This document shows, piece by piece, positions 1 to 64,000 of a DNA stretch of 64,000 nucleotides. This stretch comes from Rhodospirillales bacterium (GTDB lineage: Bacteria; Pseudomonadota; Alphaproteobacteria; Rhodospirillales; Casp-alpha2), in NCBI GenBank assembly GCA_017640505.1, contig JAEPQO010000001.1, positions 62,001-126,000 on the forward strand, in the 5' to 3' direction. Below the pieces are notes generated by a model. The model saw only the letters and a list, made by a program, of their open reading frames with translations, made no database searches and was not told the DNA's origin. Within the stretch, counting starts at the first letter, position 1. Every line of letters starts with the position of its first letter. Both the position numbers and the translations under genes were made by a program.

Positions 1-403
1 CCTTCTGGGCCTTTTCATCGCCCAGCATATCCATCACCGCCGCCATATCGCTGAGCGCTGTCGGACAAACATCGGGGCAGTAGGTATAGCCGAAGAAGAC
101 CAGCATGTAGCCGCCCATGAAGTCCTTTTCGGTGACCGTTTCACCGTCGTGATTGACGAGTGTAAACGGCCCGCCGACAGAGGGGCCGCTTGAGGTCGCG
201 ACACTATCCGACCCGCGATTGGCGAAGTATTCGGTTCCGGCGAGCACAATGACGAAGGCGACAACGACGATACCGACAAGCAGTAGAAGCAGTTTCCCGC
301 CGGAAGATTTCTTCGCTTTCGGCTCGTCCGGTGCCGAATCCACCGGATCCAGCACGTTCGGCGTTTCCGGCTGGGATTCCGGTTCTTTTTTGTCGTCTGC
401 CAT
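1..403 (-). CDS. SCO1/SenC family copper chaperone, partial (C-terminus lies beyond the left edge)
   Basis: Own translation from ATG at 403 (minus): MADDKKEPESQ...LLLLLVGIVVVAFVIVLAGTEYF...GGPFTLVNHDGETVTEKDFMGGYMLVFFGYTYCPDVCPTALSDMAAV. One TM helix plus the CPDVC copper-binding motif. Open at the edge; not in the ORF track in this frame. Confidence 0.9.
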   Translation of the reverse strand, partial: MADDKKEPESQPETPNVLDPVDSAPDEPKAKKSSGGKLLLLLVGIVVVAFVIVLAGTEYFANRGSDSVATSSGPSVGGPFTLVNHDGETVTEKDFMGGYMLVFFGYTYCPDVCPTALSDMAAVMDMLGDEKAQK

Positions 404-520
404 GATGTTTCCAATCGCCTAAATTGCGCCCGCCAATCATACGAAGATGCGGCATTTCATCAAGCCCGCTCGCCACTTCCGGGCGTTGGCGTCGGCTTCC
501 GATCGGCCTACACTCCCGCC

Positions 521-1630
521 ATGACGACGCATTCACATGCCCGCAAGCCTGAAGGCGAGCTGCGCCGGGGCTGGACCACCGGCACCTGCGCGGCCGCGGC
601 GGCCGCAGCGGCGTTCCGGGCGCTGTTGACCGGCACCCCACAGGATCGCGTTACCATCCGCCTGCCCAAGGGCGAAGCGCCCACGTTTGCGCTTTCGCGC
701 TGCGAACCGTCCGATGACGGCTGGCGCGCCGGGGTCATTAAGGACGCCGGCGACGACCCGGACGTGACGCACGGCGCTGAGGTGATTTCCGGGGTAAGGC
801 GGCTGGATGCAGGTGAAGGACTGCGTTTCAAGGCCGGCGACGGCGTCGGCACCGTCACGCTGCCGGGCCTGCCGGTGGCGGTCGGCGAACCCGCCATTAA
901 TCCGGGACCGCGCGCCATCATCGGCGATGCGCTGGCCGCCGTTGCCGATGAACTGGACGCGGCCTGCGACCTCGAGGTGACAGTTTCGATCCCGGGCGGC
1001 GACAAGATCGCGGAAAAGACCATGAATCCCAGGCTCGGGATCAAGGGCGGGCTCAGCGTGCTCGGCACCACCGGGGTCGTCATCCCCTATTCCTGCGCGT
1101 CGTGGATCAATTCGATCCACCGCGGCATCGACGTCGCGCGCCTGCAGGGAATCGAACACCTGATCGCCGCCACCGGCTCGACCTCCGAGGCGGCGGCCAT
1201 GCGCGAACACCCGGACCTGCCGGAACAGGCGTTCATCGATATGGGGGACTTCGCCGGCGGTCTTTTGAAATACCTGCGCCGCCATCCGGCGCCGAAGCTG
1301 ACGATTGCGGGCGGCGTCGCCAAACTGGCCAAGCTGGCGCAGGGGCACCTCGACCTTCACTCCAAACGATCGTCGGTGGATATGAAAAAACTTGCCGACG
1401 CCGCTGTTACCGGCGGTTGCGCAAACGACCTCGCCGACGCCATACGTACCGCAAATACGGCGATGGAAGCGCTGGAACTTTGCCGGCAGGCGAACGTGCC
1501 GCTGGCCGACATCATCGCCCGCCAGGCCAGGGAAACGGCGATGGCATCTCTTGCCGGCGAGACCGAAATCGGCGTGATCGTTTATGACCGATCGGGGACC
1601 CGCGTCGGGACGAGCGATCATGGCGCGTAA
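521..1630 (+). CDS. cbiD: Cobalt-precorrin-5B (C1)-methyltransferase CbiD
   Basis: N-terminal LRRGWTTGTCAAAAAAAA motif and full-length CbiD-like sequence; clustered with cob genes. Confidence 0.95.
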   Translation: MTTHSHARKPEGELRRGWTTGTCAAAAAAAAFRALLTGTPQDRVTIRLPKGEAPTFALSRCEPSDDGWRAGVIKDAGDDPDVTHGAEVISGVRRLDAGEGLRFKAGDGVGTVTLPGLPVAVGEPAINPGPRAIIGDALAAVADELDAACDLEVTVSIPGGDKIAEKTMNPRLGIKGGLSVLGTTGVVIPYSCASWINSIHRGIDVARLQGIEHLIAATGSTSEAAAMREHPDLPEQAFIDMGDFAGGLLKYLRRHPAPKLTIAGGVAKLAKLAQGHLDLHSKRSSVDMKKLADAAVTGGCANDLADAIRTANTAMEALELCRQANVPLADIIARQARETAMASLAGETEIGVIVYDRSGTRVGTSDHGA

Positions 1631-2372
1631 GACCGTCGTTATCCTGGGTGGTACGGCGGAGGCGCGGCGTCTTGCCGATGCCCTCGTCGACGAACGGGGC
1701 GAGCGGCTTCGCGTGATTACCTCGCTGGCCGGCCGCACAAAGAACCCGAAGTACCCGAAGGGCGAGATTCGCGAAGGCGGTTTCGGCGGCGCGGACGGTC
1801 TGGCCGCCTATCTCGAAGACGTCTCCGCCGGTCTTCTGATTGACGCGACCCATCCCTATGCCGCGCAGATCAGCCGCCACGCGGCCGAAGCAGCGGTGGA
1901 AAAAGGTGTGCCACGGTTGCTTCTGAACCGGCCGGCGTGGGACGCGCAGGATGGCGACCACTGGATCCACGTCAAAAGTGTCGGCGAGGCGGTGCAGGAA
2001 ATTTCCCGGAAGTCCGATGCCTGCCTGATCACCACGGGTGTTAACGATTTGGTGGCGTTCACCCCCATCATCACGACAAAACTGTTCGTCCGCCTGATCG
2101 AGAAACCGGAATCCCTCCCCCTTCAGGATGCCGAGATCGTCATCGGCAGCCCGCCCTACCGTAAAGACGACGAGGTCGCGCTGATGCGGATGCTGGGCAT
2201 CGACCTGATGGTCACCAAGAACGCCGGTGGCGACGCGACCTATGCCAAGATCGAGGCGGCCCGCACCCTCGGCATCGAGGTGATCATGATCGACCGGCCG
2301 CCGCTGCCGGACGGCGAGACTGTGACGAGCGTTGATGAAGCCGCCCGGCGGGCGCTGGAAATCCTGGATTAG
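1620..2372 (+). CDS. cobK: Precorrin-6A / cobalt-precorrin-6A reductase
   Basis: MARKTVVILGGTAEARRLADAL start and DATHPYAAQIS motif. Start placed at ATG 1620, overlapping the cbiD end, rather than the track start 1584. Confidence 0.93.
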   Translation: MARKTVVILGGTAEARRLADALVDERGERLRVITSLAGRTKNPKYPKGEIREGGFGGADGLAAYLEDVSAGLLIDATHPYAAQISRHAAEAAVEKGVPRLLLNRPAWDAQDGDHWIHVKSVGEAVQEISRKSDACLITTGVNDLVAFTPIITTKLFVRLIEKPESLPLQDAEIVIGSPPYRKDDEVALMRMLGIDLMVTKNAGGDATYAKIEAARTLGIEVIMIDRPPLPDGETVTSVDEAARRALEILD

Positions 2373-3706
2373 TCGGCGGCGTCCGGATGCCGGTCACGCT
2401 CGACCGGCAGGATCTGTTCCGCAAGCATGGCCGCCACCGCGTCGCGCGCCTGTTCGAGGGTCATGCCGTGTTCGGCGATGGTATCGGCGGATTCGGTAAC
2501 GATGGCATCAACGTCCTGCATCGCTTTCAGGCGCTTGAACAGATCGTCGCGCCGCACACCCGCGCTTTCGCCGATCAGGTCCATGTAGTTCACGATTTCG
2601 AACGGCCACGCCGCCTCGTGGGATGAAATCTCGCGGTGATCGGCATGGAACACGCTGCAAAGCGTCGTGACGCCGGCGGCTTCCGCCGCCCTCAAAACGT
2701 CCGCAATCGCCGTCTTCTGATAGTCGGGCAGCGTCACCAGCGACGACATCTGATAGCCCGCGCGTTCAAGCCCGAGATCGACGAGTTCGATCCCCGGGAT
2801 CGCCGAAAGCAGGCTCTGCACGGCTTCGGTGACACCGCGCGCACCCGGGAATTCGAACAATGCGACCTTCTTGTTCACCGGTGCCGTCATCACGCGCTTC
2901 ATGTCGTCGAGCCGGCGCGCCATGTAGACCGGGAACATGTTGATATCGAACAGGGTCTCGCCCGGCGGCGTCACGGACGGCAGCACGATCTCGCCGAACT
3001 GGATCTGGCATGTCGGACACCAGGCCAGCACCTCGCTGGCGCCGGTTTCGTGAAACCGCTGGATCGTGGTCAGCGCCTGGCGGCCGGCGTTTTCCGTATC
3101 GCCGGGCCGGAACTGCAGCACGCCGCAGCAATTTCCCGGCCCGCCGTAAACTTCATAGGTGGCACCGAGCTTATCCAGAATATCGAGGCACATCAGGCCG
3201 ATGTGTGGCGTCTTCAGAAGATTGCAGCCGGTATAGAACACCAGGTCGGGCGCGGTATCTGGGACGGACCGCTTGGCCGGCGGGTTAAGCCGCGCCAGCA
3301 CGTCGACGGGCAACTGCAGGCGCGACAGCATCCGGACGCCTTTACTCATGTCCTGGAACAGATCGCGTCCCGTGCCGCGGCGCACATCCATCGTGCCCTG
3401 TTCGTTGAGGCGGCGGCGCGCCATCGCCAGCATGAAACGCGGGTTGATCCCTTCCGGACAGGCATCGATGCAGCGCGCCGTGCCGCAACATTTCCTGGCC
3501 CACGTTTCGGCATCCGGATCGTGCACGTCGCCTTTCAGAATATCGATGACGCCTTTTGTCAGCGTTTCCGGCGACGTGCCGTCAATGCCTGCAGCGGCGG
3601 GCGTCGGGCAGACGTCGGCGCACTTCCCGCACATGGTGCACACATCGACGATGCCGTCGATGCGGCGGTCGAGATCGGAAATGAAGCTTTCGACGGTGGC
3701 TTGCAT
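2369..3706 (-). CDS. (Fe-S)-binding protein with ferredoxin-like CxxCxxCxxxCP motifs and CCG-type cysteine-rich domains (GlpC/HdrB/GlcF-like)
   Basis: CTMCGKCADVCP, CCGTARCIDACPEG, FYTGCNLLKTPHIG, GPGNCCGVL and CPTCQIQ cysteine patterns; downstream of cobM on the same strand. Confidence 0.85.
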   Translation of the reverse strand: MQATVESFISDLDRRIDGIVDVCTMCGKCADVCPTPAAAGIDGTSPETLTKGVIDILKGDVHDPDAETWARKCCGTARCIDACPEGINPRFMLAMARRRLNEQGTMDVRRGTGRDLFQDMSKGVRMLSRLQLPVDVLARLNPPAKRSVPDTAPDLVFYTGCNLLKTPHIGLMCLDILDKLGATYEVYGGPGNCCGVLQFRPGDTENAGRQALTTIQRFHETGASEVLAWCPTCQIQFGEIVLPSVTPPGETLFDINMFPVYMARRLDDMKRVMTAPVNKKVALFEFPGARGVTEAVQSLLSAIPGIELVDLGLERAGYQMSSLVTLPDYQKTAIADVLRAAEAAGVTTLCSVFHADHREISSHEAAWPFEIVNYMDLIGESAGVRRDDLFKRLKAMQDVDAIVTESADTIAEHGMTLEQARDAVAAMLAEQILPVERDRHPDAAD

Positions 3707-3777
3707 GGCTCTCTCCAGCTCGGCCCACGCTAAGGGGCGACCCGAAGACCGTCAATCAAGGCATTGTCACGGCAACA

Positions 3778-4551
3778 TTATTCGGCGGCGGGGTTCGCCT
3801 TGGGCCTGAGCACGTGGTGGTGATCTTCGGCGTATAGGCGCGAGTCCTCGAACGTCTCCGGTCCCAGCACGCGGCCGACCATGATCAGGGCGGTACGGGT
3901 GATGCCCACCGCCTTCACCTTGTCACGAATATTGCCCAGCGTGCCCTCGATGAACATCTCGTCGGGCCAGCTGACGCGATAGGCGACAACGACCGGGCAA
4001 TCCTCGCCATAATGCGGGATCAATGTCCGCTGCACATGGGCGAGGTTGTTGACCGAGAGATGGATCGCCAGGGTCGCACCGCTTTTGCCCAGCGATTCCA
4101 GGTCTTCACCTTCCGGCATCGAAGACGACCGCACGGCGGTCCGGGTCAGGATCACCGTCTGCGCCACGTCCGGCAGCGTCAGTTCTTTCTTCAGCGCCGC
4201 CGACGCCGCCGCGTAGGCCGAGACACCCGGCGTCACGTCATAGTCGATGCCAAGATCATCGAGGCGCCGCATCTGCTCGGCGACCGCGCCATAAAGCGAC
4301 GGATCGCCTGAATGCACCCGCGCCACGTCTTTGCCGGCGGCGTGGGCCTTGCGCATTTCCTCGACGATCTGATCGAGGTGCATCGGCGCCGTGTCCATGA
4401 CCAGCGCATCCTTAGGCGCTTCGGCGATGATCGCTTCGGGCACGAGCGAGCCTGCATACAGGACCACCGGCGCGGACTGGATAAACTTCAGTCCGCGCAC
4501 CGTGATCAGATCCGCCGCACCCGGTCCGGCACCGATGAAATGAACCGTCAT
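3778..4551 (-). CDS. cobM: Precorrin-4 / cobalt-precorrin-4 C11-methyltransferase
   Basis: MTVHFIGAGPGAADLITVRG, YAGSLVPE, HSGDPSLYGA; corrin SAM methyltransferase fold, CobM/CbiF type. Confidence 0.95.
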   Translation of the reverse strand: MTVHFIGAGPGAADLITVRGLKFIQSAPVVLYAGSLVPEAIIAEAPKDALVMDTAPMHLDQIVEEMRKAHAAGKDVARVHSGDPSLYGAVAEQMRRLDDLGIDYDVTPGVSAYAAASAALKKELTLPDVAQTVILTRTAVRSSSMPEGEDLESLGKSGATLAIHLSVNNLAHVQRTLIPHYGEDCPVVVAYRVSWPDEMFIEGTLGNIRDKVKAVGITRTALIMVGRVLGPETFEDSRLYAEDHHHVLRPKANPAAE

Positions 4552-5039
4552 TGGCCTGTGATGACCCCTTCGATGACATCGAGAATGATCTCGGTGCCCT
4601 TCTGCACCAGCAGCACATCGCTGTCGACGACGACACGCTCCACGTTGTCGGGGGCATCGCCCAGCTTGCTCTCGAGGTCCGGCGGCAGATCGCCTTTCAT
4701 CAGGCCCGGCGGCAACCGGTTACCGCGCTTGGCAAGGCCCGGCGGCAGCTGATCGCGCTTGGCAAGACCCGGCGGCAGGCCGTTGCCGCGGCCTTTGCCC
4801 TTGGCCTTGTCCTTCTTGCCCTTCTTCGCCTTGTCGTCATCATCGTCGTCGGACGGTTTCGCGCCCGGCACCCGGTCGTAATATTCCTTGATGATACGTC
4901 GTTCGGCTTCCTTGAAGACCACATCCGCAATATCACCGAGAACGCCTTGCGTCCCCGAGCCCTGCGACGGCGGCGTCGACTGGGCGTCGGCCTGCGTCAC
5001 CATGAAAACAAGCGACAATGCGACTATCAGAATTCTCAT
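4548..5039 (-). CDS. Putative exported protein with repeated LPPGLxKR motifs (CigR/RcnB-like low-complexity protein)
   Basis: Signal peptide MRILIVALSLVFMVTQADAQS, acidic/Lys-rich linker (DDDDDDKAKKGKKDKAKGKG), repeats NGLPPGLAKR-DQLPPGLAKR-GNRLPPGLMKG-DLPPDL. 4-bp ATGA overlap with cobM. Confidence 0.8.
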   Translation of the reverse strand: MRILIVALSLVFMVTQADAQSTPPSQGSGTQGVLGDIADVVFKEAERRIIKEYYDRVPGAKPSDDDDDDKAKKGKKDKAKGKGRGNGLPPGLAKRDQLPPGLAKRGNRLPPGLMKGDLPPDLESKLGDAPDNVERVVVDSDVLLVQKGTEIILDVIEGVITGQ

Positions 5040-5057
5040 CCGTGTTTCCTCTTATCC

Positions 5058-6857
5058 TTACTCGCCGGCCAGTTTGGCTTCGTAACCGCGCGGCGTATAA
5101 ACCCATTCCCGCATACCACGTTTGATATGGCGGGTGGCGCTCGATCCGACGAGGACCAGCGTCAGCATGTCCACCATATCAACTTCGAGCGCCGATAAAG
5201 TGATTACCCGCACATCCTCTTCCTCGCGGCCCAGGTTTCTCGCCAGCACCACTGGCACGTCGCCGGGCCGGTGCTTGAGCAGGATTTCCTTTGCCGTTGC
5301 CAGTTGCGTCCGGCGGCGCTTCGAAACGGGATTATAGAACGCAACGGTGAAATCGCCCATGGCGGCGGCGGTAATGCGTTTTTCGATCACTTCCCACGGC
5401 GTCAGAAGATCAGAAAGCGAGATCAGCGCGAAATCGTGGCCGAGCGGCGCACCGATGCGCGCAGCCGCCGCCTGCACCGCCGAGATGCCCGGGCTGACCC
5501 GAACGTCGACGCGGTTGAACGTCGGGGTATCGTCCCGGTCCAGCACCTCGAAGGCGAGCGCCGCCATGGCGTAGATTCCGGCGTCACCAGAACTGACCAA
5601 CGCAACCTCGCGGCCCTCGGCGGCAAGCTCGATGGAGCGGCGCACGCGCGCTTCTTCTTCCGACAGCTCCGACATATGCCGTTCCTTGCCGGCAATCGCG
5701 TTCCCCAGCAGATCCAGATAGAGCCCATAGCCGACGACGTCGGTTGCCTCGGCCAGCCACGCGCTCACCTCGGGCGTGCGCCACGATGCCTGCCCCGGGC
5801 CGATACCGACGATCGAAAGACGTCCGCGCGCGCGGCCGATGGCCGCCAGATCGACGGGCAGCGGCGCCCGCGCGATGGCACAGGTGGCGCGTGCGGATTT
5901 ATGCTTTTCGACAACCAGCACGCCGTCCGCACCGGCGGCGGCCAGTGCAGCACCTTCCGCTACGCCATGGCAGCCGACCTCGGCAAAGACCACGTCGGAC
6001 GGATTTTTGAGGCGCGGCGTTTCCTTTTCGAGCGTTTGCGCGTCGAAGAACCGCGCCGGCACACCCAGGCTGTCGGCCATCGCAAGCACCGCAGGCTCGT
6101 CGGATTTGAGATCGACAGAGACGACGCAGGCGACCGCACCCCGCGCCAGCCCGGCACTTGCAAGGGTCTCCGTTACCAGCATCTCGACCTCTGCCGGATC
6201 GCAGTCGCGTTCGCAGCCGACGCCGACACAAAGAACCTGCGGATGAATGACGACGCCGTCATCGGCGGCGCTGTCGGTGACCCGGATTGTCGCGGCCGCC
6301 GCGTCATCGGTCGTCGCCACGTTCAGCCAGTCCGGCGCCGGGGCATGATCGTCCCTGTCGATCCAGACCGGATCGCCGTTCAGCATCGCCGCCATCACGG
6401 GTTTGGCGTTTGCCGGATCTGCAATCCGCCAGCCCGCCGGCGGCTCGTCGAGGGCAAACCCCAGCCCGACATCCCCTGCCGTCGTCACGGCGGCGTCGAT
6501 CCCCAAAGCACCGGCAATCTCGCGCGCCAGTCGGTTGGCGCCGCGATGGCCACCCAAAACCGGCACCACCGCCGAGCCGTCTTCGGCCACGGCGAGCACC
6601 GGCGGTTCGTTTCGCTTGTCGGCCAGGACCGGCGCCACGGCACGGACCAGGATGCCCGCCGCGCAAATGCCGATGACCGGACGGCCTTCCATGAACAGTG
6701 CGCGAATGTGCAAAAGCGTGTCGGCAAACGCCACGTCCGGCGCAGCCGTCCGGTTCGCGAGACCATGAACCTCGCCCCCCGTGGCGTCGGCCAGCCGCCC
6801 GGCCAGCGCTTCACCGGTGCCGTTCAGAACGATGTATGCGGGCAATGGTGTGTTCAT
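5058..6857 (-). CDS. Fused CbiG (cobalt-precorrin-5A hydrolase) - CobJ (precorrin-3B C17-methyltransferase)
   Basis: N-terminal CbiG-type sequence (RPVIGICAAGILVRAVAPVL, VLGGHRGANRLA, CVGVGCERDC) followed by a corrin methyltransferase domain (GRLSIVGIGPGQASWRTPE, VSSGDAGIYAMA, FYNPVSKRRRTQL). Confidence 0.93.
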   Translation of the reverse strand: MNTPLPAYIVLNGTGEALAGRLADATGGEVHGLANRTAAPDVAFADTLLHIRALFMEGRPVIGICAAGILVRAVAPVLADKRNEPPVLAVAEDGSAVVPVLGGHRGANRLAREIAGALGIDAAVTTAGDVGLGFALDEPPAGWRIADPANAKPVMAAMLNGDPVWIDRDDHAPAPDWLNVATTDDAAAATIRVTDSAADDGVVIHPQVLCVGVGCERDCDPAEVEMLVTETLASAGLARGAVACVVSVDLKSDEPAVLAMADSLGVPARFFDAQTLEKETPRLKNPSDVVFAEVGCHGVAEGAALAAAGADGVLVVEKHKSARATCAIARAPLPVDLAAIGRARGRLSIVGIGPGQASWRTPEVSAWLAEATDVVGYGLYLDLLGNAIAGKERHMSELSEEEARVRRSIELAAEGREVALVSSGDAGIYAMAALAFEVLDRDDTPTFNRVDVRVSPGISAVQAAAARIGAPLGHDFALISLSDLLTPWEVIEKRITAAAMGDFTVAFYNPVSKRRRTQLATAKEILLKHRPGDVPVVLARNLGREEEDVRVITLSALEVDMVDMLTLVLVGSSATRHIKRGMREWVYTPRGYEAKLAGE

Positions 6858-7561
6858 GCGTCCACCGCCTCGGCGCGCCGCGCCAGGATCATCGAAAAAT
6901 AGGGCGCACGGTCGGCGCTGAGATCAGTCAACGGCATCACCTTTTCATCCGAGAGCGTCGCACGCTCCACATAGACAGCCGTTTCCAGCCGGCCGAGCTT
7001 TCCGAGAACGACGCGGACCTTGTCCAGGTGCCGCCCGACTTTCATGATGGCAACCGCATCGGCAATGGCGATGCGCGCTTCCAGTTCGGCTTCGTCCAGT
7101 GGTGCGGGCACGATGGTCAGGACCTGGTTGCGGGACACGAGCGGTTGCCCGGCACGGGCCGCGCAAGCGCCGAGCGACGAGACGCCGGGCACCACTTCGC
7201 TGTCGAAGTCCGCCGCCAACCTGCCGAACAGGTACATGAACGAGCCATAGAGAAACGGATCGCCCTCGCACAGCACGGCGACGCTGCGCCCGGCGTTCAG
7301 GTGATCGGCGATCTCGACCGCATATCGGTCATAGACGTCGTTGGCCGGGAACTGCCCGGGGATCATCGGCGTTTCGATCACGATCTCGGTCTTGCCGGCC
7401 GGAATGTGCGGTCCGGCAATGGCACGCGCCATGCTTTCGGTGCCGTCCGCAGGTGCCGGATAGGCGATGACATCGGCTTCGGCAATAAGCCGCACAGCCT
7501 TCAAGGTCAGAAGTTCCGGGTCGCCCGGCCCGACGCCGATACCGTAAAGCCGTCCTGTCAT
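6854..7561 (-). CDS. cobI: Precorrin-2 / cobalt-factor II C20-methyltransferase
   Basis: MTGRLYGIGVGPGDPELLTLKAVRLI, CEGDPFLYGSFMYL. Start moved from 7579 to ATG 7561, which gives an ATGA overlap with cobL. Confidence 0.94.
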   Translation of the reverse strand: MTGRLYGIGVGPGDPELLTLKAVRLIAEADVIAYPAPADGTESMARAIAGPHIPAGKTEIVIETPMIPGQFPANDVYDRYAVEIADHLNAGRSVAVLCEGDPFLYGSFMYLFGRLAADFDSEVVPGVSSLGACAARAGQPLVSRNQVLTIVPAPLDEAELEARIAIADAVAIMKVGRHLDKVRVVLGKLGRLETAVYVERATLSDEKVMPLTDLSADRAPYFSMILARRAEAVDA

Positions 7562-8781
7562 GATTTGGTGATCCGCCATTGTAATACATCGATTGCCGGT
7601 TTCATGGCCGTCAGGTCGCCGACAGGGGCCGCATGTGCGATCCCGATCCGGACAAGTTCGCCGCCCATGACTTTGCCCCCTGTCATCAATACGTTCTGCG
7701 CCTCGAGCGTGACGGCGTTGGCGACAAGCCGGCCACCCGGCCGCAACGCTTCGTACGCATGCACGATCAGGTCGTTGTTTCCGGCAACACCGCCGCCGAT
7801 GAACACCACGTCGGGACGCGGCAAGTCTTCGTCCACCGCATCCGGAAACGCGCCTTCGACGACGACGATTTCAGGGGCGCCCAATTTCGCGGCGTTCGCA
7901 CGAATACGCGCGACGCGCGCTGCGTCGTGTTCGAATGCGACGGCTTTGGCCGAAGGCTCGGCGCGCAGCCATTCGATGGCGACGGTGCCGTTCCCGGCAC
8001 CAACATCCCACAACACCTCGCCCGGCTTCGGCGCCAATGCGGCCAAGGTCAAGGCGCGCACCTCGCGTTTCGTAATGGTGCCATCGTGCTCGAACGCCTC
8101 GTCCGGCAGGCCCGGCGCGCGTGACAGGCGCACCGCATCGTCACTGGCGACGCATTCGACGCAGAGCGTGTTCAGATTGTCGAAGTCTCGATCGAACCCG
8201 CCGGCGGCAAGCGCATCGGTGCGCTGCTCGGCATCGCCACCGATGCGCTCCAGCACGGTGACGGGGCTTTGGCCGTATCCCATCCCGTTCAACATTTCCG
8301 CGACGGCGTCGGGCGACGATCCGTCCCGGCTCAGGATCACGAGCTTCGCGCCCGGCTGAATGTCGCGGCGAAGCGCATCCAGCGGCCGTGAGTGGATACT
8401 GACGGTCCGTAACATCGGGTCGGACAGCGCCCAGTTCATGCGCGCGGCCGCCAGCGAAAACGCGCTCGGAAACGGCAGTACCCGCACCGCGTCGGCGCCC
8501 AGAATCTTGATCATGCGGACAGCGGCCCCGAAGTTGAGCGGATCGCCGCTGGCCAGCACGCAGATCGTTTCCGTCGCCACCCGTTCGCCAAGCGCGGCAA
8601 TATCCACGGCCATGTCCTTGCCCCAGGCAAAGCGTTCGCGGGTGTCGTCGGCGTCCAGCATATCGAGGTGACGCGCCCCACCGCAGACCAGCGTCGCAGC
8701 GTCGAGCGCCGCGCGCGACGCTTTGGAAAGCCCTGAAAGACCGTCCTCGCCGATACCGATCACGGTAATGGGGAGGCTCAT
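7558..8781 (-). CDS. cobL: Precorrin-6Y C5,15-methyltransferase (decarboxylating), CbiE-CbiT fusion
   Basis: N-terminal CbiE (ITVIGIGEDGLSGLS, VCGGARHL) plus C-terminal CbiT methyltransferase (LWDVGAGNGTVAIEWLR, PDVVFIGGG). Confidence 0.94.
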   Translation of the reverse strand: MSLPITVIGIGEDGLSGLSKASRAALDAATLVCGGARHLDMLDADDTRERFAWGKDMAVDIAALGERVATETICVLASGDPLNFGAAVRMIKILGADAVRVLPFPSAFSLAAARMNWALSDPMLRTVSIHSRPLDALRRDIQPGAKLVILSRDGSSPDAVAEMLNGMGYGQSPVTVLERIGGDAEQRTDALAAGGFDRDFDNLNTLCVECVASDDAVRLSRAPGLPDEAFEHDGTITKREVRALTLAALAPKPGEVLWDVGAGNGTVAIEWLRAEPSAKAVAFEHDAARVARIRANAAKLGAPEIVVVEGAFPDAVDEDLPRPDVVFIGGGVAGNNDLIVHAYEALRPGGRLVANAVTLEAQNVLMTGGKVMGGELVRIGIAHAAPVGDLTAMKPAIDVLQWRITKS

Positions 8782-9404
8782 TTCAATCCTCCCGCCAGCG
8801 CGTTGACGGCGGCGGACGCGATCGCGCTGCCGCCGATCCGGCCGTTGAGTGTGATGTATTCCAAGCCGAGCGTGCTTTTCGCAAGAGCGTCCTTGGATTC
8901 GGCAGCCCCGACGAAGCCAACCGGAAAACCGAGCACGACGGCCGGTTTCGGCGCGCCGTCGGCGATCAGTTCCAGCAGCCGGAACAGGGCCGTGGGTGCG
9001 TTGCCGATGGCAACCACGGCGCCTTCCAGCCGCGGCACCCAGCGTTCCACCGCCGCGGCGGACCGAGTCGTGGCACCGCGCTTCGCATCGTCCGCGACGC
9101 CATCGTCATCAAGGGTGCAGACGATTTCGTTGCCCGTCAGGTGACGGCGGATGATCCCGGCGGCAACCATATTGGCATCGACGAAGATGGGGGCACCTGA
9201 TTTGAGCGCATCGCGCCCTGCATCGACGACGCGATCCGTGAAGGCAATGTCGTCCGCAATCGCCGGAATACCACACGCGTGAATGAGCCTGACGACAACA
9301 TCGGTGACGCCATCCGGAAACCGCGCAAGCGACACCTCGGCACGAACCGTTTCAAACGATTTCGCGTAGATCGCCGCCGGATCTTTCAGGTACGCCTCCA
9401 TCAC
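8778..9404 (-). CDS. cobH: Precorrin-8X methylmutase
   Basis: YLKDPAAIYAKSFETVRAE, RLIHACGIPAI, VDANMVAAGI, GFPVGFVGAAESKDAL motifs. Confidence 0.95.
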   Translation of the reverse strand: MMEAYLKDPAAIYAKSFETVRAEVSLARFPDGVTDVVVRLIHACGIPAIADDIAFTDRVVDAGRDALKSGAPIFVDANMVAAGIIRRHLTGNEIVCTLDDDGVADDAKRGATTRSAAAVERWVPRLEGAVVAIGNAPTALFRLLELIADGAPKPAVVLGFPVGFVGAAESKDALAKSTLGLEYITLNGRIGGSAIASAAVNALAGGLK

Positions 9405-9418
9405 TGCCGCCCGGGGCT

Positions 9419-10456
9419 TCAGGTCTTGGCGTCGGAGGCATCACCGTGATCATGATCATGAGAGTGCGCGTGGTCGTGATGGTGGTGATGACCGTGATCG
9501 TGGTGATGGTGGTGGTCGTGCTTGTTGCCATGCCCCCGGCCGAGGAACACACCCCGGTCCTCGGCATTTTCCTCGACGCCGGCACCGACGACGTGGTGGT
9601 GGTGGCCGACCTGCGCCATGCCCTGTTCGTCCTCGAAGCCCAGCACCTGTTCGCGGTACTTGCAGAGCTGGCAGTTCATGGCGTTGCTTTCACCGCCTTC
9701 GAGCGCCTGGTGGAAGCGTTCGACGAACGTATCGATAACGTAATCCTGGTCGTTCAGATAACCCGCCTTGACGAACTCGACGTCGGGGAATTTCTCGGCG
9801 GCCTCGTCGACCCACTTGAAGATGCGCCGCACCAGAATGCCGGTGAACAGGAAGTACGGGAACACGACGATGCGCTTGTAGCCGAGCTTGACCGCGCGCT
9901 CGATGCCCGCGTCGACCAGCGGGAAGGCTACGCCGGAAAAGCTGACCTCGGCCCAGCCGAAACCCACGCCTTCCCACAGCATCCGCGCCACCTTGGAAAT
10001 GTTCGAGTTGGCGTCCGGATCGTTGGTACCCCGGCCGACGACCATCAGCAGAGTATCGCTGAGATCGACATCGCCGCCTGCGGCCCCGACGGCTTCGCGG
10101 ACGCGCGCGTCGGCGGCCTTCAGCATCTTCGGATCGATGGCGAGATCGCGCCCGAACACCAGTTCGATATCCGGGTTTTCGGCGGCAAATGTGTTGATCT
10201 CGGACGGCAGGTCGTTCTTCACGTGCCCCGCCGCGAACAGCATGCCCGGCAGGCAAACGATCTTCTTCGCGCCCCGTTCCTTGAGCTTTTCAAGCCCGGT
10301 CCGGATGACCGGCTCGGCGAATTCGAGGAATCCGCTTTCGATATCGTGGTCGGGTAGTTTTTCCTTAAGCCGGACGGAGAGTTGATTGAACTCGTCGACG
10401 GCGGCTTTGTCGCGGCTGCCGTGGCCGCAGATCATGACGGCAGCTTGATCAGTCAT
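9419..10456 (-). CDS. cbiX: CbiX-type sirohydrochlorin cobaltochelatase with C-terminal MNCQLCKYR cysteine motif and a long His-rich tail
   Basis: MICGHGSRDKAAVDEFNQL, LPGMLFAAGHVKNDLP, VVGRGTNDPDAN, FPYFLFTG; C-terminal MxCxxC followed by HHHHVVG...HGNKHDHHHHHDHGHHHHHDHAHSHDHDHGD. Confidence 0.93.
   Translation of the reverse strand: MTDQAAVMICGHGSRDKAAVDEFNQLSVRLKEKLPDHDIESGFLEFAEPVIRTGLEKLKERGAKKIVCLPGMLFAAGHVKNDLPSEINTFAAENPDIELVFGRDLAIDPKMLKAADARVREAVGAAGGDVDLSDTLLMVVGRGTNDPDANSNISKVARMLWEGVGFGWAEVSFSGVAFPLVDAGIERAVKLGYKRIVVFPYFLFTGILVRRIFKWVDEAAEKFPDVEFVKAGYLNDQDYVIDTFVERFHQALEGGESNAMNCQLCKYREQVLGFEDEQGMAQVGHHHHVVGAGVEENAEDRGVFLGRGHGNKHDHHHHHDHGHHHHHDHAHSHDHDHGDASDAKT
9420..9535. repeat. 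Low-complexity CAT/GAT-rich tract encoding the His/Asp-rich tail of CbiX
   Basis: Direct reading: repeated gtgatggtggtgatgaccgtgatcgtggtgatggtggtggtcgtg. Confidence 0.9.
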
Positions 10457-10588
10457 TGCGTGGTCCTTGCCTTCGTGCGTTCAGGGGCTGGTCATTGCCT
10501 CCGGCCCCGATCAAGCGCGGACTATGACAGATATGACCGGGGGCCGAAAGTCACGAAGCGACGAAAATTGGCCAGAAAACCGACGTGG

Positions 10589-11758
10589 TCACGCGGCGCT
10601 TTCGGCGCGGCTGGGCGGCAGCGACGCAGCCCGGTCCTCGTATTCCTTGGCTTCCTCGGCACGGCCCAGCGAGCGCAGCACGGAGGCGTAGTTCTTGAGC
10701 CCCGTCACCAGCGACGGATGACCCGGATCGAAGGTCCGCTCCTTGATCGAGAGCGCGCGTTTCAGCAACGGTTCCGCCGCATCCAGGTTGCCCTGCTTCT
10801 TGTACAGAAGCGCCAGGTTGTTGAGATCCGTCGCGACGCTGGGGTGATCGTAGCCAAGCACCCGTTCGTCGATCATCAGCGCACGCCGATAAAGCGGCTC
10901 GGCCTGTTCGTAGCGGCCTTTCGAGTAATGGATCAGCGCCAGGTTGTTGAGCGACGTGGCAACGTCCGGGTGATCGTTGCCGAGCGTCTTTTCGAGCAGC
11001 CTCAGCCCGCGCGTGAACGCCTTGACGGCGTTGTCGTGATCGCCGCTCTGATAGCACGCGGTCCCCAGCTTGTTCAGCACTTCCGCCCGGCGCTCGTCGG
11101 CGCCCGGCGGCAGTTCGTCGACGGCCTGTTCATAGAGCGCCCGCGCGTTTTCCGGCGCGATCAGGACCATGTAAAGATCGGCGGCGATGATCTTGGCGGT
11201 GGCGGACGCCTGCAGCATTTTCGCCGCGCGTTCGCGCATCAGCCGGCCTTCGTCGCCTTCGCGCTTGCCGAGCTTCTCGGTCAACGTGATCGCCGTCTCG
11301 AATTCGCCGGCTTCCAGCGCCGCCAGCGCCTGGCGCTGCGAATCGGCCAGGCCTTCGCCGACCGGCAGCAGATCGTGCAGCTTGCGGTGGATGACGTTGT
11401 ATTCGGAAGCGAACTCGCGAAGCCGCGTATCCTGCTCCTTGGCGCCGATCCCCTTGGCACGCAGAAATTCCTGCAAACTCTGGAAGGCCGGGTTTTCGCG
11501 GCCGATCGGGCCGTCCAGCCGGTCTTCGATACCGCTGTCGTGGCGCGGCTCGTTCCCGCCCCGGCCACGCGCCACCCACATGCCGACCATCGCGCCGACA
11601 ATGGCGGCAATCCCGGCAGCGAGGGCTATGCCCGCCCACTGCGGCAATTCGGCAAATGAGAGTTCCACGCTTGTTTCCTTTGGCCGTTCCGGCTCTGAAA
11701 CCCGAGAATCGGCTAAAAAAGCTTCATTATCAACCGTTTCCCGAAAACGGGTGCCCAT
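10589..11758 (-). CDS. Membrane-anchored tetratricopeptide repeat protein (kinesin-light-chain-like TPRs)
   Basis: N-terminal TM segment (WAGIALAAGIAAIVGAMVGMWVA), then repeated TPR units such as HPDVATSLNNLALIHYSKGRYEQAEPLYRRALMIDERVLGYDHPSVATDLNNLALLYKKQGNLDAAEPLLKRAL. Confidence 0.9.
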   Translation of the reverse strand: MGTRFRETVDNEAFLADSRVSEPERPKETSVELSFAELPQWAGIALAAGIAAIVGAMVGMWVARGRGGNEPRHDSGIEDRLDGPIGRENPAFQSLQEFLRAKGIGAKEQDTRLREFASEYNVIHRKLHDLLPVGEGLADSQRQALAALEAGEFETAITLTEKLGKREGDEGRLMRERAAKMLQASATAKIIAADLYMVLIAPENARALYEQAVDELPPGADERRAEVLNKLGTACYQSGDHDNAVKAFTRGLRLLEKTLGNDHPDVATSLNNLALIHYSKGRYEQAEPLYRRALMIDERVLGYDHPSVATDLNNLALLYKKQGNLDAAEPLLKRALSIKERTFDPGHPSLVTGLKNYASVLRSLGRAEEAKEYEDRAASLPPSRAESAA

Positions 11759-11797
11759 TTCGTTGACCTTGCGGGGCGGGTGTCGTCAACTCCCAGC

Positions 11798-12796
11798 ATG
11801 GTAACGCTTGGCCTCGCCGGCGCCACGGCGCCTTTCGATCCGCTGATCCTGCTCATCCTCGCGCTGGGCATAGAGGCCTATGTCGGCGATGCGGCGTTCG
11901 TGTTCCGCCGCATCAAACATCCGATCGCCATCATCGGCGCACTGATCGGTTTCTTCGACGACAAGCTCAACCGGCCCAAGCGTTCACAGGTCGACCGCGC
12001 CATCCGGGGCGCCTTCGTCGTCATTTTCATGATCGCGCTGACGGGCAGCATCGGCGTCGGCGTGATGTGGCTGACACTTCATGTCGAATGGGGCTGGGTA
12101 CTGGAATGCCTGCTGCTGGTCACGCTTTTGGCGGGCCGGAGCCTATACGACGCGGTCGCGCGCGTCGCCAAAGGTCTCGAACTCGACGGCCTGCAGGGTG
12201 GGCGCGACGCGGTCCGCCATATCGTCGGGCGCGATCCGAACAGCCTCGACGCGCCGGGCATCGCGCGGGCCGCCGTGGAAAGCCTGGCCGAGAACTTTTC
12301 CGATGCCGTCGCCGCGCCGGTGTTTTGGTACGTGCTGCTCGGCTTTCCCGGGATCCTCGTCTACAAGACCGTCAACACCATGGACAGCATGATCGGGCAC
12401 AAGACCCCACTGCATCAGGCGTTCGGGTTTACCGCCGCGCGCCTCGACGATGCGCTGAACGCGATCCCGGCCCGATTATCCGCGCTGATCTTCGCCGCCG
12501 CCGCGCTGTTCGTGCCGACCGCGAACCCGAGCGCGGCGATCAAGACGGCGGTGCGGGACGCCGGCAAGCACCGCTCGTTCAACGCCGGCTGGCCGGAAGG
12601 TGCGATGGCCGGCGCGCTCGGCATCGCGCTCGCCGGCCCGCGCACCTACGGCGGCGAGGTCGTCAACGATCACTGGATGGGCGACGGCCGCGCCCGGCTT
12701 TCCCACAAGGATATCGAGCGCGCACTCTATCTGTACGGCGTGGCGTGCCTGATCACCGGCGGCATCGTCGCCGGGATCGCGGCGGTGCGATTGTAG
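11798..12796 (+). CDS. cbiB: Adenosylcobinamide-phosphate synthase (CbiB/CobD type)
   Basis: ESLAENFSDAVAAPVFWYVLLGFPG, YKTVNTMDSMIGHK, NAGWPEGAMAGALGIALAGPRTYGG. ATG 11798 preferred over GTG 11780. Confidence 0.94.
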   Translation: MVTLGLAGATAPFDPLILLILALGIEAYVGDAAFVFRRIKHPIAIIGALIGFFDDKLNRPKRSQVDRAIRGAFVVIFMIALTGSIGVGVMWLTLHVEWGWVLECLLLVTLLAGRSLYDAVARVAKGLELDGLQGGRDAVRHIVGRDPNSLDAPGIARAAVESLAENFSDAVAAPVFWYVLLGFPGILVYKTVNTMDSMIGHKTPLHQAFGFTAARLDDALNAIPARLSALIFAAAALFVPTANPSAAIKTAVRDAGKHRSFNAGWPEGAMAGALGIALAGPRTYGGEVVNDHWMGDGRARLSHKDIERALYLYGVACLITGGIVAGIAAVRL

Positions 12797-12802
12797 CGGC
12801 GA

Positions 12803-14314
12803 TCAGCGCGCCAGCGCCAGCAGCCCGTCCAGATCCATGTGCGTTTCGAGATGCGCCGCAAGCCCGTCGAGTGCGGCGTCGACCCGGGCCGCGTAATCGA
12901 TGTCGGAGCTGTGCCCGCCACGAATACGCTTCAGGAACGCGTGGCGGAAATCGTCGGACGCAAAAATACCGTGCAGGTATCCCGCCATGGCGCGCCCGTC
13001 GGCGGAAATCGCGCCATCTGGACGCCCGCCGTCCAGCGTCAGCCAGGGCCGTTCCGTGTCCGGCCCGGTGGTGCGACCCATGTGCATTTCATAACCGTGG
13101 ACACCGGCCCCGGTCAGGGCTTCGGTCCCGGCGACCTCAACCAGCGACTTATCGCCGCCGATGACGGTATCGACATCCAGCAGGCCGAGACCTTCTGCGG
13201 TTTCCGGCGGCCCTTCAATCCCATCCGGGTCGGCCAGCGTGCGGCCCATCATCTGGTAGCCGCCGCAGAGCCCGACGACGAGCCCGCCGCGGCGGTGATG
13301 CGCGGCGATGTCCGTATCCCAGCCCGCGTCGCGCAGGGCCTTCAAATCGGCGAGCGTCGCCTTGGACCCGGCAAGCAGCACGACATCCGCATTCCCGGGC
13401 AGCGCGTCGCCCATCTCAATAATTTCCACACGCACGCCCGGCTCGGCGGTCAGCGGATCGAGGTCGTCGAAGTTGGCGATGCGCGGCAGGCGCGGCACGG
13501 CGATGACGATGTCGCCGTCGCCGGTGTCGCGATCCCTGTTATCCAGCGCCATGGCATCTTCCTTGGGCAGCACGCGGGCATCGGCGAAATAGGGGACGAG
13601 ACCGAACGATTTCAACCCGGTCTTCTCGGCGATGATCTTCATGCCGTCGTCGAACAGCGTCGGGTCGCCCCGGAACTTGTTGATGACGAAACCTGCCAGG
13701 TGCGCGCGATCGGCCTCAGAGATCACCGCGTGCGTGCCGACAATCTGCGCGATCACGCCGCCCCGGTCGATGTCGCCGACGAGGATCACCGGCACTTGCG
13801 CCGCCTCGGCGAAGCCCATGTTGGCGATGTCGGCGGCGCGCAGATTGACCTCGGCCGGGCTGCCCGCACCCTCGACGAGCACGAGATCCGCGCCCTCACC
13901 GTTGATGCGGAAACTTTCCAGCACGCTTTCCAGCAGCTTCGGCTTCCAGTCGTAATAATCGCGTGCCTTGGCCGTGCCGGCGACGCGGCCCTGCACCACG
14001 ACCTGCGCGCCGATGTCGGACTGCGGCTTCAGGAGCACCGGGTTCATGTGCACGCTGAGCGGCACCCGCGCGGCCAGGGCCTGCAGCGCCTGGGCGCGGC
14101 CGATCTCGCCACCGTCGGCCGTCACGGCGGCATTGTTCGACATGTTCTGCGGCTTGAACGGCCGGACCTTGAGGCCCCGGTTCGCGAACGCCCGGCATAG
14201 CCCAGCCACCAGCAAAGACTTGCCGACGTCGGAGCCGGTGCCCTGAAACATCAGAGCCGGCACACGCTGGGCTGTCGCCTTACTCAATTTTCCCAAATTC
14301 GCGGAAGCGCTCAA
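12803..14314 (-). CDS. cobQ: Cobyric acid synthase
   Basis: [77 protein letters not shown]. Confidence 0.96.
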
Positions 14315-15015
14315 TACTTGGAAAGGACGGCGGCCAGCCGGTCGGCGCGCGCCATCCGGTTGGCGGAATCCGTCACGATCGCTTTCGGCGTCTTGCCGGT
14401 GCCATAGATCGCTTCGTTGATATCCTGGCGCCGCGCCATCACCGCACCTTCAACACTGGCCCCCGCGAACGCGCCCACCTTGGAGTTGGCGAACGCGAGC
14501 ACGTCGGCACCCAGATTGGTGGTCGTCGATGCCTCGGCACCAAGGCCATAGAAGCCCGCGGTCACGCCCGCGTCGGCACCGATCTTGGCCTGATCCTTGA
14601 GGATCGCATCAAGCGCGCCCTGGTTTCGGATCACCAGAATGACCTCGGTGCTTTGCGCCCCGAACTGCAGCCCGAAGCTCCCGGCGCCGAGCGTATAGAA
14701 CGCAGGTGCGCTCCAGCCGCCCCCCGGCTTTTTCGCCATCAGCAGGCCGTTACCGCCCTCACCGCCGACAAAGAAGCCGGCCTTGATGACGTTCGGAAAA
14801 ATCGCGATGGCGACGGAATCGGGCAGGTACTTGGAAAACCGCTGCAGGCCCTGAATGGTCTGGAAGCGCTCGACCGTGGCGACGGCGCTGTCGACAAGAT
14901 GTTCGGCCTTCAGGACCGGCGATTCCTCGAAGTCCGTGCACCCCGCGAGCGAACCGAGCGCCAGCATACCGGCAGAGGCGGAAAGGAAACGGCGGCGGGA
15001 AAATCCGGCAAGCAT
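14311..15015 (-). CDS. SYLF/YSC84-domain putative lipoprotein
   Basis: N-terminus [22 protein letters not shown] (twin-Arg-like with lipobox); [30 protein letters not shown]...[33 protein letters not shown]. Overlaps the cobQ start by 4 bp. Confidence 0.87.
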
Positions 15016-15026
15016 GCGATTGCTCC

Positions 15027-15653
15027 TTAAAATTCGATACCGACCTGCGCTTTGACGCCGGAACGGAACGGATGCTTGATCTGCGTCATCTCGGTCACCA
15101 GATCGGCGATCTCGATCAGTTCGTCCTTGGCGTTGCGGCCCGTCACCGCGACATGCAGCATTTCGGGCTTGTTCTGCAGCACGTCGATCACCTCGTCGAG
15201 CGGCAGGTTCTCGTAGCGCAGCACGATATTCAGTTCATCCAGGATGACCATATTGTACGACGGATCGTTAATCATTTCTTTCGCCGCGTCCCAGGCCTGA
15301 CGGGCGGCGGCGATATCGCGTTCGCGGTCCTGGGTTTCCCAGCTGAACCCCTCGCCCATCGCTTTCATGACACAGAGGTCCGGGAACGCTTCCAGCACCT
15401 TGCGCTCGCCGGTTTCCCACTTGCCCTTCACGAACTGCACGAGACCGACCTTCATGCCATTGCCGATGGCGCGGACGGCAAGCCCCATGGCCGCCGTCGA
15501 CTTGCCCTTGCCCTTGCCGGTATGGACGATAACCAGGCCCTTCTCGATGGTCTTGGTCGCCAGGATCTTGTCGCGCGCGGCTTTCTTCTTCGCCATCTTT
15601 TCGGCGTGGCGCGCGTTCAGTTCCTCGTCGGTCATGTTCTCTTTGTCGCTCAT
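15027..15653 (-). CDS. cobO: Cob(I)yrinic acid a,c-diamide adenosyltransferase
   Basis: GLVIVHTGKGKGKSTAAMGLAVRAIGNGMKVGLVQFVKGKW, LDELNIVLRYENLPLDEV. Start MSDKENM at 15653 preferred over track start 15674. Confidence 0.95.
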   Translation of the reverse strand: MSDKENMTDEELNARHAEKMAKKKAARDKILATKTIEKGLVIVHTGKGKGKSTAAMGLAVRAIGNGMKVGLVQFVKGKWETGERKVLEAFPDLCVMKAMGEGFSWETQDRERDIAAARQAWDAAKEMINDPSYNMVILDELNIVLRYENLPLDEVIDVLQNKPEMLHVAVTGRNAKDELIEIADLVTEMTQIKHPFRSGVKAQVGIEF

Positions 15654-15683
15654 CGTTCCTCCCCCACCTGACACCTTACTATA

Positions 15684-18600
15684 CTAGACGGCTTCCGCCC
15701 GGCCCAAGCGCTGCAAAATTTCCCGCGTCGAATTCAGACGCGGCGACCACAGTCCCCGGTCCTGCGCCTCCATCAGCCGTTCGGCGATGTCGCGGAGCGC
15801 ATCGGGATTGGCGTCTTCCAGAAAGCCGCGCACGTCCTCGTCATCGAGGTACGCCTGAAACACGAGATCGAAGTGGTGATCCTTCACCGCGCCGGTCGTC
15901 GCCGCGAAGGCGAACAGGTAATCGACCGTCGCCGCCATTTCGAACGCGCCCTTGTAGCCATGCCGGCGGACCCCGTCGATCCACTTCGGATTGACGACAC
16001 GTGCGCGCACGACCCTTGCGATTTCGTCTTCCAGCGGACGCACGACGGGCCGTTCCGGTCTTGAATGATCGTTGTGATACACCGTCGGCCGTTCGCCCCG
16101 GTATTCGTTCACCGCCGCGGTCATGCCGCCCTCGAACTGGTAATAGTCGTCGGAATCCAGCAGGTCGTGCTCGCGGTTGTCCTGGTTATGCACCACCGCC
16201 TGCACGCGCGTGAGGCGGTCGACGAACAGGCTGTGTTCAGCCGTCCCCTCGGCGCCGCCGCCATAGGCATATCCGCCCCAGGCAACATAGGCATTGGCGA
16301 GATCGGCTTCCGTCTGCCAGCCCTTCTCGTCGATCAGCGCCTGCAGGCCGGCACCATAGGCGCCCGGCTTGGACCCGAAGACCCGGTGCCCGGCGCGGCG
16401 CGCGGCCTCCCCGGCATCGGCACCGGTCTGGATCAGGCGTTCCGTCTCGGCACGGACGCGGGCGGCGACGGGGTTCATGTGCTCCGGCTCGTCGAGTGCG
16501 GCGACGGCGCGCACGGCACTGTCGAACAGGTCGATCAGCGCCGGAAACGCATCGCGGAAGAACCCGGAGATCCGGAGTGTCACGTCGACGCGCGGCCGGT
16601 CCAGCAGATCGAGCGGCATCACCTCGAAGCCGACGACGCGCCTGGACGCGCCGTCCCATGTCGGGCGCACGCCCATCAGTGCCAGCGCCTGTGCGATATC
16701 GTCGCCGCCGGTGCGCATGTTCGACGTGCCCCATGCGGAAAGCGCCATCACCGTCGGCCATTCGCCGTGATCCTGCATGTAACGTTCGATCAGCAGCGTT
16801 GCGGACTTCCAGCCCAGCGTCCACGCCGCCGGCGTCGGCACGGTGCGCGTATCGACGGAATAAAAATTGCGGCCCGTCGGCAGCACGTCGGGGCGACCCC
16901 GCGTCGGCGCGCCCGAAGGCCCGGGATTGACGAAGCGGCCGTCCAGCGCCCGCAGCATGCCGGTAAGTTCGGCATCGCCCGAGGCGGCAACGCGCGGACG
17001 CAAATCCTCTTCGAGCCATTTCATCACCGCCGCCGTCCGCGTCCGGTTTTGATTGACCGCAAGATCCCAGCTGACGTGCGCCTGGGCCAACATTTCCAAC
17101 CGTTCGACCGTATCGCCCGTAGTGCGCCAGGGATCGTCACTGAGCGCTTCCAGAACGGGCGGCTTCGCGCCTTGCCAGGGGGCGGCCATGTCGCAGTCAA
17201 GCGGATCGAAGTCGAGCCCGTAGTCCGCCGCCATCGCCCGGTGCAGGGACGCGTCGCCGCCTTCGCCCGAGGCGCGCGGCACGCGGACCAGCGCCACCAG
17301 CAGATCGGTCAGCAACCGCCCGGACGGGCTTTCGCCGAACACATGCAGGCCGTCGCGGATCTGCAGCTCCTTGAGTTCGCACAGATAGCCGTCGAGCTTG
17401 GCCAGCGCGTCTTCTTCGGATTCGTCGACGGCGATCCCGATGTCCTCGTCGAGGCCCGTGGCCCGGCAAAGCGTGAGGATTTCCTCGGTCAGTACGCGGA
17501 TGCGACGCGGATCGACCCCGGCGGCTTCGTAGTATTCATCGACGAGTTGCTCCAGGTCCTTCAGCGGGCCATAGCTTTCGGCGCGGGTCAGCGGCGGCGT
17601 CAAATGATCGATGATGACCGCGCTGGTGCGGCGCTTGGCCTGCGTGCCCTCGCCCGGATCGTTGACGATGAACGGATAGATATGCGGCACCGGTCCCATG
17701 GCCGCTTCGGGGAAACAGTCTTCCGACAGCGCCAGCGCCTTGCCGGGCAGCCATTCCACGTTGCCGTGCTTGCCCATGTGACAGACGGCATCGGTACGGA
17801 AACCCACGTCCAGCCAAGCATAGAACGCGAGATAGCCGTGCGGGGGCACCAAGGCCGGATCGTGATAGCTCTGTACCGGATCGATGTTGTAGCCGCGCGC
17901 GGGCTGCAGGCAGATCGCAATATTGCCGCATCGATAGGCCGGGATCGCGAACGTACCACAGTCGAGTTCGCCCGGCCGGTAGAACGGGTCATCTTCCGGC
18001 GCGCCCCAGCGTTCCAGCACCTGGTCGCGCACTTTCGGCGACAGCACGGACGAAAACCAGAGCTGGTATTCGGCAAGCGACAGGGATTCGGAAACCTCCC
18101 TACTCGCGAGTTCCTCGAAATCGTTTGTCGGTCCCGCCTTCAGGCGCGCGACCAGCTCGGCACCGTCCGCCGGGGCGCCTTCGATCCGGTAGCCGGCATC
18201 CTTCATGGCCTTCAGCACGCGGACGGTCCCGGCCGGGGTATCGAGGCCGACACCGTTGCCGAGGCGCGCGTCCTTATTCGGATAGTTGGCAAGCACCAGC
18301 GCGACGCGGCGATCCTCGGCAGGTGTATTGCGGAGCAACGCCCAACGCTTGGCCAGCATCGCCACGAATGCCATCCGGTCGGGCACCGGTTCGTAGCTGA
18401 CGATGTCGCTCTGCGTTTCCTCGTCACGCCGTGCCCGGCCCTTGAACGACACGGCGCGGGTAAAGACCCGGCCGTCGACTTCGGGCAGCGCCACGTTCAT
18501 CGCGATATCGCGCGCGGACAGACCGCGCGTGCCGGATTCCCATCCTTCGCGGTTGCCGCCCGAGAAGACGACCTGAAGCACCGGCGCACCGGTCGCGTCC

Positions 18601-19454
18601 AGTGGCCCCGGCGTGAAGTCCTTGCCGGGTGCCGAAACGGCGAAACCGGTCGCGTTCAGCACCACATCGGGCGGGGCATCGCCGAAGATCGATGTGACCG
18701 TATCGGCGGAGACCGGGTCCTTGAGGCTCTGCGCGAAGACTGGCAACGGATTGAGCCCGGCCTCGGCGAGCGCCGCGATCATGCCGTCGACGGCCTTCAG
18801 GTTCCCGGCCTGCACGAGGGCGCGGTAGAAAACCAGTGACGCGACGGGGCGGCCCTCGGTCCAGTGCGCGCGCACGTCCGCCAGCGACGGCGTCTCCGTC
18901 CCCGGCCAGTACAGCCCGGCGCGCAGCAGCGTGACCGGCTCGCGCCAGTCCGTCTCGGCGCCTGCGAGCGACGACATATATAAGAGAAGATTGCGGCTGT
19001 TGGCCGGACCGCCGTGCACGCCATATTGCCAGAGGCGATGCTGCGCCTCGGCGTCGAGTGTCGAGAACGCGGCGAGCTCCGGGTCCGGCTGGTCGTCGCC
19101 CGGCAGCACGGCGAGCGAGATGCCGCAGGACCGGCATGTTTCGGCGATCTGCTCGATCCCGTACGACCAGTACCCATAGCCGCCAAGGATGCGGACAACA
19201 ACCACCTTCGCATGGCGCACGATGTCGTCGACATAAACGTCGACGGACATGTTATGGCCCAGCTGCATGAGGTTGGCGACGCGAAGCGACGGCACATCGT
19301 AACCGGCGGCTGTCAGATCACGGCGCGCGTCCGCCAGCAGTGCCAGCTCCGTATCGGCGGCGGAGAGATACACGATATCGCCCGGACTTTGCCCGAGATC
19401 GACGGCTTCTTCCCCGTCCGTGATCGACCCCGGCTGTGCCGCTAAAAGATGCAT
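15684..19454 (-). CDS. cobN: Cobaltochelatase subunit CobN
   Basis: About 1,256 aa; MHLLAAQPGSITDGEEAVDLGQSPGDIVYLSAADTELALLA, HMGKHGNVEWLPGKALALS, GTSNMRTGGDDIAQALALMGVRPTWD. Between cobW and cobO. Confidence 0.95.
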   Translation of the reverse strand: MHLLAAQPGSITDGEEAVDLGQSPGDIVYLSAADTELALLADARRDLTAAGYDVPSLRVANLMQLGHNMSVDVYVDDIVRHAKVVVVRILGGYGYWSYGIEQIAETCRSCGISLAVLPGDDQPDPELAAFSTLDAEAQHRLWQYGVHGGPANSRNLLLYMSSLAGAETDWREPVTLLRAGLYWPGTETPSLADVRAHWTEGRPVASLVFYRALVQAGNLKAVDGMIAALAEAGLNPLPVFAQSLKDPVSADTVTSIFGDAPPDVVLNATGFAVSAPGKDFTPGPLDATGAPVLQVVFSGGNREGWESGTRGLSARDIAMNVALPEVDGRVFTRAVSFKGRARRDEETQSDIVSYEPVPDRMAFVAMLAKRWALLRNTPAEDRRVALVLANYPNKDARLGNGVGLDTPAGTVRVLKAMKDAGYRIEGAPADGAELVARLKAGPTNDFEELASREVSESLSLAEYQLWFSSVLSPKVRDQVLERWGAPEDDPFYRPGELDCGTFAIPAYRCGNIAICLQPARGYNIDPVQSYHDPALVPPHGYLAFYAWLDVGFRTDAVCHMGKHGNVEWLPGKALALSEDCFPEAAMGPVPHIYPFIVNDPGEGTQAKRRTSAVIIDHLTPPLTRAESYGPLKDLEQLVDEYYEAAGVDPRRIRVLTEEILTLCRATGLDEDIGIAVDESEEDALAKLDGYLCELKELQIRDGLHVFGESPSGRLLTDLLVALVRVPRASGEGGDASLHRAMAADYGLDFDPLDCDMAAPWQGAKPPVLEALSDDPWRTTGDTVERLEMLAQAHVSWDLAVNQNRTRTAAVMKWLEEDLRPRVAASGDAELTGMLRALDGRFVNPGPSGAPTRGRPDVLPTGRNFYSVDTRTVPTPAAWTLGWKSATLLIERYMQDHGEWPTVMALSAWGTSNMRTGGDDIAQALALMGVRPTWDGASRRVVGFEVMPLDLLDRPRVDVTLRISGFFRDAFPALIDLFDSAVRAVAALDEPEHMNPVAARVRAETERLIQTGADAGEAARRAGHRVFGSKPGAYGAGLQALIDEKGWQTEADLANAYVAWGGYAYGGGAEGTAEHSLFVDRLTRVQAVVHNQDNREHDLLDSDDYYQFEGGMTAAVNEYRGERPTVYHNDHSRPERPVVRPLEDEIARVVRARVVNPKWIDGVRRHGYKGAFEMAATVDYLFAFAATTGAVKDHHFDLVFQAYLDDEDVRGFLEDANPDALRDIAERLMEAQDRGLWSPRLNSTREILQRLGRAEAV

Positions 19455-19506
19455 GCGCTTCCCGTTCCTGTGCCGCACCGGCGGTGCGGCTGCGGGCGTT
19501 CGGCGG

Positions 19507-20535
19507 TCAGGCCGCGCCCTTGAGTTCCGCCGTGATGGCGTCCCGGTTGAGACCCGTCAGGCCGATCACGACAAGCTCGCTGCGGCGCGTCTCGCCGTCC
19601 TGCCAGGGCCGGTCGAAGTAACGTTCGATCCGGGGGCCGACCGCCTGGATGACATGGCGCATGGGCTTGCCGGGCACGTTGACGAACCCTTTGACGCGCA
19701 GAATGTCGTGCGCGGCCGTTGCCGACATGATCCGAGCCTCGAGTGCATCCGGATCGTCGATGTCGCCGAGGGGCACCTGGAAGCTCTCGAAATCGTCGTG
19801 ATCGTGATCGTCGTCGGCGTCGTGATGCGACGGACGCTGGTCGAGGTCGTCCTCGACCGCCGCCGACATCGCCAGCAGTACGCCGAGGTCGATGTCGCCC
19901 TTGACCGTTTCCACGACCTTGACGCCGGAGCGGATTTCGCGGCCGAGGGTATCGCGCACGCCGGGCTTGTCATCGTCCGACAGCAGATCGGCCTTGTTCA
20001 GCAACACGAGATCGGCACAGAGAAGCTGGTCCTCGAACACTTCCTCGAGCGGCGAGTGGTGATCAAGGTTTTCGTCCGCCTCGCGCGCTGCCTGCACCTT
20101 CGCTGGGTCGTCGGCAAACCGGCCGTCACGGACGGCGGGTGCATCGACCACGGCAACGACACCGTCGACGGTCACGCGGGAGCGCACTTCCGGCCAGTTG
20201 AAGGCTTTGACCAGCGGCTTGGGCAGGGCGAGACCGGACGTTTCGATCACGATGTGATCGGGCGGCTCGGCGCGGTTCAGCAGCTTTTCCATGGTCGGCA
20301 GGAAGTCGTCGGCGACCGTGCAGCAGATGCAGCCGTTGGCGAGCTCCATCACGTCGTCCTCGGCGCAGCCCTCGATGCCACAGCCGTTGATGACTTCGCG
20401 GTCGACGCCGATATCGCCGAACTCGTTGATGATCAGCGCAATCCGTTTGCCGTTCGCGTTGGACAGGATATGGCGGATCAGCGTCGTCTTGCCGGCGCCG
20501 AGAAATCCGGTGATCACGGTTGCGGGTATCTTCAT
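19507..20535 (-). CDS. cobW: CobW-family GTPase/metallochaperone
   Basis: [36 protein letters not shown], His/Asp-rich stretch [12 protein letters not shown]; adjacent to cobN. Confidence 0.93.
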
Positions 20536-21059
20536 GCGTTCACGTCCTTCATCGTCATCGGCAATCCGGCGGCAACGAATACCACCCTGTCCGCCACACG
20601 GGCGATCTGCTGGTGGGTGCTGCCGGCATGGTCGCGGAATTGTCGCGCCATTGCGTTTTCGGGGACAATCCCCAAACCGACCTCGTTGGACACGAACACG
20701 ACCCTTGCGTCAAGGCTCGGCAGCGCTGCCGTCAGCATCGCCACTTCGCGCTCGATATCCTTGTCGGCCATCATCAGGTTGGAGAGCCAAAGCGTCAGGC
20801 AATCCACCAGCACCGCCTTGCCGCGGCAGGCCTTGGACGTCAACGCGCCGACAAGGTCCGTGGGCGCTTCGAGCGTCTCCCAGATGTCGCCCCGGCGTTC
20901 CCGGTGCTTTTCGATTCGCGCCGTCATCTCGCTGTCCCACGCCTGCGCGGTCGCGATATAGACGCCGCCGCCTTCGGCCTCGACCAGACCTTCGGCGTAA
21001 CGGCTTTTACCCGAGCGCGCCCCGCCGAGCACCAGCGTCACGGGCGGCAGCGCCGGCAT
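20532..21059 (-). CDS. cobU: Adenosylcobinamide kinase/adenosylcobinamide-phosphate guanylyltransferase
   Basis: [72 protein letters not shown]. Start moved from 21122 to 21059. Confidence 0.95.
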
Positions 21060-21060
21060 C

Positions 21061-21702
21061 TCAATGGTCCTCGCGCGCCGGGCGGTTGATGTGCACGACG
21101 CGCCAGGCGCCACCACGGCCACGCAGCAAGCCGTCCGGCACGTGCTCGATGACGCTCAGCGACAGCGTGTGCACGGTCAGTGCCATGCCCGCAGACGGGT
21201 CGAGACCGAGTGCATGGGAAATCGCGGCGCGCACCGTGCCGCCGTGTGAGACACAGACGATGTCGGAGCCCGCGTGCTTTTCCGTGTATTCGTCGATGGC
21301 CGCGCCAACCCGCGCGATCTGGTCGGCGAAGCTCTCGCCGTTGGGTGTGCGGTTGCGGACGGGATCCTGCCAGAACGCATCGTACGTCACGGGGTCGGCG
21401 TCGCGCATTTCGTTCCAGCTCGAACCCTGCCAGTCGCCGAAGCTCTGTTCCGCGAAGCGCTCGTCGATCACCGGGTCCCGCGTTTCCAGACCGGCGTCGC
21501 GGATCGACCGCGCGGTCAGCTTCGCGCGGCTCAGGTGCGACGTGTACCAGGGGACGTCCCCGGGCAGGCGGCGCGCCAGATTCTGGAACGACTGCAGATC
21601 GGACAGATCGCATTCCACATCGTCGGCGCCATAGATCTTGCCCTCGACACCGACGACCGGTGCGTGGCGAATCAGCCACCATCTCGTTACGCCGTCATAC
21701 AT
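21061..21702 (-). CDS. Histidine phosphatase (phosphoglycerate-mutase-like), candidate alpha-ribazole phosphatase
   Basis: [35 protein letters not shown]; sits between cobS and cobU. Confidence 0.85.
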
Positions 21703-22477
21703 AGAATACCGAGCTCCCTGCTGCCGCGGCGACGTAGACCGCGATTTCCGTTACCTGCTGCACCGCGCCCAGCACGTCGCCGGTCTGCCCGCCGAGCCGC
21801 ACATACGCCCACCGGCACACCGCGCCACCGGCCAACACCGCCAGCAGAACGGCGGCCAAGGCTACGGAAAGCGGCAGCAATGTAAAGAGGGCAACGGCAC
21901 CGATCGCAGCCGATACCATCACGAGCACACGGTCCGGTGTGCCGGCATTTTTTGAAAGGCCGTCCGGGCGCGCCGGCGTCATCCAGTGCATGACGGCAGG
22001 CAGCACGCCGCGCGAGAACATCGCCGCCGCGATCATGACGGCCAGCGCGAGGCCGGGCCCGGGAATACCCGCGATCATCACCGTCCTGAGGCCGACCGAG
22101 AAGATCAGCGCCAGGACGCCGTAAGTCCCGATCCGGGAGTCCCGCATGATCTCCAGCGTGCGGTCACGGTCATGCCCGCCGATGCCGTCCGCCACGTCGG
22201 CAAGGCCGTCCTCGTGCAGGGCGCCGGTCACGAATGCCTGCACGGCCAGCGCGGCCAGCGCGCATCCGAGCGGGGAGATGTCGGTACCGGCAACGCCGTA
22301 GAGCACGCCCCCCGCGATACCGCCGACGATCAAGCCGGCCAGCGGAAACGCCCACGCTGCCCCGGCGAGCGAACCCGACTCCAGCCCGGCGATGCGGCCA
22401 ACCGGCAGGCGGGTCAGGAACAGCACCGCGATCCGGAGATCCCGCACGGGTGCAAATTTCTCGTCAGGCATGGGCAT
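21695..22477 (-). CDS. cobS: Adenosylcobinamide-GDP ribazoletransferase (cobalamin synthase)
   Basis: DLRIAVLFLTRLPVG, ALHEDGLADVADGIGGHDRDRTLEIMRDSRIGTYGVLAL. Start probably at or just inside 22477. Confidence 0.94.
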   Translation of the reverse strand: MPMPDEKFAPVRDLRIAVLFLTRLPVGRIAGLESGSLAGAAWAFPLAGLIVGGIAGGVLYGVAGTDISPLGCALAALAVQAFVTGALHEDGLADVADGIGGHDRDRTLEIMRDSRIGTYGVLALIFSVGLRTVMIAGIPGPGLALAVMIAAAMFSRGVLPAVMHWMTPARPDGLSKNAGTPDRVLVMVSAAIGAVALFTLLPLSVALAAVLLAVLAGGAVCRWAYVRLGGQTGDVLGAVQQVTEIAVYVAAAAGSSVFYV

Positions 22478-22560
22478 ACCCTTGGGTTTAACCCGGCGCC
22501 AAGACGCTGTCACCGAATTAAGCTTTCGAAAGCAGGGGGGATGATCTTATAGTCCCGGCC

Positions 22561-23583
22561 ATGACGAATGCACCCCGTAGCATGGCCGAGATCGCGGCCT
22601 GTCTCGCCGACCTTCCCGGCCCTTCCGACGGGGCTGCCGAAGCCGCGCGGGCGCGGGAATCCACCCTGACCAAACCGCCGGGCGCGCTGGGACGGCTCGA
22701 GGAAATTGCCGAGTGGCTGGCGGCGTGGCAGGACCGCAATCCGCCAGCCGTGGAGAATGCATGCGTCGTCGTTTTCGCCGGCAATCACGGCGTCGCGGCA
22801 CGGGGCGTTTCGGCCTTTCCCGCCGACGTCACCGCGCAGATGGTCGCCAACTTCGAAGCCGGCGGCGCTGCCGTCAATCAGTTGAGCCGGACCGCCGGCG
22901 CGGCATTCGCTATCGTGCCGCTGCAATTGGACACGCCGACGAACGACTTCACGCGGGAAGCGGCAATGGACGAAGACGCCTTTATCCAGGCGTTCACTGC
23001 CGGCTGGGACGTCGTCCAACCGGACTGCGACCTGCTCGCCGTCGGCGAGATGGGGATCGCCAACACCACATCGGCGGCCGCCGTGTGCCATGCGCTCTTC
23101 GGTGGCGACGCCCAGGACTGGACCGGTCCCGGAACCGGCGTCAGCGGCGATGCGTTGTCATCGAAAGCACGTGTGGTCGCCGAGGCGGTGACGTTACACA
23201 AACCGGAGGCTGCCGGGCCGCTCGACATTCTGCGGCGGCTGGGCGGACGGGAACTGGCGGCAATGGCGGGCGCGATCCTCGCGGCGCGCTTCAACCGGTG
23301 CCCGGTGCTGCTGGACGGCTATGTTTCCGGCGCCGCCGCTGCGGCCCTGAACGAGGCCCAACCCGGCAGCCTCGATCATACGGTCGCCGCACACGTCTCG
23401 GCTGAACCCGGACATCGCCGCCTGCTCGACGACCTCGACAAAACGGCGCTTCTGGATCTGGGGATGCGGCTGGGCGAAGCCTCCGGGGCCGCGCTGGCAA
23501 TCAACATCGTCCGCGCCGCGGCAGCCTGCCATGCCGGCATGACCAGCTTCGCGGACGCCGGCGTCAGCAATAAATCGGAATGA
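22561..23583 (+). CDS. cobT: Nicotinate-nucleotide--dimethylbenzimidazole phosphoribosyltransferase
   Basis: LTKPPGALGRLEEIAEWLAAWQ, VVFAGNHGVAARGVSAFP, EMGIANTTSAAAV, GTGVSGDAL motifs. Confidence 0.95.
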   Translation: MTNAPRSMAEIAACLADLPGPSDGAAEAARARESTLTKPPGALGRLEEIAEWLAAWQDRNPPAVENACVVVFAGNHGVAARGVSAFPADVTAQMVANFEAGGAAVNQLSRTAGAAFAIVPLQLDTPTNDFTREAAMDEDAFIQAFTAGWDVVQPDCDLLAVGEMGIANTTSAAAVCHALFGGDAQDWTGPGTGVSGDALSSKARVVAEAVTLHKPEAAGPLDILRRLGGRELAAMAGAILAARFNRCPVLLDGYVSGAAAAALNEAQPGSLDHTVAAHVSAEPGHRRLLDDLDKTALLDLGMRLGEASGAALAINIVRAAAACHAGMTSFADAGVSNKSE

Positions 23584-23592
23584 ATAAAGGTA

Positions 23593-24882
23593 TTAGGCGT
23601 CTTCTTCCTGGGGCTCGGACGAGCGCTCGATCCGGCGCTTGAGCTTCAACAGGTCGCGGCGGCGGCCGTCCTCGGCAATCAGGTTTTCGACAAAACGGCC
23701 TTGGAATTGATCGATACCGACCGAACGGCCAAAGTCGATGGCTTCACGGTTATCGCAACGGCATAGAATCCACCTCTCCGGGCCGTCCCTGTCGATGAGC
23801 TTCTTAAGCGATGCCTGCACCTCGTCGCCACCGTCGACCAGGTTCGGATGCCAGACGATTTTGGCCAGGTCGGCGCCGAGCCGTTCGCGGTCGATGACCT
23901 GCAGTGTTTCCAGCGTCAGACCGTCGAGACACAGCCGGTACCCCTTGGTCTGCACGAATTCCCGGGCGAACAAATAGGCCGACAAATCGGAGAAGATATC
24001 CTCCTTCTGCAGCTCGATGACGATGGCCCCCCGGCGTGCCGCGGACAGGTTGTCGTCGAAAACCTGAAACTGATCGGACAGCAGGGTGCGGATGTTGATG
24101 TTGAAACTGATGTCACCCGAGATCGATACCGCATCGGTTTTCATCAGCATCGACAGCACCCGGCGGTCAAGGGTTTCCGTCAGGTGCTGGAACAGCCATC
24201 GGTTGGAGACCAGATTAACCCCCGGCAGGATGGTCTCGCGCAGATCCTGGATCGAGATGAACAGCTCACTGAAAAGCTGCTCCGGCACCATCTTGCTGTC
24301 GACGCGGCAGATGAACTGGCGCCTGACAAGGTTGGAAAGGTCCGCACGCGACAGCGATTCCTCCACCTTGGCCAGCACGCTGGGCGTCAGGGGTTCGCCT
24401 TTTTTCTGCTTTTCCTTGAGCCGCTGACGCGCGTCCATCCGGTTGCGGACTTCGGTCTGTCGCCGTTCCTCGGCATCGGCCAGGCCCTGAACGAGCGCCA
24501 CGATATCTTCATACTGCGCCGCCGCGTCGTACCACGTAGCGAATTCCCGCCCGTCCTTGCCTTCTTCCTCGACCAGAGGATCATCGCCGAACAGGAAGCG
24601 GATCTTCTGAATGATGGTTTCGACCTGGCCTTTGATCTCGTTCTTGAAAAAGAAGAACAGATCCGCGTTCTTGAGAATGAAGAGCTGACCGCTCATGTCC
24701 TTGACCATCTGATCAAAGTTTCCGGCGGCCGTGCGGATGTGCTGGTCGCGGCGGTTGAAGGGCTTCAGCTTCGACAGATGGATATGCGCCAGACCACGCC
24801 CGTCCTTGAGCTTTTCAAGGCGGCGCACGTAATCCGTGAGCAATTTTTCCTGCGACGGAAGTTTGTCGGGTGCCGTTGCCAT
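23593..24882 (-). CDS. Uncharacterised protein with degenerate EAL-like C-terminal region (tandem paralogue 1)
   Basis: C-terminus ISFNINIRTLLSDQFQVF...GAIVIELQKEDIF...GYRLCLDGLTLETL...VGIDQFQGRFVENLI resembles a divergent EAL domain without an evident EAL signature; paralogous to 24895-26151. Confidence 0.6.
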   Translation of the reverse strand: MATAPDKLPSQEKLLTDYVRRLEKLKDGRGLAHIHLSKLKPFNRRDQHIRTAAGNFDQMVKDMSGQLFILKNADLFFFFKNEIKGQVETIIQKIRFLFGDDPLVEEEGKDGREFATWYDAAAQYEDIVALVQGLADAEERRQTEVRNRMDARQRLKEKQKKGEPLTPSVLAKVEESLSRADLSNLVRRQFICRVDSKMVPEQLFSELFISIQDLRETILPGVNLVSNRWLFQHLTETLDRRVLSMLMKTDAVSISGDISFNINIRTLLSDQFQVFDDNLSAARRGAIVIELQKEDIFSDLSAYLFAREFVQTKGYRLCLDGLTLETLQVIDRERLGADLAKIVWHPNLVDGGDEVQASLKKLIDRDGPERWILCRCDNREAIDFGRSVGIDQFQGRFVENLIAEDGRRRDLLKLKRRIERSSEPQEEDA

Positions 24883-24894
24883 ATCGTCGTCCGC

Positions 24895-26151
24895 CTACCC
24901 TACCTTGGCCTTCGCTTGCGGCTTGACCTTCGAGCGCGTCATCGCCTGCACCAGCTTGTCGATGAAGTAGCCCTGGAACCGGCTGATCCCGAGCGCGAGG
25001 CCCCACTTGACCGCTTTCTCGGAATCGACGCGTGACAGGACGATGCTGTCCTTGCCGGCGTGGCTGACGGTTTCGCGGAACATCGCAAGACGCGAATCGT
25101 CCTTGGATTCCTCTTCGAATTCCTTGCCCCAGGCCACCTTGATGAAGTCGGGCCTGAGATTGGCCGGGTCGAAGAACTGCAGCGCAAGCGGGTTCACACC
25201 GTCGACGAGAACCTTGTAGCCACGGTCCTGCAGCAGATCGCGCGCGTATCCGTAGGTATTCATGTCGGCAAAGATGTCGATGATCTGAAGTTCCACGACG
25301 ACCTTATCGGCGTTGTCGCCGACAATCCGCATGAAATTAGCGAAGTCGCGCCCGAGCACGGTGCCGATATTAAGGTTCAGACTGATCGGTTCCTTGAGGT
25401 CGTCGAAGTTCTTTCGCCCGATCACGGACAGCACCCGCTTGTCGAGCGTCTCCGTCAGATACTGGAACAGCCAGGCGCTGGTGAAGAAATTGACGCCGGG
25501 CGCGACCCGTTCACGCAACTCGGTCATGGCGATGAAATGCTCGCGGAACACCATCGCGCCCGCCTTGCCGGGTGCAATGCGGATGCAGCCTTGCTGGCGG
25601 ATCAGATCTGCAATGCGGGTCGACTGGAGCTTCTGGTTGATCGCCGCGAGATTGCGTGCCGTCAGCGGATCGCCGGAACTCTTGCCCTCCTCGCTTTCGC
25701 GATTGCGGTGCATCTCCTCGATCATCACCTGCGCCTTGACGGAAAGTTCGGTGGCAGCGGACAGGAAGGCCGCGAAGTCCTCCTTTGTCGCGAGGTCGTA
25801 CCAGGTCGAGAACTTGTCCTCGTACTCGTCGTCCCCTGCTGCCAGCGGGTCTTCACTGAACATGCCGCGGACCTTGTTGATATACGGGTCGATATCCTCG
25901 ACCAGAATCTCGCGGCAAATCAGCACGAGATCCTGATTCATCATCAAATAGAGGATTGCATCATGACTGTTGACCAGGTTGTCGAACGCCCTGACGGCGA
26001 TATTGACGAAATGACGCTGTTTGTTGCTGGCGCGAAGCTGCGAAAGATGCATGTGCACGGCAAAAAAGCCGGACGGATTCTCTTCAATCCGCGACAGTTT
26101 TTCCAGGAGCAGCGCCTCCTGGGTCATAGATGCATCTAGCGGCTTAGCCAT
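24895..26151 (-). CDS. Uncharacterised protein with degenerate EAL-like C-terminal region (tandem paralogue 2)
   Basis: AWLFQYLTETLDKRVLSVI matches NRWLFQHLTETLDRRVLSML of paralogue 1; ISLNLNIGTVLGRDF, VVELQIIDIFADM, GISRFQGYFIDKLV. Confidence 0.6.
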   Translation of the reverse strand: MAKPLDASMTQEALLLEKLSRIEENPSGFFAVHMHLSQLRASNKQRHFVNIAVRAFDNLVNSHDAILYLMMNQDLVLICREILVEDIDPYINKVRGMFSEDPLAAGDDEYEDKFSTWYDLATKEDFAAFLSAATELSVKAQVMIEEMHRNRESEEGKSSGDPLTARNLAAINQKLQSTRIADLIRQQGCIRIAPGKAGAMVFREHFIAMTELRERVAPGVNFFTSAWLFQYLTETLDKRVLSVIGRKNFDDLKEPISLNLNIGTVLGRDFANFMRIVGDNADKVVVELQIIDIFADMNTYGYARDLLQDRGYKVLVDGVNPLALQFFDPANLRPDFIKVAWGKEFEEESKDDSRLAMFRETVSHAGKDSIVLSRVDSEKAVKWGLALGISRFQGYFIDKLVQAMTRSKVKPQAKAKVG

Positions 26152-26395
26152 GCGTTTGTTGTAATCCGCGACGTTTCACAAACCGTTAACGATATTGGCG
26201 TTCAAATACTACAGATAACCACTGATACTGAATAGTGGAACCCGGTTTATCGCCCTTCCGAAGGTGCCGGAACCGCATGCCTTGACCGTCCGGGCGTCGC
26301 GAAGCCACAGGATGGGACGCGCCCTTTCGTCTTGGCCCCCCGCGTCCCCGGTGGTAGTTTCCCACACCATTGAAATTGCAGGATTCAGAAATACC

Positions 26396-27343
26396 GTGAG
26401 CTCGATTTTAGCAAAGAAAGTCCTGGTGACGGGGGGCGCCGGATTCATCGGTTCGCACCTCTGCGAACGGCTCGTTTCACGCGGCGACGATGTGCTTTGC
26501 GTCGACAATTTTTTTACCGGTGCGAAGGCGAATGTGGCGCATTTGCTGGGCGAAAGTAATTTCGAGCTCCTGCGTCACGACGTGACATTTCCGCTTTATG
26601 TAGAAGTCGATGAAATTTACAACCTGGCCTGCCCGGCATCGCCCGTGCACTACCAGTACGACCCGGTCCAGACGACGAAAACCAGCGTTCACGGCGCGAT
26701 CAACGCGCTGGGTCTGGCAAAACGCACGAATGCCAAGATCCTGCAGGCATCGACCAGCGAAGTGTACGGCGATCCGGAAATTCATCCGCAACCGGAATCC
26801 TACAAGGGTAACGTGAACCCGATCGGGCCCAGGGCCTGCTATGACGAGGGCAAGCGGTGCGCGGAAACGCTGTTCTTCGACTATCACCGCCAGCACGGCC
26901 TCAATATCCGCGTCTGCCGGATCTTCAACACATACGGGCCGCGCATGCACCCGGACGACGGCCGGGTTGTTTCGAACTTCGTGATGCAGGCGTTGCGCGG
27001 CGAACCGCTGACACTTTACGGCGACGGCTCGCAGACCCGGTCCTTCTGTTATGTCGATGACCTGGTCGACGGCATGATGAAGCTGATGGATGCCGGCGAT
27101 CAACACACGGGGCCCATGAACCTCGGCAATCCGGGCGAGTTCACGATCCGGGAACTGGCCGAAACGGTTGTCGAAATGACCGGCGCCAATACCGAGATCG
27201 TACTCAAACCGTTGCCCCAGGACGATCCGATGCAGCGCTGCCCGGATATCTCGCTCGCCAAATCCGTGCTCGGCTGGGAACCGACGATCCAGTTGCGCGA
27301 CGGATTGCAGAAAACCATCGACTACTTCAAGAACCTGACCTGA
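26396..27343 (+). CDS. UDP-glucuronate decarboxylase (UDP-xylose synthase, NAD-dependent SDR)
   Basis: [125 protein letters not shown]. Probable GTG start at 26396. Confidence 0.92.
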
Positions 27344-27358
27344 CGGAGCCGCCCCGCG

Positions 27359-29503
27359 TTGAAACAAGTCATTCAATCCCGCAAAACCGGCAAGCTGGCC
27401 CTCAAGGATGTCCCGGCACCAAAGGTCCGAAGCGGCTGCCTTCTGGTGCGGACGCGCGCATCCCTGATATCGGCGGGAACCGAACGGATGGTCGTCGAGT
27501 TCGCACGCAAAAGCCTTGCCGGGAAGGCGCAGGCGCGGCCCGATCTGGTCAAGAAAGTACTCGAGAAGGCGAAGAAGGAAGGCCTCGTCAACACATGGAA
27601 AACGGTGATGGCCCGGCTCGACGAACCGCTGCCGCTCGGCTATTCCGCGGCAGGTGACGTGGTCGCCGTGGGCGCCGGGCTCGAAGGCGAATACGCCGTC
27701 GGGGACCGTGTCGCCGTGGCGGGCGCCGGGGTCGCCAACCATGCCGAGCTGAATACGGTGCCGCGGAACCTGGTCGCCAGAATTCCGGCCAACGTCCCCG
27801 ACGAAGAAGCCTGCTACACCACGCTCGGCGCCATCGCCATGCACGCGGTCCGCAACGCGGGCGCCGGTCTCGGCGACGTGGTCGCGGTGATCGGGTGCGG
27901 CCTTGTCGGACAGATGGCCATCCGGTTCCTCGTGCTCGGGGGCGCGCGCGTGATCGCTTTCGACTATGCCGAAGACCGTCTGGCGCTGGCGCGTGCCATG
28001 GGGGCGGAAGCTGCTCTCGCCCCCGGCGGTGACAGTGCCGATACGGTTCACCAGCTCAGCGACGGCCTGGGTGCGGACGCCGTGATCAACGCGGCCGCGA
28101 CCGACAGCTCGGAACCGTTGGAATTTGCCGCCGGGATTGCCCGCGACCGCGCGCGCATCGTCATGGTCGGCCTGACCGGCACGACTTTTCCCTACACGGA
28201 GTTCATGCAGAAAGAGCTCAACCTTGTCGTCTCGCGCTCGTATGGGCCCGGCCGCTACGACCCGGATTTCGAACAGCGCGGCCAGAAATATCCCGAAGGC
28301 TGGGTACGCTGGACGGAAACCGCCAACATGGCGGAAACGCTGCGCCTGATGCAGCCGGAACGGGACGGGCGGCTCGACGCCACCTTGCTGACCACCCATC
28401 GCTTCGCGCTCGACGACGCGGAAGCCGCCTATGCCCTGGTTACCGGTGGCACGGAACGCAGCCTGGGCGTGGTGCTGCACTATCCCGAGGGCGGGACAAC
28501 GGGCGTCGCCACCCTCCAGGAACGAAAACCGGCGCGCACCGCCGGCGGCTGCGTCCTCGGCGTCATCGGCGCCGGCAGCTTTGCCCGCGCCGTATTGCTG
28601 CCGGGCCTGAAATCCTCGAAAGGCGTCCGCTTCAAGACGCTGGTCACGACGCGCGGTGCGACGGCCGAGCACGGTGCCGACCAGTTCGATTTCGAATCCG
28701 CCGCGACGGACGAGGCGGCGGTCTTCGACGATGCCGAAATCAACGCCGTCGTCGTCGCGACCCGTCATGACAGCCACGCCGCGCTGACGGCGCAGGCGCT
28801 CCGGGCGGGCAAGTCGGTGTTTACGGAAAAACCGCTCGCCCTCGACCTCGAACAGTTGAACGACGTCATCGATGCGCTGAATGCCAGCAGCGGCATCCTG
28901 CATGTCGGCTTCAACCGGCGTTTTGCGCCGCAGGTCACGGACATGATGGCGCACTTCAAGAGCAGCGAAGGACCGCGCGTGATCACCATTCGGGTCAATG
29001 GCGGCGCCATCGACGGCAGCCACTGGACGCAGTCCGCCGACGAAGGCGGCGGCCGCGTCCTCGGCGAGATGTGCCACTTCGTCGATCTGGCACGGCACCT
29101 GGCAGGCGCGGCCATTACCAGCGTTCATGCCGAAGCCGCGACACAGGCCCGCGGCACCGGCGACAACGTCGCCGCGCACCTCAGGTTCGATGACGGTTCG
29201 CTCGCCTCCATCGTCTATACGGCACTCGGCGATACGGCATTGCCGAAAGAGCACGTGGAGATGTTCTCGGGCGGACGCGCCGCGCAGCTTGACGATTTCC
29301 GCAGCCTGACGCTCGCCGCCGGTGGCAATGTGAAAACCGCCACGGCAACCCAGGACAAGGGCCACAAACAGCAACTGGCCGCCTTCGTCAAAGGCGTCAC
29401 CGACGGCACGCCGCCGATCGCCGCCGAAGAACTGATCGAAACCGCCGCCGCCACCATCGCCGTGATGGAAAGCCTGCGCTCTGGCGAACGCGTGGATTTA
29501 TAA
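27359..29503 (+). CDS. Bi-domain oxidoreductase: zinc-type alcohol dehydrogenase fused to Gfo/Idh/MocA-type dehydrogenase
   Basis: N-terminal MDR (YTTLGAIAMHAVRNAGAGLGDVVAVIGCGLVGQ) and C-terminal GCVLGVIGAGSFARAVLLPGLK...VFTEKPLALDLEQL...HVGFNRRFAPQV. Probable TTG start. Confidence 0.9.
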   Translation: MKQVIQSRKTGKLALKDVPAPKVRSGCLLVRTRASLISAGTERMVVEFARKSLAGKAQARPDLVKKVLEKAKKEGLVNTWKTVMARLDEPLPLGYSAAGDVVAVGAGLEGEYAVGDRVAVAGAGVANHAELNTVPRNLVARIPANVPDEEACYTTLGAIAMHAVRNAGAGLGDVVAVIGCGLVGQMAIRFLVLGGARVIAFDYAEDRLALARAMGAEAALAPGGDSADTVHQLSDGLGADAVINAAATDSSEPLEFAAGIARDRARIVMVGLTGTTFPYTEFMQKELNLVVSRSYGPGRYDPDFEQRGQKYPEGWVRWTETANMAETLRLMQPERDGRLDATLLTTHRFALDDAEAAYALVTGGTERSLGVVLHYPEGGTTGVATLQERKPARTAGGCVLGVIGAGSFARAVLLPGLKSSKGVRFKTLVTTRGATAEHGADQFDFESAATDEAAVFDDAEINAVVVATRHDSHAALTAQALRAGKSVFTEKPLALDLEQLNDVIDALNASSGILHVGFNRRFAPQVTDMMAHFKSSEGPRVITIRVNGGAIDGSHWTQSADEGGGRVLGEMCHFVDLARHLAGAAITSVHAEAATQARGTGDNVAAHLRFDDGSLASIVYTALGDTALPKEHVEMFSGGRAAQLDDFRSLTLAAGGNVKTATATQDKGHKQQLAAFVKGVTDGTPPIAAEELIETAAATIAVMESLRSGERVDL

Positions 29504-29516
29504 GTTAGAACGGCAC

Positions 29517-30095
29517 ATGGATATCGACACATTTTACAGCGCCGAGTTCGACGAGCACGCGGACGTGATGCAGCAGACGCGTGACGCCTGCGCCCAGCCG
29601 TTCGGCGAGCTTTTGTCGCGTTGCGCGCAAAGCGTCCGTCACGGCGGCAAGATCATCTTCTTCGGCAACGGCGGCAGCGCGGCGGACTGCCAGCACCTGG
29701 CGACGGAATTGACCATCCGCTACAAGACCGACCGCGCGCCCATTGCCGCCATTGCGCTGACGACGGATACGTCGGCGCTGACGGCGGGCGGCAATGACCT
29801 CGGGTTCGAGAATATCTTCTCGCGTCAGATTGAAGCCATCGGCAAGCCGGGTGACGTTGCCATCGGCATTTCCACGTCCGGCAATTCGGAAAACGTGATC
29901 CGCGCCCTCAAGACGGCGCAGGCCCGCGATATCGTCGCGGCGGCGTTCGGCGGCAAGGACGGCGGCAAGCTGGTCGGCCTGGCCGATCCACTATTGATCG
30001 TCCCCAGCGACACCACCGCGCGCATCCAGGAAATGCATATCATGCTGGGCCAAATGCTGTGCGGCGCGCTGGAAATCGAATTGGGGCTCGTCTGA
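29517..30095 (+). CDS. gmhA: D-sedoheptulose 7-phosphate isomerase (SIS domain)
   Basis: GGKIIFFGNGGSAADCQHLATELTIRYKTDRAPIAAIALTTDTSALTAGGNDLGFENIFSRQIEA; followed by hldE. Confidence 0.9.
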   Translation: MDIDTFYSAEFDEHADVMQQTRDACAQPFGELLSRCAQSVRHGGKIIFFGNGGSAADCQHLATELTIRYKTDRAPIAAIALTTDTSALTAGGNDLGFENIFSRQIEAIGKPGDVAIGISTSGNSENVIRALKTAQARDIVAAAFGGKDGGKLVGLADPLLIVPSDTTARIQEMHIMLGQMLCGALEIELGLV

Positions 30096-30096
30096 G

Positions 30097-31566
30097 ATGG
30101 ACCGTTCGCGCCTGATCCCGCTGGTCGAAAAGATTGAAGGCCGCCGCATTTTGGTCGTCGGCGACGCCATGCTCGACCGCTTTGTCTCGGGCGAGGTCGA
30201 CCGGATTTCGCCGGAAGCGCCGATCCCGGTGCTGCGCGTGACCGCCGAAAGCAGCATGCCCGGCGGTGCCGGCAACGTGGTTCGGAATCTTGCCGCCCTC
30301 GGCGCCGGGGTGACCTTCATCGCGGTCTGTGGTGACGACGCCCCCGGCCGCGAATTGACGGCGGCGCTTTCGGCCGATCCGCTGGTCACGGCGGATCTGA
30401 AAACCGACCCGGCGCGTCCCACCACCATCAAAATCCGATATATCGCGGGCAATCAGCAGATGATGCGCGCCGACTGGGAAGCGGGCGCCGACATCGACGA
30501 CGCGACCGCCACCGCGATGCTCGATGCCGCCGTCCGGCACATCGCCGACTTTGGCGCGGTGGTGCTGTCCGATTACGACAAGGGCGTGCTCGCCGAAGGC
30601 CGCGCCAGTAAGATCATCGATGCGGCCCGGAAAGCCGGCGTGCCGGTCATCGTCGATCCGAAGGGCAACGGCTACGACCGTTATCGGGGCGCGAACCTCA
30701 TTACGCCGAACCGCAAGGAACTGGAACAGGCCGCCGGCAAACCGGCGACCGATTCCGACGCGATACGCGATGCGGCCCACGGCCTTATCAAGGCTCATGA
30801 ACTGGGCGGCATGCTGGTGACCCGGAGCGCCGACGGCATGACGCTTGTCTCGGAAGATGGTGATGCTCATCACCTGGCGGCCGAAAGCCGTGAGGTCTTC
30901 GACGTATCCGGTGCCGGCGACACGGTGGTCGCCGCCGTTGCCGCGATGATCGCGTCGGGCGCCGACATCCGTGACGCCGCCTGCGTCGCCAACACGGCGG
31001 CAGGCATTGTCGTCGGCAAAGTCGGCACCGCGGCATGCCACGCCGCCGAGCTGATCGCGGCGCTTCACCACAAGGACCTGTCGGATGCCGAGGCCAAGGT
31101 CCTGACCGATGCCGAGGCGCTTGAGCGCATCGCACGCTGGCGCCGGCAGGGCCTGAAGGTCGGCTTTACCAACGGGTGTTTCGATCTGCTGCACCCGGGC
31201 CACGTCTCGCTCCTGGCCCAGGCGCGCGCCGCCTGCGACCGGCTCGTCGTCGGGCTCAATTCGGATGCATCGGTAAAACGGCTCAAGGGCGAAGACCGGC
31301 CTGTCCAGAACGAAGCCGCCAGAAGCACGGTGCTGGCATCACTGGCGTCGGTCGACCTGGTCGTGATCTTCGGGGAAGACACGCCGTTTGAGCTGATCGA
31401 ACGCCTGCACCCGGACGTTCTCGTCAAAGGCGCGGATTACACCGTCGAACAGGTGGTCGGCGCGGATCTCGTATCCGGTTGGGGCGGCACCATCGTGCTG
31501 GCCGATCTCAAGGACGGTTTTTCGACCACGGCAACCATCGAACGGCTGAACAAGAACCGTTCCTGA
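30097..31566 (+). CDS. hldE: Bifunctional D-glycero-beta-D-manno-heptose-7-phosphate kinase / heptose-1-phosphate adenylyltransferase
   Basis: ILVVGDAMLDRFVSGEVDRISPEAPIPVLRV, GGAGNVVRNLAALG, FDVSGAGDTVVAA, VGFTNGCFDLLHPGHVSLLAQARA. Confidence 0.95.
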   Translation: MDRSRLIPLVEKIEGRRILVVGDAMLDRFVSGEVDRISPEAPIPVLRVTAESSMPGGAGNVVRNLAALGAGVTFIAVCGDDAPGRELTAALSADPLVTADLKTDPARPTTIKIRYIAGNQQMMRADWEAGADIDDATATAMLDAAVRHIADFGAVVLSDYDKGVLAEGRASKIIDAARKAGVPVIVDPKGNGYDRYRGANLITPNRKELEQAAGKPATDSDAIRDAAHGLIKAHELGGMLVTRSADGMTLVSEDGDAHHLAAESREVFDVSGAGDTVVAAVAAMIASGADIRDAACVANTAAGIVVGKVGTAACHAAELIAALHHKDLSDAEAKVLTDAEALERIARWRRQGLKVGFTNGCFDLLHPGHVSLLAQARAACDRLVVGLNSDASVKRLKGEDRPVQNEAARSTVLASLASVDLVVIFGEDTPFELIERLHPDVLVKGADYTVEQVVGADLVSGWGGTIVLADLKDGFSTTATIERLNKNRS

Positions 31567-31572
31567 CCCGCT

Positions 31573-33537
31573 TCAGTTTCTGTTGAAATATCCCGAAGAA
31601 GATGTGCCCGGGGCAGCGGATTTCGGCTCCACGTCGTCGATCGCTTTCTGCGCTTCCTGTTTCGCGTCCTCGATCGTTTCGAACAGGCGCGAGAAGAAGC
31701 CCCGGTCATCGGACGGCCGCGGCAGATCCCGCGCCGGCAGCCCGCCGTGCGCCGCCGCCATCACATCGCGCCAGATGCGCGCCGGATAGCTGCCGCCGGT
31801 GACGTGGTTCATCGGCGCGCCGTCATCGTTGCCGAGCCACACGCCGGCAATGAAGTCCGCCGTGTATCCGACGAACCAGGCGTCACGGTAATTCTGCGAC
31901 GTGCCGGTCTTGCCCGCGGCATCGCGGCCGAAATTGGCGGCCTTGCCGGTCCCTTCGGTGATGGCCTTGTGCAGCATGTTGTTCATCGGCCCGACCAGGT
32001 ATGGCTGCACGGCCTGACCCGGACCGGATCCCGTGCGCCGGTAGAGAATCTCGCCGCCGCCGTCGCGAATTTCCACGATCCCGAAGGGAATGACCCCGTT
32101 GCCGCCGTTGGCGAACGGCGCATAGGCGCTGACCAGTTCAAGCAACGTCGTTTCCACGGTGCCGAGCGCGATGGAGGCATCCGGTTTTTCGCCCGGGTCG
32201 ATCCCGAGGGTCCTCGCCGTATCGGCAACCCGGCTGATCCCCGCCTTCATGGCGACGCGAACGGCAACCGTGTTGACCGACCTGGCGAGACCATCCGAGA
32301 CCGTGGTCGGTCCGGTGAACTCGCCGTTGAAGTTGCTAGGCTCCCAGTTACCGATCTTGATCGGCGCGTCCTCGATCACGTCATCCGGCGACAGTCCTGC
32401 CTTGAGGCCCGCCAGATAAACGAACGGCTTGAACGCGGAGCCCGGCTGCCGCTGAGCCTGCGTCGCCCGGTTGAACTGCGTGGCTGCATAGTTGCTGCCG
32501 CCCACCATGGCCTTCACCGCGCCGTCCGGCGTCAGCAGCAGCACGGCGCCGTTGCCGATCTTGCGTTGCTTGCCGGCCTTGGCGATGACCCCGGCAAGGG
32601 TGCGCTCGGCGGTGAGCTGCGCATCCCGGTCGAGCGTCGTCTGCACGATCAGATCGCGGTCCCGGGCACCGGTGTAGTCCTGCACCTGATCCAAAATCCA
32701 GTCGACGAAGTAAGGCGCCGTGCGTCCGGGCCTGGATGTCGTGCTTTTCGTCGACGCGCCACGGGCTTTCCTGGCCTGTTCGTCGGTCAGGTATCCGGCC
32801 GCCACCATGTTGGCGAGAACGACCCGCGTGCGTTTCTCTGCGCGCTCGTCGTCACTGTGCGGATTATAGCGGCTCGGTGCTTTGAGGAGCCCGGCGAGCA
32901 TCGCGCTTTCCCACACGTTCAGAGCCGACGCGGGTTTGTTAAAGTACTTCCTCGCCGCGGCATCGACGCCGTAGGTCCCGGCGCCCAGATATACGCGGTT
33001 GAGGTAAAGCTCGAGAATCTGGTCCTTGGAAAAGCGGTGTTCCAGCCACAGCGCCAGCATGACTTCCTGGATCTTGCGCTTGTACGTGCGCTCGGAACTC
33101 AGGAACAGGTTCTTCGCCACCTGCTGCGTGATGGTGCTGCCGCCCTGGACGATGCGCCCGGCGCGCAGATTGGCGAACATGGCGCGGGCCAAACCGATGG
33201 GATCGATCCCGAAGTGGTCGTAATAGCGCCGGTCCTCGGTCGCCAGCACGGCCTGCGGCAGCGCCGGCGGCAGGTCCGAGAGGCGCACCGGAATCCCGTA
33301 CAGGTCGCCGACCGCGGCGATTTCCTTGCCGCCCGCGTCCAGCACCCAGACGGTCGGGCGCCTGGACGGCGCGAGACTGTCCTCGACGTCCGGCAGGTCG
33401 GTATAGAACCATCCGGCGGCGAACAGCGTCGCGATCAGCCCCCAGACAACGAGGGTCGCCGTCCACTTACCGAGGCGTCGCCAGAGCGAAGGACCGGCAG
33501 CGGATGTCTTGCCGTTCTTTTTGGATTTACGGGCCAT
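31573..33537 (-). CDS. PBP1A-type class A penicillin-binding protein (transglycosylase/transpeptidase)
   Basis: VLATEDRRYYDHFGIDPIGLARAMFANLRAGRIVQGGSTITQQVAKNLFLSSERTYKRKIQEVMLALWLE, RQPGSAFKPFVYLAGL, GKTGTSQNYRDAWFVGYT. Confidence 0.93.
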   Translation of the reverse strand: MARKSKKNGKTSAAGPSLWRRLGKWTATLVVWGLIATLFAAGWFYTDLPDVEDSLAPSRRPTVWVLDAGGKEIAAVGDLYGIPVRLSDLPPALPQAVLATEDRRYYDHFGIDPIGLARAMFANLRAGRIVQGGSTITQQVAKNLFLSSERTYKRKIQEVMLALWLEHRFSKDQILELYLNRVYLGAGTYGVDAAARKYFNKPASALNVWESAMLAGLLKAPSRYNPHSDDERAEKRTRVVLANMVAAGYLTDEQARKARGASTKSTTSRPGRTAPYFVDWILDQVQDYTGARDRDLIVQTTLDRDAQLTAERTLAGVIAKAGKQRKIGNGAVLLLTPDGAVKAMVGGSNYAATQFNRATQAQRQPGSAFKPFVYLAGLKAGLSPDDVIEDAPIKIGNWEPSNFNGEFTGPTTVSDGLARSVNTVAVRVAMKAGISRVADTARTLGIDPGEKPDASIALGTVETTLLELVSAYAPFANGGNGVIPFGIVEIRDGGGEILYRRTGSGPGQAVQPYLVGPMNNMLHKAITEGTGKAANFGRDAAGKTGTSQNYRDAWFVGYTADFIAGVWLGNDDGAPMNHVTGGSYPARIWRDVMAAAHGGLPARDLPRPSDDRGFFSRLFETIEDAKQEAQKAIDDVEPKSAAPGTSSSGYFNRN

Positions 33538-33601
33538 GCCGGTTTATGCCGCGAATGCCGTTATAAACGGGTTAATACGGCGTCAAAAAACACGGAAAAG
33601 G

Positions 33602-34330
33602 TCAGGACGGGAACAGAAGGTGTAACTGTGTTTCGTACATGACGGCACAGCCCAATACGGCTGTCGCCACGCCGATGCCGCCTTGCAGGGCCCGGTTGGC
33701 CCACGTCAGGGTCCGCGCCGTATAACCGAGCGGCAAGGCAATCACGGCCGAAAGCGCGGCCATCCCGGCGATCGAGCCGAGCCCGAATATCACCACGTAC
33801 CCGATCCCCAGCAGAGGGTCGCTGACACTGGTCGCGGTCAGCACGACAAGCGCCGCCGAACCCGCCATGCCGTGCATCAGGCCGACGGTCAGCGTCCGCC
33901 ACGGCAGACCTTGCGGGTGTTCGTGCGCGTGCGCGTTCCGGTTATGGGGCGCTTGCTCGCCGGCGTGCGAGTGCGCATGCATGTGCACGGTGCCATCGTT
34001 GTGACGGTGGGCATGGAAGTGAATACGGTCGCGCACCATCCGCCAGATAACCTGTCCGCCGAGCAGAACCAGCATCACGCCGACGCCGAATTCCAGCCAG
34101 CCGGCGATGCTTTCATCGATCCCGGTGCCGACATAAATGGCGGTCCCGGCGACGATACCCAGCATGATGGTGTGTCCCAGCCCCCACAGTGCGCCATGGG
34201 CGACGATGCGGCGCATTGTCGTCTCGCCTGTGACGATGGACGATACGGCGGCGACATGGTCGGCTTCCAATGCGTGCTGAAGGCCAATGACGAGGCCAAG
34301 AAGCAGAATGCCACCGAAAGTCAGATCCAT
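33602..34330 (-). CDS. NiCoT/NicO-type nickel/cobalt transporter-like membrane protein with His-rich loop
   Basis: HALEADH (HX4DH signature) in the first TM, several TMs, and loop HFHAHRHNDGTVHMHAHSHAGEQAPHNRNAHAHEHP. Confidence 0.75.
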   Translation of the reverse strand: MDLTFGGILLLGLVIGLQHALEADHVAAVSSIVTGETTMRRIVAHGALWGLGHTIMLGIVAGTAIYVGTGIDESIAGWLEFGVGVMLVLLGGQVIWRMVRDRIHFHAHRHNDGTVHMHAHSHAGEQAPHNRNAHAHEHPQGLPWRTLTVGLMHGMAGSAALVVLTATSVSDPLLGIGYVVIFGLGSIAGMAALSAVIALPLGYTARTLTWANRALQGGIGVATAVLGCAVMYETQLHLLFPS

Positions 34331-34442
34331 GATGTCTCCGTGTCAGGAAGGAATAATGCGCCGCACAAGATCGCATCCTATCGCGGCCTCGACGAGGCGC
34401 AAGCGGAGAAAGCGGCGGGGATCGGAAAAACCGCGCTGCCGG

Positions 34443-34592
34443 TCAGTCCTTGGCGGGCGAGATCGGCATCTTGCACTTCTCGCACTCCGAGCGCGGGCCC
34501 TGCATGACATGACCACAGGCATTGCACTTGGTTTCAGCGCGTTGCGACGCTTCTTCCAGCTTCTGGAACAGCTTCTTGAACGGATTCAGCAT
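34443..34592 (-). CDS. 49-aa zinc-ribbon protein
   Basis: Own translation (absent from track): MLNPFKKLFQKLEEASQRAETKCNACGHVMQGPRSECEKCKMPISPAKD; two CxxC pairs. Confidence 0.7.
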   Translation of the reverse strand: MLNPFKKLFQKLEEASQRAETKCNACGHVMQGPRSECEKCKMPISPAKD

Positions 34593-34651
34593 CGGCGCCT
34601 CTCGGACGGTATCGGGTCAGACCATTACCATAACAGAAAAGAGACGCGCCT

Positions 34652-34813
34652 TCAGCCTTGCTTACCCGGCTTTTCGTCGTCGTTGAGCAGGATTCGTTCC
34701 GCCGCACCGTCGAGATCCTCGAACTGGCCGGACTTCAGGCACCACAGAAAGGCAACGAGGCCAAGCAGCCCCAGGAACAGCGCAATCGGGATCAGGTAGG
34801 CAATGATTTCCAT
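34652..34813 (-). CDS. ccoS: cbb3-type cytochrome oxidase assembly protein CcoS
   Basis: Own translation (absent from track): MEIIAYLIPIALFLGLLGLVAFLWCLKSGQFEDLDGAAERILLNDDEKPGKQG; canonical position after ccoI. Confidence 0.95.
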   Translation of the reverse strand: MEIIAYLIPIALFLGLLGLVAFLWCLKSGQFEDLDGAAERILLNDDEKPGKQG

Positions 34814-34822
34814 TGGCTTCTC

Positions 34823-37123
34823 TTATTTCACCCACTTCAGCCGGAGCGCATTCAGCGTCACGACGATGGAACTCGACGACATGGCCACCGCCGCCACCAA
34901 TGGCGTTGCCAGGCCGGCAACCGCCAGCGGGATCGCAATCGCATTGTACGCAAACGCAAGGCCGAAGTTCTGTTTCACGAGCCGCGTCGCCGTCCGTGCC
35001 ACCCGGATGGCCGTGACGACAGGCGCAAGCGCCCTGCCCTGGAACAGCAGGTCCGCCGCCGTCTGACTGACGTCCGCCGCGCTTGAGGGCGACATCGAGA
35101 CGTGGGCGGCGACCAGCGACGGGGCGTCGTTGAGGCCGTCGCCGACCATCAGCACGCGGCGTCCCTCGGCGGCGAGATTTTCAAGCCGCGCGGTCTTGTC
35201 GGCGGGCAGGCAACCGGACTGCCACACATCGATGCCGAGGTCACCGGCGGCGCGTGCCACGGCGGCTTCGGTATCGCCGGAAAGCAGCTCGATCCCGAGA
35301 CCCATCCGGCGCAATGCACCGAGAACGTCCTTCGCGTCTTCGCGCAGCGCGTCCTCGAAATGGAACGTTGCTTTCATCTCGCCGGCGACGGCGTAGCAGA
35401 TTTCACTCAGGCCCACGGCATTGTTACGCGCGCCGGCGCCGCACCAATCGCGGCTGCCGAGCCTGATGCGGTTGCCGTCCAGCACACCCTCAAGCCCATA
35501 GCCCGGCTCTTCATGTATCTCCGTGATCTCGATGCCCTGCTCGTCGGCCGCGGCGGCAAGGGCCTTCGACAACGGATGGCGGCTGTGCCGCGCCAGCGCC
35601 GCAGCGGACGCAAGCGCGTCTTGATCAAAATCGCCGCCGACGAGCCTTGGCTGTCCGAGGGTCAGCGTGCCCGTCTTGTCGAATACGACGGTGTCGATGC
35701 TGCTCAGGCGCTCGAGCGCGTCAGCCGCCTTGACCAGCACGCCGGCCTTCAGAAGCCGGGACGACGCAACGACCTGCACCGCCGGCACGGCGAGCCCCAG
35801 CGCGCACGGGCACGTGATGATCAGAACGGCAATGGCCGCCATCAGCGAAGCCTGCCAGCCCGCATCCGTGAAGACGATCCATCCGGCGAACGTTGCCGCC
35901 GCCAGGATATGCACCACGGGCGCATAAATGCTTGCGACGCGGTCGGCGAGCCGGATGTACTTGGCACGGCCCTGCTCCGCCAGTTCCATCAGTTTGACGA
36001 TTTCGGAAAGCAGCGTGCCGTCGGCCCGCACCGTGGTCCTGACACGCAGCGGCGCCGTCAGGTTGAGCGTACCCGCAAAGACCCGCCCGCCCGGGATCGC
36101 CAGCTTTGGCATCGTCTCGCCGGTCAGGAGTTGGGTATCGACATCCGAGCGTCCGTCGAGGACGGTGCCGTCGACCGGCACCCGTTCACCGGCGGCGACG
36201 AGGACGGTCATGCCTTCGTCGATCTCGTTGATGCGTACGGCGCGCTGGCGGCCGTCATCACCGATGACGGTCGCGGCCCGTGCCTGCATCGCCAGCAGAT
36301 GCGTCGCCGCGGAGCGTGCCCGTGAGCGCGCGCGCTGATCGAGATAGCGCCCGATCAGCAGGAAGAACAGCAGCGATACCGAGGCATCGAAATAGGCATG
36401 CTGCGCCCCCTCGATCGTCTGGTAGAGGCTCATCACCGAAGCCAGCACGACGGCCAGGCTGATCGGCACGTCCATGTTAAGGCCGCGGGCGCGCAGCGCA
36501 CCAAGCGCGCTCCGGAAAAACGGCTGGCCCGCATAGACGACGGCGGGCAGCGCGATCAGCGCCGAGATCCAATGGAACAGCGTTCGCGTGTTTTCGCCCA
36601 TGTCGCCGGCATGCCCCGACCACACGGAAACGGACAGCAGCATCACGTTGGCGGCGGCGAACCCGGCGACGGCCATCGCCGACAGCAGACGCTTGTCCTC
36701 GCGGCTTTCGGTGCCGGCCAGTTCCGCCGGGTCGTAGGGCGTGACGGGGTAGCCCAGCGCCTGCACGGCACGCATCATCTCTGACGGGTCGGCCTCGCCG
36801 TCCTGCCACGCGACGGCGAGACGGCGCGTACTCATGTTAACGCGTGCGGCCTCAACACCCGGGAAAGACTTGAGACGGCCTTCGATCTTGCCGATGCAGG
36901 CTGCGCACTGAAGGTTCTCGACCAGCAGATTGAGGTGCGCGAGACCGTCGCCGGTGTGCGTCACGAACGTCGACGGATCACTGGGTGCGATCAGGTTTTC
37001 GTCGACAGCCTGCGCGCCACGTGCGGCGACGGTATAATTGACGAGCGCCCCGGCATCGCAGCAGTCCGCAATACCGGCGTCCGCCGGCAGCGCCACCCGC
37101 TTTGCTGGTTCGATCGCGTTCAT
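34823..37123 (-). CDS. ccoI: Copper-translocating P-type ATPase CcoI/FixI
   Basis: CAACIGKIE metal site, LIITCPCALGLAVPAVQV, VVFDKTGTLTLGQ, MVGDGLNDAPSL; inside the cco cluster. Confidence 0.95.
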   Translation of the reverse strand: MNAIEPAKRVALPADAGIADCCDAGALVNYTVAARGAQAVDENLIAPSDPSTFVTHTGDGLAHLNLLVENLQCAACIGKIEGRLKSFPGVEAARVNMSTRRLAVAWQDGEADPSEMMRAVQALGYPVTPYDPAELAGTESREDKRLLSAMAVAGFAAANVMLLSVSVWSGHAGDMGENTRTLFHWISALIALPAVVYAGQPFFRSALGALRARGLNMDVPISLAVVLASVMSLYQTIEGAQHAYFDASVSLLFFLLIGRYLDQRARSRARSAATHLLAMQARAATVIGDDGRQRAVRINEIDEGMTVLVAAGERVPVDGTVLDGRSDVDTQLLTGETMPKLAIPGGRVFAGTLNLTAPLRVRTTVRADGTLLSEIVKLMELAEQGRAKYIRLADRVASIYAPVVHILAAATFAGWIVFTDAGWQASLMAAIAVLIITCPCALGLAVPAVQVVASSRLLKAGVLVKAADALERLSSIDTVVFDKTGTLTLGQPRLVGGDFDQDALASAAALARHSRHPLSKALAAAADEQGIEITEIHEEPGYGLEGVLDGNRIRLGSRDWCGAGARNNAVGLSEICYAVAGEMKATFHFEDALREDAKDVLGALRRMGLGIELLSGDTEAAVARAAGDLGIDVWQSGCLPADKTARLENLAAEGRRVLMVGDGLNDAPSLVAAHVSMSPSSAADVSQTAADLLFQGRALAPVVTAIRVARTATRLVKQNFGLAFAYNAIAIPLAVAGLATPLVAAVAMSSSSIVVTLNALRLKWVK

Positions 37124-37617
37124 TCCTTCACCATCACCTCGTGGCGCATGCGATAGGAATCGCCGCCGCGTTCCACCAGAACTTCAGCCTTCCAGCGGCC
37201 CGGCATGGGCGCGGCGAATGCGCCCTGGTAACGACCCTCGCCGAGCGCCTTGAGCTCGATCTGCAGCGTCGTTTCATCGCCGAGCGGTCGGGTCAGGGCA
37301 ACGCTCGCCCGGGCGCCCGATAACGGCAGGCCGGATTTCCCGGTCATCGTCACCGTGACCATGCCGTCGTCCGAGACATCGACGTTGCTGGTCCAGCCGA
37401 GCCGCTTCTGTGCCGCCGCGTCGTCGAGCGTACGGTTATAGACGATCCCCTTCCTGTAGGAATCCTCGGTCGTCAGACCCGGAAAGGTATCGAGGGCATA
37501 ATACATGAAGACCCCGTTCACCGCCGCAATCACGCCGAAGAACGCGACAAGGCCGAAAAACACCATGCGGCCGGTGATCCTGAATGCGGATTTATCGTTC
37601 ATCGTCATTATGCTCAT
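37120..37617 (-). CDS. ccoH: FixH/CcoH family protein
   Basis: ITGRMVFFGLVAFFGVIAAVNGVFMYYALDTFPGL; between ccoI and ccoG. Confidence 0.92.
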   Translation of the reverse strand: MSIMTMNDKSAFRITGRMVFFGLVAFFGVIAAVNGVFMYYALDTFPGLTTEDSYRKGIVYNRTLDDAAAQKRLGWTSNVDVSDDGMVTVTMTGKSGLPLSGARASVALTRPLGDETTLQIELKALGEGRYQGAFAAPMPGRWKAEVLVERGGDSYRMRHEVMVKE

Positions 37618-39116
37618 CGTTCGGGGGCCCTGAATACACTATCATATGTTGCGGTTTCGCCGTTGGACATGTCGCGAAGCTGGAAGTGAATGTCCATCGC
37701 CTCGTCGTTGATCATGTCGTCCGGGATCTGTACCAGAAGCCGGAAGCTTTGCAGCGTATCCGGGTTCAGTTCGAAAAGCGCGGTCATCGCCGGTTCCGTT
37801 TCAGCCGCACCGACAACTTTCATACGCGCACCTTCGGGTTCGGTGATTTCAAGGAAAACGGACCGTTCGATCCGTGCCTTGTTGAGAATCTTGAACGTGT
37901 AGGCGTTCTGGATCGAACCGTCGCCGAGGCGTGTGAAGATCGGGTTGCGGTCACGGAGCACGTTGATATCGAGCTCGGTCCGCCCCACGAACACGACCAG
38001 CATGAAGATGCCGATCGCCGCCCAGAGCGAGAAGTACGCCACCGTCCGGAATCGGATCGGTCTCAGCTTTGCCGGTTTGCCCTCGATCCGCGCATTCATG
38101 GCGGCGACGGAATCGTAATCGATCAGGCCGCGCGGGCGGCCGATCTTCGACATGACGTCGTCGCACGCGTCGATGCAGAGCGCGCAGGTAATGCATTCAA
38201 GTTGCTGGCCGTCGCGGATGTCGATCCCGGCCGGGCAGGCGACGACACATGCCTTGCAGTCGACGCAGTCGCCCCGGTTCTCGAACGTTTCGCCCTTCTT
38301 GTACGGCGCGCGCGGCTCGCCGCGGTCGTGCTTGTACGTCACGGTGAGGGAATGCTCGTCCATCATCGCGCCCTGGATGCGCGGCCACGGGCACATATAC
38401 GTGCACACCTGTTCGCGCATCAGTCCGCCCAGCGAATAGGTCGTGAACGTCAGTACGCCGACCGTCATGTAGGCGATGGGCGCCGCGTCGAGCAGAATGA
38501 AATCCTGCGCCAGCGTCGGGGCGTCGGCGAAATAGAAAATCCAGGCCCCGCCGGTCGCCACGGATATGACCAGCCAGATGGTGTGCTTGAGCACCCGCTT
38601 CACCGCCTTGGAAAACGACATCGGCGCCTTGTCGAGGCGGATTCGCGCGGCGCGGTCACCCTCGACAAAACGCTCGACCCAGATAAACAGATCGGTCCAT
38701 ACCGTCTGCGGGCAGGCATACCCGCACCAGGCACGGCCGAAGACGCTGGTGATGAAAAACAGGCCGACCGCCGCCATGATAAGCAAACCCGCGAAGTAAT
38801 AGACTTCCTGCGGCCAGATCTCGATGAAGAAGAAATAGAAGCGCCGGTGCGGGAAATCGATCAGCACCGCCTGGTCGGGGTTGCCGATGCCGCGGTCCCA
38901 GCGAATCCAGGGCGTGATGTAGTAGATGCCCAGCGTGATCGCCATAATCCACCACTTGAGCTTGCGGAAGGTACCCCAAACCCTTTTCGGATGGATCTTG
39001 ACCCGTTTCTTGTAAAGCGAGCGGTGTTCGCTTTTGTTGACCGCCTCGACATCATGCTGGGTGATGTCCGGTGCGGCGGCGCGTTCGTTCTGGGCAATCT
39101 CTGTTTCGGTCGTCAT
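37614..39116 (-). CDS. ccoG: CcoG/FixG/RdxA cytochrome oxidase accessory ferredoxin-like protein
   Basis: RAWCGYACPQTVWTDLFIWVERFVEG, GDCVDCKACVVACPAGIDIRDGQQLECITCALCIDACDDVM. Confidence 0.95.
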   Translation of the reverse strand: MTTETEIAQNERAAAPDITQHDVEAVNKSEHRSLYKKRVKIHPKRVWGTFRKLKWWIMAITLGIYYITPWIRWDRGIGNPDQAVLIDFPHRRFYFFFIEIWPQEVYYFAGLLIMAAVGLFFITSVFGRAWCGYACPQTVWTDLFIWVERFVEGDRAARIRLDKAPMSFSKAVKRVLKHTIWLVISVATGGAWIFYFADAPTLAQDFILLDAAPIAYMTVGVLTFTTYSLGGLMREQVCTYMCPWPRIQGAMMDEHSLTVTYKHDRGEPRAPYKKGETFENRGDCVDCKACVVACPAGIDIRDGQQLECITCALCIDACDDVMSKIGRPRGLIDYDSVAAMNARIEGKPAKLRPIRFRTVAYFSLWAAIGIFMLVVFVGRTELDINVLRDRNPIFTRLGDGSIQNAYTFKILNKARIERSVFLEITEPEGARMKVVGAAETEPAMTALFELNPDTLQSFRLLVQIPDDMINDEAMDIHFQLRDMSNGETATYDSVFRAPER

Positions 39117-39141
39117 GTGTTCACGCCACTTTCTAAAGGAT

Positions 39142-39178
39142 CAGACGTCACCTTCCCCCCGCACGAAGGTGACGTCTG
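39142..39178. repeat. Perfect 14-bp inverted repeat with 9-nt loop between ccoP and ccoG
   Basis: CAGACGTCACCTTC-CCCCCGCAC-GAAGGTGACGTCTG read directly. Confidence 0.95.
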
Positions 39179-39204
39179 TTGTGGGTGGATGTTTCCTCGT
39201 TAAC

Positions 39205-40074
39205 TTATTGGCCACCCCCCAACGAGTGCACGTAAATCGTCAATTGCTTGACCGTGACATCGTCGAGAATTTTACCCCATGCCGGCATCACGCCTGCGCG
39301 GCTGTTGGCGATCGATTCGACGATTGTCGCCTTGTCACCGCCATAGAGCCAGATATCGTTATTGAGCGGCGGCGCGCCGAGTTCGGCGGTGCCGACACCA
39401 CCTTCACCGTGGCAGGCGACGCAGTTGTCCTCGAACAGTTGCTGGCCTTCGTTCGCCGCCGCCTGGTCCGTCGCGTTACCCGACAGCGACAGAACAAACT
39501 CGGCCACCTGGCCGGCCTGCTCGCGGGTGAAGATACCATCCTTCACGAACGCCGGCATTTGCGAGACGCGCGCGTCGTCACTTTGCGTATTGCGCGCACC
39601 ATGCGTGATCGTGGTGTGGATCGCATCCAGCGAACCGCCCCAGACCCATTCGTCGTCGTTCAGGTTGGGGTACCCCGGCGCACCCTGCGCACCGGAGCCG
39701 TGGCACTGCGAGCAGTTGACGTTGAACGCCGACTTACCGCCCGCCATGGCGAACTCGAGAAGCTCCGGCTTGGTACGGATTTCCTCGAGCGAGGCATCGG
39801 CAATCGCCTGCAACTGGTCGGCCTGGGCCGCTTTCGCTGCCGCGACTTCCTTGTGCACCTCGGCGCGCGAGCTGTAGCCCAGCATGCCCTTGGTGTAGCT
39901 GGAGACCAGCGGGATCGCCGGATAGGCGATATAGTACCCGATCGACCACACCACGCATGCGTAGAAGATCCACAGCCACCATCTGGGAAGCGGGTTATCC
40001 AGTTCGCGGATACCGTCCCACTCGTGTCCGGTCGTTTCGATGCCGGAAAGTTGATCAACGTGTTTATCGGCCAT
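39205..40074 (-). CDS. ccoP: Cytochrome c oxidase cbb3-type subunit III (di-haem)
   Basis: Haem c motifs CSQCH and CVACH; N-terminal LDNPLPRWWLWIFYACVVWSIGYYIAYPAIPLV. Confidence 0.96.
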   Translation of the reverse strand: MADKHVDQLSGIETTGHEWDGIRELDNPLPRWWLWIFYACVVWSIGYYIAYPAIPLVSSYTKGMLGYSSRAEVHKEVAAAKAAQADQLQAIADASLEEIRTKPELLEFAMAGGKSAFNVNCSQCHGSGAQGAPGYPNLNDDEWVWGGSLDAIHTTITHGARNTQSDDARVSQMPAFVKDGIFTREQAGQVAEFVLSLSGNATDQAAANEGQQLFEDNCVACHGEGGVGTAELGAPPLNNDIWLYGGDKATIVESIANSRAGVMPAWGKILDDVTVKQLTIYVHSLGGGQ

Positions 40075-40077
40075 GTC

Positions 40078-40227
40078 TCAATCCTCCTTGAGCGGGATCT
40101 GCGCCGCGCGGTCGAACTTTTTCTGTGCACTGGGCCGGAAGGCATAGATCAGCACGCCGATGAAGATGGCGAACATGTAAACCAGCCCCCAGGTCTGGGC
40201 GAACTCGGCAACGGTTGTGTAATCCAT
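40078..40227 (-). CDS. ccoQ: cbb3-type oxidase subunit CcoQ/FixQ, 49 aa
   Basis: Own translation (absent from track): MDYTTVAEFAQTWGLVYMFAIFIGVLIYAFRPSAQKKFDRAAQIPLKED; between ccoO and ccoP. Confidence 0.94.
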   Translation of the reverse strand: MDYTTVAEFAQTWGLVYMFAIFIGVLIYAFRPSAQKKFDRAAQIPLKED

Positions 40228-40238
40228 GTCGGTTCTCC

Positions 40239-40964
40239 TCAGCGCAGGTTGTCGTCGGCGTTATAGGACGAGAAATCGACCATCGTGCCGAGCACCTGAA
40301 GATAGGCGATCAGGGCATCGAGCTCGGTCGGCTTCCCGGGCTGACCGTCGAAATCGCGGACGTTCGCGCCCGGATAACGTTCGGCAACCGCGTCGGCACC
40401 TTCGTGATCCGGATCGGCCTGCGCCATCATGTCGGTAACGGCCACCTCGATCATTTCGGTCGTGTACGGCACGCCGATGGCCTTGTTGGCCTTGAGGTGA
40501 TCGCCGATGTCGAAACTGCGAACTTCGGCTTCGGCCAGGAACGGATAGCCCGGCATCACGCTTTCCGGCACCAAAGAGCGCGGATCGATCATATGCGCGC
40601 GATGCCATTCGTCGGAGTACTTGCCGCCGACACGCGCCAGGTCCGGACCGGTCCGCTTGGAGCCCCACTGGAACGGGTGGTCGTACATGCTTTCCGCAGC
40701 CAGCGAGTAGTGGCCGTAACGTTCCAGTTCGTCGCGGAACGGCCGCACCATCTGGCTGTGGCAGTTGTAGCACCCTTCGCGGATGTAGATGTTCCGTCCG
40801 GCGAGTTCGAGCGGGGTATACGGGCGCACGCCCTTCACCTTCTCGATCGTGCTTTCCAGATAGAACAGCGGCGCGATCTCGATGATGCCGCCGATGGAGA
40901 CGACGACGAGGATACCGATCACAAGCAGGATCGAATTGCGTTCAAATTTACCGTGGTCGAACAT
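40239..40964 (-). CDS. ccoO: Cytochrome c oxidase cbb3-type subunit II
   Basis: [30 protein letters not shown] (CYNCH haem motif), YPFLAEAEV. Confidence 0.96.
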
Positions 40965-40976
40965 TTTCGATCTCCT

Positions 40977-42611
40977 TTACGCGCCGGCCGGTTGCGCAAG
41001 CGCATCGACATACGGCTTTTCAGTTCTGACATCGCCCTTGGCCGTGCGGTACACGTTCCAGGCCATGATCAGCGCGCCGAGGACATAGAGCCCGCCGCCG
41101 ACGACACGGATCACGTAGAACGGATGCATGGCATCGACGGTTTCGGCGAACGAGTATTCAAGGAAGCCGAGCGCGTCATACGACCGCCACATCAGCCCCT
41201 GCAGAATACCGCTGACCCACATCGCCGCCGCATAGAGCGCGATACCCAGCGTCGCCAACCAGAAGTGGGCGGAGACGAGGCGCAGCGAGTAAAGCCGTTC
41301 GCGGTTGAACATCTTCGGTGCGAGGAAGTAGATCGCGCCGAAGCTGACCATGCCGACCCAGCCGAGCGCACCGGAGTGCACGTGGCCGATGGTCCAGTCC
41401 GTGTAGTGGCTCAAGGAGTTGACGGCCTTGATGCTCATCAGCGGACCTTCGAAGGTCGACATGCCGTAGAACGCGACGGAGATCGCCATCATACGCAGGA
41501 TCGGATCGGTGCGGAGCTTGTCCCACGCCCCCGACAGCGTCATCAGGCCGTTGATCATCCCGCCCCAGCTCGGCATCCACAGCATCACCGAGAAGGTCAT
41601 GCCCAGTGTCTGTGCCCAGTCCGGCAGCGCGGTGTAGTGCAGGTGGTGCGGACCGGCCCAGATGTAGAGGAAGATCAACGACCAGAAGTGCACGATCGAC
41701 AACCGGTAAGAATAGACCGGGCGGTTGGCCTGCTTCGGAATGTAGTAGTACATGATGCCGAGGAAGCCCGCCGTCAGGAAGAACCCGACTGCGTTGTGCC
41801 CGTACCACCACTGCGTCAGCGCGTCCTGCACACCGGCGAACACCGGGTAGGACTTGGCGCCGAACCAGCTGACCGGCAGCGCCAGGTTGTTGACGATGTG
41901 GAGCATGGCGATCGTCACGATGAACGCCAGGTAGAACCAGTTGGCGACATAAATGTGCGGTTCCTTGCGGTTCCAGAGCGTTCCCAGGAACACCAGCAGG
42001 TAAACCACCCAGACGATGGTCAGCCACAGGTCGACGTACCACTCGGGCTCGGCATATTCCTTACCCTGCGTTACGCCGAACACGTAGCCCGTCGCCGCCA
42101 TGAGGATGACCAGCTGATAGCCCCAGAATACGAACCACGGCGCCCACCCGCCGGCGAGACGTGCCTGACAGGTGCGCTGCACGACGTGGAACGACGTCAT
42201 CAGGAGCGCGTTGCCGCCGAATGCGAAAATCACCGCGGACGTGTGCAGCGGACGAAGCCGCCCGAAACTGGTCCACGGCAGATCGAGGTTGAGAACCGGG
42301 AACGCCAGCTGCAACGCGATCACGAGACCGACCAGGAAGCCGACAACTCCCCAGAACGTCGTCGCAATCACGCCGGCGCGAACAACAGCGTCATTATAAT
42401 TGATGGACGAATTGGGATCGGCGGGCCCGCCGGTCTCTCCGTCACTCTTGATGACACGGAAAATGAAAACGACGCAGAACGCCGTCAGCAGCAATCCGTG
42501 CAGATAAATCGTCGTATCGACCGAGCCCGCGGACAGATACAGCCCGAGGAGCGCGCCGACAACGAGCGGTACGATCATTAGAAGGTTCATGATTCCAACC
42601 CCGTCTTTCAT
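40977..42611 (-). CDS. ccoN: Cytochrome c oxidase cbb3-type subunit I
   Basis: [80 protein letters not shown]. The start may be internal ([12 protein letters not shown]). Confidence 0.96.
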
Positions 42612-42686
42612 GCGATGAGATGAGCCGGCGGCGGAAACCTACGGCTGCATCTGGGCGTAATTTAGGTGCACCTGCGAAATCCGTAA

Positions 42687-42700
42687 TTGATTCATGTCAA
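42687..42700. promoter_or_regulatory. FNR/FixK/Anr-type binding site in the ccoN / nitroreductase divergent region
   Basis: TTGAT-TCAT-GTCAA, matching TTGAT-N4-(A/G)TCAA; about 80 bp upstream of ccoN. Confidence 0.8.
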
Positions 42701-42820
42701 TGCGGACCAAATTCACTACATATTCAATTTATTGAATATGATGGTTATTGCAAACCCGCCGATCCGAAGGGCATGATCCGTCCCGGGAAGTACACAACAA
42801 ATAATGACGGGAGCAGCCGC

Positions 42821-43588
42821 ATGAGCCCGGACACCTTGTCCAGCGAGATCACCAGCGAAACCATCGAGGCCCTGCTGAACCGCCGCAGCATCCGAAAATA
42901 TGCCGACACCCCGGTCACCGACGACCATGTGAACGCCATCCTGGGTGCGGCGCTGCGCGCGCCGACGTCCTCGAATGTCCAGGCATACAGCGTCGTGGTG
43001 GTCCGCGACCCGGCAATCAAGGAGGAGATCGCGGTGCCGTGCGGCAACCAGCAACACATCGTTTCATGTCCGGTGTTCCTTGCCTTTCTTGCCGACCTGA
43101 CGCGGATCGAGGCCGCTTTCCAGCGCCACGGACACACCGCCGATAACAACAATCTGGAGATGGGCCTGGTCGCAACCATCGACGCGGCGCTCGTCGGCAT
43201 GTCGGCTTATGTCGCCGCCGAATCTCTCGGGATACAGGGCGTGATGATCGGCGCCGTGCGCAACGATCCGGAAAAGATCGCAGAGATTCTCGGACTGCCG
43301 AACCGGGTCTATGCCGTGTTCGGGATGTGCCTCGGCTTCCCCGACCAGGCACCGAAGCAAAAGCCGCGCATGCCGGTCAGCGGCATCGTGCACCACGACC
43401 GCTATGACGCGGACGCGTCGCTCGCGGTGCTGGATCCCTATAACGCGCAGCTCCGGGCGCACTACGAAGCCATCGGCAAGGAGACCACGGCGGATTCGTG
43501 GTCCGACGAGGTCGACGCAAAGCTCTCGGCCAAGGCCAGGGACGGACTGCGCGCCGCCCTCAAGGCGCGCGGGTTCGACTTTTCCTGA
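42821..43588 (+). CDS. Nitroreductase-family FMN-dependent oxidoreductase (NfrA-like)
   Basis: LLNRRSIRKYADTPVTDDHVNAILGAALRAPTSSNVQAYSVVVVRDP. Start ATG 42821 with nearby GGGAG preferred over track start 42620. Confidence 0.88.
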   Translation: MSPDTLSSEITSETIEALLNRRSIRKYADTPVTDDHVNAILGAALRAPTSSNVQAYSVVVVRDPAIKEEIAVPCGNQQHIVSCPVFLAFLADLTRIEAAFQRHGHTADNNNLEMGLVATIDAALVGMSAYVAAESLGIQGVMIGAVRNDPEKIAEILGLPNRVYAVFGMCLGFPDQAPKQKPRMPVSGIVHHDRYDADASLAVLDPYNAQLRAHYEAIGKETTADSWSDEVDAKLSAKARDGLRAALKARGFDFS

Positions 43589-43614
43589 CGCCGGCTGAGG
43601 CGCTGCGGCGCCGT

Positions 43615-44541
43615 TCAGCGGCCGAGATTGATTGCCGCCTCTATCGCGACATGATCGGATCCATGCGCACCGATATGCTGCACCGAGATATCGTCGATCC
43701 CACGCGTCAAAAAATGATCGATTGAAATACCGAACGGGCCAAGCAGTGCAGGCCAAGACGCAGAAAGTCCGATATTCGTCCCTTGCAGCGCCGTTGCCGT
43801 GCAGATCGAGCGGAATACTGCCGACGACGGTGTCGCGTTCATATCGCCGCCCATGACGATATCGCCGTCGAGGCTTCGGATCAGGTCGCCCAATGCGGCA
43901 ATCTGCTTCCTTTGCTGCCTGGCACCATGCGGAAGGACGCCACGCCGGATATGGACGGCAACGATATAGAACGGCTCCCCGCCACCCGGCCGGTCGAACA
44001 GCGCCCATATGACCGGCGGCGTGTCGAACGCAAACTTTTCGCTTTCCACGCTGCGCCAGGGACGTTTCGACAGCAACGACACCTGGCAGCCAACGGAATC
44101 ACACACATCGGCATGCAACTGGTACGGATACATGTCGCTCATGGCCGTCAACACACGCTGCCATTTGGGCGACGTCTCGGACAGGATCAACACGTCCGCA
44201 TCACGCGCACGCATCATCTCGACACCCGATGGCGGGTCACTGTGCCGGTGGTGGACATTCCACGCCAGGACGCGAATATCCGGGGTTGGGGTCTGCGGGT
44301 CGCCGTATGTCAGGTCGGCCAGCACCGGGACAAGCACCGCACCGACAAGCGCCGCGCACGCCAGTGACGCCCAAGTACGCCTGCAGAACAGGAAACCAAA
44401 TGCAAGAATTGCCGATGCGACTGCCATATGCGGGCGAAAATGCGCAAACAGGTCGGCCCACCAAAAAAGCGTCCCCAGATACGCCAGACCGGCAAAGCAC
44501 AACAGCGCCAGGGCCGATATATACATGAGTTTCATAAACAT
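43615..44541 (-). CDS. Endonuclease/exonuclease/phosphatase-family membrane-associated protein
   Basis: IRVLAWNVHHRH, DADVLILSETSPKW, GGDMNATPSSAVF, GSDHVAIEA; N-terminal TM helices. Start moved to 44541. Confidence 0.8.
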   Translation of the reverse strand: MFMKLMYISALALLCFAGLAYLGTLFWWADLFAHFRPHMAVASAILAFGFLFCRRTWASLACAALVGAVLVPVLADLTYGDPQTPTPDIRVLAWNVHHRHSDPPSGVEMMRARDADVLILSETSPKWQRVLTAMSDMYPYQLHADVCDSVGCQVSLLSKRPWRSVESEKFAFDTPPVIWALFDRPGGGEPFYIVAVHIRRGVLPHGARQQRKQIAALGDLIRSLDGDIVMGGDMNATPSSAVFRSICTATALQGTNIGLSASWPALLGPFGISIDHFLTRGIDDISVQHIGAHGSDHVAIEAAINLGR

Positions 44542-44786
44542 CGTCGGCGCCTCGGCGGCACGGCAGGATATGTGACAGGAACAGTGCGTATACCTCGATA
44601 CCATGCCGGGCGCGGGAATCAAATCCGTTCAGTGCGCGTGGCAGACGGGGTGCGACATCGATCACAGACCGGCATCGCCGCGACGCTATACACTACTACC
44701 CGGTCCCTTTAGGATGACGAGTGCTCGGCGGGGGCGAGCACGGGCGGCACAACCAGCCGGCCGCCCGCAATCGCGACCACGTGAGC

Positions 44787-45368
44787 ATGTCATTTGATCG
44801 TAAGGTTTATAGAGTAGTTTATCGCGACATGTTCGGCCTATCGAAACGCGAACGGGGCGCCAAGGCCCTTAACTCCGCTCTCCGTTATCTGCTCATCGGC
44901 AGGCGCGACGACCGCGAGGCGCTTCTTGCCGCCAAAGCCGGCGAAATTGACGGCATCACACGTGAGATTTCGGGCGAAACGGATGCCTACGCTGCCGCCG
45001 TCACGCTGGTAAAGGACTTCGTCATCGACAAACTGGAGCATCTGAGCGTCGACGAACGTGTCGACCTGCTTGAAGGCATTGTCCAAAAACGGCTGACGGC
45101 GCAGCCGGAAATCATGGTGCTAATCGCTCACGTCGCCTATTGCATCGCCATCCTGGAAGATGATGCAAAGTCACCGGTGCCGAAAGGCGCGACCGAAAAG
45201 TTCCTGACCACGATCGCCGCGTGGTTCACGGACGAGGACCGGTTGCAGGCGCGGGTTCTCAGGTACCTCTACCAGAGCACCGAAAACCACCACGCCTATC
45301 TGCAGGAGATCAAGCGACAGAACGAGGAACGCCTCGGTTACAGGCCGAAAGGCAACGCCGCACAATAA
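44787..45368 (+). CDS. Uncharacterised protein
   Basis: Complete ORF starting MSFDRKVYRVVYRDMFGLSKRERGAKALNSALRYLLIGRRDD; no family recognised. Confidence 0.6.
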   Translation: MSFDRKVYRVVYRDMFGLSKRERGAKALNSALRYLLIGRRDDREALLAAKAGEIDGITREISGETDAYAAAVTLVKDFVIDKLEHLSVDERVDLLEGIVQKRLTAQPEIMVLIAHVAYCIAILEDDAKSPVPKGATEKFLTTIAAWFTDEDRLQARVLRYLYQSTENHHAYLQEIKRQNEERLGYRPKGNAAQ

Positions 45369-45417
45369 ATCCGATTAGAACCTGCCCCGCCGCCGGGAGA
45401 CAGGAAATAACGCCCCC

Positions 45418-48078
45418 TCATTCGGCGGCCTCGCGGGTCGGCCACTCTTCAATCAGCGCACGGATTTCCGACTTGCATGAGCCGCAATTGGTGCCCGCCC
45501 CCAGGCAGGCGCCGATATCTTCGACGCTTCGGCAGCCATGTTCCTTTTGCGCGGCGCGTATCTGGTTAGCACCGATCGAGAAACACGCGCAGACGGTCGG
45601 CCCCGGGTCCGGTTGATCGAGCCCGCCACGCCCGGCGAGCATACTGGTCCCGAGAACCTCTTGCCCCAGTTGCGCTGCCGCCCATGACCTCGAAACACCC
45701 ACCGGTGACGGTGAGAAATAAACGGCGCCGATCAACCGTCCCGCGGACACGTAGGCGTATCGGAATTGTCCGCTCGCGTGATCTTCGTATGCCGTCCACC
45801 CGGCTTCTTTACGCGGCTCACCGAACAGCGATTCAGCAAACGTCTGCCAGTCGGGCGTGCCGGCGTCACCGGCCATCTCGATGCGCCAGCCCGCCGCAGT
45901 GCGCGCGACGGCCCAGTAGCCCGCGTCGATCCGTTCGGGCCGTGCGGCAAGAACCGCAAACCCGTACCAGGCGCCCTTGAAGGGCGCGACCGCAACATGC
46001 CCGTTCTTGAGTGCAGGCTGACCGGAAAAGGGATCAACGCTGCAATCCAGCACGCGCCCGACGCGTCCACCAGATGCGTACTGATCCGTCCAATGCATGG
46101 GAACGAAGCAATTACCGGGCCGCTGACGATCCGTGACAAGCGCGCGCAGGACGATTTCCTCGCCGCCGCCGCTGACCCGAACAAGGCCGGCTTCCGTGAT
46201 GCCGGCACCTGCCGCATCAGCCGGATGCAATGCAATGAATGGTTCCGCGTAATGGGCGGACAACGTCGCGGACTTACCGGTCCGGGTCATGGTATGCCAA
46301 TGGTCGCGGATGCGTCCGGTGTTCAGCACAAGACCCGTGCCGGTAGCCGGCCGCCCGGGCGGCGCCACGGCAACGAAGTGGTTGAGGCGACCGGCAACGA
46401 AAGGCGCACCGTCCTGACCGGATCGAATGGCATCGGCGGCCTTGTCGCGCAGCGGCCACTGCACCGGTTTCATCTGTTCGTAAGCGATATCCCCGATCCG
46501 CGCGTGCCACGAAATGTCGAAGGCGCGTTTTCCGTCGTTGCGGAAGCCGGACAGCGCCGCGTGCTCGCGGTAAATCTCCGATGGCGACGTGAAATCGAAA
46601 GCCTCGCCCCACCCCATGCGATGCGCCACTTCCTTGAGCGCCCACCAGTCGTGGCGCGCATCGCCGGGCGCCGGCATGAAACTCCTCTGCCGGGAAATCC
46701 GGCGCTCGGAATTGGTCACGGTGCCATCCTTTTCCGACCACGCCGTCGCCGGCAGCAGAACATGCGCATGACGCGCCGTGTCCGTATGCCGGACGTTGTC
46801 GGAAACAACCACGAAAGGACAGTTCTTCAACGCGTCCTCCACAGCCCAAGATCTTGGCAGGCTGTCGACGGGGTTGGTCGCCATGATCCAAATCGCCTTG
46901 ATGCGCCCGGCGGCGATCGCGTCGAACAGATCGACGGCCTTCAGGCCCGGCTTGTCGGCGATGACCGGGCTCTTCCAGAAGGACTGCACCGTCTCCCGGT
47001 CGGCAGCGTCCTCGATACGCATGTGCGCCGCCAGTTGGTTGGCAAGCCCGCCGACCTCCCGCCCGCCCATGGCGTTCGGCTGACCGGTCACCGAGAACGG
47101 CCCCATCCCCGGACGTCCCAACCGTCCGGTCGCCAGGTGGACGTTGATAATCGCGTTGACCTTGTCGGTGCCGCACGACGACTGGTTCACACCCTGACTG
47201 TAGATGGTGACGAGCTTCTGCGTATCACCGGCCCAGGAAAAGAAGGTCTCGATGTCGGCGCGGTCGAGGCCCGTCGACGCCGGCAGGCCTGCAAGGTCCG
47301 ACGCCTGCGCGGCACTCAGGGCCGCATCGAACCCGGCCGTGTGGGCGGCGATATAGTCCCGGTCGAGGTTGCCGGTCTCATCCAGGTGGCGGAGCAATCC
47401 GTTGAAAAGCGCAGCATCGCCATCCGGTGCAATCGGCAGGTGCAGGTCCGCCGCACCGGCGGTGACGGTGCGACGCGGGTCGATGACGACCAGACGCATG
47501 CCGGGGCGGCGTTCCTTCTCCGCCATGATCCGCTGGAACAGGACCGGATGACACCAGGCAAGGTTGGAGCCGACCAGCACAACGAGGTCGGCGAGTTCCA
47601 GATCCTCGTAGCTGGCGGGGACCACATCCTCGCCGAAGGCGCGGTTGTGCCCGGCAACCGACGAGGCCATGCAGAGCCGGGAATTGGTATCGATGTTGGC
47701 GGTACCGATGAAGCCCTTCATCAACTTGTTGGCGACGTAGTAATCCTCGGTCAGGAACTGTCCCGACACATAGAACGCGACACTGTCTGGGCCGTATTTA
47801 CGGATCGTCTCGGTGAACGTCCCGGCAACACGATCAAGCGCCGTATCCCACGAGACGCGCGCGCCGTCGATTTCGGGATGCAGCAACCGGTCATCGAGGA
47901 ACATCGTTTCCGCCAGCGCCGAACCTTTCGAGCACAGCCGGCCGTAATTCGCGGGATGGTTCGGGTCGCCTTCGATATTCACCAGCCCGTCGCCATGGCG
48001 GGTCGCGATGATCCCGCACCCGACGCCGCAATATGGGCAGGTCGTTCTGGTCCGGGACGTGAACTGCGTGCCGTCCAC
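45418..48078 (-). CDS. nasA: Assimilatory nitrate reductase catalytic subunit (Mo-bisMGD) with C-terminal BFD-type [2Fe-2S] domain
   Basis: CPYCGVGCGIIATRHGDGLVNIEGDPNHPANYGRLCSKGSAL, MGGREVGGLANQLAAHM, C-terminal VCACFSIGANQIRAAQKEHGCRSVEDIGACLGAGTNCGSCKSEI. Confidence 0.95.
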   Translation of the reverse strand: MDGTQFTSRTRTTCPYCGVGCGIIATRHGDGLVNIEGDPNHPANYGRLCSKGSALAETMFLDDRLLHPEIDGARVSWDTALDRVAGTFTETIRKYGPDSVAFYVSGQFLTEDYYVANKLMKGFIGTANIDTNSRLCMASSVAGHNRAFGEDVVPASYEDLELADLVVLVGSNLAWCHPVLFQRIMAEKERRPGMRLVVIDPRRTVTAGAADLHLPIAPDGDAALFNGLLRHLDETGNLDRDYIAAHTAGFDAALSAAQASDLAGLPASTGLDRADIETFFSWAGDTQKLVTIYSQGVNQSSCGTDKVNAIINVHLATGRLGRPGMGPFSVTGQPNAMGGREVGGLANQLAAHMRIEDAADRETVQSFWKSPVIADKPGLKAVDLFDAIAAGRIKAIWIMATNPVDSLPRSWAVEDALKNCPFVVVSDNVRHTDTARHAHVLLPATAWSEKDGTVTNSERRISRQRSFMPAPGDARHDWWALKEVAHRMGWGEAFDFTSPSEIYREHAALSGFRNDGKRAFDISWHARIGDIAYEQMKPVQWPLRDKAADAIRSGQDGAPFVAGRLNHFVAVAPPGRPATGTGLVLNTGRIRDHWHTMTRTGKSATLSAHYAEPFIALHPADAAGAGITEAGLVRVSGGGEEIVLRALVTDRQRPGNCFVPMHWTDQYASGGRVGRVLDCSVDPFSGQPALKNGHVAVAPFKGAWYGFAVLAARPERIDAGYWAVARTAAGWRIEMAGDAGTPDWQTFAESLFGEPRKEAGWTAYEDHASGQFRYAYVSAGRLIGAVYFSPSPVGVSRSWAAAQLGQEVLGTSMLAGRGGLDQPDPGPTVCACFSIGANQIRAAQKEHGCRSVEDIGACLGAGTNCGSCKSEIRALIEEWPTREAAE

Positions 48079-48085
48079 GATCCGC

Positions 48086-48430
48086 CTACGCCGCCCGGAC
48101 GGCGGCGACGCCGATGTCGATGGAAATGCGGCCGCCTTCGAGCTTCACCGGGATCGTCGCCACTTTGCCTTCGTCCGCGCCCTGCGCCTCGCCGGTGGCG
48201 AGGCTGATGACCCAGTTGTGCAACGGACAGGTGACGCAGCCGTCGTGAACGATCCCCTGGCTGAGCGGGCCGTTTTTATGCGGGCATTTGTCCTCCAGCG
48301 CGAAGACCTGATCGTCGCCGGTGCGGAACAGCGCCACCGTGTAGCCCGGGACCTTGACGCACCGGGCCCCCCGGCGCGGGATATCGTTGAGGTAGCCGAC
48401 GTCGATCCAGCGTTCGGTTTGCGTATTCAT
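48086..48430 (-). CDS. nirD: Nitrite reductase small subunit (Rieske-type)
   Basis: CPHKNGPLSQGIVHDGCVTCPLHNWVISLATGEAQGADEG; overlaps the nirB stop. Confidence 0.94.
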   Translation of the reverse strand: MNTQTERWIDVGYLNDIPRRGARCVKVPGYTVALFRTGDDQVFALEDKCPHKNGPLSQGIVHDGCVTCPLHNWVISLATGEAQGADEGKVATIPVKLEGGRISIDIGVAAVRAA

Positions 48431-50877
48431 TCCGCGGCCTCCAGTCTCGAGATATCCGACATCGGCGTGAATTCACGCCAGTCCTTGCCCGCGACCCGCT
48501 CGGCCCACGGGTCGATCTGTGCGAACTTCTGCGAATAGAGGAAGCGGCGGTACAGCAGGTTGCGGCGCTCCTGATCCTCGACGATCTGGGCGCGGACCGT
48601 GTCATGACCGACCCGGTCGGCCCATTTGTAGATACGTTCCAGATAACGTCCCTGCTCGCGGTAGAGCTGCACCGTCGCGGCACAGTATTCCAGCGCCTCT
48701 TCCTCGGTCGCGACGGTGCACAGGATTTCGGTACCCTTGATGTGCATGCCGGCGGCACCGGCGAAGTGCAGCTCGTAGCCGCTGTCGACGCAGATCACGC
48801 CGAAGTCCTTGCACGTCGCCTCGGCGCAGTTCCTGGGGCAGCCCGACACCGCCATCTTGACCTTGTGCGGCGTCCACGATCCCCACATCATTTTTTCGAT
48901 CTTGATGCCGAGGCCGGTGGAGTCCTGCGTGCCGAAACGGCACCAGTCCGTACCGACACATGTTTTTACCGTGCGAAGCCCTTTCGCGTAGGCCGCCCCC
49001 GAGACCATCCCGGCGGCGTTGAGATCGGCCCACACGGCGGGCAGGTCTTCTTTCTGCACACCCAGCAGATCGATCCGCTGGCCGCCCGTCACCTTGACCG
49101 ACGGAATATTGAATTTCTCGGCGACATCGGCGATGGCGCGTAGTTCGCCCGGCGTCGTCATCCCGCCCCACATGCGGGGGATCACCGAATACGTGCCGTC
49201 CTTCTGGATGTTGGCGTGGACGCGCTCGTTGATGAAACGGGACTGGTAATCGTCTTCGTATTCACCCGGCCACGTCGCCACGAGATAATAGTTGAGCGCC
49301 GGACGGCACTTGGCGCATCCGCAAGACGTCTTCCATTCCAGTTCCTGCATCACGGCGGGAATGGTCTTCAGTTCCTTGGCGACAATCAGGCGCCGCACAT
49401 CGTCATGACCCAAGTCCGTGCACGGACACATGGGCTGCACGGCGGCCGGGTTGTAGGCATCGCCCAGCGCCAGCGCCAGCAACTGTTCCACCAGACCGGT
49501 GCACGATCCGCACGACCCGGACGCTTTTGTGACCGCGCGCACATCGTCGATGGTGCTCAGCCCCTGTTCCGCGATCGCGGAAACGATGTCGCCCTTGCAG
49601 ATGCCGTTGCAGCCGCAGATCTCGCCGTCATCCGGCAAGGCTGCAACGGCCGCCGTAGGGTCCAGCGGGGCGCCTCCCGCGTAACCCTGGCCGAAGATCA
49701 GCGTTTCGCGCAGTTCCGAAACGTCCGTGCCGTCCTTCATCATCTGGAAGAACCAAGCGCCGTCCTTGGTCTCGCCGTAGAGAACGACGCCGATGATCCT
49801 GTTGTCCTTGAGAACCAGGCGCTTGTAGACGCCGGCGGCGGCATCGCGGAGCACGATCTCTTCCCGGTCGGGCGCCTCGGCGAAGTCACCCGCCGAGAAC
49901 AGGTCGATCCCCGTGACCTTGAGCTTGGTCGACGTGACGGAGCCGGTGTAGGCCGCCGTTTCGTCACCGGCGAGCCGTGCCGCCAACGTTTTTGCCATGT
50001 CATAGAGCGGCGCGACGAGGCCGTAGCACATGCCCCGGTGCTCGGCGCACTCACCGACGGCGGAAATGTCCGGGTCCGACGTCCGCATCGCGTCATCGAC
50101 GATGATCCCTCGCCCGATTTCCAACCCGGCCGCTTCGGCGACCGCCGTGCTCGGCTTGATGCCGACCGCCATCACAACGATATCGGCAGGGATGACCGTG
50201 CCGTCGTCGAGCGCGACGCCCGTCACCTCGTCGTCGCCGAGAATTTCGTGTGTGTTGGCCTTGGTGATGACCCGAATGTCGCGGTCTTCGATCGCGCGTT
50301 GCAGCAGGTATCCCGCCGCCGGATCGAGCTGACGTTCCATCAGGGTCGGCATCAAGTGCAGCACGGTCACGTTCATGCCCTGCATCTGCAACCCGGCAGC
50401 CGCCTCGAGGCCAAGAAGCCCGCCGCCGATCACGACGGCGTTCTTCCTCTTCTTGGCTGCCTCCAACATCTGGTCCACATCGTCTAAGTCGCGGTAGGTC
50501 ACGACGCCATTCTTGTCGTGACCCGGCACCGGAATGACGATCGGTGTCGAGCCCGTCGCGATCATCAGGTGATCGTAGGGCGAGGTGACACCGTTTTCGG
50601 ACATCACGGTTTTCTTCTCGCGGTCGATGTGGACGATCTTTTCGCCCTTCAGCAGGGTGACGCCATGTTCGGCGTACCAGGCATCGTCGTGGATGACGAT
50701 ATCCTCGAAGGTCTTTTCACCCGAAAGCACGGGCGACAGCATGATCCGGTCATAATTGACGCGCGGTTCGGCGTTGAAGATGGTGACATCGAAATCACCC
50801 GGCGCTTTCTTGAAAAGCGTCTCCAGCGCGCGGCCCGGCGCCATGCCGTTGCCGATGACGACCAGCTTCTTTTTCAT
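48427..50877 (-). CDS. nirB: NAD(P)H nitrite reductase large subunit (sirohaem)
   Basis: KLVVIGNGMAPGRALETL, BFD motif CGCNGICKGDIVSAI, sirohaem/4Fe-4S motifs CVGTDWCRFGTQDS and VSGCPRNCAEATCKDFGVI. Confidence 0.96.
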   Translation of the reverse strand: MKKKLVVIGNGMAPGRALETLFKKAPGDFDVTIFNAEPRVNYDRIMLSPVLSGEKTFEDIVIHDDAWYAEHGVTLLKGEKIVHIDREKKTVMSENGVTSPYDHLMIATGSTPIVIPVPGHDKNGVVTYRDLDDVDQMLEAAKKRKNAVVIGGGLLGLEAAAGLQMQGMNVTVLHLMPTLMERQLDPAAGYLLQRAIEDRDIRVITKANTHEILGDDEVTGVALDDGTVIPADIVVMAVGIKPSTAVAEAAGLEIGRGIIVDDAMRTSDPDISAVGECAEHRGMCYGLVAPLYDMAKTLAARLAGDETAAYTGSVTSTKLKVTGIDLFSAGDFAEAPDREEIVLRDAAAGVYKRLVLKDNRIIGVVLYGETKDGAWFFQMMKDGTDVSELRETLIFGQGYAGGAPLDPTAAVAALPDDGEICGCNGICKGDIVSAIAEQGLSTIDDVRAVTKASGSCGSCTGLVEQLLALALGDAYNPAAVQPMCPCTDLGHDDVRRLIVAKELKTIPAVMQELEWKTSCGCAKCRPALNYYLVATWPGEYEDDYQSRFINERVHANIQKDGTYSVIPRMWGGMTTPGELRAIADVAEKFNIPSVKVTGGQRIDLLGVQKEDLPAVWADLNAAGMVSGAAYAKGLRTVKTCVGTDWCRFGTQDSTGLGIKIEKMMWGSWTPHKVKMAVSGCPRNCAEATCKDFGVICVDSGYELHFAGAAGMHIKGTEILCTVATEEEALEYCAATVQLYREQGRYLERIYKWADRVGHDTVRAQIVEDQERRNLLYRRFLYSQKFAQIDPWAERVAGKDWREFTPMSDISRLEAAE

Positions 50878-52598
50878 TATGCGGCCTCCTCCTCAACGTC
50901 GTCGTTCTTTGCTTCGCCTTTGTCCGCCGGGTTGGCACCGCCTTCGTACTCCTCGAGGAAATCGAGAAGTTCCTGGCGGTAGGCGTAATAATCTTCATGC
51001 GCCAGCAATGCTTTGCGCGAACGCGGCCGCGGCAGGTCCACGTCCATGATCTTGCCGATGCGCGCGTGCGGCCCGTTGGTCATCATGACGACCTTGTCGG
51101 CCAGCAGGATCGCCTCGTCGACGTCGTGGGTGACGCAGATCGCGGTAACTTGGGTCTTGCTCCAGACGTCCATCAGCACTTCCTGAAGCTCCCAGCGGGT
51201 CAGGCTGTCGAGCATGCCGAACGGCTCATCGAGCAGAAGCAGCTTCGGCGACAGTGCGAATGCACGTGCGATGCCGACACGCTGCTTCATACCGTTCGAA
51301 AGTTCGTCGGCGAGCTTGTCCATCGAGTCACCCAAGCCGACGCGCGACAGGTAGTATTCGACGATATCGTTGCGCTCGGCCGCCGATGCGGTCGGATAAA
51401 CCTTGTCGACGCCGAGACCGACGTTATCGCGCGCAGATAGCCACGGCATCAGGGACGGTGCCTGGAACACGACCGCGCGTTCAGGGCCGGCACCGACGAT
51501 TTCCTTGTTGGCGAGCGCGATGCCGCCGTCGGAAATGCCGTTGAGACCCGCGACCATCGACAGCACCGTCGACTTGCCGCAGCCGGAATGGCCGATCAGG
51601 GAAATGAACTCGCCCTTCTTCATGATCATGTCGAAACCGTCGACCACCGTCAGCGGGCCCTTCGGCGTCGGGTAGACCTTGGAAACGTTGTAGAACTCGA
51701 CGTAGCGATCCTCGATCGGCGACGCCGCCGCTTCCTGATAGGCGGCGGGTAGTTTCTCGTCCGGCTGCTGGGTGATCGGCACCACGTTCGGCAATTCGCC
51801 GGTGATTTCGGTTTCTGCGCCACGTTTGATCCCGGCTTCGAACAGGTACTGCGTCACCTCGGCACGAAGCGCCTTGAACGCTTCGTCGTTGTTCATGGCG
51901 CCGCGGTCGCGCGGCCGGGGCATGTCGACCTTGAAGGCCGGCCCCAGCGTCGCGTTCGGCCCCGGGTTCAAGGGAATGATCCGGTCGGCGAGCAGGATCG
52001 CCTCATCGACGTCGTTGGTGATCAGGATGACGGTCTTTTTCTCACGCTCCCAGATGTCCTCGATCTCGTCCTGCAGTTTGGCGCGGGTCAACGCGTCGAG
52101 CGCGGACAGCGGCTCGTCGAGCAGCAAAACTTCCGGGCTCATGGCCAGTGCACGGGCCACCGAGACACGCTGGCGCATGCCGCCGGAAAGCTCCGCCGGT
52201 TTGCGATCCGCGGCGTGGCCGAGGCCGACCATGTCGATGTACTTTTCGATGCGCGCCTCGCGCTCGGCCTTGCTTTCCTTCTTGAAGACCTCGTCCACCG
52301 CCAGCTTGACGTTGCCGTGCACGCTCAACCACGGCATCAGCGAATAGGACTGGAACACAAGCCCGCGCGACGGATCGGGGCCGGTGATCGGCTTGCCGTT
52401 CATCGTCACGCTGCCGCCATCCGGCGAGATCAGACCCGCCAGCATCGAGATCAGCGTCGTCTTGCCCGACCCGGAGAAGCCGACGATGGCGATGAACTCG
52501 CCTTCCTCGACGGCGAGGTCGATGCCGCCAAGCACGTCGGTACGGTCGCGCCCGCTGCCGTAGGATTTGGTGACGTTTTTCATTTCGAGAAATGACAT
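50877..52598 (-). CDS. Nitrate/nitrite ABC transporter ATPase with two complete ATP-binding domains (NrtC/NrtD-like fusion)
   Basis: Two Walker A motifs ([18 protein letters not shown]) and two signature regions ([30 protein letters not shown]) in one ORF. Confidence 0.92.
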
Positions 52599-52623
52599 CT
52601 TTATTCTCCGTGTCCGTCGGCGA

Positions 52624-53715
52624 TCAGCGATTGGTCTTGAATGTGAAGGCGGCCTGCAGGGCGTACATCAGCCGGTCCAGCAGGAAACCGATGATGCCGA
52701 TGGTCAGCACCGCGACCATGATCCGCGCCAGCGACGAGGACGAGCCGTTCTGGAACTCGTCCCAGACAAATTTGCCGAGACCCGGGTTCTGCGCCAGCAT
52801 CTCGGCGGCGATCAGGACCATCCAGCCGACACCCAGCGAAAGGCGAAGCCCGGTGAAGATGAGCGGCAAGGCGGACGGCAGCACCAGCTTGGTAACCGTC
52901 TTCCACGTCGGCAGCTGCAGGACGCGGCCGACGTTCATCAGGTCCTTGTCGATGGACGCAACGCCGTGCGCGGTGTTGATCAGGGTCGGCCAGAGCGAAC
53001 AGAGCGTCACCGTCACGGCCGAGATCACCAGCGACTTCGGCATGGCGTCGGAAACGTCGACGTAAAGCGCGGACACGATCATGGTGACGATCGGCAGCCA
53101 CGCCAGCGGCGAGACGGGTTTGAAGATCTGGATCAGCGGGTTGAGCGCCCCGTTCACGGCACGGGAAAGCCCCGACATGATGCCTAACGGCACGGCGATG
53201 AAAGTGGCGATCAGAAAGCCGAGAGCAACGGTGTAAAGGCTGGTGAATATCTGATCGAGATACGTCGGCTTGCCGGTGTAGTCGCGCCACTTGACCCGTT
53301 CCGGATGACCGGCCTCGACCCACTTGGCGTTACGTGCTTCCTGGCGTTCCATGAACGCGGCTTCCTTGCCGCGCTCGGCGACATGATCGTGATAGAGGTT
53401 CACGGCCTGCTCGTAGACCTCGACCGGCCCGGGGATCGCGCCGAGCGACGTATCGACCTTCGGTGCCAGATAGGCCCACGCGCTGAGGAAAATGATCAGA
53501 CCCGCAAGCGGGATGCAGAGCTGCTGCCAGACCTCGCCCATCTGCTCGCGCGGATTGTCACCGGCGGCGATCTTCATCAGCGGCACGAGCCACCCGAGGC
53601 CGGCGACGCTCAGGTAAGCGGCCGACTTGTTGATCCATGAGAAGATCTTCTCGCGGCGCTGGGCGCTTTTTTTCTCAGCGGCGGGGGCTTCGATCACGTT
53701 CTCGATGGTGCTCAT
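52624..53715 (-). CDS. nrtB: Nitrate ABC transporter permease
   Basis: Binding-protein-dependent permease signature region [27 protein letters not shown]; in the nrt operon. Confidence 0.92.
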
Positions 53716-53748
53716 GATGTATTCCAGTTCTCAATCTCGTAGAAAGTA

Positions 53749-53781
53749 CGGGGATGGCGACAGGGAGCACCGCCATCCCCG
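53749..53781. repeat. Perfect 11-bp inverted repeat between nrtA and nrtB
   Basis: CGGGGATGGCG-acagggagcac-CGCCATCCCCG read directly. Confidence 0.93.
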
Positions 53782-53787
53782 CGTCGA

Positions 53788-55197
53788 TCAGTTGGTGACG
53801 ACCTTGGTGCCCGCGACGGTCTCGGAACCTTTGAGGCCGATGGGGAACTGTTTCAGGTAGTCGTTGGGTTTCTTGCCATCGAAGGTGATGCCGTCGATGA
53901 ACTCGGACTGCGGCTTGCGGTAGCCGTCCGTGTCCCAGGGGAAGTCGGCTTTCGCCACCTTGCCCTCGGCGACCAGCAGCTTCGCGGCGTCGAGATAGAT
54001 ATCCGGACGGTAGACGGACTTGGCGACTTCATCGTACCAGCTGTCCGGCTTGCCTTCGGTGATCTGGCCCCAGCGACGCATCTGCGACAGGTACCAGACG
54101 GCATCCGAGTAATAGGGATAGGTCGCGAAGTAACGGTAGAACACGTTGAAGTCCGGCACGTCGCGCTTGTCGCCCTTCTCGTATTCGAACGTTCCCGTCA
54201 TCGAGTTGGCGATGACCTCTTCATCCGCGCCCACGTACTGGGACTTGGCGAGGATCTTCACGGCTTCCATGCGGTTGGCGTTGTTGTCCTCGTCGAGCCA
54301 CTTGGCGGCGCGGATCAGCGCCTTGGTCAGCGCCAGCGTCGTGTTCGGATACGTCTCGGCGAATTCCTTGGTGATACCAAAGACCTTTTCCGGATTGTCC
54401 TTCCAGATCTCATAATCGGTGATCACCGGCACGCCGATGCCCTTGAAGACGGCCTGCTGGTTCCACGGCTCACCGACGCAATAACCACTGATGGTGCCCG
54501 CTTCGAGCGTCGCCGGCATCTGCGGCGGCGGCGTCACGGACAGAAGCGCGTCGGCCTGGATCTGGCCGGAGATGTCGGTCTTCGAGTAGTACCCCGGGTG
54601 GATGCCGCCCGACGCCAGCCAGTAACGCAGTTCGTAGTTGTGCGTCGACACCGGGAACACCATGCCCATGTTGAACGGACGGCCGTCGGCCTTGAACTTG
54701 TCGACGACCTTTTTCAGGTATTCGGCCTTGATCGGATGCACCGGCTTGCCGTCCGGCCGCTTCGGCAGGTGCGGCTTCATCATTTCCCAGACTTCGTTGG
54801 AAACGGTGATGCCGTTACCGTTCAGGTCCATGGAGAACGGCGTGATGATGTGTGCCTTGGTGCCAAAGCCGATAGTCGCCGCGAGTGGCTGGCCGGCCAG
54901 CATGTGCGCACCGTCGAGTTCGCCGGTGATGACGCGGTCGAGAAGCACCTTCCAGTTGGCCTGCGGCTCGAGGGTGACATAGAGCCCCTCTTCCTCGAAG
55001 TAACCCTTCTCGTAGGCAATCGCGAGCGGTGCCATGTCGGTGAGCTTGATAAAGCCGAACTTCAGTTCGTCCTTTTCAACAAGGAGCATCTCCGCGGATG
55101 CCGACGACGCGGCGACAGTTAGACCGAGCGCCAAAGCGCCAGCGGCCTTTTTAAGCCTGCCCCAGAGCGGGGACTTGTTCTGCGTGGTCATGGTCAT
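53788..55197 (-). CDS. nrtA: Nitrate ABC transporter substrate-binding protein (NrtA/CmpA family)
   Basis: [63 protein letters not shown]. Start at ATG 55197 preceded by AAGGAGG (55206-55212); track start 55278 lies in the leader terminator. Confidence 0.93.
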
Positions 55198-55249
55198 TTC
55201 ATTTGCCTCCTTGAGGCACGGCCGGGAAATCTCCGGACGCGCCGACAAC

Positions 55250-55310
55250 AAAAAAAGCCGCTTCAAGGTCGGGACCATCCGTGCTCGGACGTTCCTTCCT
55301 TGGCGGCTTT
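55250..55310 (-). terminator. Intrinsic terminator in the nrtA leader
   Basis: Minus: AAAGCCGC-CAAGG...CCTTG-AAGCGGCTTTTTTT; GC-rich stem followed by 7 U. Confidence 0.88.
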
Positions 55311-55316
55311 GCCAGC

Positions 55317-55367
55317 GGCCCTTCGATAGGCCATCAGGTTTTCAGGACGCAGGCCTCCATTGGCCTG
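55317..55367 (-). promoter_or_regulatory. ANTAR-type two-hairpin RNA antiterminator motif in the nrtA leader
   Basis: Hairpin 1 (minus) CAGGCC-AAUGGA-GGCCUG (55367-55350); hairpin 2 GGCCU-AUCGAA-GGGCC (55332-55317). Both hexaloops have A1 and G4. An ANTAR gene (nasT) lies upstream. Confidence 0.88.
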
Positions 55368-55426
55368 TTGCAGTGCACAATAACAGACGCGTCCATGCGC
55401 GCAAGCATTTTGTTTATTAAATGCTC

Positions 55427-55456
55427 AAAAAAATTTTCTGATTAAAAAACAATCAG
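55427..55456 (-). terminator. Possible intrinsic terminator just after nasS
   Basis: Minus: CTGATT-GTTTTTT-AATCAG then AAAATTTTTTT; weak AT-rich stem. Confidence 0.5.
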
Positions 55457-55464
55457 TGTTGAGG

Positions 55465-56706
55465 CTATTTGCCCCGATTCTCGGCAATATAGGCGTCCAG
55501 AAGGTCCGGATCGAACGACCGGCCGTCGAAGAAACCATCGGGACCGAGGCGAATCCGCCCCTGCGCGGCCGGCATATCGGTCGCATGGTCCAGCGCGCCT
55601 TCGACCTTCAGGCTTGCACTGGGAATCCCGATATCGGTGCCCGTCAGCGCCTTGCGATAGATGTCGGGACGGTAAATCTCGCGCACCAGCGCCGCCGCCT
55701 CTGCGCTATGCTCGAACATGCTCCAACGGACCATCTGCGCATAGAACCAGAGGGCATGACTAATCCACGGGAAGGTCGCCGCCCGGTCCCGGAACAGCAG
55801 GAAGTCATCGATCACGTGGTCTGCGCCGCTCTGGATCAGCGGCATCCGCCCGCTTAATCCCCGGAGAAGACGCGCGGGCGGTTGGTCGAGATACGCGGGG
55901 CCTGCAATCAATTCGGCGAGCTGTTCGTCGTTCGCGGAGGAGCCGCACCAGTCCGACGCCCGGGCCAGCGCCCGGATCAGGCGCGCCAGTGCATCAGGGT
56001 TGCCGTCCGCCCATGCGGCGCTGACCCCCAGCACTTTCTCCGGCGAACAGCGCCAGATCGAGGACTTGGTGGTGGCGATGACCCCGGCCCCCGTCTCGAC
56101 GGCGAGCGCGTTCCACGGTTCGCCGACACAGAAGCCGTCGAGCTGCCCCGATTTCAGCGCATCCGCCATGAACGGCGGCGGCACGACGATGAACTCGGCG
56201 TCCACGTCGGGCTGGATACCCGACGCCGCCAGCCAGTACCGGAGTTCCAGGTTGTGGCTCGAGAAACGGTGCACGACACCCAGCATCAACGGTTTCGCAC
56301 CCTTTGCACGCCTAGCCGCGCAGACCCGGGCCAATGCCCGTCCATTGACCGTTGCGTCGCCGGTTTCTTCGGCGCCTTCGCCGAGCATCTCCGCCCACAG
56401 AGAACCGGAAACGGTCACCGCATTGCCGCCCAGGCCCAGCGCCATCGGCGCGATCAGGCGGGTATCCATCGGCCCCGACGAAAGCGCGGCCGCGATCGGC
56501 ATCGGCGCCAGCAGGTGCGCAACGTCGAAATGGCCGACGGCAAGACGGTCGCGGATCGTCGCCCAAGAGGTTTCCCGGTGCAGCCGGAGGTCAATCCCTT
56601 CGGCTTCGCAGAACCCGCGCTCGCGGGCGACGATCAGGATCGATGCATCGACCAGCGGCAGGAACCCCGCATTGATTGATACCGTTTCCGCTGCCGTCAT
56701 ATTCAA
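55465..56706 (-). CDS. nasS: NasS-type nitrate sensor (NrtA/CmpA-family substrate-binding-like protein)
   Basis: INAGFLPLVDASILIVARERGFCEAEGIDLRLHRETSWATIRDRLAVGHFDVAHLLAPMP; no clear signal peptide; overlaps the nasT stop. Confidence 0.88.
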   Translation of the reverse strand: MNMTAAETVSINAGFLPLVDASILIVARERGFCEAEGIDLRLHRETSWATIRDRLAVGHFDVAHLLAPMPIAAALSSGPMDTRLIAPMALGLGGNAVTVSGSLWAEMLGEGAEETGDATVNGRALARVCAARRAKGAKPLMLGVVHRFSSHNLELRYWLAASGIQPDVDAEFIVVPPPFMADALKSGQLDGFCVGEPWNALAVETGAGVIATTKSSIWRCSPEKVLGVSAAWADGNPDALARLIRALARASDWCGSSANDEQLAELIAGPAYLDQPPARLLRGLSGRMPLIQSGADHVIDDFLLFRDRAATFPWISHALWFYAQMVRWSMFEHSAEAAALVREIYRPDIYRKALTGTDIGIPSASLKVEGALDHATDMPAAQGRIRLGPDGFFDGRSFDPDLLDAYIAENRGK

Positions 56707-57293
56707 TCCCCTAACATCCCGACCGACGTGATCAGGCTTTCCGCCACTTCGGCGACCCGCCGGTTCTGGTCCATCGCTGTTTTTCGCAACAGCTTGTAGG
56801 CCTCGTCCTCGCTGAGACCGCGCATCTTCATAAGAATGCCCTTTGCCCTGTCGATCACCTTGCGGTCGGCAAGCTCACCCCGCGTCGCTTCCAGCTCTTC
56901 GCGCAGGCGGTTAACCGCGTTGAAGCGGCTGATCGTCATATCAAGGATCGGCTTCACCCGCTCCTTCTTGAGGCCGTCGACGATGTAAGTGCTGACGCCG
57001 GCATCGACCGCGGCTTCGATCATCGACGTATCCGACTGGTCCACGAACATGGCAATCGGCCGCTGCACCGAGCGCGAAACGGCGAACATGTGCTCAAGCA
57101 TGTCGCGGTTCGGGTTTTCCAGGTCGATGAAGATGACATCCGGTTCGAGCTCGGCGATACGCCGCACCAGGTGATCCATGTCGGAAATCACGGTGACGTG
57201 CTGGTAGCCGGCATCGCGCAGTCCGTCCTCGAGAATGGAGCCGCGGATCGTATCGGTATCGATGACCAGAATGCTGAGATCGCTGGACGTCAT
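56703..57293 (-). CDS. nasT: NasT-type ANTAR-domain transcription antiterminator
   Basis: Receiver-like N-terminus (ILVIDTDTIRGSILEDGLRDAGY) and ANTAR C-terminus (LADRKVIDRAKGILMKMRGLSEDEAYKLLRKTAMDQNRRVAEVAESLI). Confidence 0.92.
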   Translation of the reverse strand: MTSSDLSILVIDTDTIRGSILEDGLRDAGYQHVTVISDMDHLVRRIAELEPDVIFIDLENPNRDMLEHMFAVSRSVQRPIAMFVDQSDTSMIEAAVDAGVSTYIVDGLKKERVKPILDMTISRFNAVNRLREELEATRGELADRKVIDRAKGILMKMRGLSEDEAYKLLRKTAMDQNRRVAEVAESLITSVGMLGD

Positions 57294-57368
57294 GCGCGCA
57301 CACTAGATGGAGAATGCTGCGCTGCACAATAATTTATTTGCGCAGGCACCCGGCCCTGACGTGATGGC

Positions 57369-57383
57369 GCGGCTTAAGTGCCG
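57369..57383 (-). promoter_or_regulatory. Weak candidate sigma-54 promoter upstream of nasT
   Basis: Minus: CGGCAC-TTAAG-CCGC, with the GG-N10-GC spacing of the -24/-12 consensus TGGCAC-N5-TTGC. Confidence 0.3.
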
Positions 57384-57451
57384 GGACGGCGGGGCGGTAA
57401 AACGGCCGTCCGCCCGGATACGCTCGGCAGCGTGATGATTAGACGCTCAAA

Positions 57452-58078
57452 TCACTCGGCAGCCGTGTTTCGGGCAGCATCCGACCCGTCGTTCGAAACC
57501 TGCGGCCATGCACGCGCGGCATTCTCGGCGACGGTCAACAGCTGTTCCCGGGTCGCCCCGGTGCTGGCCTGGATGGACATGCCGTTGGCGATGGTCGCCA
57601 GCAGCATGGCGAGGTCTTCGGGGGTGGTCCCGTCGGGGAGCCGGCCGGCGGCCTGTTCTTCGGCGAACCGCTTGCGGATCTGATCTTCATGGCCGCGGCG
57701 AATACGGATCAATTCCTGGCGCACCGGCTCTGACTCGTCGCTGCAGCTGATCGCGCCCTGGACCGCCAGGCAGCCGACCGGGTGGCCCGGTTCGGTCATC
57801 ATCTCGGCGGCCTTACGCAGTAGGTGTCGCACCACGTCGCGCCCGGTCGGTTCGGCGAGAGCCTCGTCGAAGACGGCATTCTTGACCGAGATGTACCGGT
57901 CGAGGGCCTTTCGGAACAGCTCTTCCTTGTTGCCGAACGTGGCGTAGAGGCTCGGACGGTTAATCCCCATCGCTTCTGTTAATACAGCGAGCGATGCACC
58001 CTCGTAGCCGTGACGCCAGAAAACGTCGAGTGCTTTATCCAGCGCTTCCTCTTCACAGAAACCGCGAGGTCGTGCCAT
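57452..58078 (-). CDS. TetR/AcrR-family transcriptional regulator
   Basis: ALDKALDVFWRHGYEGASLAVLTEAMGINRPSLYATFGNKEELFRKALDRY; divergent from RND efflux genes. Confidence 0.93.
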   Translation of the reverse strand: MARPRGFCEEEALDKALDVFWRHGYEGASLAVLTEAMGINRPSLYATFGNKEELFRKALDRYISVKNAVFDEALAEPTGRDVVRHLLRKAAEMMTEPGHPVGCLAVQGAISCSDESEPVRQELIRIRRGHEDQIRKRFAEEQAAGRLPDGTTPEDLAMLLATIANGMSIQASTGATREQLLTVAENAARAWPQVSNDGSDAARNTAAE

Positions 58079-58101
58079 TGGATGACTTCCCTATTGTTTT
58101 A

Positions 58102-58113
58102 TACCTTACGGTA
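58102..58113. promoter_or_regulatory. Putative TetR operator 1
   Basis: TACCTTACGGTA in the divergent intergenic region. Confidence 0.6.
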
Positions 58114-58154
58114 AAATATAAACTTGACTCATCAATTGTCCAGCCCTAGTTATG

Positions 58155-58166
58155 TACCGAACGGTA
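58155..58166. promoter_or_regulatory. Putative TetR operator 2
   Basis: TACCGAACGGTA; arms TACCG/CGGTA, 10 of 12 bp identical to operator 1. Confidence 0.6.
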
Positions 58167-58187
58167 TATAACATTGGGTTTAATTCC

Positions 58188-59408
58188 ATGACAGCGAATA
58201 TTCATCTTTCGGTGCGCAAGCCCCGGATCTTCCTGTGGTCGGCCGGCGTTCTCGTCGCCGCCGGAATCGCGGCGGGCGTGGCGGTCACGTCCACGGACGG
58301 CGACGCGGCCGGCCCCGCCCCGCAAGGCGCGCCGCCCGCGGTACCTGTTTCGGTCGCCACCGTGGAGGCCACAAAAACGATCCGCTGGCATGAATTTTCC
58401 GGCCGTCTCGAAGCGGTTGAGCGGGTCGAAATCCGCTCGCGCGTCGCCGGCCAGATTCAGGACGTGCTGTTCCGCGAAGGCTCTTTGGTTGAACAAGGCG
58501 ATCTGCTGGTGACCATCGACCCGGCACCGTTTGAGGCCGAGGTTGCCCGCGCCGAGGCCGCCGTGGCGTCGGCCCGTGCACAGCTCAAGTTCACCAAGGT
58601 CGAGCACGAGCGCGCCCAGAAGCTCGCCGGGACCGGGGCCATGCCGGTCCGCGAGATGGACCGCCGCGACAATGACTACCGCGAGGCGCAGGCCGCGTTG
58701 CGCGCCCAGCAGGCATTGCTCAGGGTCGCCAGGCTCAACCTTGGCTACACGGAAATCCGCGCACCGATCTCGGGCCGGGTGGGCAAGGCGCTGATCACCG
58801 TCGGAAACCTGGTGCCCGCGGGCGCCGGCGCGCCGGCGCTGACGACGCTGGTTTCCGTCGATCCGATCTATGCTGCCTTCGACGCAGACGAAAAAGTCGT
58901 CATGCAGCAGCTGCACGAACTTCGGAAAAGCGGCAGCAACCTGGATGTCAGCCGTATACCGGTGGAGATGGAAGGCGCTGCTGCCGACGAGCCCGTCATC
59001 CACGGCCAGGTTCAGTTCGTCGACAATGCCGTCGACGCGGCCAGCGGCACGGTTCGTGTACGCGCCCAGTTCCCGAACCCGGACGGCTTCCTGATGCCCG
59101 GACAGTTCGCGCGCCTCAGGATGGGTCAGGCGTCGCCGCAGCCGTTGCTTTTGATTTCCGAACGCGCCATCGGCACCGACCTCGACAAGAAATTCGTCAT
59201 GGTCGTCGGTGAGGGCGACAAGGCGGAATACCGCGAAGTCACGCTGGGTGCCGTCGCCGACGGTCTGCGTATCGTCACGAGCGGACTCAATGCCGGTGAC
59301 AGGGTCATCGTCAGCGGTCTGCAGCGGGTCCGCCCGGGGGCCCAGGTTAAGCCGGAAGCGGTTTCCATGCGCCCGGCGAATGCGGCCGAGATCGCTGAAA
59401 ACCAGTAA
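58188..59408 (+). CDS. RND efflux periplasmic adaptor (membrane fusion protein)
   Basis: HEFSGRLEAVERVEIRSRVAGQIQDVLFREGSLVEQGDLLVTIDPAPFEAEVARAEA, LGYTEIRAPISGRVGKALITVGNLV. Start ATG 58188 preferred over 58152, which falls just before operator 2. Confidence 0.93.
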   Translation: MTANIHLSVRKPRIFLWSAGVLVAAGIAAGVAVTSTDGDAAGPAPQGAPPAVPVSVATVEATKTIRWHEFSGRLEAVERVEIRSRVAGQIQDVLFREGSLVEQGDLLVTIDPAPFEAEVARAEAAVASARAQLKFTKVEHERAQKLAGTGAMPVREMDRRDNDYREAQAALRAQQALLRVARLNLGYTEIRAPISGRVGKALITVGNLVPAGAGAPALTTLVSVDPIYAAFDADEKVVMQQLHELRKSGSNLDVSRIPVEMEGAAADEPVIHGQVQFVDNAVDAASGTVRVRAQFPNPDGFLMPGQFARLRMGQASPQPLLLISERAIGTDLDKKFVMVVGEGDKAEYREVTLGAVADGLRIVTSGLNAGDRVIVSGLQRVRPGAQVKPEAVSMRPANAAEIAENQ

Positions 59409-59436
59409 TTCAACCTTCTGAACACGGGAGCGTTCC

Positions 59437-62400
59437 GTGAACATCTCGAAGTTTTTCATCGACCGTCCGGTCTTTGCCGGCGTGCTGTCGATCATGATTT
59501 TTGCCGCCGGGTTGCTGTCGCTCCGGATCCTGCCGATCTCGGAATACCCGAACGTGGTGCCGCCGACGGTCGTCGTTCACGCGCAGTACCCGGGCGCCAA
59601 TCCGAAGGTCATCGCCGCGACCGTGGCGACGCCGCTTGAAGAAGCCGTCAACGGCGTCGAGGACATGCTCTACATGTCCAGCCAGGCGACCACCGACGGC
59701 AACCTGTCACTGACGGTGACATTCAAGCTCGGCACGGACCCCGACCGCGCGCAACAACTTGTTCAGAACCGGGTCACGCAGGCAGAACCGCGTTTGCCCG
59801 AAGAAGTGCGCCGCCTCGGCGTGACGACGATCAAGAGCTCGCCCGACCTGACGATGGTCGTGCACCTGCTGTCGCCGAATGACCGCTACGACATGACGTA
59901 CCTGCGCAATTACGCGGTGCTGAACATCAAGGACCGGCTGGCGCGCCTTGAAGGTGTGGGACAGGTACGCCTGTTCGGTTCCGGCGATTACGCCATGCGT
60001 ATCTGGCTTGATCCGCAGAAGGTCGCCGAGCGTGGCCTTTCCGCCGGTGATGTGGTCACCGCGATCCGCGAACAGAACATCCAGGCCGCCGCCGGTGTCG
60101 TCGGTGCCTCGCCGGGGCTGCCGGGCGTTGACCTGCAGCTGCCGATCAACGCGCAGGGCCGGCTGGAAAGCGCCGAGCAGTTCGGGGACATCATCGTCAA
60201 ATCCGATTCCGGCGGCGCGGTCACGCGTCTTCGCGACCTCGGACGGATCGAAATGGGAGCCGCCGAATATGCACTGCGCTCGCTCCTGGACGGCAAGGAC
60301 GCCGTCGCGATCCCGATCTCGCAGTCCCCGGGCTCCAATGCGATCCAGATATCCAACGACGTCCGCGCGACGATGGAGGAACTCAAGGGCTACATGCCCG
60401 AGGGCGTGACCTACGAAATCGTCTACGATCCGACGCAGTTCGTGCGCGCCTCCATCGAGTCCGTGGTACACACCCTGCTGGAAGCGGTCGCCCTCGTCGT
60501 CCTGGTGGTGATCCTGTTCCTGCAGACGTGGCGGGCTTCGATCATTCCGTTGCTGGCGGTGCCGGTCTCCATTGTCGGCACGTTCGCGGCGATGCATCTG
60601 CTGGGCGTGTCGATCAACGCGCTGTCGCTGTTCGGCCTCGTGCTGGCGATCGGCATCGTCGTCGACGACGCGATCGTGGTCGTCGAGAACGTCGAACGGA
60701 ACATCGAGGAAGGTCTCATTCCGCGCGAGGCGACCTACCGGGCGATGCGTGAAGTGTCGGGCCCGATCATCGCCATCGCGCTGGTGCTGGTGGCGGTGTT
60801 CGTGCCGCTGGCGTTCATCAGCGGGCTTTCGGGGCAGTTCTACGAGCAGTTCGCGCTGACCATCGCGATCTCGACGGTGATCTCTGCGGTCAACTCGCTG
60901 ACGCTGTCGCCGGCGCTGGCGGCGCTTTTGCTGAAGGGACACGATGCGCCCAAGGACTGGCTGACGCGGCTCATGGACCGGCTCTTCGGCTGGCTGTTCC
61001 GCGGCTTCAATTTCGCGTTTGGCGGCGGCGCCCGCGCCTACGGTGGCGGCATCCGCCGCGTGCTGTCGCACAAGGCGATCATGATGGGCATGTACCTCGC
61101 ACTACTGGGCGTGGCGTATGGCCTGTTCCAGTCCGTGCCGGGCGGATTCGTGCCGCAGCAGGATAAACAATACCTGATCGGCTTCGCCCAGCTGCCGGAC
61201 GGCGCAACGCTGGACCGCACCGAAGAGGTGGTCCGCGAGATGAGCAAGATCACGCTGGCCGATCCGGGCGTCGAACACGCCGTGGCGTTCCCGGGCCTGT
61301 CGATCAGCGGTTTTTCCAACAGCTCGAGCGCCGGTATCGTGTTCGCGCCGCTGAGGTCGTTCGATGAACGCACCGACCCGTCATTAAGCGCCGGCGCCAT
61401 CGCCGGGCGGCTGAACGCCAAGTTCCAGAGCATCAAGGACGCCTACGTGGTGGTCTTCCCGCCGCCGCCGATCCTCGGCATCGGCACCACGGGCGGCTTC
61501 AAGCTGCAGATCGAGGATCGCGCCTCGCACGGGTACCAGGCGCTCAACCAGGCGGTGCAGGGCTTCCTCGCCAAGGCCAACGCCGCGCCCGAACTCGCCA
61601 ACCTGTTCACCGGGTTTCAGGTCAATGTGCCGCAACTCTATGCCGACATCGACCGCACCAAGGCGCAGCAGCTGGGGGTCTCGGTCTCCGACGTGTTCGA
61701 TACGCTGCAGATTTATCTGGGCAGCCTCTACGTCAACGACTTCAACCGCTTCGGGCGCACGTACTCGGTCCGGGTTCAGGCCGACGCCGAATTCCGCGCG
61801 CGCGCCGAGGATATCGGCCGTCTCAAGGTCCGCTCCCAGTCGGGTGAAATGATCCCGCTGTCTGTGCTGCTCAACGTCAAACACGACGTCGGGCCGGAGC
61901 GCGCCATGCGTTACAACGGCTTCCTCGCCGCCGACGTCAGCGGCGCACCGGCGCCCGGATTCTCATCGGGCGAGGCGCAGGCCGCGGTCGAACGGGTTGC
62001 CGCCGAGACGCTGCCGAACGGGTTCGCGTTCGAGTGGACGGACCTGACGTACCAGCAGATTCTTGCGGGCGACTCGACGCTGATCGTATTCCCGCTGGCG
62101 ATCCTGCTGGTGTTCCTGGTCCTGGCCGCGCAGTACGAGAGTCTGACACTGCCGCTGGCGATCATCATGATCGTACCGATGAGCCTGCTGGCCGCGTTGC
62201 TGGGCATCTATCTGACCGGTGGCGACAACAACATCTTCACGCAGATCGGGCTGGTCGTGCTGGTCGGATTGTCGGCGAAGAACGCGATCCTGATCGTGGA
62301 GTTCGCGCGCGATCTGGAATTCGCCGGGTACACACCCTACGACGCCGCGGTCGAGGCCTCGAAGCTCCGCCTCCGGCCGATCCTGATGACGTCGATGGCG

Positions 62401-62637
62401 TTCATCATGGGCGTCGTACCGCTGGTGCTGGCGAGCGGCGCCGGCGCTGAGATGCGTCACGCCATGGGTGTGGCCGTGTTCTCGGGCATGATCGGCGTGA
62501 CCGCGTTCGGCATTTTCCTGACACCGGTGTTCTACGTGCTGGCGCGTGCGCTTGCCGGGAACCGGCCGCTCAGAAACACCGGCAGCGATGCAGGCGAGCT
62601 GCTGGCCGAAAACCGCGCACCGGTGCCGGGCGAGTAA
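59437..62637 (+). CDS. RND efflux permease (HAE1 family, AcrB-like)
   Basis: 1,066 aa; ISKFFIDRPVFAGVLSIMIFAAGLLSLRILPISEYPNVVPPTVVVHAQYPGA, LAIGIVVDDAIVVVENVERN, VGLSAKNAILIVEFARDLE. Confidence 0.96.
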   Translation: MNISKFFIDRPVFAGVLSIMIFAAGLLSLRILPISEYPNVVPPTVVVHAQYPGANPKVIAATVATPLEEAVNGVEDMLYMSSQATTDGNLSLTVTFKLGTDPDRAQQLVQNRVTQAEPRLPEEVRRLGVTTIKSSPDLTMVVHLLSPNDRYDMTYLRNYAVLNIKDRLARLEGVGQVRLFGSGDYAMRIWLDPQKVAERGLSAGDVVTAIREQNIQAAAGVVGASPGLPGVDLQLPINAQGRLESAEQFGDIIVKSDSGGAVTRLRDLGRIEMGAAEYALRSLLDGKDAVAIPISQSPGSNAIQISNDVRATMEELKGYMPEGVTYEIVYDPTQFVRASIESVVHTLLEAVALVVLVVILFLQTWRASIIPLLAVPVSIVGTFAAMHLLGVSINALSLFGLVLAIGIVVDDAIVVVENVERNIEEGLIPREATYRAMREVSGPIIAIALVLVAVFVPLAFISGLSGQFYEQFALTIAISTVISAVNSLTLSPALAALLLKGHDAPKDWLTRLMDRLFGWLFRGFNFAFGGGARAYGGGIRRVLSHKAIMMGMYLALLGVAYGLFQSVPGGFVPQQDKQYLIGFAQLPDGATLDRTEEVVREMSKITLADPGVEHAVAFPGLSISGFSNSSSAGIVFAPLRSFDERTDPSLSAGAIAGRLNAKFQSIKDAYVVVFPPPPILGIGTTGGFKLQIEDRASHGYQALNQAVQGFLAKANAAPELANLFTGFQVNVPQLYADIDRTKAQQLGVSVSDVFDTLQIYLGSLYVNDFNRFGRTYSVRVQADAEFRARAEDIGRLKVRSQSGEMIPLSVLLNVKHDVGPERAMRYNGFLAADVSGAPAPGFSSGEAQAAVERVAAETLPNGFAFEWTDLTYQQILAGDSTLIVFPLAILLVFLVLAAQYESLTLPLAIIMIVPMSLLAALLGIYLTGGDNNIFTQIGLVVLVGLSAKNAILIVEFARDLEFAGYTPYDAAVEASKLRLRPILMTSMAFIMGVVPLVLASGAGAEMRHAMGVAVFSGMIGVTAFGIFLTPVFYVLARALAGNRPLRNTGSDAGELLAENRAPVPGE

Positions 62638-62660
62638 TTCCCCCTAGCCGTGCCAAACAG

Positions 62661-62687
62661 AAACCCGGCCTTTAGTGCCGGGTTTTT
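62661..62687 (+). terminator. Intrinsic terminator downstream of the RND permease
   Basis: AAACCCGGC-CTTTAGT-GCCGGGTTTTT. Confidence 0.85.
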
Positions 62688-62922
62688 CGTGGTGGGCGCG
62701 ACAGGGATAGGCGGCAAAACGGGAGAGCTCCTTGTTGCCCTCACAAATCATGCCGTAATGCTGCTAAGCTGGCGTTCTCGTCCATACCGCAATCGAAGAG
62801 TTGATGGCTGTTTCCGCAATCGCCTCAATAATAATATTTCTCCAGTGAGGTTCGGAAGTGCGCTTGCGGTGTAAGAGGAGAAACTCGAAAATCTTCTCCA
62901 TCTACGGCGGACTCATAGGTTC

Positions 62923-63942
62923 ATGAAAAAATATGCTATCGCCCTTTTAGTGTTGGTTTTGGCCGGGTGGGTTGGCGAGTTCGCCGCACGAAAACACTTC
63001 AGAGCGACGAATGCTCAAGACCCCAGCATTTCGTCATTTATTTATTACGACCAGCCAATCAGTCACGGTAACAACAAGGAATGGACGTTTGTCTATGCAG
63101 ACGGCAAGGGCGTCCGCCTAAAAGCGTACCCAAAAACCAATAATATGGGGTATTTTTCACATCGTCGCTACGCGCCGAAGGACCAGGATTTCAACATTGT
63201 CGTTATTGGTGGCGAACAGACAGCATCGTCCACAGTTACGACGTCTTGGCCAGACTATCTCGAAGACACGCTTGGAGCGGGTTACAAGGTTTATAACATC
63301 GGCTGGCCGGATGCAGGACCATCCAAGTATATCGAATATTGGCATGACGCCGGAGAGACATTCAAACCGGACTTGGTAATTATCAACTATGTCTCGACAG
63401 ATTTTCTGCGTGGCCCGACGGGAATGAGCCCCTTACACCGTTATCGCGGCAGCAAGAAAGTGGCATCGGGATATCTGCCACTCGATGTGGATGGGCACAA
63501 ATTTCAAATGCTTGTCTCGATCATGGAAGGCGCAAACGGCGGCAACATCCCGGAAGGGCGAATTTTCACAGGACTAACTTTGGCGGATCCATACGTCCTG
63601 CCTTCTCGACCGTATGGCGTTTTTGCCGCAAAAATGACTTTGGAAAACACAGACATCTTGAACCAATTTCAGGCTCGGGTCGTTCATGACATGGTCGAGG
63701 GTTCTTTGTCCGTCAACAAATGCATGATCTGCTCCTATGTCACAGGCTGGGGGAAACTGCCGAGTACTCATAATATCCGAAATTTCGATCCAATCACCGG
63801 AATGCCGCAAGCGGATGAAACAAACCTATTAAATTATGGTGAGAAGACGTTCGGTTGGATGGCCCGCAATATCCCGAATATCGTTTTTTTAAAATCGTTT
63901 TCACATGGCCAATACGTTGCACGTACGCAATACACTCTCTGA
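62923..63942 (+). CDS. SGNH-hydrolase-like exported/anchored protein; may be truncated by a frameshift near its 3' end
   Basis: N-terminal hydrophobic MKKYAIALLVLVLAGWVGEF; FNIVVIGGEQTASSTVTTSWPDYLEDTLGAGYKVYNIGWPDAGPSKYIEYWHDAGETFKPDLVIINYVSTDF. An adjacent frame continues with EPAFEYIDIRDYAP. Confidence 0.55.
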   Translation: MKKYAIALLVLVLAGWVGEFAARKHFRATNAQDPSISSFIYYDQPISHGNNKEWTFVYADGKGVRLKAYPKTNNMGYFSHRRYAPKDQDFNIVVIGGEQTASSTVTTSWPDYLEDTLGAGYKVYNIGWPDAGPSKYIEYWHDAGETFKPDLVIINYVSTDFLRGPTGMSPLHRYRGSKKVASGYLPLDVDGHKFQMLVSIMEGANGGNIPEGRIFTGLTLADPYVLPSRPYGVFAAKMTLENTDILNQFQARVVHDMVEGSLSVNKCMICSYVTGWGKLPSTHNIRNFDPITGMPQADETNLLNYGEKTFGWMARNIPNIVFLKSFSHGQYVARTQYTL

Positions 63943-64000
63943 CAAACTTACTGAACGCGAGCCGGCATTCGAATACATCGACATCCGTGACTATGCGCCT

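Follow-up and report, generated by a model that had tools for sequence, protein, structure and literature searches.

The leader of the nrtA operon studied here is, with a probability that we put at roughly 0.86, a NasS/NasT-controlled, nitrate-inducible transcription antiterminator in which a third hairpin (HP3) locks the 5' arm of an intrinsic terminator. It lies on the minus strand of the window (the whole 64,000-nt stretch of DNA analyzed), between nasT-nasS and nrtA-nrtB-nrtC/D-nirB-nirD-nasA. A preliminary description of this DNA had proposed an ANTAR/NasT-type antitermination leader for this operon, and that part of the interpretation is supported by the A1/G4 hexaloops, by the upstream nasTS genes, and by covariation. 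The mechanism offered there, with the first two hairpins (HP1 and HP2) acting as the antiterminator, was not supported. The analysis was computational throughout. The genes concerned are as follows.

56703..57293, minus strand: nasT, REC plus ANTAR RNA-binding antiterminator, 196 aa (Pfam ANTAR, 1.3e-22; Response_reg, 5.8e-10)
55465..56706, minus strand: nasS, NrtA-like nitrate sensor, presumed cytoplasmic, 413 aa (Pfam NMT1_2, 3.4e-72)
53788..55197, minus strand: nrtA, nitrate ABC transporter binding protein, start ATG at 55197 (Pfam NMT1_2, 9.5e-97)
52624..53715, minus strand: nrtB, permease (TIGR01183 ntrB, 8.2e-48, under the curated cut-off; BPD_transp_1)
50877..52598, minus strand: nrtC/D, single protein with two ABC ATPase domains (TIGR01184 ntrCD, 8.2e-178)
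48427..50877, minus strand: nirB, nitrite reductase large subunit (TIGR02374, 3.4e-280)
48086..48430, minus strand: nirD, nitrite reductase small subunit (TIGR02378, 5.4e-28)
45418..48078, minus strand: nasA-type assimilatory nitrate reductase with a C-terminal BFD [2Fe-2S] domain (Molybdopterin, 2.6e-70; Fer2_BFD)

The Pfam domain matches bear out the earlier placement of the ANTAR gene nasT, together with nasS, directly upstream of the leader. A REC plus ANTAR protein adjoins an NrtA-like sensor protein, the arrangement by which a NasS-NasT system is recognized. The two genes overlap by 4 nt at the stop, and their order is kept in most of the relatives fetched. The host genome contains exactly one ANTAR gene, which is nasT. 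NasT aligns with EutV (Protein Data Bank code 6wsh, E = 1.7e-19), NasR (4akk), and AmiR (1qo0). The residues of EutV reported to contact RNA are Arg142, Lys143, Lys149, Glu160, Tyr164, Met172, and Arg177 (PMC8934654), and all seven aligned positions of NasT are identical (R144, K145, K151, E162, Y166, M174, and R179). On the other side of nasT, the adjoining region 57452-62637 encodes a regulator resembling TetR together with two divergent genes, apparently for the adaptor and the pump of an RND efflux system.

The leader between nasTS and nrtA contains the following elements.

55367-55350, minus strand: HP1, CAGGCC-AAUGGA-GGCCUG, A1/G4 hexaloop (from the sequence; helix covaries in 16 leaders)
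55349-55333, minus strand: 17-nt linker between HP1 and HP2 (from the sequence)
55332-55317, minus strand: HP2, GGCCU-AUCGAA-GGGCC, A1/G4 hexaloop (from the sequence; helix covaries)
55314-55301, minus strand: HP3, UGGC-AAAGCC-GCCA, A1/G4 hexaloop (from folding and the loop letters of relatives; helix covaries)
55324-55314, minus strand: 5' arm of a weaker alternative terminator, GAAGGGCCGCU, overlapped by HP2 (from folding)
55310-55250, minus strand: intrinsic terminator (minimum-energy structure)
55310-55303, minus strand: terminator 5' arm, AAAGCCGC (minimum-energy structure)
55261-55254, minus strand: terminator 3' arm, GCGGCUUU (minimum-energy structure)
55261-55250, minus strand: end of the GC-rich stem, GCGGCUUUUUUU (from the sequence)
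55256-55250, minus strand: T7 (U7) run of the terminator (from the sequence)
55212-55206, minus strand: ribosome-binding site AAGGAGG (from the sequence)

Every element named in the preliminary description, namely the two A1/G4 hexaloop hairpins, the 17-nt linker, the terminator, AAGGAGG, and ATG 55197, is present in the sequence, but the inventory was incomplete in that HP3 had been left out. HP3 follows HP2 after 2 nt and HP1 after about 35 nt. Its stem is only 4 bp long, and its loop and 3' arm constitute the terminator 5' arm. A possible extra A1/G4 hexaloop hairpin, GCGC-ATGGAC-GCGT, is found at 55400-55387, 19 nt upstream of HP1; it is probably a chance occurrence, and the transcript may start only downstream of it. 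At 55427-55460, between nasS and the leader, there is also CTGATT-GTTTTTT-AATCAG followed by AAAATTTTTTT, which could be a weak terminator for nasTS.

The predicted fold of the leader is more stable than that of dinucleotide shuffles (-82.5 versus -68.9 kcal/mol, z = -3.05), and in the minimum-energy structure HP1, HP2, and the terminator are all present. When folding was performed stepwise, transcripts of intermediate length held HP1, HP2, and HP3, and at full length the terminator replaced HP3 alone. The full minimum, in which HP1 and HP2 are kept, is -53.3 kcal/mol compared with -41.5 kcal/mol when the three hairpins are enforced, which makes the three-hairpin state less stable than the terminator state by about 12 kcal/mol. 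This difference and the shortness of the HP3 stem count against the HP3 reading, so that kinetics and protein binding would have to do the work of antitermination. The leader contains three A1/G4 hexaloop stems, where an ANTAR-target RNA is expected to have two, and the last of them, HP3, overlaps the 5' arm of the main terminator and is mutually exclusive with it; HP2 is not. In the published EutV/NasR model, it is the distal hexaloop that overlaps the terminator, and on these folding predictions HP3 is therefore most likely the antiterminator, corresponding to the canonical ANTAR P2.

The earlier proposal would have HP1 and HP2, with their 17-nt linker, form a dual-hexaloop antiterminator and would make HP3 a by-product of the terminator arm. 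Both loops do carry A1 and G4, and the linker falls within the range of 2-25 nt reported for actinobacterial ANTAR RNAs (PMC8164766). In addition, GAAGGGCCGCU, which consists of the HP2 loop and 3' arm, can pair over 11 bp with GCGGCUUU, the 3' arm of the terminator, so that HP2 excludes this alternative terminator and could contribute to antitermination directly. The alternative structure is the weaker one, at -47.6 compared with -53.3 kcal/mol, and in the predicted fold HP1 and HP2 are found alongside the main terminator, which is the more stable; on this prediction they would therefore not be the antiterminator. HP3 is also the constant element among related leaders (G4 in 37 of 37), whereas A1/G4 is missing from HP2 in 18 of 40 leaders that retain HP1 and HP3. 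We regard the HP1-HP2 arrangement as very improbable and retain HP3 as the antiterminator.

To compare leaders, nrtA orthologues were gathered from relatives and their leaders were then examined. An early filter that demanded two perfect A1/G4 hairpins and T5 returned few relatives, and it was a relaxed, terminator-anchored search that revealed HP3. In a geometry test that did not demand any loop letters, a 6-nt loop beginning at the start of the terminator 5' arm was read in 37 leaders, and this embedded hexaloop had A1 in 36 and G4 in all 37. In most of the related leaders, A1 of the loop is precisely the first nucleotide of the terminator 5' arm. Within the 40 nt upstream of HP3, a hexaloop hairpin of at least 5 bp occurs in 25 of the 37 leaders, with G4 in 24 and both A1 and G4 in 16; the corresponding counts in dinucleotide shuffles were 2.4, 0.6, and 0.2. 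A control region gave a hexaloop hairpin in only 2 of 37, with neither A1 nor G4. These comparisons bear on the possibility that the leader is a constitutive attenuator, or a set of ordinary intergenic hairpins, with A1/G4 arising by chance. The motif is small, and such pairs do arise by chance elsewhere in the window, but the loop letters, the spacing, the compensatory changes, and the synteny with nasTS are far above shuffles and control regions, and this reading is the least probable of the explanations considered. Against the HP3 reading stands that a number of nrtA leaders have no element of this kind at all.

A survey of 40 leaders, with HP3 placed manually in five of them and two uncertain ones excluded, showed at least one upstream A1/G4 hexaloop besides HP3 in 37. 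Both HP1 and HP2 carry A1/G4 in 8 (the window included), only HP1 in 18, only HP2 in 11, and neither in 3; the leaders share descent, so these counts are not independent events. HP3 is thus the near-invariant element among relatives, and HP1 and HP2 are each sometimes absent or lack A1/G4. The distance to HP3 is 2-8 nt in the 11 HP2-only leaders and 24-61 nt in the 18 HP1-only leaders. The gap between HP1 and HP3 in the latter holds another hairpin in 16 of 16 examined, compared with 8.3 in shuffles (maximum 12). From this comparison, HP2 seems to be kept as a helix, and its loop serves as an ANTAR site in some leaders but perhaps not in others. Seven leaders (L156, L160, L161, L162, L165, L169, and L170), with HP1 52-61 nt from HP3, represent a long-spaced version, and several of their gaps carry a G1/G4 hairpin such as CCCGGC-GACGAT-GCCGGG.

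The same distribution leaves room for a variant of the HP3 reading in which a single upstream loop is used. Either HP2 and HP3 would be P1 and P2, 2 nt apart, with HP1 dispensable, or HP1 and HP3 would be the pair, with HP2 as a folded spacer. The leaders that have only one upstream A1/G4 loop, at either distance, and the regular occurrence of a hairpin in the HP1-HP3 gap speak for it. The window and seven other leaders have A1/G4 in both upstream loops, and neither loop therefore looks merely structural here. We consider this variant a serious candidate whose chances fall somewhat short of even. Any division of labor between HP1 and HP2 is something that we can only infer.

Covariation was assessed on a gapless alignment of 16 leaders with linkers padded by N. 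Pairing is maintained in 97.3% of cells, and both sides have changed in 58 cells compared with 18.4 in shuffles; as the hairpins were picked by hand, these values are biased toward structure. Double changes are present in all three helices, so the absence of covariation in orthologous leaders, which had been named as grounds for rejecting the antitermination leader, was not encountered, with the same bias applying. The letter-free loop count and searches on held-out leaders are fairer tests. A covariance model (R1) gave nrtA leaders that had not been used to train it scores of 41.8, 40.2, 40.1, 33.1, and 31.2 bits, and in the gap that follows nasS it picked up 25 Rhizobium loci at E < 0.005. 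Across 385 genomes of the class, all 10 matches at E ≤ 1e-4 were directly upstream of an nrtA orthologue, 8 of the 10 being leaders from the training set. No match was obtained in S. meliloti pSymB. In the host genome, the present leader scored 48.7 bits and the next best match 26.4 bits (L172). The latter was set aside because it is within an apparent coding region, and, judged by these scores, the genome seems to offer no strong target other than nrtA. A 22-bit match in the window at 32544-32585 was also set aside, as it reads as coding. No Rfam family reached its gathering score for the leader, and the weak matches at a relaxed threshold were unrelated. A model of the R1 type, which Rfam lacks, singles out nitrate-assimilation leaders.

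By analogy with characterized homologues, the preferred HP3 mechanism would proceed as follows. RNA polymerase would make HP1, HP2, and HP3 in that order. Without nitrate, NasT would be held by NasS, and once the 3' arm GCGGCUUU has been made, the terminator would displace HP3 and transcription would stop at the U7 tract. With nitrate, NasT would be freed from NasS and would bind the A1/G4 hexaloops, HP1 and HP2 serving as upstream recruiting loops. Capture of HP3 would lock the terminator 5' arm and allow nrtA-nrtB-nrtCD-nirBD-nasA to be transcribed.

In known ANTAR RNA antitermination, P2 overlaps the terminator, and A1 and G4 are required (PMC3369931, PMC3369936). Their published form is the dual stem-loop, in which the linker measures 5-12 nt in eut (PMC3369931) and 2-25 nt in actinobacteria (PMC8164766). 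The closest parallel in gene order is nasABGHC of Paracoccus denitrificans (PMC3795266, PMC5424462), for which these papers describe nasT-nasS upstream of the structural operon, a leader of about 200 nt with hairpins, and an ANTAR protein released by nitrate, a property that the present NasT would share as a homologue. Paracoccus NasT binds the nasA leader RNA upon nitrate activation (PMC3795266). Expression of nasA falls severely when hairpin HI of the leader is mutated, and a strain with the HI mutation on its chromosome fails to grow on nitrate (PMC5424462). The sections consulted give hairpins HI and HII and, unlike here, do not discuss a third, terminator-embedded hexaloop; two sequenced Paracoccus leaders contain two to three A1/G4 loops.

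The leader shares with EutV/eutP (PMC3369931, PMC8934654) the A1/G4 hexaloops, the position of the last one in the terminator 5' arm, and the conserved contact residues of the protein. The eut linkers are 5-12 nt in length, and function suffers at 14 nt or on extension by 20 nt, whereas the HP1-HP3 gap here is about 35 nt and contains another A1/G4 hairpin. The Klebsiella NasR/nasF leader (PMC3369936) likewise has A1/G4 loops, in P1 and P2, and nitrate-responsive antitermination, as would be expected here, but it has two hairpins, and NasR is a one-component NIT-ANTAR sensor rather than a NasS plus NasT pair. In Bradyrhizobium diazoefficiens, hairpins for NasT interaction, such as those predicted here, are found in the nosR and nirA leaders of nitrate-linked operons (PMC6759348), and the NasT regulon comprises multiple operons, unlike the one strong target in the present host genome.

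The kind of leader, NasS/NasT antitermination, is already known; what is modestly new is the triple-hexaloop layout, in which the upstream loops are interchangeable. The open-access papers searched do not describe a three-hexaloop ANTAR leader; the variant may be known from subscription journals or supplementary figures. Current ANTAR models have two hexaloops and a short linker. A fixed embedded loop with a partner 2-8 or 24-61 nt away, or both, is a natural experiment on the ANTAR dimer, asking whether both loops are needed at once or are visited one after the other, the latter being the proposal of the 2022 paper on the structure of EutV. More speculatively, and in our view rather unlikely, alphaproteobacterial NasT leaders might be a distinct triple-hexaloop ANTAR RNA class, with a terminator-embedded loop and two evolutionarily interchangeable upstream loops, possibly bound by a higher NasT oligomer, so that the response to nitrate would be graded or cooperative. 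The oligomer idea derives from released Paracoccus NasT, which runs at about hexamer size (PMC3795266).

Most relatives have a sigma-54-type site, TGGCAC-N5-TTGC, upstream of the leader, in many cases at a distance of about 60-120 nt from HP3, so that the transcript would start close to the first hairpin. A sigma-54 (-24/-12) site is missing from the window and from its closest relative, L001 (best match, 7 of 11 letters), and no site passed in a sigma-70 scan; that no promoter was recognized counts against the HP3 reading. Within 55370-55420, a weak sigma-70-like pair, TTGCGC-N16-TATTGT, would put the start next to HP1.

The longest mechanical open reading frame for nrtA begins at 55278, inside the terminator. 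As the preliminary description had already argued, this start is spurious: the ATG there has no visible ribosome-binding site and was rejected, and ATG 55197, which has AAGGAGG 8 nt upstream, was accepted as the start of nrtA.
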